Positions 1-64,000 of a stretch of DNA of 64,000 bases are shown here, piece by piece; within the stretch, counting starts at the first letter, position 1; every line of letters starts with the position of its first letter. A program made the translations under genes and the position numbers. The notes beneath the pieces are model-generated. The model was not told where the DNA came from, did no database searches, and saw only the letters and a program-made list of their open reading frames with translations. The DNA comes from Rhodamnia argentea (lineage: Eukaryota > Streptophyta > Magnoliopsida > Myrtales > Myrtaceae): positions 21,531,015 through 21,595,014 of the forward strand of contig NC_063157.1 of NCBI RefSeq assembly GCF_020921035.1, in the 5' to 3' direction.

Positions 1-983
1 CCTAGTTATCTTCACTCCAAAACCTTCTCTCTCACTTTATCCACTTATGCAAGGATCGAACTCGAACTGGGTTGTTGGGGGGATTCTCCTCACTGCTGAT
101 TATATTTTGCTCACTTTGTGGTACATTCTTCTGGTATAGTATACATGTTTTCATCTTGTTTTGCTAGTGCTGTTATCAGGACTTGAGTTGAAAATGATCG
201 GAAATTCAACAATTGATCCTGCAGAAACAGATAATGAAGGAGTATCCGGCAGAACTGACTGTAATCTTCTTTTACAACGTGGTCGTGAGCTTCATGACTG
301 CCATTGTCTGTTTAGTAATGGAACATGATATGAGTGCATGGAGAGTGCAGGGTATAGAACTGGCCTCGGTAATATGCTCGGTGAGGAAACAAAGCAACAA
401 ACTTTATCGCGCTTCATTAATGAAAATTGTGCCGATGCTGATGTTCCCTCCTCTTTGCTTTGCTTTGCTTATAGGGCCTCTTTAATCGATGCTTAACCAA
501 CATCGTTCACACATGGGCAATCCGGTTGAAAGGGCCTTTCTATGTGGCGATGTTCAAGCCGTTGTTGATTCCCGTGGCTGTTGCCATGGGTGTCTTCTTT
601 CTTGGAGACAAACTTCATCTCGGAAGGTAAGATACAGCAGGAAAACATCGAGCACTACATTATCTTGAATGCCAAAAGAAAGATTAAACATGATGACCAA
701 TCAATGTGGCTTAAGACGTACTGCATGCGTATAATATGCAAAAAAAGCTTTTTTTTATTCTAATTGGACACCGAGATAACCTAATTACGTTCTCATACTA
801 TGTATGCCTTGGATGACAATTGCTTTTGTCTTCTATGAATTCGCAGTCTTATAGGAGCGACCATACTGTCCATTGGATTTTATATTGTAATGTGGGGGAA
901 GGCAAAAGAGGAAGTGGTTGAGGAGTCTGTAGAGAGTCGGTTGGAATCACCGTCCTTTGAAAAAGTCCCCCTACTGCAATGAC
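1..983 (+). CDS. WAT1-related (EamA/nodulin MtN21) transporter, 3' part of gene, copy 1
   Basis: Four 3' exons of a WAT1-related membrane transporter (drug/metabolite transporter superfamily, EamA domains; WAT1 itself is a vacuolar auxin transporter, substrate here unknown). Exons by splice sites and phase are about 3-133, 225-380, 475-626 and 847-983 (TGA 981-983). They encode the family motifs [45 protein letters not shown] and [11 protein letters not shown], then a terminal helix and the tail [11 protein letters not shown] ending KVPLLQ. The last four exons match those of copies 2 and 3 in order and phase. The 5' half lies outside the window. No stop or frameshift is seen in the visible exons. 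The 3' flank continues as a duplicated block. Family call is firm; function of this paralog is inferred only. Confidence 0.85.
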
Positions 984-2250
984 CGCTAACACATATGAAG
1001 TGTAGAACAAATTTCTTGAGATGGATTGCAGATAGGTACTGCTTGGAAGCTTTGTGAAAAGGATTCCTCGCCCTCAATAAGCCTGGAGGCGTCCGTGTCG
1101 TACTTATCAATCATTGATCTGAGTTAGAGGATCAAACAGTGATTGCTTGTCGATCGCGAAAAACCCAGATTGCTTGTTCAAACCATTGATAGGCGTGTAT
1201 GAAAGGTGTTGCTCCAAGCACAAAACCGAGCTGTGGCGTGCAAGAATAACACGTCTCTTGCTTTCAATATGGTCCATTTTGATGTCTACGAGTTTCTAGC
1301 CGGAAGTCACAGAAATATGTTGCTTTGTCTGAATAAATGCTGCTTTAAATGTATTTCAAGATGAGCTAAGTGCACATACACACAGTTGCCAAAAGTTTTT
1401 TTGGTACTGTTAACTCCATTTAACGAAATCTGTTGGGTATGGCTTCCAATGGGTTCAATTTGAACGGTCGACCAAAAAAATAAATAAAAATAGCTGCACA
1501 TAGATTATCCATGTCAGATATTTTCATCCCAAATAAGACAGAATCATTAGCGTCATCAAATAACAATGGACATAATTACGCCTTAATTTTATTTTCCCTT
1601 TTCACAATAGATGGATAAAAAATGGGCATATTAAGTTGTCATTTTAAATACTGAACTTAGCATATAACAATTTACATCAAATTAAGTCTAATTTGTCATT
1701 TGAGCAAAATGAAGGACTGTATTGAATAATTTTTTTAATATAAAAGTTTAGAGATGATATTGCATATTTGATCAAAATTCAGGCACTGCTTTTTGTGTCA
1801 ATTTTTTCTTTAGATTGTTACTCGACAATTGCTCATTCGCAAAAATGTCAATAAAAGAATCTGTGGGATGCACGGGCTTCTTGTCATGAGCTCTTGTCTG
1901 GCACGCAGCCATAAGCATAATGACAGCAACATGGGCTCTTGTCCCACTTTTTTTGGTTTTTTTCAATATTTTGAGATTCACGGGCTAAATAATGAACAAA
2001 ACAACAACGTGATTGCACCGGACATTACTCAGAAAAGGATCTACTATACTAATCAAGTTCAGATTTTGATTCCCTTCCATCAATAATTATGCCTGTACTA
2101 AGGGATTTGCGATTTAATATTCTATCTCTGAAATTCTAATTTGAGTATCTAAATCAATGGAGACTAGCGAATTTTATTGAGTGGATGAAAATTGGGTGAT
2201 CGGTTCTCAATCCGGTCCCATCTCGAAAAATCGAGCTGAGATGTTTTAGA
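984..2250. repeat. Duplicated 3' flank of WAT1 copy 1 (block A)
   Basis: No gene seen. From about 780 to 2225 this DNA matches 14362-15860 by eye, with small indels, so the last exon and about 1.2 kb downstream were duplicated as a unit. Homology ends near 2225. Open frames here are short and differ between the two copies, so none is supported as coding. Confidence 0.75.
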
Positions 2251-2284
2251 AATGTTACGAAATCCGAAAATCCGAAAATCCGCG

Positions 2285-2615
2285 TTCCTTTCCAGTGAAT
2301 TTTCGGGCAATGGGAACAACGACGCTGTCATACACCGGGACCCAGAAGATCACGCTGATGACATCGAATGTGGAGAGGGACGCCGGTGGGATGGTGAAGG
2401 AACCGACAGTGGTATCCATCATCATGCCTTGCTCCACGAACATTGTGGACATCTGTGCGTAAACAGCGGAGAACACGATTCCAGTGGCCCAGATGGGGAA
2501 CATGCGGATTAGAATCTTGAGCTCCTCCACTTGTGTCACCGTACACAGCCTCCACGAGTTGTAATCCCCATTTTTTGCCTCTGCATCTGAGAGTACAGCA
2601 GCTTTGTCGAGACAT
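2285..2615 (-). pseudogene. NPF (NRT1/PTR family) transporter fragment
   Basis: Minus-strand remnant of a proton-coupled nitrate/peptide transporter (NPF, subfamily 8-like). The frame reads CLDKAAVLSDAEAKNG, then WRLCTVTQVEELKILIRMFP, then an intact helix stretch with GIVFSAVYAQMSTMFVEQG and PIARKFTGKERGF. A splice acceptor precedes it (exon begins at 2615). The coding match stops near 2285 in a short TCCGAAAA repeat. The family is normally about 570 residues; only about 110 from the start of the last large exon remain. The 5' exons and C-terminal helices are absent nearby. It is therefore a gene relic with no visible in-frame lesion in the surviving part. Confidence 0.8.
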
Positions 2616-3077
2616 CTGCAAGCGACATCAAGTTTGAGAATCATCCCCATTCTTGTATTCAAGTTGACCACAGTCAAATAGCGAGCATAGTGGTCAGAAA
2701 TCAACAGAAGCATGCAAAACTTTACCAGGAACAAATCATGCATAACTCATAATACTAGCGGCAGCTACCAAGAGTAAACGCTCAAGTGTCTTCATCATCT
2801 ACTCAGGCAGCACCAACAGAGTTGACAGACAAGGAGACTTATCCTATCCTAACAATCTCAAATATGTCTCTATGAGATAATGATGAAAAGATCTTCGCAA
2901 AAATCAAATTATGTTAAGCTACTCAATTACATCAAGAAAAGTTTGTGCAGCTAATTTAGGAAACTGAACAAACTAGAGGACTCATTGACAACTAATCGTG
3001 ACCCAATAAGGATAGAGGTGTCAATATGGGTTCAAAACCCATATTTGATCCTATATGGGTTATTCAAATTATACGTG
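2616..3077. other. Intergenic, nothing recognised
   Basis: AT-rich DNA between the NPF relic and the inverted repeat. The stretch just upstream of the NPF exon may be its intron remnant. No reading frame resembles a known family. Confidence 0.5.
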
Positions 3078-3492
3078 GATTTGGAGAATACTTGGCACGC
3101 TGATGTGTCACCCCTGTCTAAAACACACTCTCTCAGCTTGTATAAAGATGAAATGAAAAGGGTAAAGGGATAGTGGACGGTGATTAGACACTTTGAACGC
3201 TAAAAGATTGGTAATATGTCTTAATCATATTCCTCACGTGGAAACTTCCCCCTTTTAATATATAAATGTCCTTATCTTCACGAAACAAAAAGGAAAAAGA
3301 AAAGAAAAAATCGAGGGTCCATATTGAGTCGATCCTTCGTACCGACCATCTTATAGCGTTCAAAGTGTCTAATCACCGTCCACTGTCCCTTCACCCTTTT
3401 CATTTCATCTCGATACAAGCTGAGCTGAGAGAGTGTGTTTGTGTTTTTCAGACAGGGACTGCCACATCCGCGTGCCCAATATTCTCCAAATC
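3078..3492. repeat. Long inverted repeat (hairpin), arms about 135-150 bp
   Basis: Left arm 3078-3213 and right arm 3341-3492 are reverse complements over almost their full length with scattered mismatches and small indels. Shared blocks include ATTTGGAGAATA, ACACACTCTCTCAGC, GATGAAATGAAAAGGG and GTGGACGGTGATTAGACAC. The loop is about 127 bp. A transcript across it would fold into one long imperfect stem. The right arm lies immediately upstream of the open frame at 3605, so the left arm looks like an inverted copy of that promoter or 5' UTR. Confidence 0.85.
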
Positions 3493-3604
3493 TCTTTCAG
3501 TTGAAAGAGTAGCAAACACTTTGACCAAAGAAAGAAAGTTCTTGCTTTCCTGTGATCTTTTCCTCGTCTCTTTGTTCTTTGTGATCCTCCTGAACCTTTC
3601 GACG

Positions 3605-3904
3605 ATGAGCACTCAACACTCGATTCTGACCACCTCGCGGGAGAGTGTTGAGAAACTTGCGGCGATCCAAAAGCCGAATGCGAGAAATGGCTGCGTTTTA
3701 GGACTCGAGACGAAAGGTTCGGTCTTGGTTGAAGCAGGGGAACAGAAGACCCGACCCGACCCGTTGTCACTCCTACGAGCGGCCACACTGTCCATCAGGT
3801 TCTATGTTGTAATGTGGAGGAAGGCAAAAGAGGAAATAGTTGAGGAATTTGCAGAGAGCCGGATGGAATCACCGTCCTCTCAAAAAGTTCCCCTGCTGCG
3901 ATGA
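3605..3904 (+). pseudogene. Chimeric open frame ending in a WAT1 terminal exon relic
   Basis: A 99-codon frame from ATG 3605 to TGA 3904. The last ~45 codons (from about 3770) are a WAT1 terminal exon, with FYVVMWRKAKEEIVEE and KVPLLR, closely like 847-983 and 14428-14563. The first ~50 codons (MSTQHSILTTSRESVEKL and on) have no counterpart in WAT1 genes and I do not recognise them. The usual upstream WAT1 exons are missing, so as a transporter it is a relic. The frame stays open upstream to about 3266. It could be a transcribed chimera or chance read-through into the relic exon. Confidence 0.55.
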
Positions 3905-4212
3905 CCGTCAGCAGAGCACAATTCTACAGATGGATTGAAGATGGGTGCTCCTTGGAAAGTTTGTGAAAAGGATTCCTCACCCTCAGTAAGCCTGCACAAA
4001 TAGGTGCCGGTGTTGGATCGCATTTACCATTGATCTGAGTCTAAAGGGGTCAAATCACGAATGGCCTGTTAATCCTAGAAACCGGATTGCTTGATCAAAC
4101 CATGGAGAGGTGTGGATGAAGGGCGTCCGTCCAAGCACAAAACCGAGCCGTGACTGCAAGAATAGTAAGTCCTTTGCTTCCAACATATGATCCAACTTGA
4201 TGCTTGCAAGTC
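3905..4212. other. 3' flank of relic WAT1 exon, left of MULE insertion
   Basis: Non-coding DNA homologous to the 3' flanks at 984-1310 and 14564-14875. It is interrupted at 4212 by the MULE and resumes at 10316. The last nine bases (4204-4212, TTGCAAGTC) are the left target duplication. Confidence 0.7.
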
Positions 4213-4776
4213 GGCCTAATATCCAAAAAAACCCTAAACTTTAGTCCCAGTCCTAATTTGGCCGAAAACTTTTTCTTATCTCATGAAAAATCCATAACTT
4301 TCACTTTTGTCCCAAATCTACCACCGTTAACTTTTCATCCAAAATGGCCGTTAGCAATCCCACGTAGTGTTTCCACGTCATTACTAAAATTCAACTCAGC
4401 AAGCTAACACGGATAAATCTTGTGCAACACGACGTCTTCTTGGATGAGTAATTAGTTTGGCTTTTAATTCCTCTTTCTCTTCGTTTCATCTCGTCTCCCC
4501 CTTCAATCGCGCTGGGATTCTCCATGGCGCTCACCCCTCCATCCCTCGCACTTGGTGTCCCTCATCTTTGGCGCTCCTCCACTCGAGAGGCTTAGAGGCC
4601 TTCATCTCTCGTGCTCGAAGTCCGTCATCCCTTGCACTCGTAGGCTCGATACGCTCGGACATCTTGCACTCGGAGTCCTCTATCTCTTGCACTCCTAGGC
4701 TCGAGATGCTCTAACATCTCGCGCTTGAAGGTTAGGTCTTCCATTATCCTCCTATTTAACGTTTTGTAAATGGGTA
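4213..4776 (+). repeat. Left terminal inverted repeat of MULE
   Basis: Matches the reverse complement of 9765-10315 along its length; inner edge near TTTAACGTTTTGTA..ATGGGTA. The central part holds degenerate subrepeats of the kind CTTGCACTCGTAGGCTCGA at 30-45 bp spacing. Open frames inside (such as 4457-4714) are not supported as genes. Confidence 0.88.
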
Positions 4777-5430
4777 AGTGAAAGCCAAATTGTTGGGCAT
4801 TGTGATCGCTTTTATTTTCAAAGGCAACTTGAAGCTTTTCTATTACTTTGTTGTACTTTTCATCGACTTTTCTATTGAAAGGTGAACCATCAGAAGAAAT
4901 TTGATTAATGTCTAGTCATTTTCCGGTGTGACTTTGCAAGCTCTAATCCTTGTTGGTCTCACTGGAATTGGACTTGTCCCTTATATAAAGAGCATTAATA
5001 AAGCCTTTTTGTTGCTCAAATCAAACTAATTGAACTTTATGAGATGTGAATATGACTCTTTATTGTATTTTTAGTAGATAATGAATTTGTTGGAAAGATA
5101 ACTATGAGTTGAAGATTATTTTTCATGAAAAGTTCATACCATGCAAAACATGATGAGCTAAGAATACCTTTTCTTTTGTATTCAAATGGAAAATGTGAAG
5201 CAATGTCTTGACTTGGATAACATTGGTATTAGGATCTCTATATGGGCCTGTAATGAGGCAATACGTGTGCTTACCTTTCAGTTTTCATGAATTCTTTTTT
5301 AATTATTTATTTTTAAATTGAAGTATTACTAGCTTGAATCAAAAGCAATGGTGATTTTTTATTCAATTCTTAACCCTATGTTCATCACTGTGTTTTCAGT
5401 TTTCATTTTAACACACTATTTTTTAACAGA

Positions 5431-7945
5431 ATGGAAGAGACGGTGATGATAGTTCATCAAAATGGAGGAATGATAGTCCTTCATCAGTAGAACTAAGAAT
5501 ATCAGATGAAGACTCAGGTTTTGATACCGAACCTGTAAGTGGCCCTGACGATGATAATTTTGAAGAAGCCAATGTCACGACAAGGCCAATGGTTAATAGG
5601 TATGATCCTATGTGTGACCATGATGAGAAAATATTAAATCTAGACATGAGATTTGAATCTCGTGAACAGTTCAAGAACGATGTGAAAAAAATATGTAGTG
5701 ATTAACAGATTCAATATTTCTTGGCAAAAGAGTGAAGAGAAAAGAATGAGAGCGAAGAGCGTAGAAGGATGTGGTTGGAGGTTGTACGGTGTATGGATTC
5801 AGAATAGGAAAACTTTTATCATAAGGGGAGTTGGAGACCCACGTAGCTGTAATCGAAACCTAACTAATAAGCAAGCTCTTGCTACATGGCTTGCTCATGA
5901 GTACATGCCTAAGATTAGGGCTAGGCTAACTTACTCGGCTGCAAAAATGTGAGCAGATGCAAGAGAAAAGTTTGCTCTAATATTGGATAGAAAAAAATGT
6001 TATAGAGCCATATCAAAAGCTCTTAATCTTATAAGGGGCCCGATAGAGGAGCAATATGACATGTTGAAATCATATTTGGCGGAGCTCAAGAGAGTTAGCA
6101 AGGATGGAACATTTGAGATAGAAGTTAATCCAACAACTAAAGTATTTGAGAGGTTTTATGTGCGGTTTATCGAGTTGAAACACGGATTTTTAGCGGGATG
6201 TGGGTGTGTTATAAGCTTGGATGGGTGCTTTCTTAAGACTGGATTAAAGGGTCTGTTGTTATGTGCTGTTGGACGAGATGAAAACAATCAAATGTTTCCA
6301 ATAGTTTGGGCAGTTGTGGAAGTTGAATCCGAGGCATCTTGGACTTGGTTTCTCACCCTAGGCACAAGCAAAGGTTGAATTTTTATCAATGATCAACAAA
6401 AGATAATATCTCACCTTTTGTCTTTGTTGATTATTAAGTAACATTAGTGCAATCATTGACGATACTCATTTGCTTTTTATTGGCTAATTTTGGTTACAGA
6501 GACCAGTGAATGCAGCCTCATGGCTATCTCCACAAGCAGAGCATCGAAATTGTGCAAGACACATATATGCCAATTGGAAAAAATTGCACAAAGGGGATGC
6601 TCTTAAGCATCTCTTTTGGAGGGCTGTGAGATGTACATTTGAAGCTGATTTTGACGTCGCAATGGCAGATTTGAAGATGGAGTGCCCTAAAAGTTACGAA
6701 GACTTCATGAGGTTCATCAAGATAAGAACCAAATATGATGCGGTTGATAAGAACTTAAGCGAGACCTTCAATGGATACATTTGCATACCAAGAGAAAAAC
6801 CCATACTTCAAATAAGAATGATGTTAATGGAGTGGATGGCAGAGAGAAGTCAGTTAATGGTTGATCAAATAGATCCTATTTGCCCGAGGATTAGAATAAA
6901 GTTGGAGAAGATTAAACTAGAATCCAGGCATTTTATTACTAGAGTAGCAATGAGGAGCAAATTTTAGGTTCAAGTGTATGACAATAACTTTGTGGTTGGC
7001 TTGGATAGAAAAACTTATGCTTGTAGGGAATGGGATATCTCCGGAATACCATGTAAACTTTGATGAAGTTAGATATCGATGATTATGTTGATGATTGATT
7101 TAAGAAGGATGCTTATCAAAGATGCTACCAATGTCCCTTCCCATACATGAATGGAAAAAGAATGTGGCCCCAAGTCAGTGGTGAGCTAATCAAACCTCCA
7201 CCTTATAGAAGAAAAAGGGGGAGAGAGAAGAAAAACATAATCAAGGATAAGGATGAACGAAATAGCAATGGTAAGAACTAGCTGAAAGTTGGAATCCAAA
7301 TGCAATGTATAAACTGCCTTCATTATGGGCATAACAAGAGGACATGCAAGAATCCTTCAACATCAAGGCCACCCAAAATAAGTCTTAGTTGAAGGTTTGT
7401 GTAAATTTTAATAAGAATTTTTTTTTTTTTTGAGTTATCATGATTGGTAACATTAGTATTTCTTGTTTTTTTCATTTGCAAGAAAAAGAGGAAGACCAAA
7501 GAAGGCTATTGGTGTTCAGACCAATGCACATGCCAATGTACAATCTAATAGCGACTCTGCCATCATTATTAGGAAGGAGATGGCACAAGTTAGTGCCTTT
7601 TTTATGCATATATTATTTTCACAATAAGTGTATATTGTGAATAACGTGTCTTTATGTTCATTTTATATCATCAGGTACGACAAGGTTATGGACTTTTTAT
7701 TTCTGAAGACTCTGAAAATTCATATTTAAGGGTAATCTCTTTGTCTAATGATTTATATGTATGTTGAGAAGAACTGCAAGTTTACTTTTTACATTTTTTT
7801 TCCACTTTAGATGCTTGGTAGTGATAAAGTTATTCACATTGGAGGTCCATCAATAGCAAGAGATGTTCAAGTTTCAGCGAGCCTATCTTCAATTGGTATC
7901 TCAGAACCTCCACGCACTCAAGAATCTGGAATCGGTGGAGTGTGA
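5431..7945 (+). pseudogene. mudrA-type MULE transposase, decayed
   Basis: Transposase that would cut and paste the surrounding element. Order of recognisable parts: acidic N-terminal stretch (from 5431, after an acceptor TTTTAACAG); MuDR DNA-binding region with FESREQFKNDV and FNISWQKSEEKRMRAK; MULE catalytic domain with GCVISLDGCFLKTGLKG and MFPIVWAVVEVE, then AEHRNCARHIYANWKKLHKG; SWIM-like stretch with SGIPCK; a CCHC knuckle at about 7308-7350 (C-x2-C-x4-H-x4-C in CINCLHYGHNKRTC); and AT-hook-like KKRGRPKK near 7482. Later short exons end at TGA 7943-7945. Lesions: one-base shift in the A-run near 5686-5692, in-frame TGA near 5950, a missing segment after WTWFL near 6350, and a stop after GIPCK near 7050. 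Non-functional as read. Confidence 0.85.
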
Positions 7946-8616
7946 AGTTGTGGATCGGGAAATGCTAGTGCTGCTGTTAGATTAGAGGATGTTGAGTTGT
8001 AAACTGAAAAGGGCAGTTTTTGTGGTGTTTCTATGTGCATTTGGCTATGTATTATCTGTTTGGAGATTTACCGACATAGTTTTTATTTGGGATGTTTTCT
8101 TAATGTACTGTATTGAGTCGTGCACAAGACTGAACTCCTTTTGCTAGATGTTTGGAGTACCTTATGAATGAATTGACCACTATAAGTGGATTTTTGAAAC
8201 TCCTTTGTGAAACATGGACCACTTTGCAAACACAGGACCAGCAGATGATGAAGCAGACAAAGAAGTTACCAACCTCATTTCATATCTTCATGCCTTCATT
8301 TGTTATCTATAAACATTCCGAATTCTGTCTTTTACTTCGATCATCTTAGAGCCCATTGTAATTCAAGTTGCAGTTGTGTTCGACGTGCGAATGTAGTCAG
8401 AGAACTACACTCTGATTGACGGCAAAAAAGATGCGTTCTTACATGAGAAGCAAGCTCGAAGCAAGATATTTTTCAGAACGACTATCTATACATACAAAGC
8501 ATATCCCATTTCGTGGAATTGAGCCGGAAGATTCTACAACGTGCAGTGGGTTGGGTTCGATGAGGCATCAAGATATTGGTCAAATAGTTTCTATTGAAAT
8601 GACAAATATTGAATCA

Positions 8617-9175
8617 TCACAGCTTACTAATGCTATAGCTGATCCTATCGACCATACACATCATTAACACAATCAAAGCTGCTATTAGTACAAGTATAAC
8701 TCTAACATATGTCTTCTCCTGCGCTTGCATTCTGATAGTTTTAATCTGTAAGCCGTTGTCTAACTAATTCTCCACAATTTGCAACCTCTCCTTCAAGACC
8801 TCATTATCATTCATCACTTGGCAAATGACTTCTTTCTCTTGCAATGTCAGATAAGGACCGATCCATTAAAAAAAACCAACAATCATCAACCTCTGAAAAC
8901 AAGGTAATACTTTTTAACAGGTTTAGATTCAACATTTTTCAAATTGCTTAAGTAATAACTAAGAATGTCTTTACCTCTGATGTATATCACTGCATCAAGC
9001 AGTTATAAATTACTTTTCCATGTTGAATAGCGAAATGGCCTCCTGGCAAGATTTCTTGGGGTCTACGAGTGCGAGGTAGACGGTTGTTTGTCGTTGTTGC
9101 ATGCATGGAACGTCACATTCGTCGCTTACAAATTGACTCGATGCTCCGCCGCCACTGTTAGAACCTCCATTCTAC
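8617..9175 (-). pseudogene. Decayed GRF-zinc-finger-like / coiled-coil / membrane-anchor protein in MULE
   Basis: Minus-strand reading frame inside the MULE, opposing the transposase. Going 5' to 3' it shows CDVPCMQQ near 9100, TPRNLARRPFRYSTWK near 9050 (like the T-x-x-N-x-G-R-R-F-F centre of GRF zinc fingers), a splice acceptor, DDCWFF then W-I-G-P near 8880 (like the C-x-F-F-x-W-x-D end of that finger), a leucine-rich helical stretch EVLKERLQIVEN, and a C-terminal hydrophobic segment VRVILVLIAALIVLMMCM before a TGA at 8617-8619. Small plant proteins of GRF finger + coiled coil + tail anchor are common. Frameshifts and a TAG after QIVEN show decay. The GRF assignment is by pattern and moderate. 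Confidence 0.45.
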
Positions 9176-9764
9176 ATTAAAATAGAAGCAAACTAAAAAT
9201 ATAAGACCCAATCATCACAGAAATGCTTATTTCAGAGCTGAACCTTAATTTTAACAGATTTACAACCTCTTAACTTGAATCTAACATCATTTGCATGAGA
9301 TCCACTTCGCACAAAGCTCTCAATGCTGACTAGCATTGGTTTTCTCCATAAAGTCACTCTTTGCCTGCACATCTGGACGATTAACCTCGAGTGCCAGACA
9401 GTAAAAGCATGGATTTTGATATCCACCTCCACCGCAAAGCCTCAATACTTACAGTATACTTAATTATCTTTTTTAGGACAAAGACAAATAAGAATTAAGT
9501 CAAATACATTCAAACAAGCATTAATCGTATATCATAACACTAACAATCAATCTTGTGTAGTTTTCGCAGGTACTGGTAGTTTTCGAGAATCAAATGGGGA
9601 GTTTTCAAGAATTAATCTCGATTAATTGCAACCAACGATGCCACAAATTCCAAGGATTTCAGGGAATCAACCTGGTATTTTTGACAGTATTTAAAGTCTC
9701 TGACCAACAAATTTCAAAATCTCCCATTAACAAATGGGAAATGTCTGAGCGCGAGATTGAAGAC

Positions 9765-10315
9765 TACCCATCTACAAAACGTTAAATAGGAGGATAATGG
9801 AAGACCTGACCTTCAAGCACGAGATGTTAGAGCATCTCTAGCCTAGGAGCATATAAGATAGAGGACTCCAAGCGCGAGATGTCCGAGCGTGTCGTGCCTA
9901 CAAGCACAAGAGATGACGAACTTCGAGCGCGAGAGATGGAGGCCTCTAAGCGTCTCAAGCCTAGGATCATAAAAGATGAAGGACGCCAAGCGCAAGAGAT
10001 CGAGGAGTGAGCACCATGGAGAATCCTAGCGAGATTGAAACGAAGAGAAAGAGGAATTAAAAGTTCAAACCTAATTGATCATCTAAGAAGACATCGTTTT
10101 GCACAGGATTTATCCAGGTCAGCTTGCCGAGTTGAATTTTACTAATGACGTGGAAATGCCACGTGGGATCGCTAATGGCCATTTTGGATGAAAAGTTCAT
10201 GGAGGTAGTTTTGGAATAAAAGTGAAATTTTTGGACTTTTCATGAGACAAGAAAAAGTTTGGAGTAAAATTGGGACTGGACCTAAAATTTAAGATTTTTT
10301 TTTGGTATTGTGCCT
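9765..10315 (-). repeat. Right terminal inverted repeat of MULE
   Basis: Reverse complement of the left TIR, ending AATACC..GTGCCT at the target duplication. Several 1-5 base indels separate the two arms, so the insertion is not recent. Confidence 0.88.
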
Positions 10316-10324
10316 ATGCAAGTC

Positions 10325-11900
10325 TGTAGTCAGTAGTTACAGGATATGTGGCTTTTCATTTGAATGGATGCCGCCATAAATGTGTTTCGAGGTGACAAAA
10401 GATGATGACGATGTGGCATGAATGCACATATAATAGTTTCTGTGAAGATGCTCTCTCACATTATGCTATGAATGATTGATGTGCGGTTCTCCCCTTGAAT
10501 GAAACGCAAATAAAAAGAAATATGTCTCGCTAACCAAAGAATTCATTTTTTGCTCACAAAATTTTTCTTTTTTTTATTTTTGATTATTCAGAAAAATTTT
10601 ATTTTTCCTTTAAGTGTAATAATTTCCAAAGTAAAATTGAGAGGCTGACACGTGGCGGCTTCTTCTAGGATTAATCAGTTGTTGTTCTTAAGGAAAAGAT
10701 GTCGTTAATCAATTTTATTCATTAATGGGTTTTTATTCATTCTCAATCCGTAGCGTTATTACTCTTTTTCCATTTTTTTTCGTGGGCAAAAGTAGTTGAG
10801 ATCTTCAAGATCTATTAGTCTTAATTTAATATTTAGAGGAGGATGAAATTGCATGTAGAAAACATTTCTTTTCTTACATCTCTCTAAGAACTATTTAATC
10901 ATGTGTAATCAGCATTATGCAATTTCTTTTCTTAATTAAAACAAATTTTAAATTCCTCGCCTCCACCTTCAATTTGCCTTCTCATCGTGTTTGAATTTTG
11001 TAGGTGAAAATGACGAGATCCTTTGTTGCTAGAATCCAGGCGGTCAAAGAATCCAAGCCAATAGGCATGCGACCGTAGTGCCTTCTCATTCATTTTCTGA
11101 CAATTATTTTGTTATCATTTTTTTTTTCGAGCACTAGTAAAATTAGACGTGAAAAATGTTTTCTAAATCATCCATTTTTCAATAATTTGGGCTTACAACT
11201 TATTATCTTCTTGTTTTTTTCCATTTAGAAAACATGGTTGCTGGCGGGCGCCATCACTATTTAGTGTCAGAGTAAGTGCATGATGCATTATTCGCTGAGA
11301 ATGACAAAAAAAAAACGAGTCTTGGTTTGTCCAGCCATCCATCAATCGTTCACAATCATCTGGTTCTTCTGCTCCTTTGGAAACCTTGAAATCCCAGAAA
11401 CCATTGGAACTGAAACCTGTGTGTTTTGTGCGTTCGGGCGTCTCTGTGCCTCTGTGAGTGAGAGAGAGAGAGAGAGATGGGGGAGAGATGATGTTACAGA
11501 TGCAGGTTCCCCAGTTCTCGTTCCCAACCGAGCCAAGAAGCAGAAGAAGGTTTGAAACTTCTAGTGCTCCCAAAGACTAAAAGAAATTGTTTGAAGAGAT
11601 TTTTGTCGGATACCCAACCAGTAATGAAAGCAGCCCACGAGCTTTTTGTCCCCCGTTTCGCCATTGTGATCAGTCAAATCTCTCCCTGGGCTAAGTGACT
11701 AACAGGAACGACAAGGCGATTGTAGACATTCAGAGGAGGAGTAGCATCATGCTCCTCCATGTTGCTTTGTAAATATACCAAAGCGATCCGCCCGTTTCTG
11801 TCAGTATTCTTTCGAGGAAATGATGAGAGTTTGATTTTCTTGAAAAGGATGGGCTCCACCAGCAGTGGCCCGTTCAGCCACTCGAGCACTGACTCTCTGA
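10325..11900. other. Intergenic: resumed WAT1 3' flank, then upstream region of copy 2
   Basis: 10325 to about 10450 continues the 3' flank broken by the MULE (matches about 14880-14990). From about 10770 the DNA matches 17985 onward, so it is the left part of duplicated block B shared with copy 3, including the shared AAAGTAGTTG..GATCTTCAAGATCT. Short GA run near 11460. No gene recognised; frames at 11193-11573 are low-complexity. Confidence 0.6.
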
Positions 11901-12007
11901 TGAGGTGACCTTAGGAAGTAGAAACCTCAGATGCAGAAGACATAACTGAAACTGAAGTGAAGCGTCTCTTTTTGTTTCCTTGTTTGCCGTGCGTGCGTGA
12001 GAGAGAG

Positions 12008-14265
12008 ATGGCAAGGAGGAGCTGTGAGTGGTACGTGGAGGTGCTTCCGTTTATAGCAATGGTGGGGATAGACAGCATAGTTGTGGGAGTCTACACGATG
12101 TTCAAAGCAGCCACGTTGAGAGGGTTGAGCCACCATGTCTTCCTTGTCTATGCTTATGCTCTCTCTGCTCTTCTTCTTCTTCCTGCTCCCTTCATGTCCT
12201 ATAGGTATCTCTCTCTCTCTCTCTCCCCTGTCGATTGTATCCAAATCTAATCTTCTTGAGGAGCTATCATCAGCTGAGTTTTTGTTCTTGGTTTCTCTGC
12301 TCAGATCAAGAGCACTTCCTCCTCTCAGCTTGGCCATACTAGCCAAAATTGGTCTTCTTGGCCTCATTGGGTAATTGTCTGTACAAGTTTGATATTGATC
12401 TTGTGCCAAGTTAGTAGAGGAAAAACGAGGCGAAGCCAACAAATGGGTGTCCCATTTTTCCTTGAGACGACCTTGAATTGGATGCTTTGCTTCTTTGCCT
12501 TTTCAGTTGTAAATTTGCTTTCTGGGTGCTTTTCTTTTTTGGGGGCAGAGCAGGGGTTTAGCACAGATCATGGGCTATGCTGGGATTAGTTTGAGTTCTC
12601 CAACGCTTGGTTCAGCCCTCAGCAATCTCACTCCAGCTCTCACTTTTATACTCGCCATCCTTTTCAGGTTCTCCTTCTCCCTTGTATTGATTGTGGAATA
12701 TCTGGTTAATTGTGATTGAGATTTTGCTAATCAATTCAGGACAGTAGTTGATTACGATCATCTAAGATAGACTAGCAGATTAGCAATAGGGCTCTTCATA
12801 ATTGACATTTTCTCTAACTGCTTGCAACTTTTCTTTTATGCCTTCATTTTGCTTACTTTAAGATCTCCAGTACTGTCGTTAATTAGAAGAGTGTATGTGC
12901 AGCATATTTGATACTTCCTGACTGAACCATTTTTTTTTTGTCCATGTTCTACAATTGATACCCGTGACTAGAATACCATTGATTCAGCAATAAGAGCTGT
13001 GCAGCATGTTAGCGAATTAGACTTCTGCATTATGCTGCTGCATCCCCCGAGACCATGTAAATTACTCCATGCTGGTAATATTGTCTACTAAGTTAACTTC
13101 TCACTTAAACACGATATGTATTTGTTCTTTTCCTTAACAAATAGGATGGAGAAAGTATCACTGAAGAGAAAAGGCAGTCAGGCCAAGATCATTGGGACCG
13201 CTCTGTCCATATCTGGTGCATTTGTTGTCACTCTCTATAAGGGTCCTCCAATAATTAGCACGGCTTTGAAATGGCCTCTCTCATTTGATCCGCTTCTGAG
13301 CGCGTCAAGCTCGAACTGGCTCCTGGGAGGGATATTTCTCATGGCCGAATACATTCTTGTGCCATTGTACTACATTGTTCTGGTACACACTACGCTACTA
13401 TACAACGTTAATTTTCCTAGTGCTAGAGAAATGACTTAGGCCAATCAAAATGAGCGCCGAAACATGAACATGCAGGCACAGGTAATGGAGGACTATCCAG
13501 CTGAACTGACTGTGACCTTCTTTCATAATATGTGCGGGTGCTTCATTGCTGCAGTCGTTGCTCTAGTTGCAGAACATGACACTAATGCTTGGAGAGTAAG
13601 CGATATAGGACTCGCCTCTGTAATATGCTCGGTAAAAGAATGACTATACATGAACTAGCCCCATGTTAACTTGATCGAGAACAGTCAATCTTAACTATTA
13701 TAGAGTGTTGTATGTCTTTACGCCCCTCGGCCTTGTGCATCTTTAGGGACTTTTCACGCAGTGCTTGCGCAACTGTGTTCACACCTGGGCGATCCGCCTG
13801 AAAGGTCCCTTCTATGTTGCGATGTTCAAGCCGGCATCCGTCGTCATCGCCATCATAATGGGCTTCTTCTTTCTTGGTGATGCGATTCATCTTGGAAGGT
13901 ATTAGATGTACTTTGGAAAAATTTACTCTTCAAGTATGTGTTAATGTTCCATTTTCCCACCAACCAGTCCTTTTACGCCCATTATCGCTTATCATCGACA
14001 CGCTTAGCTCTGCGTTATGCGAAGCGGTAAGCTAATCCTGCTTCTGTTTTTCATTCACTGTGCTGCCAATGCTTTCAACACGAACATTTTCTTCCATGTG
14101 CCGGGAATTCACAGTCTCATCGGAGCGATGGTAATATCCATCGGATTCTATACCGTAATGTGGGGGAAGGCGAAAGAGGAGACAAATGAAGAGCCCCAAG
14201 AGGGCGCCACGCAATGCCCGCCATCTCAGAAAGTTCCTCTACTCCCAAAACATCAAAGCCACTGA
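12008..14265 (+). CDS. WAT1-related (EamA/nodulin MtN21) transporter, copy 2, complete
   Basis: Complete gene for a multipass (about 10 helices) DMT-superfamily transporter, 358 residues, close to the family norm. Exons: 12008-12204, 12305-12370, 12551-12667, 13145-13382, 13476-13631, 13747-13898, 14115-14265 (TGA 14263-14265); total 1077 nt, all phases consistent. Exon 3 must start at 12551, after GGCAGAG, since the AG two bases earlier puts a stop in frame. The protein starts [15 protein letters not shown], contains [15 protein letters not shown] (family signature) and [14 protein letters not shown], and ends in a hydrophilic tail [11 protein letters not shown]. The start ATG follows a GA-rich leader. 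A second splice-ready terminal exon lies at 14428-14563. Likely tonoplast or plasma membrane; substrate unknown. No lesion seen. Confidence 0.9.
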
Positions 14266-14427
14266 AGCAGTGTGACTGTACTGATTGTTCTCCATTTTGA
14301 GTTTCACTGGTACTAAAGCAGGAAGCTCTGCGTAAATGGTTCACAAGGCTTGCTCACTTGCCTAATTACATTCTTGTGCTATGTACGCCGAGGATGACTA
14401 TTGCTTTTGTCTGCTATGAATTCGCAG

Positions 14428-14563
14428 TCTCATAAGTGCGACCATACTGTCCATTGGGTTCTGTATCGTAATGTGGGGGAAGGCAAAAGAGGAAGTGGTT
14501 GAGGAGTCTGTAGAGAGTGGGTTCGAATCACCGTCCTTTCAAGAAGTCCCTCTACTGCGATGA
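14428..14563 (+). CDS. Extra WAT1 terminal exon downstream of copy 2
   Basis: A second terminal exon in the same phase as exon 7 of copy 2. Acceptor TTCGCAG ends at 14427; coding reads [19 protein letters not shown], then KAKEEVVEE and KVPLLR, TGA 14561-14563. It is nearer to the last exon of copy 1 than to exon 7 of copy 2. Splicing exon 6 (donor 13899) to this exon would give a different C-terminal tail. Alternatively it is just a relic left by unequal recombination at about 14362. No lesion is present. Confidence 0.6.
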
Positions 14564-15860
14564 CCGCTAACACAGATCAAGTGAAGAGCAAATTTCTTGA
14601 GATGGATTGAAGATAGGTGCTGCTTGGAAGCTTTGTGGAAAGGATTCCTCGCCCTCAGTAAGCCTGGACAAGTTGGTGTCCGTGTCGTGCTTATCATTGG
14701 TCTGAGTCCAAGGATCAAACAGTGATTTCCGGTCGATCCCCGAGAAACCAGATTGCTTGTTCAAACCATTGATAGGTGTGGTTGAAAGGCGTCGCTCCAA
14801 GCACTAAACCGAGCTGTGGCGTGCAAGAATAACTAGTATCTTGCTTCCGGTATGGTCCATTTTGAAGCGCAGAAGTCTCTAGCCAGTAGTTACAGAAATA
14901 TAATGCTTTGCTTTGTCTGATAAATGCTGCTTTAACTGCATTTCAAGATGAACTAAGTGCACATTCGCCTAGTTGCCAAAAGTTTTTTGTTGGTACTGTT
15001 ACTTCATCTAATGAAATCTGTTGATATGGCTTTCAATCCGTCGGGTTTGAACGGTGGACCAAAAAAAAAAAAAAAAAGAGCTACGCATAAATTATCCATG
15101 TAAGATATTTCATCTCAAATCAAAATATAATCATTCACGCCATCAAATAATGATGGGCACGACTACGCCCTAATCTTAGTTTCCTTTTCTAAAATGGATG
15201 GACATATTAACTCATTATTTTAAATGTCCAACTTAGCATGTAAGAATTTACGTCATCAGATTACATCTTATTTATTATTTGAACAAAATGAGTGATCACC
15301 TTGGACATTCAACTCGCACATCACACTGAATAAATTAAAAGTTTAGAGATGACATTGTATATTTGATAAAAAAAAAATCTGTCAAATATTTAATCAAAAT
15401 TCAGGGATTACTTTTTTGTTGTCTTTTCTTGGATTATTACTTGACAATTATTTATTCACAAAAATGTCAATAAAAGAATCACTGGCTTCTTGTCAGGAGC
15501 TTTTGTCTGGTGCCCATAAGCTTAATGACCTAACAGCATCATGAACTCTTGTCCTACCTTTTTAATATTTTGTGATTCCCGGGGCTAAATAATGAACAAA
15601 TCAACAACGTGATTGATCTTTATCTGACCAAAAAAAAAAAAAAAAACAACGTGATTGCACCGGATATTGTTCAGAAAAGCACTATCATACTAATCATGTT
15701 CAGATTTTGATTCCCTTCCATCAATAGTGACATCTGAGCTAAGGGATTTGCGATTAAATATTCTGCTCCTGAAATTGATATCTAAATCAACGGAGACTAG
15801 CAGATCTTATTGAATGGATGAAAGTTGGGTGATCAATTCCTGGTTTGGTCCCACTTCGGA
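14564..15860. repeat. Duplicated WAT1 3' flank (block A')
   Basis: Matches 984-2225 with small indels, including the run GGAGACTAGC..ATTTTATTGA-type sequence near the end. Contains the uninterrupted site (about 14870) that corresponds to the MULE target at 4212/10316. Nothing coding seen. Confidence 0.75.
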
Positions 15861-16846
15861 ATCGGATCAAAGGGACCGGTTCCTAATTTCCAGAACCGGT
15901 TCCTAGTTTTCCGAATCAGAGGTGTGAAACGAGTAGGTCGGGTCCGGTCGGTTTTGGGTCGGTATGAATATGGTCTATCCTATATTGACCCATTTAAGCC
16001 GTTTTAACCTATTTGCATACAGTACAAATTTAACAACCCATATCCGATCCAACACATTCTCGATCCGTATTACTTAAATACTTTTATATCTAACCAAATT
16101 ACAGAATATTTGTTTCTTGTAGTTATTAAGAAAAATGATATTGCTAAAAAAACTCTCATGCAATTAATTTTTTTAATTTTAAAATTTTTTAAAAAATAAT
16201 TTTTTATTAGTAAAAAATAGTATTTACTTTTTAAAAATAAAAAATTATTATTTATTTTTTACTACGGCGGCCAGAGTTAGAGGCTCGACGACGAGTGACG
16301 GTGGTAGTGGGAGGCAACCATTGGCGAGGGAGCGTAGGTGTCGGCGGTCGGTGGTGGCTGGCGGAGGTCACGGCGGGGGCGGCGGTGTTCGACAGTTGGT
16401 GGCGACGGTGGAGGCATGATTGGGAATGAGTATAGAAAGCAATTCGCAATGGAGAGAGAGAGAGAGAGAGAGGCGGCGAGAACGAAAAATTGCTAAAGTG
16501 AGAAAGATATTGATGTCGAGAAATTTCTAATTCTAAAAGAGAAGTAATTTTTTATTTTTTTACTTCTAAAAGTGGGTCGAAAATAACTTATGAAGTAAAA
16601 GATTACTTCATAAATAGAAAAATGAAGTTATGTAACCAAACGAATTTCAGCTTTAGAAATTACGTTACTAAATGAATTTCCGCTCTATAAGTGTTATCAT
16701 ACACGCCATTACTTTGCCTTCACTATTTACATTGCCATATGGAGCCATTCAATTGACTCGAAAAGACAATAAAAGGGCCATTCAGCCTTTTCTCATTATT
16801 TTCTAGATATTGGAACATTTCATGGGAGTCCTTAAATCTATTTAAG
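15861..16846. other. Intergenic, AT-rich with GA run
   Basis: No gene recognised. A GC-rich patch at 16265-16420 and a GA run at 16450-16471 lie in otherwise AT-rich DNA. The minus frame at 16252-16449 is low-complexity and unsupported. Confidence 0.5.
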
Positions 16847-17902
16847 GCTCCATTTATTTCATGAAAAATATTTTTCTGGAAAACATTTTTCTCAATTTTC
16901 GGTGTTTGTGAGGGTAGAAAATGAGTGATCAATGAAAAGTATTTTCCGATCGATAGAAAAAACTTTTTAAAATTAAAGAAAATGATTTCCTCATCTTAAA
17001 GAAATGGAAATCATTTTCCCCCTGCATCTTAGCCCGTGGGTGCGTAAGTTACTGACATTGAAAAAAAAAATCTCTCCTCATCCGTATTCTCTCTCTTCAG
17101 TCCACGTTCTCTCTCCTCCATCCCAAAACGAAGCAAATACAAGGATGAACGATAGTCCTTGGTTGGAGAAGAGCGTTCTACACGTCCATCCCTAAAGATG
17201 ACGACGATGCCAAGACCTTCTCCCGCAAGTTCCCGCGGATCAACCATGGCGGCAGCACCGGCAATAGCCCCAAAATCTCCTCCAAATTCGGGTTCTTCTC
17301 CGATCCCTCCCCCCTGCGCTCCCGGTCTTAGCCGCAGCCGCAGCCGAGCCCCCTCCTCTGCTGTCGGACCTCTGTGGCCACGCTGGCCTCGTCCGGGCCC
17401 AGCAGCCCGAGGCACCGGTGTAAGACGGCTCCGAAGAGGAGCGGTGGCGGCGAGCACCAGAGCAACGGCCCCGACATTGTTCAATTTCGCGAATCCATGG
17501 CTGTTGTTGCAGATGAGATGTGAAATTTGCTTGCAGAGCATGAAAACAGGGCAAGGGATCGCCATTTTCATGGCGGAGTGCGCTCACACCTTCCATTGCC
17601 CTTAAAAAAAATAAAAAAATTTAACAAAAAAATCGAAAAAAAGTAAAAAGATAATTAAAAAATAAAAAAATTATATATGTGTGGTTTCCTCCGTAGCCAT
17701 GTAATTATGCCACAAAAAAAATCGAAAAATTAGAAAAATTTGTGTCATGGAAATTGATTTTCCTTATTAAACGACGGAAAATATTTTTCAATTCGTTTTC
17801 AGCTTTCGGCCAAACACCAGAAAATATTGTTATTTTCTTAGAAAACGACTTCCTAGAAAACATTTTTCAGAAATACTTCATTTTCCGTGAAACAAACAGA
17901 GC
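16847..17902. mobile_element. Small TIR transposon carrying a host gene fragment (Pack-TYPE)
   Basis: Ends are imperfect inverted repeats: GCTCCATTTATTTCATGAAA at left and, reversed, GCTCTGTTTGTTTCACGGAA at right, followed on both sides by further related AAAATATTTTTC/GGAAAAC-rich sequence. About 1.06 kb. The interior is a GC-rich piece of a WAV3-type gene in contrast to the AT-rich ends. Target duplication is not clear (flanks TTTAAG and TTAAAA), so the superfamily is left open (hAT or Mutator are possible). Confidence 0.65.
17159..17604 (+). pseudogene. Captured 5' fragment of a WAV3/EDA40-type RING E3 ligase gene
   Basis: Corresponds to the N-terminus of a RING-H2 plus von Willebrand A-domain E3 ligase (WAV3 family, root growth direction). 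One frame gives [18 protein letters not shown] then [14 protein letters not shown] and [15 protein letters not shown]. After a frame change comes the first half of the RING finger, [17 protein letters not shown] then AECAHTFH, ending in CP and TAA. The second half of the RING and the whole vWA region are absent, and frames do not connect. The family protein is about 700 residues; here about 140 are represented. A transposon-captured fragment, not a working ligase. Confidence 0.75.
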
Positions 17903-19000
17903 TTAAAAGATGTTGTGAATCAAATTTTTTGTCGACTGACATGTTTTATTCTTGATCCAATATTTTGGTACTCTTTCATTTTCTTTTTTCTTTTTTTGGC
18001 GGGCGAAAGTAGTTGTGATCTTCAAGATCTGTTCGTCTTAATTTATCAAAGCTGAAAAAATAAATAAATAAATAAACAAAGTGATTGGAAGCACTCAAAA
18101 CTAAGTAATGAAATTTCCACAAATACAATCACATTGTAACATTATTTGGAGTATTACTTTAACTTCAATCCAAACAGTTTGTTGAGGCAATCCGAGCTTA
18201 AGATATGCGAAAAAGGCATTAATACTTACATTTCTTTCCTTACATATCTTTAAGAATCGTTTAATTCATGTGCAATCACCATTCCAATCTACCAGTAAAT
18301 AAAAGAATTTGTGCCAACATAGGTTCCCAGTTCTTTGTCCCTTCTTGAGATCGAGAAAAAGAACAAGGTTAAACATTCTAGTGAATGTTTTATCGTCCCC
18401 GAAGGTCAGACAGTGACGACGCAAATAATTATCCTTCATGAAGAAAAGTCGTCTAACTCAACTTTATTAATATGTGTGAAATAAATGACCAGTCATGGTC
18501 AGAAGTGGTTGAAGTTTGAAAAAGTTGTTCTCGGTTGTTGAAAAGTTGATGTAAAAGTTTGAAATTTAACGGTTATGAAAACATATGTCATTGGCTAATT
18601 ATCGCAAGCGATACAAGTAATTATTTTTAAGAAAATATTTTTTAAATTATTTATTTTTCGTAAAAGAAATGCACCCAGAAAAAAAAATTGTTAAAAAGCT
18701 TTTGTCCGATACCCAGTCAATAATGAAAGGAAAGCAACTCTCTCCCCTGGGCTAAGCGACGAACGGAAGCGACGAGGTGATTCATGATTGTAAGTATTCA
18801 GAAGAGGAGGTCCATACTAAAAAACGAGGACGAATCCTTCTTGTTATTTTGTAAATAAACCAAAGCGATCTGATCGTTTCTGTCGTTATTCTTTTGAACA
18901 ATGATGAGAGTTTCATTCTATTGAAAAGAATAGGCTCCACCGCCAACCGTGGCCAGTCCAGCCACACGAGCAATGCCTCTCTGATGAGGAGACCTTAGAA
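17903..19000. other. Intergenic: upstream region of WAT1 copy 3
   Basis: From about 17985 this matches the region upstream of copy 2 (from about 10770) with insertions and deletions; 18690-19100 closely follows 11600-12000. It is the left part of duplicated block B'. No gene recognised. Confidence 0.6.
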
Positions 19001-19082
19001 AAGTAGAAACCTCGGATGCAGAGGATATAACTGAAGCTGAAGTGAAGCGTCTCTTTTCGTTTCCTTGTTTGCTGTGCGTGCC

Positions 19083-19112
<30 letters not shown>

Positions 19113-19119
<7 letters not shown>

Positions 19120-21413
19120 GGAGAAGATGTGACTGGTATATGGAGGTGCTTCCATTCATAGCATTGGTTGGGATAGACAGCATGTGTGGGGGTGTACACA
19201 CTGTTCAAAGCAGCCACCTTGAGAGGGTTGAGCCACCATGTCTTCCTTGTTTATGCTTATGCTCTCTCTGCTCTTCTTCTTCTTCCTGCTCCCTTCATGT
19301 CCAATAGGTCTCTCTCTCTCTCTCTCTCTCTCAAGTGGGTACAAGCCTAATCTTCGTGAGGACTGAGGAGCTATCATCAGCTGAGTTTTGTTCTTGGTTT
19401 CTCTGTCCAGATCAGGAGCACTTCCTCCTCTCAGCTTGGCCATACTAGCCAAAATTGGTCTTCTTGGCCTCATTGGGTAATTGTCTGTACAAGTTTGGTA
19501 TTGATCTTGTGGCCGAGTTTGCGCAGGAAAAGACGAGGCAAAGCCAAGAAATGGGTGTCCCATTTTCTCTTGAGACCTTCTTGAATTGGCTGCGCTGATT
19601 TGCTTTGTTTTGCTTCTTTGCCTTCTCAGTTGCAAATTTGCTTTTTGGGTGCTTTTCTTTTTGGGGGAAGAGCAGGTGTTTATCACAGATCGTGGGCTAT
19701 ACCGGGATTAGTTTCAGTTCTCCAGCGCTTAGTTCAGCCCTCAGCAATCTCACTCCGGCTTTCACCTTCATACTCACCATCCTTTTCAGGTTCTCCTTCC
19801 CCCTTGTGACGATTGTGTAATGCCTGATTAGTTGGGATTGAGATTTTGTTCATCAGTTCAGGATACTAGTCGACTCCGATTATCCAATATAGACCAGCAG
19901 ATTAGCAATACAGCTCTTCATAATTGGCATTTTCTCTTACTGCTTGCAACTTTTGTTGTAGACAATAACATGTCTGGTCTATGTCATTGGTTCGCTTACT
20001 TCGAGATCTCGAGTACTGTTGTTAATTAGAGGAGTGTAAGTGTGACATATTCGATACTTCCTGATTGAACCATGTTTACTGTCAATGTTCCACAATTTGA
20101 TACCCGTGACTAGACAACCGTTGATTCAGCAATAAGAGCAGTGCAGCATGTTAGTGAATTAGACTTCTGCATTATGCTGCTGCATCCCCCGACCAAGACT
20201 ATGTAAACTACTTTATACTGGTAATATTTTCTACTAAGTTAATTCTTACCTAAACATGATATGTATTTGTTCATTTCCTTACCGAAAAGGATGGAGAAAG
20301 TATCACTGAAGAGAAAAAGCAGTCAGGCCAAGATCATTGGGACCATTCTGTCAATATCCGGTGCATTTGTTGTCACTCTCTATAAGGGTCCTCCAATTAT
20401 TAGCATGGCTTTGAAATCGCCTCTCTCATTCGTTCCGCTTTTGAGCACATCAAGCTCAAACTGGCTCCTGGGAGGGATATTTCTCATGGCCGAATACATT
20501 CTTATTCCATCGTACTACATTGTTCTGGTACACGCTTTGTCACTGCACAACTTTAATTTTTCCCAGTGCTAGAGAAATGACTTTGTCTAATCCAAATGAG
20601 CGTCAAGACATGAACATGCAGGCACAGATAATGGAGGACTATCCAGCTGAACTGACCGTGACCTTCTTGCATGGTATAGTTGGGAGCTTCATTGCTGCAA
20701 TCGTCGCTTTGGTTGCAGAACATGACACTAACGCTTGGAAAGTGAGCGACATAGGACTTGCCTCTGTAATATGCTCGGTAAGAGAATGACCATACATAAA
20801 CCAGTCCCATGTTAACTTGATCAAGAACAATCAATCTCAACTTTTATAAAGTGTTGTATGTTTTTACGCCCCTCGGCCTTGGGCATCTTTAGGGACTTTT
20901 CGCGCAGTGCCTGCGCAACTGTGTTCACACCTGGGTGATCCGCCTGAAAGGTCCCTTCTATGTTGCGATGTTCAAGCCGGCGTCGATCGTCATCGCCGTG
21001 TTAATGGGCTTCTTCTTTCTTGGCGATGCGCTTCATCTCGGAAGGTATTAGATGTACTTGGAAAAATTTTACTGTTCAAGCATGCGTTAATGTTCCATTT
21101 TCCCACCAACCGTCCTCCTATGCGCATTATCGTTTATCATCGACGCGCTTAGCTCTGCATTACGCGAAACGGTAAGCTAATCCCGCTTCTGTTTTTCATT
21201 TCATTGTGCTGCCAATGCTTTCGACACACGAACATTTTCTTCCACGTGCCGGGAATTCAGAGTCTCATCAGAGCGATGATAATATCCGTCGGATTCTACA
21301 CTGTAATATGGGGGAAGACGAAGGAGGAGACAAATGAAGAGTCCCAAGAGAGAGCCACGCAATCCCCGCCATCTCAGAAAGTTCCTCTACTGCCGAAACA
21401 TCAAAGCCATTGA
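19113..21413 (+). pseudogene. WAT1-related transporter, copy 3, frameshifted in exon 1
   Basis: Same seven-exon layout as copy 2: 19113-19307, 19411-19476, 19673-19789, 20290-20527, 20622-20777, 20893-21044, 21263-21413 (TGA 21411-21413). Exons 2-7 keep frame and motifs ([50 protein letters not shown]). Exon 1 starts MARRRCDWYMEVLPF but lacks two bases relative to copy 2 just after GIDSM (near 19182), making exon 1 195 instead of 197 nt and running into a stop near 19305. An in-frame ATG near the end of exon 1 could give a product lacking the first two helices. Either a recent pseudogene, a truncated gene or a sequencing error. Confidence 0.8.
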
Positions 21414-21869
21414 AGCAGTGTGACTATACTGCTTGCTCTCCATTTTGATTTTTACTGGTACTAAAGCAGGAAGCTGTGTGTAAACGGTTCACAAGGCTTG
21501 CTCACTTGCCTTGACTATTTATGTATCCAGAGTGACTGCAAGTTTTCACTTGATTAACAAAGACAAAACAAAAGGGCAAGTCTGCTTTTTCATTTGTTTT
21601 TTAATGTAATGTTTTATGGGAAATTTTCGAGTAATTCCAAAAATCGTTGCAATTCCAAAATAACACGAGACTGTACGTGTAATTCATTGAGATAGAATTT
21701 CATGTCGATCGTTCGCCTCGAAATTAAGTGAGGAAAATATTAATCTAGTTTCACCCATTTTTTTTTTCTCACTATTATGATGAACCCCCCCGAATTTGTT
21801 CCACTCAGTAAATTAATTTTAGAAAAGTATATGGTTTTATCTCCATGGACAAAATGAAAAATAGTTTCA
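21414..21869. other. Spacer between WAT1 copy 3 and the NOP53 promoter
   Basis: Copy 3's 3' flank matches the DNA after copy 2 up to about 21513, then diverges. AT-rich remainder with no recognised gene. Confidence 0.55.
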
Positions 21870-22036
21870 TGGGCTGGGCCTTAAGGTGCAGAAAGATGGG
21901 CCTCTTGAGAGTTGAGAGTCTTGGCGGCCCAACGGAAACTCCCTCTACCGCTCTTTCATTTCTTTGTTGTTCACATTTTATTTTACTCGTATCTTTTCGG
22001 TGGATTGGGGAAAAACCCTAATTTGGGCTATATAAG
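21870..22036 (+). promoter_or_regulatory. NOP53 promoter: site II cluster, telo-box and TATA
   Basis: Site II motifs TGGGCY occur at 21870-21875, 21875-21880, 21897-21902, 22024-22029 and inverted (GGCCCA) at 21926-21931. A telo-box AAACCCTAA lies at 22013-22021 and a TATA-like TATATAAG at 22029-22036, about 100 bases before the ATG. Site II plus telo-box is the known plant signature of ribosomal-protein and ribosome-biogenesis genes, which suits the downstream gene. Confidence 0.75.
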
Positions 22037-22132
22037 CTCAGCTCTGCAGCTGAAGCAGGATCAGAGAGAGCTAAAACCTCCATTGTTACACACGCACGCA
22101 CAGGGAGAGAGAGAGAGAGAGAGAGAGAAGGG

Positions 22133-25100
22133 ATGGGGAAGGTGTCGAAGGGCTCGAGGAAGGGCAAGAAGGCGTGGAGAGCCAACATTAGCACGGAGGA
22201 CATCCACGACTTCTTCGAGAAGTCCACGAAGGACGCTCTCTCCGGCGGATCTCTCGCCGCCGTCCCTAGCGAGTCTCTCTTCTTCGTCGATAAGGCCAGA
22301 GGTATTGCAACGAGCTCTATCCCTCTCTCTCTGTGTCTCTGTGGTGTTCAGCATGTTTCTGTGCTGTGTCTGCTTTTCTGTCATTTTTGTACGCCTAATG
22401 CTTTGCTGATGGTGCTTCGTTGGGTGCCTCCTACGGGGTGATGTGAACTTGGCTTTGGTTTCTTCTTCATGAGCATGAAGAATCCCTTTGCAGTGGCATT
22501 GGGTTAATTGCTTCGGCATATACATTTGGTCTATCTGATTTGAGCTACGATTTAACTACGCCCTTGTGTGGATGAGACGGTTATATGGTGATGATTCGTG
22601 CATCTCTGGGAGATTATGGTTAGACCATTTGCAGGTCGTCATCGTTTGTGATCTTATTTGGAAAAAGGTGAAGTGCAGGTGTCCTCACAACTTATCTCGA
22701 GTGGAGTAAATTCCAGCAGTTTGCCGTGACAGTAGTACACATCTTTCGTTTGATAGCATAATCTCGCTTGGGCTCTGTGCATAATAAGCCGATGCTCTGG
22801 ATATCTGTTTAATGAAGGAAGCATGGTAATGTGCACGGAGATTGAGAATTTGGGTCCACATGTCTGCTCTCCCTGATGCCTCCAAGGCTCTGATTTGAGG
22901 GCCTGGTTACGACCTATATTTTGAAACCATATGATTTATTAAAAAAATCATATCTTGCAACTCAATTATTGATCTAATTTTTTTTTGGGTCAAATTATTG
23001 ATCTAATTTTATCTTGTCATTTTTTTAGCATATAGTAGAATCATATTGAGTAGAAACCTTGGTAGAGATTTCTCTCTCACATTCCTTTATAATGAAGTGT
23101 GATTTGTGCTTTCATTGTGTCACAGCTGTTTGCTCCTGCTGAACTAACAGTGACTTCTTATAATCCGTTGGGTAGATATATCAACTGTGTTATCTGTGTA
23201 CAATAAGCCGATGCTCTGGATATTTTTCATGAAGGAAGCATGGTAATGTGCACAGAGAATGAATCTTTGGGTCCACATGTCTGCTCTCTCTGATGTCTGA
23301 TTTGAGGGCCTGGTTGTGACCCACATTCAGATTAATGTTTGGATAATGTAATTGGATGAAAGAGTAATTAAAGTCTTCATCTTGAAAGAGTCACTAAAGA
23401 GGGTACTTTGTCCTGTGTTTTTCCTTTAGATCTTTCGGTAAAGCGTAAAATTGAGAAGCAAAGGGAAAAGGTACTTCGGACTGACAGTGTTCTTCAGAAG
23501 AACCCCTTTGTCCAAGCAGTCCCCTCTACTGTCAGTAAGAAATCCAGAAAGAAAAGAAAAGAAGTTGTGAACAATGGTGGTCAAGGTGATAACGAGGTGA
23601 GCTAATTTTTGGAGATGTTTCATTAACGGTGAATGAGGGCTGACCGTCTTCTTAATTTTACTTTTAATAGGATGCTTCTGTCTCAGTTTCTGGTATGGTT
23701 GACTTGTGGGCAGGTATGGTGCTCTGTACTTCTAACTATGGTATTTCCAACAGGTTGTTCATTCAAGACATGTGTGATGTAATGTTCGTTCAATGCTTTT
23801 GCAGATAAATTTGATGGCAAGCTCAAGAAGGTAATAACTGAATTTCTTTTGTACCTGCTTTGCTCTTAACTGCTCCTAAAACCTTAAGTAACAATTTCTT
23901 GGAATTTTTCATTTTTTTATCCAATCCTGACTGGATTTAATTATGATCTTTACTCCCTTTTAACAGAAACCCAAGCATTCAATTATTCCAGCTGTAGAAG
24001 TTGAGCCTCCCGGCTGTTCATTCAATCCATCCTTTGAGAGCCACCAGGTACGTATGTGTGTGGGTATATATTTATATTGCATTCAGCCAATAAATTTGAT
24101 GTGTGTAGCGTCACCTCTTATTTGGTATGTTACTTTTATCTAGGATTCTCTGGCATGTGCTGTTGCAGACGAGATGCAGAAAGTCTATAAACATGAGTTG
24201 GGTCCTGAACCTGTTCCATTAACCGTGCAAGGTGAAGTTATTGATGAGGAAGATGTAAGTTTATTATTTTTGAGATCCAATTGTTTCTCTACTTTAATAT
24301 GTCATGTTATACCTCTGTGGAACTCTATTAACTTTTTTTTTAATGCCCCAGATGTATTTCTTGGAGGCTGATAATGGGGGTGATGATGATTCAAGCTTGG
24401 AAAATCTGGATGGTGATGAGAATAAAGCAACCGAGAATAGGTGATTTTCTTTTCACAATTTATAACTTCTCAGTTGTTGACATCAGAGTGATTGTACAAG
24501 GAAATAGCAGATAGGAGTTTTAGAATGAAGTACGCGTCTCTTTACTTGCGTTCTCCGGTTATCTTTATTGTTCATGCTATAGTAATGTCTGCTTCTGTTA
24601 GATTGGCATTAGCCAGAAAATTTCATCTTTAGTTGGCTGGTGTGTGGGGTATGAATCGCTCTTAGTTGAAATCATGCAATTGCAGGTCATCCAAATCAAA
24701 GCCTGTGACACGTGTTGAACTGAATCGGAGAGCAAGACGTAAGGACTTGCTGAAGAAGGAAGCAGAAACAAAGAAGATTGATCAACTGTCCAAGGAAATA
24801 GACAGGTATGATAATACTGCTTTCCAGTACTTTATGCATGAGCCCCAGCAAATTTATGTCTCAGCGAACCTTACTAACAATGGCATCTTTCTTTAGCACA
24901 GCTTACCAGATATTATTCAAGAAATTGCGAAAGAGGATGAGGAGAAGCAAAGACGGCATCTCCGACGTGTTGTTGCTCAGCAAGAAAGAGAAAAGTTGCG
25001 TCCACCACGCCTGGGAAAGCACAAGTATGTGCATGATTTTCTACACTGAATGTTATCTTATGTGTTTACATGAAGCTCCTGATGACAATTCTCTTTTGCT

Positions 25101-26081
25101 TTCCCCTTTCAAACTACCAATGGTGGAAATGTTCTAGGAAATGCGTGCTGTCTCAGTAGTTTGTGGAACTTATGTTAATTCAAAGATATGCAATCCAAAG
25201 TTTGACTATTTTGATAAATATATCGACTTCTCTTCTTGATCTAGTTGTGGAAATTCTATCTGTTTCAATTGGTGCCAGTTTTTTTATATTTCTTCTCAGA
25301 GTATGTAATCAGTTCTTGTTTCTTGGTATCAGATGTGATAACTTTAAACCTTCTCTACAGATTTGAACCAGCACCTATGCAAGTACTGTTGTCTGAAGAA
25401 ATCACCGGTTCCCTCCGCCAGCTGAAAGTAAGAGAGTTTTCGCCCCTTTTTAACCTTTTAGTGCTTCGTATTTTTCTGTGACAGAGATATGAATATGGAT
25501 AGCTAAGTTTTCCTCATTCTGGTTGTAATGAAGGGTTGTAGCACTCTAGCAAAGGATCGATTTAAAAGCCTCGAGAAAAGGGGACTGGTTGTTCCAACAG
25601 CCAGAAACAGAAGGTTAGTGATTCTTTTTGAGTGGACTGAACGTTTGGTCTGTATTGTCAAATGTAGTTGCAGTCCATTTAAAGTTCTTTCTTTGGGTTA
25701 CGTGGAGGTTTGCTTAGTTCTTTCTTTGAGTTATAGAGAGGAAGGTTTGCGTGGTTTAATTCATTTGCAATTCTTTCTTGTTCTAATATATGCTGTCAAG
25801 GAAATATGCCTTGTGTTATTTTTTCCACATTGTGATATACTGTTTATGTGCATTAACAGTATGAGGCGGTGCCATGATCCAAGCCACAGCATATGATTTA
25901 GATACCTGTTAATTTGATTGGCTTTTATTATATATAATTTGTCTTTAGCTTGTATAAAGAGGAAGGAAGAGCAAGGTTTCCCTTGGTAGTGATATACTTT
26001 TGATTCCTTATAATTACACTCCTGAAGTGATCATTGATTGTACATGGTGAATGTATTTCTATTGGCAGAAGCCGAAGGTGA
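22133..26081 (+). CDS. NOP53: Ribosome biogenesis protein NOP53 (GLTSCR2 / SMO4 homologue)
   Basis: Nucleolar factor for 60S subunit maturation that recruits the exosome for 5.8S/ITS2 processing in yeast; the Arabidopsis orthologue is SMALL ORGAN 4. Twelve exons: 22133-22301, 23430-23596, 23671-23713, 23805-23830, 23967-24047, 24144-24254, 24352-24440, 24686-24805, 24902-25024, 25361-25427, 25534-25613, 26069-26081; 1089 nt, 362 residues, phases all close. N-terminus is basic (MGKVSKGSRKGKKAWR, nucleolar signal type). Family motifs: LFFVDK, DLWADKFDGK, GCSFNPSFESHQD, a lysine-rich helical middle with TRVELNRRARRK, and C-terminal DRFKSLEKRGLVVP. Exon 9 starts at 24902 (after CACAG) because an earlier AG gives the wrong frame. 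The ATG follows a GA-rich leader. The last exon is only 13 nt and is the least certain part. Confidence 0.92.
22783..23327. repeat. Direct repeat inside NOP53 intron 1
   Basis: 22783-22920 and 23202-23327 are direct copies: AATAAGCCGATGCTCTGGAT, then GAAGGAAGCATGGTAATGTG, TGGGTCCACATGTCTGCTCT and TTTGAGGGCCTGGTT in the same order. The ~280-bp spacer is AT-rich. No coding role seen. Confidence 0.85.
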
Positions 26082-27557
26082 GCAGTGAGCCGATCTCCAT
26101 CTAGCAGGAGAAGCTTCTGTCTTGGGACGGTGGACCAAACCTGAGGACAAAGCCTGCGTCTCGCTTTGAGCTTGAGTACAGAGCCATCACCGATGTTAAC
26201 CTTCTCTTTTTGGGGTAGGTGAAGATGTTTTAAGTTTCTAATTTTGTTTAGATCAATCTGCATATTGTATAGTAATGTATTTAATATGAATTGAAATCAT
26301 TATCCATCTTAATAACAAAAAATTTCCCATTAATGCTTCATTTGTGTTCTATTAAGGAAGCACCCCGCTGTCGAGAATAATCAGTATGATTCCGGTGGTT
26401 GAGCAATCAACGGTTCGGGTTTTTGTATTCCTATCTTTTGGACAATTAACGGGTCGGGTTGTTGGGTTAGGTATTTGACATCTTATTATCAGAATTTTGA
26501 TCAATTCAAATTATTCCCGGATGGTCCGGTCGGAAACCAAATCACTTGTGCTTCATAGTAGGCTAGTAGCACGAATAGCTTGGTGTAAATAAAACTAAAA
26601 TCGGCACCAAAAACAGCAAATGATGCGAGACGAGACGAGACGAGACTGAGCCTGCTTCATCAGATAGATTTAGTGGATTTACGATGACGAAGTTGTCAAA
26701 GAAAACCCAAATAAAAAAAAGGAAAAGAAACAATGATATTTGAAAAATTCAGAAAAACTTTCAAAAAATTGCAAAAACTGTGCACTTTAGTATTGATCGC
26801 ATCACGTAAGGTGATCGACATGCAAATTCGCAATTTTGCGATTCTTTTCGATCAAGAATGACTACATTGACAAAAAAAAAAATTATGATTGAATTCATAT
26901 CTCTTTAACCCTAAAAAAAAAATCGATGCCCCTGTAATTGATTTGCGGTGCTTTTTGGTAATTTTTTTTTATCGTCCTCTTAGCCTAATGCTGGATGTCA
27001 TATCTTCATAAAGTATTCTCAATTCTAGAACTTTCAAATTTGGTGTACTGAGTGTTTTTTGTTTTTTGTCGTATTAGTGTACTAAGTTTATTCTCTCTTT
27101 TTTCCACCTTTTGTCATCCAAATTTTCCGCCACCATAATTACTAAAAAAAAATTTAGAAAAAAAGGACGATGACTTTATCCAGTTTCGAAGATAAACGGG
27201 TCAAATTCATCTTGACGAACCGGCATTTGAATTTTCCACATGTCCGGGTCAATGCGATTAGGTCACTAATAGAGACCAAAACATGAAAGTGATGGAAGTC
27301 AATTTCACTAAAATTCCAAAAAAGCAAGCGACTTGTCTAATGTCCTGTTAATCCCCACTATCCCACTTGTGGCTTCATGTTCCCCCCTAGGCTGGTGCTG
27401 CTCGGATGCCATGAGAATCTTCCGCAAAACCCCCCAAAAGCTTTCCCTTTCACCCGATCAACAACTTGCTCGACGCTTTTATGTACAACCCTCGGGGTTG
27501 GATATTACCGAGTTTATTACAAAACAAGACATATGATCATAAAATAAAAAAAAATAG
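26082..27557. other. NOP53 3' UTR then intergenic DNA
   Basis: Probable 3' UTR to about 26330, then AT-rich sequence with runs of A and a tandem GACGAGA patch at 26628-26645. No gene recognised; the frame 27333-27536 is unsupported. Confidence 0.5.
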
Positions 27558-27766
27558 ATTAATATCACGAAAAGCCTAAACTGGAACAATTATGACAAAT
27601 TTACCCTCAAATTAATTTTTTTGACCATCAAAAATACTAAATTAAGATACATGTGATAAGTTTGCCATCCGTTAATTTTCCGTTACATTTAACCGTCAAA
27701 ATGTTGAGCTAGAAAACACGTGCCAACTGACTGGTACATCAATTTGGAAATTTTACCCTCTATTTG

Positions 27767-27801
<35 letters not shown>

Positions 27802-27986
27802 TTTGGAGGTTTTCACAGTATTAGCCTAATTTGGTAAAAACTAACAGAGATCGAGGTTTTTAATGATTCAAAAATTAGTTTGAATTAAATTTATCACGAT
27901 TGTACCAGTTTAAAAAAAATTTATGGTGATAAAATTAATTTAGAATAAATTTATCACATGCGCACGGAGATTTTTCATAATATTAA
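27558..27986. mobile_element. Small foldback (MITE-like) element
   Basis: Left end reads TTAATATCACGAAAAGCC then AAACTGGAACAATTATGACAA; the right end, reversed, reads TTAATATTATGAAAAATCTC then a run with AAACTGGTACAATCG. A (TA)n array (27769-27798) sits in the middle. A truncated relative may be at 29090-29190. No coding capacity. Confidence 0.55.
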
Positions 27987-29458
27987 TTAAAGAAAATAGA
28001 ATCAAAGGGGGGAATTTCAAGAAAACGAGTCAAAATCCAAATGGTGAAAATGCCAGCCCGGCGCATTCCGCCGTATCTGGGGTAGGGATACCCTCAGTTC
28101 TTGTCTTCTGTGGGACCCTTTTGATGATTTTGATGTTTTTTGGCTCACCAAGACCTTTCGATCTTGGATGTCGGGACTGGTACAATAACGAGGTATTCCT
28201 GTCCCTTATTATTATTATTATTATTATTTCTCTCTTCTTGTTTTTTTTTTTTTTGGCTTATGGTCCACGAGCTACAAATTATGGCACGCTATTCTAAGCA
28301 CTTTCCTTTGTCCTTTTCTTCTCTAATATTTTATTGAAGTGGTCCAACATTAGGGATAAATCAAATTCACGAGTGGATCAAGACCCATTTGATTCACACC
28401 CCCCTCTCGCGTAATTGAAAATCGCCTCGTGTTTTATAGCGTTAGAGCGACTCGATGAAAATTATCGGCGTCTGAATACCCTGTCGATCCGACAACAAAG
28501 TATCGTAGGTATCTGCCCGTGTCGATAGCGCAGATCAGATTGGTTGCTTATACCGTAACAATCCGAATAACCTTAACAATAAGATCATCCGGTAGATACG
28601 TTACAAAAGGAAGAATTCAATTAACATGGAAGCCTCCCGAAGACCAACCTCGTATGTCATGACGCCACGCGCGGCTGTGGGAGGGGAGTCCAAAAAAGCT
28701 GGCTCGACTGGGACCCGCATGAAATAAAAGAAAGGGTCCAACTTTCCACACGTGCCTTTTTCCCAAGGGAGGGGGGGGTCGACACGCGCGTCGAAGGCCA
28801 CCGCTGCACTGACACGTGTGCCGAGCCTTGCAGTCCAACTGTCTGGTTGACCGAAGTCAAAACAATCTGATCCGCTACTCCCCGAGCGTGCACCCCCGAT
28901 GCACCTGATAATATCTCATTTAATGGGGAGTGGGGATTGATTTTCTCATCTCGATTGGAGCAATTCCTTTATCGGATGACCAAGTTTCATCCTTTACGCT
29001 CAACAAAAATCGATTACTCGCTTACTTCGTCCTACGAAAAATTTCAATATCGCAAAACAGCTCAAATTAATAAATTTTCCCTTAAATATTAAATTAATAT
29101 CACAAAGAATCCTAAACCGATACATCAATAACAATAGGTTAAACTTATTACGGATATGCTAATTTTGAGTTTTCCGTAATATTAATCCTAAACAAATAAA
29201 TTCATAATTTTGCTGTTTTGTTATAGCTATGCTATATTAATGATCTTTTTTTATGATGCTAAATGTACACGACTTTTTCAAAACGCTAAGTATTGTGCTA
29301 TACGGCTCGTTTACGAAGTTAGTAGACTAGCCGATACGAAGAGGTCTTTTTTTTTTTTTTTAATATCAAGTATTGACTGTTTCATAATTGTGAAAGAGTC
29401 GCTTTATTTAGGTACTGACTTTGCCAACTGGTAAATACAGTGCGGGGCATCTTCTTCC
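27987..29458. other. Intergenic, upstream of the WUN1-like gene
   Basis: No gene recognised. ACACGTG-type boxes occur near 28748 (ACACGTGCC) and 28811 (GACACGTGTG), about 650-700 bases before the wound-protein TATA box; a regulatory role is only possible. Minus frames at 28600-28893 overlap each other and are unsupported. Confidence 0.45.
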
Positions 29459-29466
29459 TATTTAAA
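29459..29466 (+). promoter_or_regulatory. TATA box of WUN1-like gene
   Basis: TATTTAAA about 30 bases before the likely transcription start. The leader that follows is a pyrimidine-rich CTCAAG/CT repeat (29515-29598) with no ATG in it. Confidence 0.6.
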
Positions 29467-29565
29467 CTGCCTGCAACTCCAACCCACACCACAGCTTGCC
29501 ATTTCTCTAGTCTCTCTCAATCTCAAGCTCAAGCTCAAGCTCAAGCTCTTTCTCTCCCCTTTTCA

Positions 29566-29599
<34 letters not shown>

Positions 29600-29642
29600 G
29601 GCTTCGCTTAGTCTAGAACTGGCTCACACTCGACCGCCAGCT

Positions 29643-30131
29643 CTGGAGGAGATTAAGCCCGCGAACCGGACGGCGGTCCGCGACCTTTACGAGGCCCTTC
29701 GACTCCGCGACTGTGACGCCGTCCACCGCATCCTCGCTCCCGACCTCGAGTGGTGGTTCCATGGCCCCCCCTCCCAGCAGTTCTTGATGCGCCTCCTCAC
29801 TGGCGCCTCCCCCTCCGCCGCTGCATCCGACGACACCTTCCTCTTCGTCCCCGACTCCATCACCCCCTTCGGCCCCACCGTGCTCGCCGAGGGCTTCGAC
29901 ACCGCCCGCTCCATCTTCTGGGTCCACGCCTGGACGGTCTCCGCCGATGGGATAGTCACCCAGGTGAGGGAATACTTCAACACCTCGCTCACCGTCACGC
30001 GCTTCGGCGACTCCCCGCCCTCAGATCCTTCGACGGCCAAGATCAACTCGCTGCACTGCCAGTCGCTGTGGGAGAGCAGCGTGTCGAGCCGGGTCGGGAA
30101 GTCCGTGCCGGGTCTGGTTCTCGCCATATAA
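29643..30131 (+). CDS. WUN1/WI12-like wound-induced protein (NTF2-like fold), non-AUG or upstream start
   Basis: Single-exon frame for a wound- and senescence-associated protein of the WUN1/WI12/SAG20 family, a small NTF2-like (SnoaL-type) domain with unknown biochemical activity. Family landmarks: ANRTAVRDLYEALRLRD, VHRILAPDLEWWFHGPP, MRLLTGAS, FVPDSITPFGPTVLAEG, SIFWVHAWTVSADG and VREYFNTSLTVTRFGD, then a serine-rich tail to TAA 30131. The conserved N-terminal part is in one open frame with MRLLTG, but no ATG exists between the TATA box and 29760, and the first in-frame ATG (29787) would delete a third of the domain. In-frame CTG codons at 29619 and 29643 both have G at -3 and +4. I chose 29643 as start by family length. 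Alternatives are an unseen upstream coding exon spliced at the CT-tract ending TAG (29598-29600) or a lost ATG. Confidence 0.8.
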   Translation: MEEIKPANRTAVRDLYEALRLRDCDAVHRILAPDLEWWFHGPPSQQFLMRLLTGASPSAAASDDTFLFVPDSITPFGPTVLAEGFDTARSIFWVHAWTVSADGIVTQVREYFNTSLTVTRFGDSPPSDPSTAKINSLHCQSLWESSVSSRVGKSVPGLVLAI

Positions 30132-31599
30132 CCAATCTCGCTCGCCGTATGTGTGGTGCAGCCGTTACTACAGTAGTGGAATAAAGGTTGCACGCGCTAG
30201 TGGTTGGCGACTGGCTCCCGGTGAACGGGCCAAAGTCTGGCCTAGGGCTACGAGGATGTGAGTCCTAAGGTCGTGTTCGTTTGTGTTTCTGTTTTGACTC
30301 TGTCGTTTTTTTTTTTAATTTTTTGGGTCAGAAACTCTGTCGTTTTGGTTTGTATTGTTTAGTGTTTGTAAAAAGAAGTGAAATGACGGGTCGACCCAGT
30401 TGGCGTTGGTCCCATCCTGTTGATGTGCATGTAATGTGGGGTTGCTCCTTCACAATAATAAGAATCTATTGTGCGTTTGATTGTCCTATGAATTTGACTT
30501 TGTCGGCTCATGCACAGTATTCATCATCCCATATTTGTGCGGGAGTGGCCCTCTTCGTTTCAATAATTCATGCTAATATAGCAAAAAACATGTTAATTCA
30601 AACTTTCTTTATGAGAAAATAGCATGCATGTAACACAAATTTTATAAAGTAGAATTCACTAGACGATTGATTAAACGTTGGTCATCTCGAGCGCGCAGTG
30701 GTCTTTCTTGATTAAGCAGAAAAAGGGACATGTAAAGGATAGTAAAATGCATAAATCGGGGAATTAGGGACCGAAAGCAATCGAATTTTAGATATAAAAC
30801 TCCGAATTCATCTGAATGGGTACGACCGTCATCTTTTTTTTTTGTCAAAATAACATTTCATTCATTTTCTCGATCGACATACAAGAGAGAAATATCTCAG
30901 TTTAAATAGCACAACTTCAAACCCATATAAATTCCAAACAACTTCCAAACAGAACAAGTTTCAAATAATAAGAGAAATCATTAGAAAAACGTTATATGTC
31001 ACACGCTCAAAAAAACACACCTATAACTTTTTTACACCAAAATCGACAGCCGATCACCGAATTCATTTTCAGTAATGAGCACATATCGAGAACTCCAGGT
31101 GATGCTACGGCTTTGCCTTTCGGCAGTGCACACCTATATTTAGCATCCCCAACACTATCATCGAGTAGTGTGAAAAGGTTAAACGACCTTAGATCTAACA
31201 TCTATAAGAGCGAAACCTTCACGAAACTCCTCTAATCTTCTTCAAAACTGAACTTGTTCACCAACGAAATTCAAGGAAAATGAAACTCCGAAAACATACA
31301 CACAAAAATCACAAATCTATACTAGATCGGGATAGAAATCTTCTCGAATCGGGAGAAAGAAAATTTCAAATATAGACTAAATCGGAAGAAAAATAGGTCC
31401 CAAACAGGAGGAAAACGAGAAAAAGTAGAGAAGCAAAGCACACTGAGAAGAAGGAGAGGGGGGAGGGAGAGGGAGAGAGAGGTCTCTCCCTCAAATATGA
31501 TTGTGGTAGCTAGGAACCCCCAGGGTGGAGAAGGGGGAGAGAGAGGAATTTTTATTTATTTATTTATTGATGGTCATCTTTGAAAGGTGAGATAATGAC
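30132..31599. other. 3' UTR of WUN1-like gene and unidentified DNA
   Basis: AATAAA at 30180 could direct polyadenylation. Beyond about 30640 the DNA is AT-rich with a GA/purine tract at 31440-31545. Short frames at 30996-31235 on both strands overlap and I do not recognise them. Confidence 0.45.
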
Positions 31600-31935
31600 A
31601 TAAATGATTTTTCAACTTTGGATAAATGTACAGTGTGGCCTCTAAACTTTTAATTTATTCAATGTGATCCTCAAATTTTGTTTTAAGGTGCAATACGATC
31701 TCTAAACTTATAATTTATTTCATATGATCACTAAACTTTTGGTGCATATTCAATTTGATCCCCGAACTATATAAAACTATACAAAAAATCCAAGGAACAC
31801 ATTGAACAATAAAGACGACATTGCACATTGAGATAAAGTTCAAGAACCATATTGAACAAAATAAAAATTCAAGGACCGCATTGCAGGTTATGTCAAAAAT
31901 TTAGATACCGTTTATCTCATTTTCCCTGAAAAGGT
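31600..31935. mobile_element. Foldback MITE-like element
   Basis: The left half has phrases of the type CTCTAAACTTTTAATTTATT..AATGTGATCC and the right half their complements (AAAAATTCAAGGACCGCATTG). The whole can fold on itself. About 335 bp, no coding capacity. Boundaries approximate. Confidence 0.5.
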
Positions 31936-32261
31936 CTAACGTAAGGTTATGTTGAATTTCAAATGAACTGTATCGTCGGCGCCTATTATTTTGTTCGCAT
32001 TAATCTTTCGTAGTCGTTTTAATTGCGTTCATTCACATCACAGGAAAGAGCAATTCCTGACCTTAGCTGATATTTAAAAAAAAAAAAAAGAGGTTGAGAT
32101 GACGTGTAATGTATTCTCATAAGAACACATTTTGCATGGACAAAATCACATCAATTATATAACGAGATAAGAGCGTTGGAGGCATATGTCATTGTCTAAC
32201 TTGTATTCGAGAAAACAATACATCTGCTTTGGGATGACATTTACTTGTGTCAAGCATATGG
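31936..32261. other. Intergenic, nothing recognised
   Basis: AT-rich; no coding or structural signal seen. Confidence 0.4.
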
Positions 32262-33300
32262 GGACCGTAGAGAATCATCCTCATCTTACTAAAATAGAAA
32301 TTCCCTATTTATAAAAGACGAGAAAAATCATTGTAATGTGGAGAATGATGATATACATGAGCTGAGTCGAGTCGAGTCTAGTCGAATCGAAAATGAAGGC
32401 AATTAGTTTCTTTGTGAAGTTTGACGGCCCCCGCAACCTCACAAGAAGTCACGCGGAGATTTTGATTGATCGCAAAAGTTATTTATAAAGATGGTTTTAG
32501 ATGATGGAGGGATGAACATATGAGTAGTTAAGATCAACATTTGAAATCACCATAAATTTATGAATAGAGGGATCAAGAAGAATCAATATCATGTCACTAC
32601 AATAAAATCTTTCGATTATAAAGACGTGAAAATCGTTGTGGGGGGCGGCAGCGAGGGCTCACAGCCCTCGCCATTGGTGGTTCCCTTTTTTTTAAATTTT
32701 TTATTGTTTTGATTCTTTTTTAAGGCTATTTTCTGTTTAATTTTAATTTTTTTTAAAAAATAATTATTTTTAAGTTGAACAATCCACGTGGACGCCACGT
32801 GGGTTGTTTTTTAAAAAAATTGACACGTAACATTAAAAATTTAATAAAAAATACCACGTGTACTATTGGCCGGAATTAGCACATAAATAATCAATTTTGG
32901 CCGGAATTGGTACTTCGGTGATTGTTTTTTCTTCGATTTGGCACTTAAGTGATCCGAAAAATATATATATTGCCACTAAAGTGAGCGTCGTACACAAATA
33001 TTGACACTCTTACTGTACTTTTGCCCTTAAAATATTATTCGCTCATGACTATAGGGACAATGAAGAATCATCCTCATCTTCCTAAAGCATATATTTTCAT
33101 CTATAAAGGACGAGAAAATCTTTGTCATATGAGAAATGGTAAGGTAGACAAGTGAGTTGAAAACGATAACAGTTAATTTCTTTGAGAAAGTTGACGGCGG
33201 CCATAGCCTTACAAGAAATTACACACAAAGTTTTGATTGATCGGATAAATCGCTTACAGAGATGGCTCTAGATGATGCCGTAATGAGCACGCGAGTCAAT
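32262..33300. repeat. Pair of ~260-bp direct repeats flanking a broken transposon copy
   Basis: 32262-32535 and 33048-33300 are diverged direct copies, sharing GAATCATCCTCATCTT, AGACGAGAAAA/GGACGAGAAAA, TTAATTTCTTTG, AGTTTGACGGC/AGTTGACGGC and TTTTGATTGATCG in order. Between them (32640-33025) is the right half of a repeat related to the element at 61163-62012: CCACGTG-rich stretch, then GGCACTTAAGTGATCC and a terminal GTACTTTTGCCC. Its left end is missing. Confidence 0.6.
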
Positions 33301-34265
33301 AAGAACTATCCATGGACTCGCTATCGATTTCTTAGACTCCGGTTTCAAAAATCTAGATCTCAATACCTTGCTTGCCCGCCATGGCACATCTATTTCTTTC
33401 TTTCTTTCGCGAACAGTCGATAAAATAGAAATTTCGAAGATTAAATCGACACTTACATGTATAGTGTGAGTGAAATTGGAGACTAAAACAGTGTGAGTGA
33501 AAGATCTCCGGTTGGAAGAAAGAAACTGCGTTCTTGGTGGGCATAAGGAGACATCAAGTGTAACAACAAAAGGAAAAGGAAAAGGAAAAGGAAAGAAAAG
33601 CTCATGATCTCTGACACTGGGTACGTAGATGAAGCCTTGAATGCGTATTAAGTGATTCTCTTGACACGTCCAACATCGACGTGGAACCTCATGAAGATGA
33701 TACATTCCAGTTTCTGCATGATTCTTCTAACCCTTTCATCTGAAAAGACAGAGACGTTGCAGAGGTAGATTCTTCGAGGTTTTGAACCCTAGTTGTAGGC
33801 ACGGAGACCAAGAAGAACGAGACTTACGTTGTCCGACAAGACGAAAAATGTCCTTTAAAGACGAGACTTCTCAGCTGGATTCATGTAATGGCAGATATAA
33901 AAGAAGACTCAGAACATGAATTCTTGAATCGTTCTCGTGGAACAGGTAAGGCCCGTAAGGGTTGATGATTGAGAGAGCGACGAGCACGAGAAGAGCACAG
34001 CTGGTCCGCCTGCACATGCACAGAGAAAGGTGTACGTGATACGTGCATGTCAAATGAATTATTTGCGGCGTTCGCGACCTAAACACAATTTATGAATGTT
34101 AGTTCAGTCCTAAATCTTTACGCGAAGTTCCAATATAGTGCTTTACGGCCCTATTTTTGCTTAAAATCGATGTGAGGATCTAACCATCACTGGCCATCGG
34201 CGATTTTTGACAAAAATTAGCCTAAAGTCATGCAAAGGTTTTGTGATTCAATCGGCAGAATTTAA
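33301..34265. other. Unidentified stretch with minus-strand open frames
   Basis: Minus frames at 33268-33705 (145 codons) and 33871-34086 are open; from ATG 34018 the second starts MCRRTSCALLVLVALSII, which resembles a signal peptide but soon meets a stop. A (GGAAAA)n patch lies at 33570-33597. No family recognised and exon links between the two are not convincing. Confidence 0.3.
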
Positions 34266-34572
34266 AAATTTTAGGTAAAATTTTGAAAAAGGGCTTCAAG
34301 TATCTTTATTTTCTCAAAAAAGGGCTTAAAGTAGACGTCATTTCAAATAAAAACCTAAAGTGCCCTATTTATTTCAAAAAGGGCCTTAGTAGGGGTATTT
34401 TCATTTTTTTATATTTTCGAATTTTTTTCCCATTGTCCTTTCCTTTTTCTCTTTTTTTTCCCATTTTCCTTTTCTCGTTTTTCCCTTTCCTCCATTGCAG
34501 GACGTCCCCGGCTTCTTCTTCTTGTTCCACCTCCAGCAACTCCAATTCTTATTTTGAGCAACAGAGGAATCC

Positions 34573-34815
34573 ATGGAGTCCGCCATCTCTCTCTACACTC
34601 TCTCCTCCTCCTTCTCCTTCCTCCTCCTCCTCTTTCACCAACCTCACCTTCTCCTCTCTGAGCAAGTCTACGTCAACAACAAGCATGACGACACCACCAA
34701 TGACAACTTCCCCGAGGGCTTCGCCTGCAACGGCCTCCGGAACTCCTGCCGCTCTTACGTCCCCTTCCTCGATCCACCCCCTTCTACGCCTCCCTCCTCT
34801 CCATCTGCTACCTCC
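34573..34815 (+). pseudogene. Captured N-terminal fragment of a LYK4-type LysM receptor kinase gene
   Basis: Starts MESAISLYTLSSS with a hydrophobic signal peptide (LLLLFHQPHLLLS), then QVYVNNKHDD and EGFACNGLRNSCRSYVPF, which correspond to the mature N-terminus of LysM receptor-like kinases (LYK4/LYK5 group, chitin perception) with its conserved cysteines. After a frame change the sequence still gives PFYASLLSICYLLNS, the start of the first LysM. LysM2/3, membrane and kinase parts are absent. It also lies within a longer open frame starting at 34283. Confidence 0.7.
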
Positions 34816-34832
34816 TCAACTCGCAGCTGACC

Positions 34833-35335
34833 ACAACCTCCACGACAAGAATAAGAAGGCCCTCCAGTTCATCGAGGACGTCACGGCTGCCGATGAGGTC
34901 TAGAGGCGGGTCCTCACCAAGATCCTCTGCTGCAATGCTCGCGTCGAGTACGTGCGTCGCTACGGCCTCGAAGGCCAGATCGATCGCGAGTCCTACAAGA
35001 AAACCATGCCCGTGATCACCTGACCTCCAGCCAGACATCGCTCGTATCATCCGGCAAGAAGTCTCCGATCCTCTACTCTCACCTCATTTTGGAGTTCCTT
35101 GCCGAGCACAGAACATGGCAGTTTTCTTCCCGGATCTTCATTTTTCCAACGGGCATGGGCCACTTTTTCAAGTCAAATGGACAAAAATGGATGATTCTTG
35201 CTTCTCGTCGAATGTTTGCCATGTCGTCGCCAAGTTGAGACAATTCTTGATTTGGTGCAGTTCAGGGATGTCCAAAGGAGAGAGCAAGATGATGCCCACC
35301 ATCGAAGAGAAGCTAAGGCCGGCGATGGGTGGGAG
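34833..35335 (+). pseudogene. Captured fragment of a GH3 acyl-acid-amido synthetase gene
   Basis: Corresponds to the N-terminus of GH3 enzymes (auxin/jasmonate amino-acid conjugation). It reads DKNKKALQFIEDVT, then a TAG, then RVLTKILCCNARVEYVRRYG and SYKKTMPVIT, a short deletion, DLQPDIARI, HLILEFLA (family: HPISEFLT), then about 170 bases of unrelated or intron sequence, then SSGMSKGESKMMPTIEEKL-like matter (SGMSKGESK at about 35265-35295; family motif SSGTSxGERKxMP, the nucleotide-binding loop). Only about 110 of about 600 residues are represented. Not functional. Confidence 0.75.
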
Positions 35336-35553
35336 AGGGGAGAGGAAAAAGAAAATAAAAGTAAAACAGAAAAATAAAAAAAAAAAAGAATAAATTTTAA
35401 AATGTAAAAGACGAAAGTATTTCTGTCCAGACCCTTCTTTGAAATAAATAAGATATGTTAGACCTTTATTTGAAACAAGATCCACTTCAAATTCTTTTTT
35501 TGAGAAATTGAGAATACTTTGAACTCTTTTTTGAAAATTTTTCAAAAGTTTAG

Positions 35554-36703
35554 AACCGATTGTAATCGTTAGTTTACTAAGCATTATCCTTCTGAAATAA
35601 GCATCGTGAGTTCTTGGGTCTACCAGTTCAGCCCAAAATTACTGGCATTTGCGTCCAGCAGTGATGTTTGTAATTCAAAATTCCCAGCAGTTCCATCAAA
35701 CCATAATAGTAAAGTTTAAGAATTTTCTTAATTAAATTCGCAAAGTGTTTTCCTTCCCGATTGTAATGTCAACATCAACCTTTTTGGGAGCAACTATCCG
35801 TCTGCTAAGTGTGTCTCAGCTTCCTTAAAATCTGTTGGAGAGATTGCTGTCGGCTCGTCTAATCAGCCATTAAACGACAAGCAAAGCATGCGTATAATCG
35901 GCTGTCGTATTGCCTATATTCAAGCCCGTCATAGCACTTTCCATTTCATCACACTTTCTCGGAAGCATGAAGGAAATTATTCTTTGGGATGTTTTGGTAT
36001 ATCCCCCAGTTTTTTTTTTTCCCGAACAGAAGATGGTTAATTGAAAACTCAAACATGAGAAAGAAATTACAAATATTCAAATGTTTTAGTCTACGCCCTG
36101 GACTTGACCTTATGAAAAGATGGAGTCTTGATAATCATATGATTAGCAGCTTAGATGTAATATTACCCCGTGCTAATGATTTGGAGAATTCTAATCTCAG
36201 TTAAATATAAAGAGATTTCAGCTTTGTCTAATCGGTTAATCTTGAATTAATTCTTAGACTCTGTTTGTTTTTCGAAAAATGAATGATTTGAAAAGAAAAA
36301 ATTCGGAAATGATCGCTTGTATAACTTACAGAATTTAAAAAAATAAAAAAAATTCTATTTTCCATGAATATGTTTAAATATAAATTATTGTCGGCGATGG
36401 AATTTTTTTTATTTACTAATTGCTCCAAGCTGCATAAACAATCATCTGTAGAAAGCTACTAAGGTTTTCGGCCATTGCCTTCAGTAGCACATAGGAAAGA
36501 TTCAACTAATTTCACTTTGGTGCCCCTATACGATTTCAAGGTCGTCTTAGGAATAGAGTTCTTAGATATCAAACCAAAGCTGTACTTAATCGGTGGCAGC
36601 ATTCATAGCAGATGAAATAGCTATCTATTATTTTACAAGAACCATGGCATGAGGTTTTCAAAAGAAAAATTAGTAAGTGAATTGACTGAATGAGCTATAA
36701 GTC

Positions 36704-36782
<79 letters not shown>

Positions 36783-38416
36783 TATCTCTCTCCCCCTCTC
36801 TCTCCTTATGTACCTCTCGAGTATTATCCTGATAATGAATAGAATCTTTCTTTCGATAATTTTTTTTTTAGAAAACTATTTTCTAAATCATTCATTTTCA
36901 TTGAAATAAGATGAGCCTTAATGGAGGCGTGGAAATTTTCGTCATTACAAGCTCCTTGTTGCAATGTTGATGTTTATCTGCAATTGTAAGGGTTGAGTCA
37001 TGTTGTTAAGAGATAAGTGCGGTTTCATCGTGTCGTTAAGAGATAAGTGAGGTTTCGCTTAATCGCGTTACGATGGTCATGGAAGATGTGTCCATTGATG
37101 GTTGTCCGAGAAAATGAGTCTCATATGGCATCATTTGCAATGGAGAAATGACCTAGCCAAAAAACGCAATGATTTTGGAGTTTGCACACTTTTGGATATT
37201 TCGTTACCATTACTTAGCTAATGCATTCATATCGAGTAAAATCACTTTGTTACGAAATATAATTAGATAATGAAATGAGACTATCGATAAATGTGACTTA
37301 ATTACTCCAATTCCATAAGATCTTGACATGACCATTCCACACACACCATTGGCAGTACGAGGAGAATGGATGTTAACATAATTGACTTTTTTTCTTTGTA
37401 AATTGTAAAGAGTGTTCATATCTGTGTCGGATTAGCCGTGCAATATAGGACATCTAGCGTCCTTGTCGGCAATCTCCGATCAAAATTAGTCGGAATGACT
37501 AAATTGATAAATCGTCAAAATGCTTAAAATTAAATTAATCAATTGAAAAGTTTATGATTGAATTGACACAAACACAATAGATGACATCAAAGGAATCCAT
37601 TCACACATGAGAACTCAAAATTCAAGATTCGATCCATGTCTTGTCTGGGCTTTACTAGCTTGAAAGGGTTCCATTAGGATCTTCTTTGCTCCGAGATTCT
37701 CTAAGGAAGGATAATATAATCTAAGGGTGATCGATTTCAAGGTGGGTCGATTTTCACCCTGAAAATGGAAACGGAACGAATCGGCGTTTTTCTTCTTAGC
37801 GTCCCGCGCGATCCCATTTTGAAAGAGAAAAAGAAAAGACGATCTGATTTCATGAAGACGGAGATAACTATGGGATCGGGATATGCATAACGACTTCAAT
37901 TCGGTGCAAGATGTGTCCTTGCTTGGATTTGCAACTTGGTCGTTTGTTATATAATAGGATCTTCGTTTGTTGTATCGACTAGATAGGGTTTTCGGTTTTT
38001 TAATGCTATATATATATATATATTGATTTGATTGGATGGCCTGAATAAATAGTCATACCTGGAATCAAAATCGGATTGATATTCATCAAACATTTTAGGA
38101 AAACGAAAACTGGATTGGCACTTGCACGAATATCTCAAAATCGACCGGTTCAGTCTGATGCCATCAAGATTCTTTCGCTTGCTCCTAATACAAGTTTTTT
38201 TTTGGGTCGAAGCCCCTAATATGAGGTCACTTGCACAAGTGATGACAAGATGAGATTCGAGCAAATCTTGCATGCTCTACTGTGCTGTACCTTCCAGCAG
38301 ATTTCCTTTCCCATCTCTAGAAAATCAAGTAAAACGGGGATAAAAAAACCAAAAAAGAATGGATTTTTGACGAAATCGATCGCTATTTTCTACTCTATTC
38401 CTTCCAATTTGCTTCT
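35554..38416. other. Transposon-rich intergenic DNA
   Basis: A probable TIR element lies at about 36254-36918: left CTGTTTGTTTTTCGAAAAATG..ATGATTT-type end, right end inverted near AATCATTCATTTTCATTG; its ends resemble those of the element at 16847. A (GA)n array occupies 36706-36780. Minus frames at 37615-37899 and 37947-38273 are open for about 100 codons each but not recognised. (TA)n at 38009-38022. Confidence 0.45.
36706..36780. repeat. (GA)n microsatellite, 75 bp
   Basis: Uninterrupted GA dinucleotide array. Confidence 0.97.
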
Positions 38417-39472
38417 ATGGGGAAATCAATCCCTTCGGCGACGCGGCTCCAAGGCTTAGCGAGAATCGTCTCATCGTCAGACAAACTCCACCTGCCGAGA
38501 CAAGCGAAACCCATTTCAAGAATCCGGGTCTCAACCCCAGAAGCGTCGAGACCCGGCGGCGGTGGGGTCCGAACCGACCCGAAGAAGATGGAGAGTCGCG
38601 CGAAGAGCTTGGAGCAGGAGGGGAGCGATCGGGTGCCGCTGGGTCAGGTAGTGTACGATTGCGCCAGGAGGTGGTTTCAAGACACATTGAGAGAGGCCAA
38701 GGCTGGTGATGGTGCTATGCAGGTCTTAGTTGGCCAGATGTACAACTCTGGCTATGGCGTGCCTAGAGACCCTCGAAAGGTTCCTCTGGATTTTCTGTTT
38801 TCATTTCGTATGATCATTTGGTTCTTTTCAATGGTGTGGATACCAGATAGATTGCAACTGTCTGCACTGCAGAATGTGAGCTCTCATTTGTATGCAATTG
38901 TTGTCTGGACATGTCATTTTACGTTCTTGAATTCAATGTGTTTATTGAGTGTTTGATTATGCAGTTTGCAAGTTTTGCCTTTTCCTGTCAAAGGTTATGT
39001 TTTTCTTTCCACATATGTTTTTACCATAGGATGTATGCTGTCTACATTTTTGCCCGACTGTGTATATGGGGATTGGTGATTACCTAGAGGTCCTACGATA
39101 GTTTGAGACCCAATTACTAATTAGCAGGGAGCAACCATTGTTAATGTAGACTTGATCGGGCCTCGTGTTGGTCAATCTCGATCCATATTGTCTTCTTAAA
39201 ATCTCACGAACTTATTTGAAATTGTGTTTGGCCTTTTGATTTAATCAACAAGGGTCGTGCTTGGATTAATAAAGCATCAAAGGTTCGATCTTCAGTTTGG
39301 AAAGTAAGCGATAAACAGCCAGGTACTGATACTTTGGCTCACTCACTCCTTCCTTTTTCTCTGCATATACACATGGCAGGGGCTCGATCATTACTGTTGT
39401 TTTTGAACAATTTTTTCAGGTTACAATGCAAGTGACTCTGATTCCAGTGAGATGGACGGCAACAAAAAATAG
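38417..39472 (+). CDS. Small Sel1-repeat (TPR-like) protein
   Basis: Three exons: 38417-38779, 39253-39322, 39420-39472 (TAG 39470-39472); 486 nt, 161 residues, phases close. N-terminal ~70 residues are basic and serine-rich (MGKSIPSATRLQGLARIVSS), possibly an organelle transit peptide. The second half contains RRWFQDTLREAKAGDGAMQ, VLVGQMYNSGYGVPRDP and RKGRAWINKASK, which match the Sel1 pattern (A..L..MY..G.GV..D..KA..W...A). The C-terminus is acidic (SDSDSSEMDGN). Plants have a conserved family of single-Sel1 proteins of this size ending in an SDSDSSE-type tail; molecular role unknown. Downstream TTAGG/GTGAGT after the stop may be a 3' UTR intron donor. No lesion seen. Confidence 0.78.
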
Positions 39473-42067
39473 ATTTAGGGTGAGTAACAGTAATCATTTT
39501 TCACCTCATATGCCTATTGATTCATAATCATATGCAATTTTGATTCCTATTCATTGCTGATATACATTGGTACTGTTGAAATAGCATTGAATCTTTCATG
39601 TGCTGTTGGTCTGCATGAGACAAGACAAGCTTCTTTTTGTCTTCAAATACGTTTTCATAAGCTTTAAGTTTGTTTTTCCTTGCACTGTCCTGAGAATAAG
39701 ACACATTACACAGTGTTATACCGTTTCTTTTCATGCTTTTGCACTTCCTTATGGTCTAGCTCTGATATTTTACTAAACTAAGGCATATTAATGCATTTCA
39801 ACTAAATGACTCAAATCAAAATGACTTGATGCATGCTTCCAAATGACAATTTCAGTACTCATTTGAGAACAGGGCTACCACAGATTCAGGGTATTTCATA
39901 TCTCATATGCCTTTTAATACTAAAGACATCTAACTTAGTCGTATAATACTCCTCTATCTGTCATCTTTTTGACCTCCTCAGAACTAATATGCAAAGGATA
40001 GGTGGACGGTTTTGTTAGGAAGTCATGGTAGTTGTACAAGGCAAACAGACAACACCTCTTTTCCTTCGAAATTGTGCACCTTCTTGTTTCCAAGTTGAAA
40101 AGGTCCTTTATGCTTATAGACAAAAGGGAAACAGAAAATTGAATGACTAGTTATCCAGAGCATTTCTGTTTTGGATGTGGTGCCCTCCCTTTTTTCTCTT
40201 CTTAGTTGCATGGTGCAACAAGCATCAGTTCAATTGATGAAAAATCAAACTTCTTTGTACCTGTATGTAACACATGGTTTCATCATGTCACTGAAGCATT
40301 ACAGATCGTGTTCGCCAGAAAGAAACTTAGACATCACCTTTGAAACTGCACTTGTTTTGCTTTATCCTTCCCTTGTATTGTTTCCCTAATGACCATTGCA
40401 TGATCTTTTTGTCGTATCTCTGTTTCTTTATTTCATTTTGCCCACATATGCTGCATCTTGTTCGGTTGCCTTTGCCACATTTTCCTAGTTTCTGGTTTCT
40501 TACTCTTGAGCAACACAGACAAAGCAAGACTGTCACTCTTTTTACTATGCGGGCAGACTTGGACTCTCTCCTTCCCGCTACTTAGACATGTCTATTGATC
40601 TCAAAGGTCCTTTGACTCCTCTCCTCTTCTGTTTGCATGCAGCCTATGAACTGCATCTGCTTTTTGTGGATACAAGCATCTGTTCGTGCTGCATTGGCTA
40701 TGTAATCATCCTGTTGATGTTCAACAAAGACCGACCATGAATTGAATAGAATCAATTGCACAATGATTTGTGCTTCCTCTTTAACGTGGTATACTAATGT
40801 AGCTGAGGAAGTACGTTTGCTGAGAGAATGCTATCCTCCATCTTCATGTCAATGCGAAGAGCAATGTTTTCAAGGATGCTTCCTTTTTAAGTAAAACTAG
40901 GACTTCATTAAACATAGTTAAACATGACATATCCAAAACGGAGCACCATTGTTCACCGAATGACATAAGATAGTATTGCCACCTGAATCAGTATTGTCTT
41001 AAAGTAATTTGACAAGGAGGCACATAAAAAACAACAAGATTGTCCGCTAAATCCATGCCCAAGTTTGCCAAAGCATCAGCACAGCAGTTAGCCTCCCTGG
41101 ACACATCGGACCTCCCTGTCAAACTCCTGCATCAAGGATGCTTTGTTTTTATGAGAACATTAGCTAGATGAGTCTTTAAAACATTCATTCATTTGACAGG
41201 ATATCATATTCATGAAATTGATGATAATGCTTTAAATTTAATTACGTGGATAATTTGCCAGCACCTTTTTTTATGGTTCGTTCGAGATGCAAGACAGCCT
41301 CTCTGGAAAATTCGGGATAGGCTCTGCGCATCAAACGCTCAGCCGCTGCAATGCGGGGAGCCTTATGCATTGGGATGCCATTTTATTAAACGTGGCACAT
41401 GGGAAAACATAAACCAGAATCACTAGGTCTCTCTTTCTCTTAACATGAGCCCGTCTTCATGTAGCGTATGAAGGACCAGCAAAAGTATAGATAGATTGAT
41501 TGCATATGCATTTATACTCAAAATTCTGTTCGAAGGTAGCAACACTCTCTTCTGAGTGAATCTCAGGATACGCTACATTTGCCAGGTTTTCTTTTGCTTA
41601 CGGTTTTGTTGATCATTTTTTATCTTTCCCTTGTCGTGATATACTTTCTCTTACAAGTTTTCTCTTAGTAGAATTTCCCTTAACAAAATTCGAGGCCGGC
41701 ACCTTGCATGCTTTCACCATGTAATGGTTTCCTTTTCCTTGCGCATTGACTTTGAAGCCCTGTGATTTTCTAAGGATCCATTCTCGCCTTTATCAATGTT
41801 TAGTCATAGCTACACCTTCATAACCTCATCGAGCAAATAGAGTTTCATCTATTAGATCTTTCACTAATCCCAGATTTGTCGATTTGGTTAGGCTGTTCTA
41901 CAATTTGCACTAGTGTTCAAATTAGCGTATATATACAACAGATGAGAAAGCATTTTCTTCTCTATATGAACCGAAAAGCTTTGAATAGATTGTAGTCCCA
42001 GTACTTCAACACTTCGCCAGCTGAATTTCCCATGAATGGCAAGAGGTTGAATCAGATTTGGTAAGCA
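39473..42067. other. Intergenic; LINE tail and 3' flank of nuclease copy A
   Basis: No intact gene recognised. From about 41600 the sequence matches 46440 onward (duplicated 3' flank of the nuclease genes). A LINE fragment is listed separately. Confidence 0.5.
40880..41120 (-). mobile_element. LINE (non-LTR retrotransposon) RNase H-domain tail
   Basis: Minus-strand frame reads REANCCADALANLGMDLADN then VVFYVPP, the C-terminal signature of the plant LINE-type RNase H domain (R-E-x-N-x-x-A-D-x-L-A). A stop follows near 41000. Only the 3' end of an element is present. Confidence 0.6.
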
Positions 42068-44675
42068 TCATCTCCCCTCTCGTCTATTCTTCCTCCATTC
42101 CCATGGCTCCTCAGGGTTTGAAGAAGCCCACAAGCCTACGCGCTTTGCCCGTGCATTCTTCTCCCACTGCTCACGCAACATTCAAGCTACAGAATTCATA
42201 TAACACATAATTGGGTACAGCAATGCGAAGAATCAGTAGGCTACCTTTGCAAACTCTGCACGTTGGTCGTAGGCTGTGTAATGCCACGCCATCCCTTTCT
42301 TTAGCATCAACTCCTGTGCTTGGAGATGGAAAAGATTGAGGAATTGTAGAGGAAAAAGTGAAACTGAGAATGGAGTGCAAATACAAAGCGGCTCAACAAC
42401 ATGTAGGTACGTAAGCACTAGAAGCCATTGTCGATATTGTAAATATGCATTGCTATTCCTGCTCAATGGGCGGGCTTTGGCTTGTACAGCCTGAACTGCC
42501 CCAAAGCATTAAGCTGTGGTTCAGGTTCAGCTGTCAGCCAAAGTCCAACCATGAAGTGACGTTTCAGTCTAGAAAGCAAAAGAAAAGAGATCGATTGAGT
42601 GTAAAGTCAGTTTGATTAATCAGTCTTTGTCCAAGTATATCCAGTTATCTAATTCGTCTTGCTCCCCGCCTTTGCCTGGTCAAAGTTCCTGACTGATTAC
42701 ACGTAGGCTGTTGAACATACTTTTCAAAAAGTCGAGGCGAGGGGGAAGTAGGGTTTACCTGTACAAAGATGCCGTTGCAGTAAATATCTCCAACACACCG
42801 GCCATATCGATCTTCTCCATACACGTGAACTCTCAAACACTTACCTTCAACAATCTTTACAAGCTCGTCCTTAGCCTCTTTGCCGTATGGCATCAAACCC
42901 TCTGGAGCATCTATCCCCCTGCTTCATAAGGCAATTGTTCTTGGATGAATAAAGAGAAAATTTGCCAATCGGAATGCATCGAATACCTGTCTTTACCTGA
43001 GCCGAATTCGGTACTTCCGAGCAAGGACTTCCTCATTCCGAACATTTAATACCCTGCAGATAGACAACTATGATCAACCAGCGAATTACTCATGCAGGGA
43101 TAGAAGAAACGTGACAGACGATGAGTGTGACTGTTCATAAGCAATCAGGATAACACACCGATATCCTGCGTCCACAATACTTTTGTGCAGTGCATCTGCA
43201 CGAGTGTAGTCCCTCTGACCACGGGCTTCTGATCTTTCGATGGCCGCGATCTGGACGTCTTGTGGGACCAAGCACGATTCTCTCGGATCAGAAGTGCTAA
43301 CGTACACGGTAATGGTGTCACCATCTGCCACAGCTCTTGCATCCACCTGGTCAAAGTTTACTGAAGACATTCAGAAGATTGTATGACAGATGTATTTGTT
43401 GTGAACTTCACTCTGAGTCTAGAGATCATCTCTTCATGGATCATATGAAAACTAAGGAACATTGGACTGATGCTTATAGGCGACGTGGTGTTATTAGGTC
43501 TGTCTAGAGTTGGAATTGGATATCTTGTCTAGCATACAATGTGATGTGTCGTATAGATTTAATGATGTTAAGCTAGCAAATTTTGTGTTGCCTTGATACT
43601 TGGAGGTCTGTAGGAACAAGAACTTGTTATAGTTGTAGCATATGATACTGATGTTACACTTATAGCTGCTGGTGCTATGTTGTAGCAGCTCTTCTGCTCT
43701 TTCAAGTTTATCAATGAAACGCTTGCTCGCATAGCAGAAAAAGAAGATATTCCGAAGATGCTACAGAGCAAATACATAGCAAGAAATTATGGAGTGTTGA
43801 GGAAGTTTTGGATTCATAACTGGAAGGGTGTGAAACTCAAACACCACTCCTTGAGGTAATACCACTGGAACTTCGGCTGTGGTCTCAACCAGGGTATGAG
43901 CAAGAGGTAGGCCATAGAAAGCCAACAAACCCTACCAAATCAGATGAAGTACAACAGCCAAAAATTAGGAAAAGGGTTAAAAACAATCAGCTCCTTCATT
44001 CCCCTGAGATAAATGGGAGTATAAAGCTAATGAAAAATCCAAGATTTTCACTTATTTTTGGCTGATTTACCTCAACATCAGCCTTCTGGTGTCTCTTCAG
44101 GGTCTGGACAACTAGACTTGATGCTTCTTCAGGTGTTCTCGGAGGGGGATTTGATTCTCTCCATGCTACTAGTAGCTTTCTATACCTTCATTTTCATTGA
44201 ACCATTGCAGCAACAACAATAAAAATTTGAGCTTTGAGATTATGATATCGAAAGCTAATTTCTTCAGGACAGAGCAGAATCGCATTCCGAGAAAGTTAAG
44301 TACTGTGGCTGTAAAGTGAATCAATTTACCAATTAGCTTGAGCTTTCCTTGAAGAAGCCACATGGTTGCTTAGCCCCTCAGGAACCTTCAAACGCTCAAC
44401 AGTATAAAAAGAGGAAAGAGAGAAGGAGAAAAAAAGGGAGAAATTCCACAGATTTCATCTCACTCCAATCTCAACCCCGAAATGACGGCGACCCGTCACC
44501 ATTATCAGGGAAAAGAACTTGCCTTGGAGGTGATTTCGAAGTTGAACAGATCTTGGGCAAGAGCCGAGACTCCGACGGTCGCGGCGGAGACGCCGTGAGG
44601 GCCAAGAGAGTCGGAGTCTCCGGCGGCGGACGGCTTACAACAATGGCCGTATAGGAATCTGAGGGCGTTTCCCAT
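42068..44675 (-). CDS. Ca2+-dependent staphylococcal-type nuclease (CAN1/CAN2-like), copy A
   Basis: Membrane-associated plant nuclease that degrades DNA and RNA with Ca2+. Nine exons (minus): 44523-44675, 44330-44385, 44071-44185, 43821-43931, 43159-43346, 42997-43053, 42759-42918, 42245-42313, 42068-42166; 1008 nt, 335 residues (Arabidopsis CANs ~ 323). N-terminus [13 protein letters not shown] has Gly2 and paired Cys, fitting N-myristoylation and palmitoylation. Plant-specific middle: [38 protein letters not shown]. Nuclease domain: [22 protein letters not shown] (Ca2+ Asp and catalytic Arg/Glu region), [24 protein letters not shown] (second catalytic Arg), [28 protein letters not shown]. 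Intron 1 has a GC donor (CCAAG/GCAAGT). Exon 5 begins GTGGATGCA; the in-frame ATG slightly upstream is intronic. No lesion seen. Confidence 0.92.
43395..43620 (+). mobile_element. LINE fragment (zinc-binding/RT tail) in intron 4 of nuclease copy A
   Basis: Plus-strand, antisense to the gene. Reads [18 protein letters not shown] then [10 protein letters not shown] and SWNWISCL with one stop, resembling the zf-RVT region at the end of LINE reverse transcriptases (E-S-x-D-H-L-F-x-x-C...W). The same fragment is at 48215-48425. Confidence 0.45.
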
Positions 44676-44880
44676 CCGGGGCCTTCAAGCTCTGACAATT
44701 TGAAGACTGGCGACGATGGAGAAGGACGAAAGGAGAAGCTCAGAGAGAGGGAGAGAGGTGAATTTTGCAGAGAATAATCTTTTGATTGATGACGTTGGCT
44801 TTTCTCCTCCTCCGGGGAGAAAGAAATTACTTTCGAGCTTAATAGACGGGGAAAGAAAAGAGACCAATGAGAAGAAAGTG

Positions 44881-44890
44881 GACACGTGTC
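44881..44890. promoter_or_regulatory. G-box/ABRE palindrome upstream of nuclease copy A
   Basis: GACACGTGTC, a perfect 10-bp palindrome with CACGTG core, about 205 bp before the ATG, within GAGAAGAAAGTGGACACGTG. The same block is at 49764-49773 before copy B. Typical bZIP/bHLH site (ABA, light, senescence). Confidence 0.6.
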
Positions 44891-44999
44891 TCTCTCTTAT
44901 TTGTTGGCGGAGTGCAATGGAGATGACTTCACCCTTTGATGATGGAGTGAAATTGAAAGGAGCCCTCGTGCGATTATGTTTCGGAGCCCGGTTCTCTTG

Positions 45000-46440
45000 A
45001 AAGGCACAAATTTTAGCTCTAAGTTCCATTTTGGTCCGAGTGTTTGTTTTTCATAAAATGATATCAATTTTGAACCGAGTTTCATTTCTGGCCCAAACTT
45101 CTTCTTCTTCTTCTTCTTCTTCTTTTAAATCTCGTAAGAAAGCACGAATTTTAACTCTGGTCTCATTTATGGCTTGAGCTTTTTTTGTCTAGTAAAAGAA
45201 AAAAACACAAACTTTAAGTCAGTACCAAATTTGGCACTTGTCAAGCTTTCGTCCAATAATGTCGTGAAAATTTGACGTGTTATTTCATGTGTATTTGACA
45301 GAAAAAAATTACCAAAAAAGTCATACGCATATTGCAATTGTGCCAATTTGGTTCTAAACCTTTTTTGTGCCAATTCAATTCTAAACATTTTGCATTTTTC
45401 CAATTCAATCCTTCCGGTTAACTTTGAACGACCAACGCCGACATGGCAATTTTTAATAATACTTTAATATTCTTTCAAATTTATTTAAATTTTTTTTCCT
45501 TCTTGTTCTTCCTCTAATCGATCGGCAACCGGCCAAAAGCGAGAGCCAACGAGGTCGACCTCGCCTAGCCACAACGAGGCTGAGCCTTGCCATGATCTTG
45601 CTAGAGTGGACATTAATCCTTGAAATGATCTTGCCACTCATTTGTGTCTTAATCAAGCCTTGGCCGTGTTAATACGTGCAAATTTATTTCGGGCTTAATC
45701 TATCGTGAGTAAAATTGGTCCTGTGTTGACAGACATCTCACAGGCGATCTTTGTGGCAATAGACCGCATTTTTGAATAGGAATATGTTTGAAAAGTGTCC
45801 CTAGTGAACTTAATAAGCATCATTAAATATGCTTTGAATTTACAAATTTATAATGTTTAAGATAATTAGCCTTCACAAAAGTTTGAAAAGGTTTTTGGGC
45901 TCGCCTTTGCATGATGTGGTGACTACAGTCTCATGGGCCGAGTCATGATGTTGGGCCTTGGTTAGAATGTGGGCCCATTTGAATTCTGTTATTTAGATTA
46001 AAAATCCCATTGAAGCCGTATTCCATATTATTTTTTTATGGCAAAAGATCATGCAAAGATCCAATGAGCAAGTCCGCCATCGAGATTTAGGTTACGGGGT
46101 ATTATCGGCTAGTGCGAGCCCAACCGCTCTTCGATGTCTGTATATTCGGTCTCCGAGACCCCCCGGGGGCTCTTCGTTGTCGGTCTATTCACTTGAGTCG
46201 TCTAGAAATGATCTAATAGCTTTGATCAATTAAGGTTCGAGTTTACGTGACGATTTTCATGCGTCCTGTTTGGGCACAGGCATGTCTATCAAAGTTTGGA
46301 GCAGTGCATTCCATTGCCAATGTAATTCATCTACCCCAGATGCCATTCGTATCCCATGAGAAACCAAAAGAAAAAAAGAAGGCAAGACCTCTGTTGCAAA
46401 GCAGAATTAGTCATCCTTCCACATGACACTCGGTTCTCTT
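45000..46440. other. Spacer between the two nuclease blocks
   Basis: Contains a (CTT)n run at 45100-45125 and phrases such as CAATTTGGTTCTAAACC typical of small foldback elements around 45130-45420. A GC-rich patch with a 60-codon frame at 46051-46233 is not recognised. Confidence 0.45.
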
Positions 46441-46898
46441 TCACTTGCAGTTCTGTTGATCATTGTTAATCTTTCCCTAGCCAATATTTACTCTCTCTTC
46501 CATGTTTTCTCTTAGTATATTTACCATCCCCGAAATCCTAGACCGGCACCTTTCACGCTTTCAATATGTGACGGCGCCCTTTCGACGCATTGAGCGGCTT
46601 TGGATCCCCGCGATTTTCTTAGGATTCATTTTCAGCATTTTATCAATGTTTAGTCATAGCTACACCTTCCACAACCCCCTGGAACAAGCAGAGCTTAGTA
46701 CATTAGATCCTTCACTGATCTTATATGATGATTTGGCTAAGGCTGTCCGAGGTTTTGCAGTAGATTTGCATACATTACGACAGATGATAAAGCATATTGA
46801 TCGTATCATTCGGAAAGATATGAGTATCCCAGTGCATCAATGCTTGGCCAGCTGCATTTCCCCAGGATGGCGAAAGGCTGAATCATATTCGGGTGAAG

Positions 46899-49503
46899 TC
46901 ATCTCCCCTCTCGTTTATTCTTCCTCCATTCCCATGGCTCCTCAGGGTTTGGTGAAGCCCACAAGCCTACGCGCTTTGCCCGTGCATTCTTCTCCCACTG
47001 CTCATGCAAACGTTCAAGGCACAGACTTCGTATCACATATAATCGGGTGCAGCAATACAAATAATCAGCAGGCTACCTTTGCAAGCTCTGCGCGTTGGTC
47101 GTATGCTGCGTAATGCCATGCCATCCCTTTCTTGAGCATCAACTCCTGTGGTTGGAGATGGAAATGAATGACGAATTGTATATGAAAAAGAGGAGCTGAC
47201 ATTAGAGTGTGATTACAGAAGCGGCTCAACAAAATGCTGGTGGTATGTAATCTCTAGAAGCCATTGTTGATATGGTAAATTTGCATTTGCTATTCTAGCT
47301 CAATGGGCGGGCTTTGGCTCGTCCAGCCTGACCTCCCCAAAAGCATGAAGCTATGGTTCAGTTTGGCTGTCTGCCCAAGTCCAATGATGAAATGAAGTTT
47401 CAGTTTAGAAAACAAAAGAAAATATTGATTGAGCATAAAGCCAGTTTGATCCATTAGTCTTTGTCCAAGCATGTTTGACTCGTCTTTCTCGCCTCAGCCT
47501 GATTAAATTTCCTCACTGATGACTCGTAGGCCTTTGAACATACTTGTAAAAAGGTCGAGGCTAGGGAGAACTCGGGTTTACCTGTACAAAGTTGCCATTG
47601 CAGTATATATCTCCTACGCTCCGGCTGTATCGATCTTCTCCATACACAAGAACTCTCAAACACTTTCCTTCAACAATCTTTACAAGCTCGTCCTTAGCCT
47701 CTTTGCCGTATGGCATCAAACCCTCTGGAGCATCTATCCCCCTGCTTCATAAGGCAATTGTTCTTGGATGAATAAAGAGAAAATTTGCCAATTGGAATGC
47801 ATCAAATACCTGTCTTTACCTGAGCCGAATTCGGTACTTCCGAGCAAGGACTTCCTCATTTTGAACATTTAATACCCTACAGATAGGCAGCTATGATCAA
47901 CTAGTGAATTACACTTGCAGGGATAGAAGAAATGTGACAGACGACGAAGGTGACTGTTCATAAGCGAGCAGGATAACACACCGATATCCAGCGTCGACAA
48001 TACTTTTGTGCAGTGCATCTGCACGATTGTAGTCCCTCTGAGCACGGGCTTCTGATCTTTCGAGGGCCGCAATCTGGACGTCTTGTGGGACCAAGCACGA
48101 TTCTCTCGGATCAGAAGTGCTAACGTACACGGTAATGGTGTCGCCATCTGCCACAGCCCTTGCATCCACCTGGTCAAAGTTTACTGACGACATTCAGAAG
48201 ATTGTATGACAGCTGTATTTGTTGTGAACTTCACTCTGAGTCTAGAGATCATTTCTTCATGGACCGTGTGAAAGCTAAGGAACTTTGGGCTGATGCTTAT
48301 AGGCGACGTGGTGTTATTAGATCTGCCCAGAGTTGGAATTGGATTTCTTGTCTTAGAATACAAAGTGAAGCGTTGTATAGATTTAATGATGTTAAGCTAG
48401 CAAATTTTGTGTTGCCTTGATACTTGAAGGTATGTAGGAACTGGGAACTTGTTATAGTTGTTGTACTTGCAGCTGATGATACTGATGCTACACGTGGAGC
48501 TGCCGGTGCCATGTAGTAGCATCTCTGCAGCTCTTTTAAGTTAGTCAATGAAATGCTTCCTTGAATAGGAAAAATATTGAAGATATTCAGAAGATGCTAC
48601 AGAGCAAATGCATAGAAAGAGGTTATGGGGTGTTGAGGAAGTTTTGGGTTCATAACTGGAAGTGTGTGAAACTCAAACATCACTCCTTGAGGCAATGCCA
48701 CTGGAACTTCGGCTGTGACCTCAACCAGGGTGTGAGGAAGAGGTAGGCCATAGAAAGCCAACAAACCCTACCACATCAGATGAAGTGCAACAGCCAAAAA
48801 TTAGTAAAGGTCAAAATAAAAAATCAGCTCCTCCATATGGGAGTGAAAAGCTTATGAAAAAATTCAAGATTTTCACTTATTTTTGGTTGATTTACCTCAA
48901 CATCAGCCTTCTGGTGATTCTTCAGGGTCTGGAGAACAAGCCTTGATGCTTCTTCGGGTGTTTTTGGAGGAGGATGTGATTCCCTCCATGCCACTAGTAG
49001 CTTTCTATACCTTCATTTTATTAAACCATTGCAATAACAATCATAAAAATTTGAACTTCAAGATTATGAAATCAAGCTAATTTCTTCAGGACAGAGCAGA
49101 ATCCCGTTTCAAGAAACTAGTAATGCAAGTGTAAAGTAAAACAGTTTACCAACTAGCCTGAGCTTTCCTGGAAGAAACCACATGGTTGCTTAGCCCCTCA
49201 GGAACCTTCATTCAGACACTCAACAGTATAAGTGAAAAAAAAAAACAACAGGAGGAAAAAGTCGCACAAATTTTCATCTTGGTCCAATCTCAACCCCGAA
49301 ATGAGAGTGACCAATCACCATTATCAGGGAAAAGAGCTTGCCTTGGAGGTGATTTCGAAGTTGAGCAGATCTTGGGCAAGAGCCGAGACGCCGACGGTCG
49401 CGGCGGAGACGCCGTGAGGGCCGAGGGAGTCGGAGTCGCCGAAGACGGACGGCTGCCAACAATGGGCGTACAGGAACCTGAGGGCCTTCCCCAAAAGATT
49501 CAT
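46899..49503 (-). CDS. Ca2+-dependent staphylococcal-type nuclease (CAN-like), copy B
   Basis: Tandem duplicate of copy A with the same nine-exon plan: 49342-49503, 49150-49205, 48896-49010, 48657-48767, 47982-48169, 47820-47876, 47582-47741, 47077-47145, 46899-46997; 1017 nt, 338 residues. The original start codon is TTG here, so the first ATG is three codons further up: [16 protein letters not shown]. Gly2 of copy A is thus internal and one of two cysteines is Trp, so the lipid-anchor signal is lost. The nuclease core is intact ([36 protein letters not shown]), but the [11 protein letters not shown] stretch is [11 protein letters not shown]. The catalytic Arg is kept. The first intron again uses a GC donor (CCAAG/GCAAGC). 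Probably an active, possibly soluble paralog. Confidence 0.9.
48215..48425 (+). mobile_element. LINE fragment in intron 4 of nuclease copy B
   Basis: Same position, strand and sequence as 43395-43620 ([36 protein letters not shown]) with fewer stops, so the insertion predates the gene duplication. Confidence 0.45.
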
Positions 49504-49763
49504 CTCCGATAGCTTCAAGTGTGACGAGGATGGAGAAGGAAGAAAGAAAGAAGCGGAGAGAGGAGTCGGATTTGGTGGAAGAACTGCTGATCGGCAGCGC
49601 GTTGACGTTGACGTTGACTACTCGCTGCTTCGGGATGAAGAAATTTGCGAGCAGAGCGAGGATAAAATATTGGCTACAGACCAGGTATTGCTGATCTGGT
49701 CCCCATGTCCACCCATCATGCCACACGTGTCCGGAACGGCCCCACCAGAATGAGAAGAAAGTG

Positions 49764-49773
49764 GACACGTGTC
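49764..49773. promoter_or_regulatory. G-box/ABRE palindrome upstream of nuclease copy B
   Basis: GACACGTGTC about 260 bp before the ATG, in the same GAGAAGAAAGTG context as copy A. Confidence 0.6.
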
Positions 49774-49883
49774 TCGTTGTTGTTTGCTGGTAATGTGCGA
49801 CTTTTACCAAAGTTTGTCCAGCTTGACTACGAGGAAGATGCTTCTTTCATGATATTTATCTTATCAGATTGAGTGGAACACAA

Positions 49884-50240
49884 TCATGCCGCCCTCAATT
49901 TTGCTCTTCTTTTTAATCCCTTTAGTTTGCGAAAGAGGGTGCAGCTTGTCCGAACGCCAAGGGATAAAGCTGCCCACGAGGAAGAGTCGGGCCGCCCATT
50001 CTCCCGTAGTTGTAGTGGCCGAAAGAGGGTGCAGCTTGTCCGAACACCAAGGGAGGAAGATGCCCACGAGGAGGAGTTGGGCTGCCCGTTCTCCCGTAGT
50101 TGGGATTGCCGACAGAGGATGCAGCATGTCCGAACGCCATGGGAGGAAGCTGGCGAGAAGAAGCCGATGGCATTGTGGCAACACCCCGATGCATGGACCG
50201 CGAAGAGCAGGAATATGGCGAGGCGTCTGGTAGTAGCCAT
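49884..50240 (-). CDS. Unrecognised repetitive reading frame with signal-peptide-like start
   Basis: From ATG 50240 the frame begins MATTRRLAIFLLFAVHASG, a good secretory signal peptide, and continues for 118 residues. The body is nearly three copies of a 30-residue unit (GVRTSCTLFRPLQLREN then GRPDSSSWA; DNA period 90 bp, about 49925-50195). Because 90 is a multiple of three, all six frames stay open across the repeat. A second minus frame (49922-50194) gives GRTGSPTPPRGHLPPL and VFGQAAPSFG units and stops right after the last unit, so a frame change between signal peptide and repeats is possible. I do not recognise the family. It could be a secreted peptide precursor or a chance frame. Confidence 0.35.
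   Translation of the reverse strand: MATTRRLAIFLLFAVHASGCCHNAIGFFSPASSHGVRTCCILCRQSQLRENGQPNSSSWASSSLGVRTSCTLFRPLQLRENGRPDSSSWAALSLGVRTSCTLFRKLKGLKRRAKLRAA
49925..50195. repeat. 90-bp tandem repeat, three units
   Basis: Units begin AAAGAGGGTGCAGCTTGTCC (49933), AAAGAGGGTGCAGCTTGTCC (50023) and the variant ACAGAGGATGCAGCATGTCC (50113): exact 90-bp spacing. Confidence 0.9.
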
Positions 50241-51424
50241 TGGATCGTGAATGATGTGGCGATGGGTCGTGAAGGATGTGGGGATGCTGGAGGTGACGCT
50301 GCTTAAATAGTACCAATGTGTTGTTTTTTTTATTCCTATTTTGAACACTTGAGATCATCAACACTTAATTTTCACTTAATTTGACAAAAAAGAACTACCC
50401 ATATGCTGTGTTTTATAGGAGCAATAAGAAGAAAGGAAAGGAATTCTAAAGCCCCATTCTAGTTTGGATTACAAAAAAAAAAAAAAAACAGAAGACATTG
50501 GATTGAAATGTTGTCCAAGCTAGGAAATTTATACAACTTAAGAAAGTTTCTCTTGACATTTATAGAATTAATTCTATGTGCCATTAAAATAAGATAAAAT
50601 TTCAAAAGGTCCCTAAAATAAGGGTATTTTCTAAAAGGCTCGTGCTTTTTCCACTCCCCTTATGGCTTTAACGCTCCTTTTTGTATATGTTTTGACAATC
50701 CTATCATTTGTGTGTCGCCCACCAATCCGATACAGTTTTATATGATTTTTTTTTTCAGTTTATTGTTTTATTTAGTTTATTTTTTTTCTTGCGGGTCCCA
50801 CCTTGCTCCTTTTCTTCTTCTTCTTCTTCCTCCTTCCCACGTCTCCCACTCGTCTCTTTTTTTTTTTTTTTTTATCCTGCACGATGTTAGCTACAACGCG
50901 TCCCTCTCCTTCCCAAAACCCCGAATAGCTTTGCCACTTTACCATGTTGTCCCAAATAGGATAAACGGAAGGAACAAACACACAAAATAACATGTGTTTC
51001 ACTAATTTGCTTCCAAGTCATGAGATGGCACCCTAAGAGCCATTTGGCGTGGATGCAAAGATCTGAGATAAAAACTGGGACGAAATATCCAATGATGCAT
51101 CATCATCCGTGTTCAATAGTCAATCCCGACATGTTCGGTGTGGTTCAATGTCACATGCCTTCCTGTAAGTACACAACCTTATGTTCATGAAATAAACAAA
51201 GGAGCAAGCAAATGTCAAGTGTTCAACATATTTATAAAGCAAGTAAACATCCCTCACATGATTTTGATATCGGCAAAGACTATAGTGGACAGGATTGATG
51301 GCTGTAAGGGTGACAATCTAATGTCCATAGAGTCAGACGAGCGCCGATATGCACAGTGGATGCTAATTACATGTTGAGTTTCTCCAAAAGTAGCATACGT
51401 TTGTTTCACTAGTTTTTGAAGTAA

Positions 51425-51653
51425 GGTTCTTTCTTGGGTGATACAATATGAGGTAGAGTTGATTGTTCCTCTCGCATTTGCGTGTCTTTTGCTTTAAAAA
51501 TAATGTGGTTTGCTGTGCCGGAACCAACAAGCAAAGGGGGCATCAATTCACTATTGCAGTTCGTACTTACAAGCCTCCCGAAGTTTACAAGGCAAAGATT
51601 CTAACGTAAGTTGATGAGGTTATCAAGAAAAAGGCAGGGAAGAAAACAATGTA
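51425..51653 (+). pseudogene. Captured fragment of a (mitochondrial-type) ribosomal protein L6 gene
   Basis: The frame has WVIQYEVELIVPLAFA, then after a one-base shift RVFCFKNNVVCCAGTNKQ and HQFTIAVRTYKPPEVYKA, a TAA, and VDEVIKKKAGKKTM before TAA. This is the C-terminal domain of bacterial-type ribosomal protein L6 (family: HEVEL.VP..V, D/NKQ.V.QFAA.VR...PPE.YKGKGI.Y.DE.IKKK.GKK). It lies inside the MULE on the opposite strand to the transposase. It has a frameshift and a stop, so it is not a working gene. Confidence 0.75.
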
Positions 51654-52384
51654 AGTGTGCTCATCAAATTTACAGTTTGCTACGTTAAGGGAGTTTGGTG
51701 GCTTGTGACCATCAAATTTTTTGCAGTTAATCGCCTAGTCCATAATAGAATTGACAATCACATTTCTATTGGGTTTTTGTTGTTTTCTCTAATGTTGTTT
51801 TCCCCATTTTCTAGTAGAGAAAAATTGTGCTCCTTTTATAGCTATTAACAACCGAATTCATGGTTGTGGATAGATCCATCTAGTATATATGGGAAAGCTC
51901 CAACAAATTGATTCAAGTTGTCCTCTAAATAGAGCATGTTCTTGAGAGGTTTTGTCTCTCATATTTCTTGATTTTCCTGCATCTCCTTTATCTAGATAAT
52001 AATCATGATTTTGGAACCTTTTTCCATCTTCGAAATCTGAAGATGCTTGTAGCTAAAAGCTGAAGACTGGTGTTTTTTTTTTTTGCTGGTCTTGTTGTCA
52101 TAGTTGACAATGGGATTTTATTGTAAATGACATAGATATGAAAACCCAAAGTCAGAATTTTTTCTCACAAAACATTCAAATGCATCGATAAGTTGAAAGC
52201 CTTCTATGAGTCACCAGAAAAAGCAAGAAAAGAGGAGCCAAATCTTGCACTAAAATATCTAAATACATCAAAATGATATTGCTATTACATACCACAAATT
52301 GCAATAGTAATAAATTGCATATGCAATAACATAAAAGAATATTCCATTCAACTGCTCGGCTCCCCTCAAGAAAATCCACCGTGC
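51654..52384. other. Interior MULE DNA, nothing recognised
   Basis: AT-rich spacer between the L6 fragment and the transposase 3' end. Confidence 0.4.
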
Positions 52385-54404
52385 CTATATTTCATCACCA
52401 TGAATTCTAATGGTCCTTGAATGCATGTTTGATCCGAGATCTTCGCCTTTTGATTTACATGTGCGACTATTATGACCATAACACCTACAAGTACCACATC
52501 TCTTCCCCTTTTCAATAATCTCAAATGCCGAAGGATCACATCTTGTAGAAGTTGCTTCCCCTTTAGTTTTTGAATTAGAAGGATGACCTTTATGAGATGT
52601 AACTAGGGGCTCATATAAAATAGCATCACTTGCTCGAACAAAATGCTCAATTTGCTTTCGAACAACTTCCTTTTTGGAAAGTGGCCATTGTTGATACTTC
52701 CTTTCCAACTCGTGAAGTAGTTGCTTAAATGAATCTCCTTCATTGTTTTGAGTAATATCACTATCCAAAAAGGACCTTATATCCAGCCTCCATTGTGGAT
52801 TAATTGCATCAAGAGATAAACCATCGGAAAATCGTAATCTTATCTCGTGGGCACATGGAAGTCGCATGGATTGCACAAAATGCCTGGTACAAGCAGTTAG
52901 CAATCACATTTTGCTTGTAAAGCTTGTCTAAAGCAAATACAGCCACACGAGTAATCAAGTTCCTAAAAAGAGGAATATGAAAATGATGAGAAACTCTTAC
53001 CTTTTTGCTTGATAATTTGCTTCTAATTTCTTGATACTGATTTTCAATTGTAAGGCATATTTTCTTTTCCACCTCAACTAAATCCCTCATTGAAACTTGT
53101 ACGTAGATATGCTTTCAAAGTCGAATGTGCCCCTTCAGCTCTTGAAGTAACACAGTTTCCAAAATGCATGTGCAAGTCTATCCAAGTGGTCACAAAAAGC
53201 TCTTTGAAAGGAAGCCATGTATTTTTTATGTAGTTAATAACCGATGGCTTGTCCTTACATCGATATTCGAATTGCTAAACATTATCCTCATATTCCACTT
53301 CAATCTTGGAGTTCAAAACTTTGGAACAATCAGACATAAAAGAATCCCAATGTGTTCCTTCTTCAAACTGAGATTTACATTTTGCCACAATATTTTTCTC
53401 AATATGCCAAACACACCATAAGTTCGCACTTCTAGGAAAGAAGAATCAAACCGCATTCATCAATGCCAATTCCCTATCGGTGATAATAGCTTAAGGTTGA
53501 CAACCACTATCCAAAATGTTACTCAACATTGTCAAAGCTCAAATATAATCTCCTTCTTCCTCCTTTCTCAAAAAGACAAAGCATGAATAGAAAGAAATAT
53601 TAAAACAGGAAACTCCAATTATATCCAACAAAGGCATTTTGTATCTATTAGTCTTGTAAGTACAATCCATTACGAAGACACTTGATAAACTCTTTGTTAG
53701 TGCCATGGAAATAGGATGGGAGAAAAATAAATATATCAAGTGACCCTCAGCATCATGTTTAAAATTGAAGATGAATCCACCTGTACTAAGCTCATTCAAT
53801 AAGGCTTGGACCATACTGCGACCATTCGGATATTCGGGACGTAACTTCGCTTTCATGTTGTAGACAATTTTAGCTATAACTTGAACATTGGGATTACTTT
53901 GTCTCAAGGAAGAACGGATTTGGCGAGGAGGTATACCGGCCTTAGACATCTCTTTCACACGCAAAGCTTCAACCTTAGAAAAGCGACGATAAGTAGGATG
54001 TCCCGACATATCATAGGGATCATGATTGTGTGATGCATTCACTATTCTGAGTGACCATGATCCATTCTTCTTTTTATAACGACGGACGTCAAAAGGATAA
54101 TTAATCAAACGAGATCCAGTCTTTCGTATCTGACGTGCAACATAAATATTACGTTGATCATGATAACTACCTCCCCTATCGCATCATAGAAGAACATATT
54201 TGTCTCTCTTTGACCTTTTAATAGAGATGACATAACCTTGAGCAAGAAGATGGCTCCGCACACTACTCAAAAGATCTTCTCGAGTTAGAAAATTACTGGG
54301 TAAAGTTTCAAATGAACTTATTGCAATGATCAATTGCTCTTCTCCATTCAAATTTTCATCGTCAATAGATACATTCGAGCAATTTCGATCCTCTTGAATA
54401 TTAC
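52385..54404 (-). pseudogene. FAR1-type MULE transposase, decayed
   Basis: Minus-strand transposase related to FAR1/FHY3-like MULE proteins. N- to C-terminal: FLTREDLLSSVRSHLLAQG and a FAR1-like DNA-binding region (CDRGGSYHDQ, then WSLRIVNASHNHD), MULE catalytic domain (SSVFVMDCTYKTNRYKMPLL, then IITDRELALMNAV, LWCVWHIEKNIVAKCK), HFGN..TSRAEGAHSTLK, SWIM finger (HFVQSMRLPCAHEI) and a C-terminal CCHC knuckle CGTCRCYGHNSRTC. In-frame stops: TGA 54184-54186, TGA 53539-53541 (where the family has Trp, DYIWAL), TAA 53491-53493, TGA 53446-53448, with a frameshift near 52890. Otherwise the frame is largely preserved, so decay is mainly by point substitutions. It ends TGA near 52386. Confidence 0.82.
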
Positions 54405-55222
54405 CTGTTTAAAATCAAGTGGATGCCTAATTAAAATAGATACTATTTCCTTTGTATTATAACAGTAAACTATCTACGCCTACTCATAATAACACAACAT
54501 TTAATTACCAACAAAGCACGAGTGAGTGAAACAATGGGTTAAACAAGTACAAATTAGTCTAACAAAAGTGCGATTACAAAATGGTTGTTGAGAAATCAAG
54601 TTCAACTCTACGCACAACTATAATCTAGGGCTAAAAGCAACAATTGCAACACATGGGAAAAAACAAATGTGGCATTATCCTCATAGTGTTCCAAGAAGTT
54701 AATCTATAAAAGTACAAATTTTGTTTCAACACTTGCACACGACACTGAAAAATGAAATAAGATTAAACCACTAATTCAAATCCCACTTCTTATTATCTGT
54801 CGTAACACAACTTGCCTAATATTACCTTCGTGCTTCTCAATATTACCTTCGTTCGGAGAAAAGGGGGTCGTTGGAGAGGTCATTGGTTAGCCCAATGCCG
54901 GTGCCGGCGAAATTGTGGAGGACGGGATTGACATAATAAAGTCGGGGTTTTTGGAAGGAGAGGGAGGTGTCGGAGCGAACGTTGTGCATGAGAAAAAAAA
55001 AAGAGACGAGTGGGAGGCGTGGAAAGGAGGAAGAAGAAGAAGAAGAAGAAAAGGAGGAAGGCGGGATCCGCAAGGAAAAAAAAGAAACGAAATAAAAGAA
55101 TTAATAAAAAAAATCATGTAAAATTGTATCAGATTTGGTGGGTCACACATAAAGGATAGAATGGTCAAAACACACAAAAAAATGAATGTTAAAGCCATAA
55201 GGGAAGTGGAAAAGCGTGAGCC

Positions 55223-55610
55223 TAAATGAAACATCTAAATTTGGAACCGATCTTCTATGCTAAGGGCAAATAGGTGTAAGAGTACATAAACAATTTGCAA
55301 GTATAATACTTGAAGAACAAAATAGGAAAGCGGCTATTCAGCTGAAAAAACTACCTCATCTTTTGTTAGTCAAGGTTTGTAAAGCGTTTCCTCTCCAACA
55401 GTACTCACCTAAATTCAACACGTTGTTGGTTTAAGCAGCTAGAAACAAAGCGCAACAAGAAAAAAATGTTCCTTTTGTTCTCTTACCGTGAATCCCTTGT
55501 CGTCATGAGCTGGATAGATATACGTATCCTTTGGGAGCGAAAAGATCTAGTCAACAATAACAGCCTCCAACTTAGTGTAAAACAAGATGGCCCAAAAAAA
55601 AAAAAAAAAC

Positions 55611-55706
<96 letters not shown>

Positions 55707-56019
55707 TGGCTTAGTTAAGACATAACCATTTCAAATTAAGACATAACTTGTCTCTACGTTGACAATGAGTGGGATTTTCTATTTCAAGTTTTCTTCCATA
55801 AAATATATTTAAAAAGAGAATATCATTTTTGATTTTCTTTTTGCCGTTTCATTCTAGGACGCGAAATCATTTTTCTTAGGTATTACATTTTTTACTTCAT
55901 GTCAATTTGGGAAGCTTAAAATAATTATTGACTAAGAATTATGAGACTGGGAGAAAAAAATTACATAGCCAGCTCCTCATTTTTAGAAATAAATTTGGCT
56001 CTTAGGGAAAAAATATTAA
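55223..56019. other. Spacer with (GA)n array
   Basis: No gene recognised. The (GA)n run is listed separately. Confidence 0.5.
55615..55703. repeat. (GA)n microsatellite, 89 bp
   Basis: Uninterrupted GA array after an A-run. Confidence 0.97.
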
Positions 56020-59000
56020 TTTGGTGCATAGTGATATATGCGAATTCAATTGCAAGTTAACACGTGTGATAGAAGGTATTTTATTACCTTTGTGCATGAT
56101 TGCGGTAGGTATTTATATGTTTATCTTCTAAGATCAAAAGATGAAGTGTTTATCACGTTTAAGAAATATAAGGTTGAAGTGGAAAATCCATTAGAAAGAA
56201 AAATTAAAGTTCTACGTTTAGATAGAGGTGGAGAATAGTTCCTCAATGGTTTTTCAACCTTTTGTGAAGAACATGGTACTATTTGTTAAGTTTCTGCACC
56301 ATACGCTTGACAATAAAATGGTTTGACTAAAAGAAAGAATATAATTTTAGGAGAAATGTTTAATTGTATGATTTTGAATTCAAAAATGCCAATTAATCTT
56401 TGGGGAGAAACATTACTTACTGCATGTTACATTCATAATAGAATATTATTCAAGAGAAATAACATTAGTCCTTATGAATCATTAAAATGTAGAAAATCAA
56501 ACTTGTCATACCTTAAAGTGTGGGAGTGTTTGGCATACTATAGAGTATCTAAATTTAAGAGGACAAAACTTGGTCCTAGAGCTATCAAAGGTACTTTTAG
56601 TGGATATGCTGAAAATAATAAAGCTTATATGGTTCTTAATTTAGAGTCTCAATGTTATAGTAGAACCGAGATATGTTGCAGTTTTTTAGATTTTGAAATT
56701 ATTGAGAATAATATTAAGATACAAGATACGAATAATTCAAAACCTATATAAACACAAGGAGATTCTCATGAGAAAGGAATTAATGATTCTAAAGACATGA
56801 CCGAACCTAGGAGAAGCATTAGAGCAAAAAAATTAAAAGATTTAGGTCTAGACTTTACTACTTAAGTTTTCCTTGTTGAAGGAGACAGAGATAATAACGT
56901 GACAAATAAATACTATTCGGTATTGAATCTAGAAGATGATCATAAAAGTTTGGACCTAAATCTTTTATTGGGTATGCTGAAAATAATAAAGCTTATATGG
57001 TTCTTGATTTAGAGTCCAGTGTCATAGTAGAACCGAGATATGTTGCATTTTTTTAGAACATATGTTCTACATATTTTGAAATTAATGTGAATAATATCCA
57101 AATACAAGATATGAACAATTCAAAACCTGTAGAAACACGAGGAGATTCTCATGAGAAAGGAACTAATTGCCTAAAGACATGACCGAACCTAGGAGAAGCA
57201 CTAGAGTAAAAAAATTAAAAGATTTAGGTCCAGACTTTACTACTTAAGTTTTCCTTATTGAAGGAAGGAAACAGAGATAATAATGTGTTAAATAAATACC
57301 CTTTAGCATTGAATCTAGAAGATGATGCTAAAAGTTTTAGTGATGTTATGTCTTCTAGAGATGCTTCCTTTTGGAAAGAAACTATAAATGATGAAATGGG
57401 CTCAATTATGTCCAATCCTACTTGGGAAAGGATCTAAACCTATTGGGTACAAATAGATTTTCAGAAGAAAATGTGATTTTGATGGTTTTGTAGAAATGAG
57501 TTTGAGAGGGTAAAACTTGTGAAGCTATCACATTGATAGGAAACGTTTTGGGTTGATATTGACTTGATTCTACATAATTTTTCAAATAATTAAGGAACAA
57601 AATTTCTTGAAAATAGAAGGAATTATGCCATTGGAACGAGTTTTTGGTAATTCATCATGATCATTTCAATTTTTTTGAAAGGGAATATCCAAGCTTTTAA
57701 GGCTAAATTAGTAGCCAATTGTTATAGGCAAAAAGAAGGAATAAATTATTTTGATACATATGCTCCTGTAGAATGTAACATCTATTCAAATTCTTTTTGC
57801 TTTAGCATCAATTTATGATATTTGTATTCATCAAATGGATGTTAAAACTACCTTTTGAAATGGAGATTTAAATAAGGAAATTAACATGAAATAACCAGAG
57901 GTTTTTGTTCTTTTTTAAAATAAAGGGAAATCATGTAAATTAGTTAAATCTCTTATGGGCTTAAGCAGGCACCTAACCAGTGGTATGAAAAATTTGATTC
58001 GGTCATATTGTCAAACGGTTTCAAACACAATAGCAATGATAAGTGTATTTATTGTAAATTCACTAAAGACTATGGTGTTTTAATTTGGTGATACGTTGAT
58101 GATATGTTTATCTTTGGAACCAATATGATTGGAATCAATGAGATTAGAAGTATCTAACTTTCATATTTAAAATAAAAGACTTGGGTGAAGTAGATACTAT
58201 GTTGGAAATTAAAGTTAAAAAAAAAAATAGTGGGGTTATTCTTTGAGCCAAAGTGATTACGTTGAAAAGATGTTAAATACATTTAAATATCTTGATTTAA
58301 AAAAAATGAGTACTCCTTTTGATACCAATATTAAATTAAATTATAATACTGGTATAGCAGTGACATAACTTGAATATGCGAGTGCTATAGGGTCTTTAAG
58401 GCATGTGATGCATTGTACTAGACCTAATATTGTATTTTCCGTGGGTAAGTTGAGTGGATATACTAGTAATCCAAATATGGAACATTGGAATACTATCGCC
58501 ATAATTTTTGGTTATCTTAAGAAAGCTAAAATTTTTGGATTGTTCTATAATAATTATCCGGTTATATTAGAAGGATACACTCATTCTAGTTGGTTTACAA
58601 GTGTGAGAGATAAACATTTCATTTTTGGATGAATATTCACATTAGGTGGATGTGTTGTATCTTGGGCAAGCAAGAAACAAATATGCATAACTCACTTCAC
58701 AATGGAATCCAAATTTATTGCTTTAGCAATAACTAGGAAAGAGGCTGAATAGACAATAAATTTGTTGTTGGACATCAAATTATTACTTAGTCCTATGCCT
58801 CCTATTTCTATTCAATGTGATAGACAAGCCACTTTGGCAATGACTTCTAATAGCACTTATAATGGTAAGTCTAGACATATCAATCTAAGACATGAGTACG
58901 TGAGATAATTGATTCGGGATGGTACCATAACAATTTTCTATATGAGTTCAAGTAAGAATCTGGCCAATCCCTTTACAAAAGTTCCACCAAGAGATGTGGT

Positions 59001-59604
59001 AAAGATGATCTCAAAAGAAATGGGGCTGAAATTGTTTGACTAAAATCACCAGTAATAGTAACACAACCTAATATTAGTAAATCACTAGTTAAAAGGTTTA
59101 ATGATAAATTACTAAAAGTTGTTGTTTAATACTAACACTAGCCCGACATGAGAAGTTAGTATCATCTGTTACGTTATTGGAGGCTGAGTTATACTTTTAA
59201 TGAAATATACGAATTAGTAACGCGTTTATTAGTAATAGGAGCACATGGTAAATGTTTCACTCACATGGGCTTAGAAGTGGTGCCATTTCTTACAAAAGTT
59301 AGGGTTGCTTTTTAGAGAGCTCATGAAATCGAAACAAGCATAATGCCACAATGGTGCTAAGTAAATTATAGAACTTCTCATTGAAACAAGAGATTAGTAT
59401 ATATGGAGTATATCCAATTCTATTATGTAAAGTAACAAGTTTAAAGCTACAACTACTTATAACTTTGATAGAGTTTTGAAATACTTGCGCTAAATAAAGG
59501 TTAACTCAAAAGAGACCTTTTATGCATGTATATTAATCTCATGGAAATTTTGGCCGTATTCAACTTTTATTTAGAAATCTTCTTCTACAAATAAAGTGGG
59601 GGAT
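56020..59604 (+). mobile_element. Ty1-copia retrotransposon, 5'-truncated and decayed
   Basis: Order integrase, reverse transcriptase, RNase H is the Ty1-copia order. Integrase: LVHSDIC at 56020, YFITFVHDCGRYLYVYLL, then 56323-56751 with INLWGETLLTACYIHNR. Reverse transcriptase: FKAKLVAN and DTYAPV near 57690-57770, SYGLKQAPNQWYEK-like matter near 57955, YVDDMFIFGTN near 58093 (YVDD active site). RNase [21 protein letters not shown] near 58652, RHINLRHEYVR and NLANPFTK, ending TAA 59041-59043. Many stops and frameshifts. gag and protease are absent. AAAGTGGGGGAT (59592-59603) is the polypurine tract; the 3' LTR would begin TGTTGATG at about 59605. No 5' LTR in the window. Confidence 0.82.
56605..57330. 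repeat. Internal tandem duplication in the copia element, period about 368 bp
   Basis: TATGCTGAAAATAATAAAGC recurs at 56605 and 56973; the copies also share AGTAGAACCGAGATATGTTG, CCGAACCTAGGAGAAGCA and AAATTAAAAGATTTAGGTC in order. The second copy has a few substitutions and indels, so the duplication is old. Confidence 0.85.
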
Positions 59605-60757
59605 TGTTGATGTTTGTTTGTCAAACAAACAAAATGTTGCATTTTCCTTATCCCACATAAGAAAGATGAGAGATTGTGAGACACTTTATAAGTGAAAAGT
59701 TATTCTAGTCTTTCAAATGAAGAAATGGCCACACCCCACTATACAAGTGAGCGGGTGCATGAATAATTGCGCAATTTCGTGCACTTTGCACGCTTGAGCA
59801 GTCATGAGTTAGAATTGGCACTAATCAACTATTAGTTTTTATTTATTAAATTTTAAATTTAATAATTATATAAAAAAAAATAACTGTTGCGTCTAGCAAA
59901 ATAGTGCGACTCTTCACAAAAGAGTTGTAGTTAATTTCTATTATTATTTTTAATCTAGTATTTTTTTAATAATGTCTAATAGTTATTAGGGGCTCTTACA
60001 ACCTTCGAAAAGGTATTCGAATTTACAATTTCGGAGGAAATGAAGAGGTGTGTCCAAATTAACAATTTTTGGACATGAAGAGTTGTGTTCGAATTTACCG
60101 TTTTTAAAAATGAAGAGTTTTGTTATGTTATATTCATTAGTTTCACCACAGCTTCCATTTTCGTTTCTTTTCATAGATATACACACATCTTTTTCAATTG
60201 TTTTTCCTTTGAGTTCTTAGATAAATATTAAAATTGCTATCTAATATTTTCGGTTAAGACTTTGTTGTATCCTAAGATTTTTTCCGATAATCACTAGCAA
60301 TTTTGTGAGACAAATAATTGAAAGTGAATTCACGCCTCAAAGTCCGATTCCATTCCTTCTCATTTGTTCATCATATTTTCCACCTGAAAATAGGTCTAGC
60401 TTTTACAAAGGTGGATGAGGAAGTTGTCCATGAGGTGGGCATACCCGCCAAGGGGTGAGCGAAAGCCGAAGCCGCTGTGGTTGTTGTGACAAGCAACTGT
60501 TCTTCAAATGAACCAAGCTTTGCGCCATTAAACCGCTTCAAGCTCTCTCTCTCTCTCTCTCTCTCCCTAGCTCTTATTCGGTGAGGGTGGAATCTTCTAC
60601 TGGATATAACCCTAGTTTAAGAGTGAGTCAGTATAAACCTTGTATCTCGATTTCTCTTTTTCCCTTTTACGCTCTATCTATATGTGGTTGTGAAAATGCC
60701 CTTGATGAGTTTCTGTGAAGGAATGGTCCATTCTTTGATCATGTGTTGCAAGTCTGG

Positions 60758-60760
<3 letters not shown>
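59605..60760. other. Probable copia 3' LTR and flank
   Basis: Starts TGTTGATGTTTGTTTGTC after the polypurine tract. The 3' end of the LTR was not found for lack of a 5' copy to compare. CT run at 60545-60565. No gene recognised. Confidence 0.45.

Positions 60761-60848
<88 letters not shown>
60761..60848. repeat. (GA)n microsatellite, 88 bp
   Basis: Uninterrupted GA array. Confidence 0.97.
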
Positions 60849-60850
<2 letters not shown>

Positions 60851-61162
60851 CAGTAATCTCTTGTTCCTGACATTACAAGGAGCTCAAGAAAGGTCCTCAT
60901 GGGCATGTGAAAAAAATATCTGAGTTCTTAAATTCAGCATTAAGTTTGTGACGAGGCTGAATTAGTTGTAGAAAAGTGTAGCCCAAAGTTCGGATCGTTC
61001 CTTGGTAGAGGAGTGACTGGAGATTGGAAGAACTATTCGACTCCGGAAATGGTGGAACGCTTGGCAAATGGGTCGGAGCTGGTTTTAAAGTCGAGATCAC
61101 TTGCCGCATACCCGAATTATTATCCGTTGATCGACTTGATGAGGGGGAAATAAAGAATAAAA

Positions 61163-62012
61163 GGGAAAAGTACACTTTTAGTGTTAAAAGTTGTGTACAA
61201 AGATCACTTTAGTACCAAAAGTTTCAATCAGATTACTTTAGTGTCGGGTTTTTTTAAAAACGATCGTTTTAGTGCCAAGTCCGATTTTCGCCGGAAATCT
61301 GATGTGCCATTATTTTATTATTATTTGAAGGCGATGTGGCACCGATGATGTCCAGTCAGCAAATTAAAAAAAGGTAAAAATTAAAAAATACTAAAAATAA
61401 AAATAAAAAGTTAATTAGCTTACAAAAATAAAAAAAATACAAATTGTTTTTTCAAAATAATTTGAAAAATTAGGTTAAAATTTTTTTAAAAAAAGTAAAA
61501 ACTCATTAAAAAAAAAAAAGGTGAACGTTTGAAGGTAGCGAGGGCTTACACGGTCCTCACGGGGCTCGGCGACCCTCGGGGGCCATGCCCCACCATAGCC
61601 GGCGGCGAGAGCTTAGCCCTCACCGCTTGGTTCTCCACCAGAATTTTTTTTTAAGTTTAAGGTTTTTTTTTTTAAATTTAGCTTATTTTTAATTTTATTT
61701 TAAATAAAGTTTGTATTTTAAATGAATTTAATTTTTAGCTAATTCTTAAATTTGAATTTGTTTTATTTTAATTTATTTTAAAGCGCAGAAGTCCACGTGG
61801 CAACCCACGTGGATTTATTTATTTTTTAAAATGTCATTTTTTATTAAAAAATAATTATTAATGACACGTGAAAATTTTGGCCGAAAATTCTCGCCGAAGG
61901 CACCAAAGTGATCCTTTTATCTCTAACTTGGCACTAAAATGATCCGATTGAAACTTTTGGCACCAAAGTGATCTTCGTGCACAACTTTTGACACTAAAAG
62001 TATACTTTTCCC
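61163..62012. mobile_element. Non-autonomous MULE-like element with perfect 9-bp target duplication
   Basis: Ends are inverted repeats of at least 85 bp: GGGAAAAGTACACTTTTAGT at left and, reversed, GGGAAAAGTATACTTTTAGT at right, continuing through AAAAGTTGTG, AAGATCACTTT and AAAAGTTTCAATC. Both sides are flanked by AGAATAAAA (61154-61162 and 62013-62021), a perfect 9-bp target duplication as expected for Mutator-like elements. The 850-bp interior has a GC-rich patch (61540-61640) rich in GCGAGGGC/CCCTCG but no coding gene. A broken relative is at 32640-33025. Confidence 0.85.
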
Positions 62013-62375
62013 AGAATAAAATTTGCCTACGTCTCTTGATGTTAGTTCATCCTCATCGTCACCAATGAAAAGGACTGACGCAAATCAATAATATGTTTCT
62101 GGGGATATCGAGCAGATACATGTGACGCTGACGCAAATTGGTACATATCAACATCTTTCCATGCCAGACGAGGGACAAATCCAAAAGCGAATTTATTATG
62201 GACCTCAGATCTCCAGGTAACAAAACTCGTCTGTTTCCAGCAAAAGCACGCAACTGATATCTTAGGATTCTCCAATATACAAAAGGGTCAGAAGAAAGAA
62301 AAATCCTCTGCGGTTCTTGCTGGCCTGGTCAAGAACGGCTCCGTAAGGACATACCCACAAAACAAAAATCATCCT

Positions 62376-63979
62376 TTGCTACCTCCATTGGTTTTTGCTC
62401 TCCGCACAATGTCTGGTCCTGCTCCTGTCTCATCTTCCGCAAGCCTCAAGATAGGGATCGTTGGCTTCGGCACTTTCGGCCAGTTCCTGGCGCTGGCCAT
62501 GATCAAGCAAGGCCACTCCCTGAGAGCGACTTCGAGGACCGATTATTCTCAGCTGTGTGCTGATCTGGGCATCACGTTCTTCAGGTACGTGCTCATGTTT
62601 GACGATAATGCACAAATGCAGTACGTCATGCGAGTTTTCAGTTTTCAGATTTCTGCAGATAATGCAAGCGCCTAATGAATTGGGATGTCCTATTGCAGCG
62701 ACGTGGCTGCATTTCTTGGAGCAGAAAATGATGTGATACTGTTATGCACATCGATCCTGTCTCTCTCCCAAGTTCTAAAGTCAATGCCGTTCCATTCGCT
62801 GAAGAAGCCAGCGCTATTCGTCGATGTACTGTCGGTCAAAGAGCATGCAAGAGACACTCTCTTACAAGTAATAAGAGCTAGCCTACACATTTGGTCATGC
62901 CTGTTCATACATGACAAATTTCCAGTGTGGAAACACCAAATGCATGCGCATATCACCGTACTCAGTTATATGGCTGCAATTTTGTAGGTACTTCCAGAAG
63001 ATTCAGATGTGCTGTGCACTCATCCGATGTTCGGGCCAGAGAGTGGTAAAGATGGGTGGAGAGATCTTAACTTCATGTATGAGAGAGTTCGAGTGAGGGA
63101 CGAGAAAACATGCTCAAGCTTCCTCAAGATTTTCGAAATCGAGGTACCCTCTAAAGCATAACCTCGGCAAGCTGTATACTTGAGCATGAATAAGAAGAAT
63201 TTCAAACATTGCATCATTGCCTTCACAGTCTTACTGTGAAATACACTCCAGTTAGATAGACTAGTAGTGAACTAAGTTTATTCTCCTCTGTGTCCTTAAT
63301 ACTGCCCAACCAGCAAATTTCTAGAACCGATTGCTTGTCAAACCCTACGGATATTTCGGCAGACCAACGTGAGGCATATCTTCCAATTACAGAATGAATA
63401 TGTATTCTTTGTGAATGTCAGGGGTGTAGGATGCTTGAAATGTCTTGCACAGAGCATGATGAGCTGGCAGCTAAGAGTCAATTTATCACCCACGCTATTG
63501 GCAGGTATTTCCTAATCCCAACTTCCAAGTTATTCCCAAACTCCAACTGACTGATTATCTTACAATAAGAACTGATGTTTTTGTACTTGGATAGAATCTT
63601 GTCGGACATGGACATCAAATCGACACCGATAGATACAAAGAGTTTCGAAGCTCTTGTTCAACTGGTAACGTCAACAAGTGAATTCTTGTTGTTGGTTTTT
63701 TCCTTTTTTGTCTTTTCAAATGAACCTATCGTAAAAGTGCATCATCTGTAAGGAAATAGAAGATATCCAAAATGAGAGCAGCAGACTGAAAAAGTTTTAA
63801 GTTTGGATTTTTGTATTTCCAAGTCCTCTTTTTTCTCTATTAGCTCCACCAATAAAATACAGTTGTCTTTTGATACGACATGCTGACAGTTTTCATAACC
63901 GCAGAGGAAGAACATGGAGTGCGATAGTTTTGATCTGTTCAGTGGGTTGTACATCCACAACAGGTTTGCGAAGCAAGAG
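62376..63979 (+). CDS. Arogenate/prephenate dehydrogenase (TyrA family), 5' part of gene
   Basis: NAD(P)-dependent enzyme of the last step of tyrosine synthesis (arogenate to tyrosine, usually plastidial in plants). Exons: 62376-62584, 62699-62867, 62988-63143, 63422-63504, 63595-63664, 63905-63979 and onward past the window. The Rossmann fold starts LKIGIVGFGTFGQFLA (G-x-G-x-x-G) only about 25 residues after the start. Other motifs: DVILLCTSILSLSQVL, ALFVDVLSVKEHARDTLLQ, LPEDSDVLCTHPMFGPESGK (family signature HPMFGPES) and KSQFITHAIGRIL, FEALVQL, LYIHNRFAKQE. The ATG at 62376 has a second in-frame ATG at 62409 (MSGPAPVSS); the leader is short for a transit peptide, so plastid import is uncertain. 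Whether arogenate or prephenate is preferred cannot be told here. Exons intact as far as seen. Confidence 0.9.
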
Positions 63980-64000
63980 GTAAGGAGCTGATGCATTTCA

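Follow-up and report, generated by a model that had tools for sequence, protein, structure and literature searches.

The stretch of DNA analysed here (the window; 64,000 nt of Rhodamnia argentea, NC_063157.1:21,531,015-21,595,014, forward strand) carries at 34275-35543 a 1269-bp element in which fragments of two host genes lie between inverted ends. The LYK part (34482-34827) and the GH3 part (34824-35314) are both on the plus strand, and the element is organised as follows.

34265-34274, no strand: left target-site duplication, AAAATTTTAG, a 9/10 match to 35544-35553, flush with the ends of the terminal inverted repeats (TIRs)
34275-34474, no strand: left TIR, with ~31-bp sub-repeats, an inverted match to the right end and an 84% match to positions 1-198 of the copy consensus
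34482-34554, plus strand: LYK4/5 5'-UTR fragment, 82% to the 5' flank of the LYK gene on contig C2 (L043:4595-4520)
34550-34827, plus strand: LYK4/5 N-terminal coding fragment with its ATG at 34573, 86% to L043:4441-4154 (phmmer, 9gxz, 4.4e-5)
34823-34828, plus strand: LYK-GH3 junction, a 6-bp microhomology site placed from donor flanks and the 24-copy alignment, CCAGCC in both donors and GCAGCT in the window copy
34824-35105, plus strand: GH3 exon 1 fragment (PF03321), with an in-frame TAG at 34901-34903 and 5 bases missing near 35021; the whole GH3 piece is 79% to L044:3390-3899
35106-35260, plus strand: retained GH3 intron 1, aligning to the donor GT...AG intron (L044:3682-3845)
35261-35314, plus strand: start of GH3 exon 2 (SGMSKGESKMMPTIEEKL), aligning to the donor exon, with protein matches to GH3 that are sub-threshold only
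35346-35543, no strand: right TIR, an inverted match to the left end
35544-35553, no strand: right target-site duplication, AAAAGTTTAG, a 10-bp direct repeat of AAAATTTTAG with one mismatch

The window copy has G...C termini and TIRs of ~200 bp, as do its relatives, long TIRs being a mark of Mutator-like elements (MULEs), and is flanked by a 10-bp duplication. The inverted ends described in the initial annotation are borne out by the pairing of the termini (56-nt arms, 73% complementary; 135 positions, 70%); the start proposed there (34275) stands, whereas the element ends at 35543, the proposed end, 35544, already belonging to the right target-site duplication as its first base. Base composition changes along the element, from 29% GC in the left TIR to 56% in the LYK part, 55% in the GH3 exons, 45% in the GH3 intron and 22% in the right TIR. 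There is no transposase of its own within the 1269 bp: translated in six frames, the captured region yields GH3 (one match above the cut-off, one below) and one sub-cut-off match to MAP17. Within its fragment in the window copy the LYK reading frame is disrupted by +2 and -3 bases near 34770 and by a 9-base loss, the GH3 frame differs from the LYK frame, and the longest stop-to-stop frame overlapping 34200-35600 has 218 codons. Elsewhere in the window are two H/ACA snoRNA snoR100 genes (22810-22921 and 23227-23328, plus strand, ~0.4 kb apart), a frame with a WI12 wound-induced protein domain (29601-30131; PF07107, E=1.8e-39) and a retrotransposon polyprotein fragment (56317-56751; PF25597, E=2.8e-16). 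Similar frames with common peptides at 11915-13439 and 18918-20789 suggest a duplicated gene; a Pfam search of three frames in these two regions gave no match.

Both fragment identities are confirmed by DNA identity to donor genes, which for the window copy is 86% to a LYK4/5 gene and 79% to a GH3 gene. At the protein level, the frame at 34573-34830 matches 9gxz, the structure of a LysM receptor kinase, at 4.4e-5, with all further matches at E=0.16 or worse, and a Pfam search of the same frame found no family up to E=1. The GH3 part is recognised by Pfam PF03321 (frame 34904-35020, E=1.4e-6) and by GH3.6 structures (frame 34904-35023, 1.4e-9). The initial reading of a LYK4-type N-terminus followed on the same strand by a GH3 N-terminus therefore holds for both pieces, and its parent genes, which it had left to be found, could be located by searching the genome (346.7 Mb in 74 contigs, including 11 contigs of 24-37 Mb). 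The segments trace to two different genes rather than a single one, both on contig C2, 1.5 Mb apart and apparently intact; host-gene fragments with donors elsewhere in the genome are as expected of a Pack-MULE. The LYK4/5 donor match lies at C2:30098153-30098440(-), in a gene whose single open frame (minus strand, L043:2445-4415) encodes 656 aa, with the LysM1, LysM2 and LysM3 domains of LYK4/5 plus a kinase. Capture extended from its 5' UTR to about codon 88, with ~80 bp of the 5' UTR absent from the chimera. The GH3 donor match (C2:28562889-28563398(+), locus L044) begins at codon 11, takes in the 164 bp of intron 1 (L044:3682-3845) and reaches into exon 2. The consensus of the copies is closer to the donors than the window copy is, agreeing at 269/289 LYK positions (93%) and 449/512 GH3 positions (88%), intron included. 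A DNA search with the GH3 part gave 28 rows, comprising the window copy, other copies and a single GH3 gene; the 31 rows for the LYK part comprised copies, the donor, a LYK-only element on contig C3, a LYK copy that has degenerated and one match of low complexity. At 4789-5266 of L043, ~0.2 kb upstream of the part of the LYK donor that was captured, sits a small element whose TIRs are related, and it is speculation that this element helped capture.

LYK and GH3 fragments occur together at at least 25 places on nine of the 11 large contigs; these counts were made by hand from search rows and are lower bounds (GH3 was counted at 26 element places, LYK at 26 and the two together at 25). Among these last, L033 was taken as a single copy split by ~5 kb and left out of the alignment, which comprises 24 copies (L009-L032). 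Subfamilies can be distinguished: L026-L031 are without the LYK start, and L014, L015, L017-L021 and L023-L025 have a common deletion in the intron. Copies diverge from the consensus by K 0.08-0.12. Two chimera copies on contig C8 (18.66 Mb and 14.85 Mb; L005, L008) share a segment of 4.15 kb that is 95% alike, and each of them has ~0.9 kb of extra DNA between a left TIR and the LYK part.

The commonest ends of the copies are GGGAAAATTTC...GAAATTTTCCC, and a TIR pattern of 30 bases with up to 3 mismatches occurs at 271 places genome-wide, compared with 0 for the reversed control. For target duplications, 22 copies were assessed at both ends, which were allowed to shift by as many as 4 bases; L013 and L016, a pair embedded in a segment with 95% similarity over 4.15 kb, were excluded because extra DNA interrupts their left end. 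Perfect duplications (8-11 bp) of at least 8 bp flank 16/22 copies and of at least 9 bp 14/22, whereas cross-paired flanks scored by the same procedure gave 6/460 and 2/460, respectively, the L019-L021 pair being excluded from this control only. The duplications of the other 6/22 copies are imperfect, including that of the window copy (one mismatch, in AT-rich DNA). Two of the perfect duplications (L015 and L031) are near-homopolymers, and L019 and L021, which have an identical duplication, are probably one insertion that was later duplicated, so that the independent clean cases number fewer than 16. The ends thus behave as TIRs beside target duplications at other copies as well, as the initial annotation supposed, and a target-site duplication next to the TIRs falls within the 7-11 bp that the available part of PMC4858842 gives for MULEs (9/10 for the window copy). 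All insertion evidence is drawn from copies within one genome, where no empty site was seen. Past transposition of the chimera is well supported, and is the only activity of which this can be said.

The junction between the two captured genes, ...CTCAACTCCCAGCC/GACCACAACCTC..., is common to 23/24 aligned copies apart from point changes, the other copy (L032) being deleted there, and the chimera was therefore formed once and then transposed. Comparison with the donors places the breakpoints at ...CCCAGCC|TTAC in LYK and ...ACCAGCC|GACT in GH3, with CCAGCC in common. Microhomology of at least 6 bp arises at random breakpoints of the two donor stretches with a frequency of 0.0025 (200,000 draws), and the LYK-GH3 join could be one template-switch event.

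This raises the question of the order in which the two genes were acquired. The LYK-only element at C3:5400984-5402247 has the same type of TIR and a perfect 9-bp duplication, TAAATTAAA, and its LYK piece is longer, with 5'-UTR and coding stretches absent from the chimera. It may be a descendant of the precursor of the chimera, or a separate capture. In the former case there would have been two separate captures, first of LYK, as in this element, and then of GH3 with partial loss of LYK, a refinement of the general explanation to which we give somewhat less than an even chance. In its favour, a three-way LYK alignment shows the C3 element with the state of the chimera and not of the donor at 15 sites, and with that of the donor and not of the chimera at 9; the chimera and the donor agree against the C3 element at 44, all differ at 2, and 284 are identical. 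However, the donor may be the one that changed at the 15 sites, the common states being ancestral: the LysM kinase of the protein alignment resembles the chimera and not the donor at one common length difference, as judged by eye. The C3 element would then possibly be an independent capture. The matches of the LYK search provided no usable outgroup for polarising the C3 element, L048 being a degenerate LYK copy. L049 was rejected as a LYK paralogue: its match is of low complexity, and its frame is unrelated, resembling an acyl-CoA ligase by eye. Of the 'repeated capture' proposed in the initial annotation, the two host genes stand, and repeat events are plausible but not proven, given that a LYK-only element exists and that a single template switch is possible.

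Which enzyme could have moved these elements? A 6.7-kb MULE at C3:8703714-8710416, in which a TIR-pattern end and a MULE transposase frame are 2.2 kb apart, has MuDR DNA-binding, MULE and SWIM domains (PF03108, PF10551, PF04434), in two frames separated by one in-frame stop. A similar TIR is found at each of its ends, 84% similar over 111 positions to that of the Pack-MULE, and both flanks carry the same 9 bases, TTAATTAAT. Transposase places (150 scored of 474 candidates) and TIR places (~100 of 271) were compared by eye and one element was examined; TIRs in common with a MuDR-type transposase element were thus found on one such element. The 6.7-kb MULE is a relative with transposase genes and stands for autonomous relatives, and we infer that this element, or one akin to it, mobilised the chimera. 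Within the window itself, remnants of MULE-type transposases are present at 5953-6967 and 52385-54183 (PF10551 at 5953-6378 and 53539-54183); a Pfam search of the frames 6488-6967 and 52385-52903 gave no match, and near these remnants we found no convincing TIR of the Pack-MULE family.

The copies have decayed since. Transition rates are 0.140 at CG, 0.122 at CHG, 0.077 at CHH and 0.048 at A/T sites, which fits C-to-T decay strongest at CG and CHG, as expected for methylated DNA. Changes relative to the consensus at codon positions 1/2/3 number 187/112/99 in LYK and 144/131/146 in GH3 (counts rather than dN/dS, over 199 positions of LYK and 170 of GH3, which are part of the captured DNA). There is no third-position excess, and purifying selection on the donor proteins is therefore not seen.

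One candidate function is regulatory: the chimera may have been kept because its transcripts give putative small RNAs by which expression of LYK4/5 and GH3 is reduced. Perfect 21-mers, one or more per copy, are common to the LYK locus and 21/24 copies, and to the GH3 locus and 23/24 copies, with 26 and 15, respectively, for the window copy (the donor loci being 8 kb each, and the LYK locus also holding the related TIR element). Small RNAs from the copies that act on the donors are accordingly possible in principle as judged from sequence, and there are precedents: the parts of PMC4858842 and PMC8277862 at hand report small RNAs mapping to genic MULEs in rice and a proposal of small RNAs for Pack-MULEs, respectively. 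The methylation-like decay would also agree with this, but is typical of any silenced transposon. Furthermore, the captured parts are without sign of constraint in copies that are diverged and broken, both pieces are in sense orientation, and the inverted repeats lie in the ends and AT-rich parts, none duplicating the captured part. Taken together, we regard retention for this reason as very unlikely. An extended version, in which one TIR family took up the LYK4/5 donor on more than one occasion, aided by the related MULE ~0.2 kb upstream, and the chimera is a putative dispersed small-RNA source coupling chitin-receptor and auxin-conjugation genes, is more improbable still.

A new protein with the LYK signal peptide, or a LYK-GH3 fusion gene under selection, is hardly credible. 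In the consensus, an ATG frame from the LYK start does end only after 149 aa, and copy L016 has a frame of 266 aa, but the former continues into GH3 in another frame. With GH3 out of frame after LYK and no third-position excess, no fusion protein is expected, and this candidate was rejected. The LYK start codon is ATG in only 13 of the 24 copies (altered in 5, deleted in 6), and the frames from these 13 range from 7 to 266 aa. A shared early stop was rejected as the cause of lost coding, the TAG of the window copy (CAG in the donor) being present in only 3/24 copies. Finally, a processed pseudogene or retrogene is rejected because the GH3 intron is kept, at least 70% of it being present in 23/24 copies, as expected for DNA-level capture by a Pack-MULE. 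Rice Pack-MULEs keep introns and favour the 5' ends of genes.

From its ends, target duplications, two donors, retained intron, single common junction and many insertion sites, the window element is almost certainly a non-autonomous Mutator-like transposon (Pack-MULE) carrying a LYK-GH3 chimera that was amplified and has decayed, and the initial reading of a chimeric Pack-MULE is borne out by donor genes, TIRs, target duplications and at least 25 copies. An ancestral element would have copied DNA, not RNA, from the 5' ends of a LYK4/5 gene and a GH3 gene, and the two pieces would have been joined head-to-tail at the 6-bp microhomology, the simplest route being a template switch in the course of repair or replication. 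MULEs whose TIRs match would then have provided, in trans, the transposase that moved the chimera; past movement is seen in the many insertion sites, while the source of the enzyme is presumably a MULE such as that on C3. The chimera would subsequently have given rise to several subfamilies, which decayed by methylation-type C-to-T change.

The closest known counterparts are the rice Pack-MULEs (Jiang et al. 2004, as cited in the available parts of PMC13317346, PMC4858842 and PMC8277862), which are likewise non-autonomous MULEs with TIRs, short target duplications and host-gene fragments. From what these sources offer in part, there are >3,000 Pack-MULEs in rice (review PMC13317346), one-third of them multicopy with distinct target duplications and with a bias towards GC-rich capture (PMC8277862), and MULE-derived genes often have several parents (PMC4858842). 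Since Pack-MULE features are present and multi-parent, multicopy and GC-rich precedents exist in rice, the element belongs to a known kind; compared with rice Pack-MULEs, it is a two-donor chimera at at least 25 places with both donors on one contig. Animal Pack-TIRs and the FoSTeST model, as far as covered by the section of PMC8277862 available, share multicopy captured DNA between TIRs, breakpoint microhomology and amplification after capture, whereas the present element is a plant MULE with microhomology between two captured genes and not between transposon and filler. Soybean Tgm-Express elements, judging from the extract of PMC1947982, are also DNA transposons with host-gene fragments, but belong to the CACTA superfamily, and alternative splicing of their fragments is reported. 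In a literature search on Pack-MULEs with LysM or GH3, in Eucalyptus and in Myrtaceae, we found no report of a LYK-GH3 element among the titles listed, and a search on Pack-MULEs with more than one donor yielded nothing useful.

By itself, the LYK-GH3 element adds no new mechanism or function. Its donors, junction microhomology, intron, LYK-only relative, transposase relative and many insertions are visible in one genome, however, which makes both the mechanism by which MULEs capture genes and its order testable with orthologous loci.
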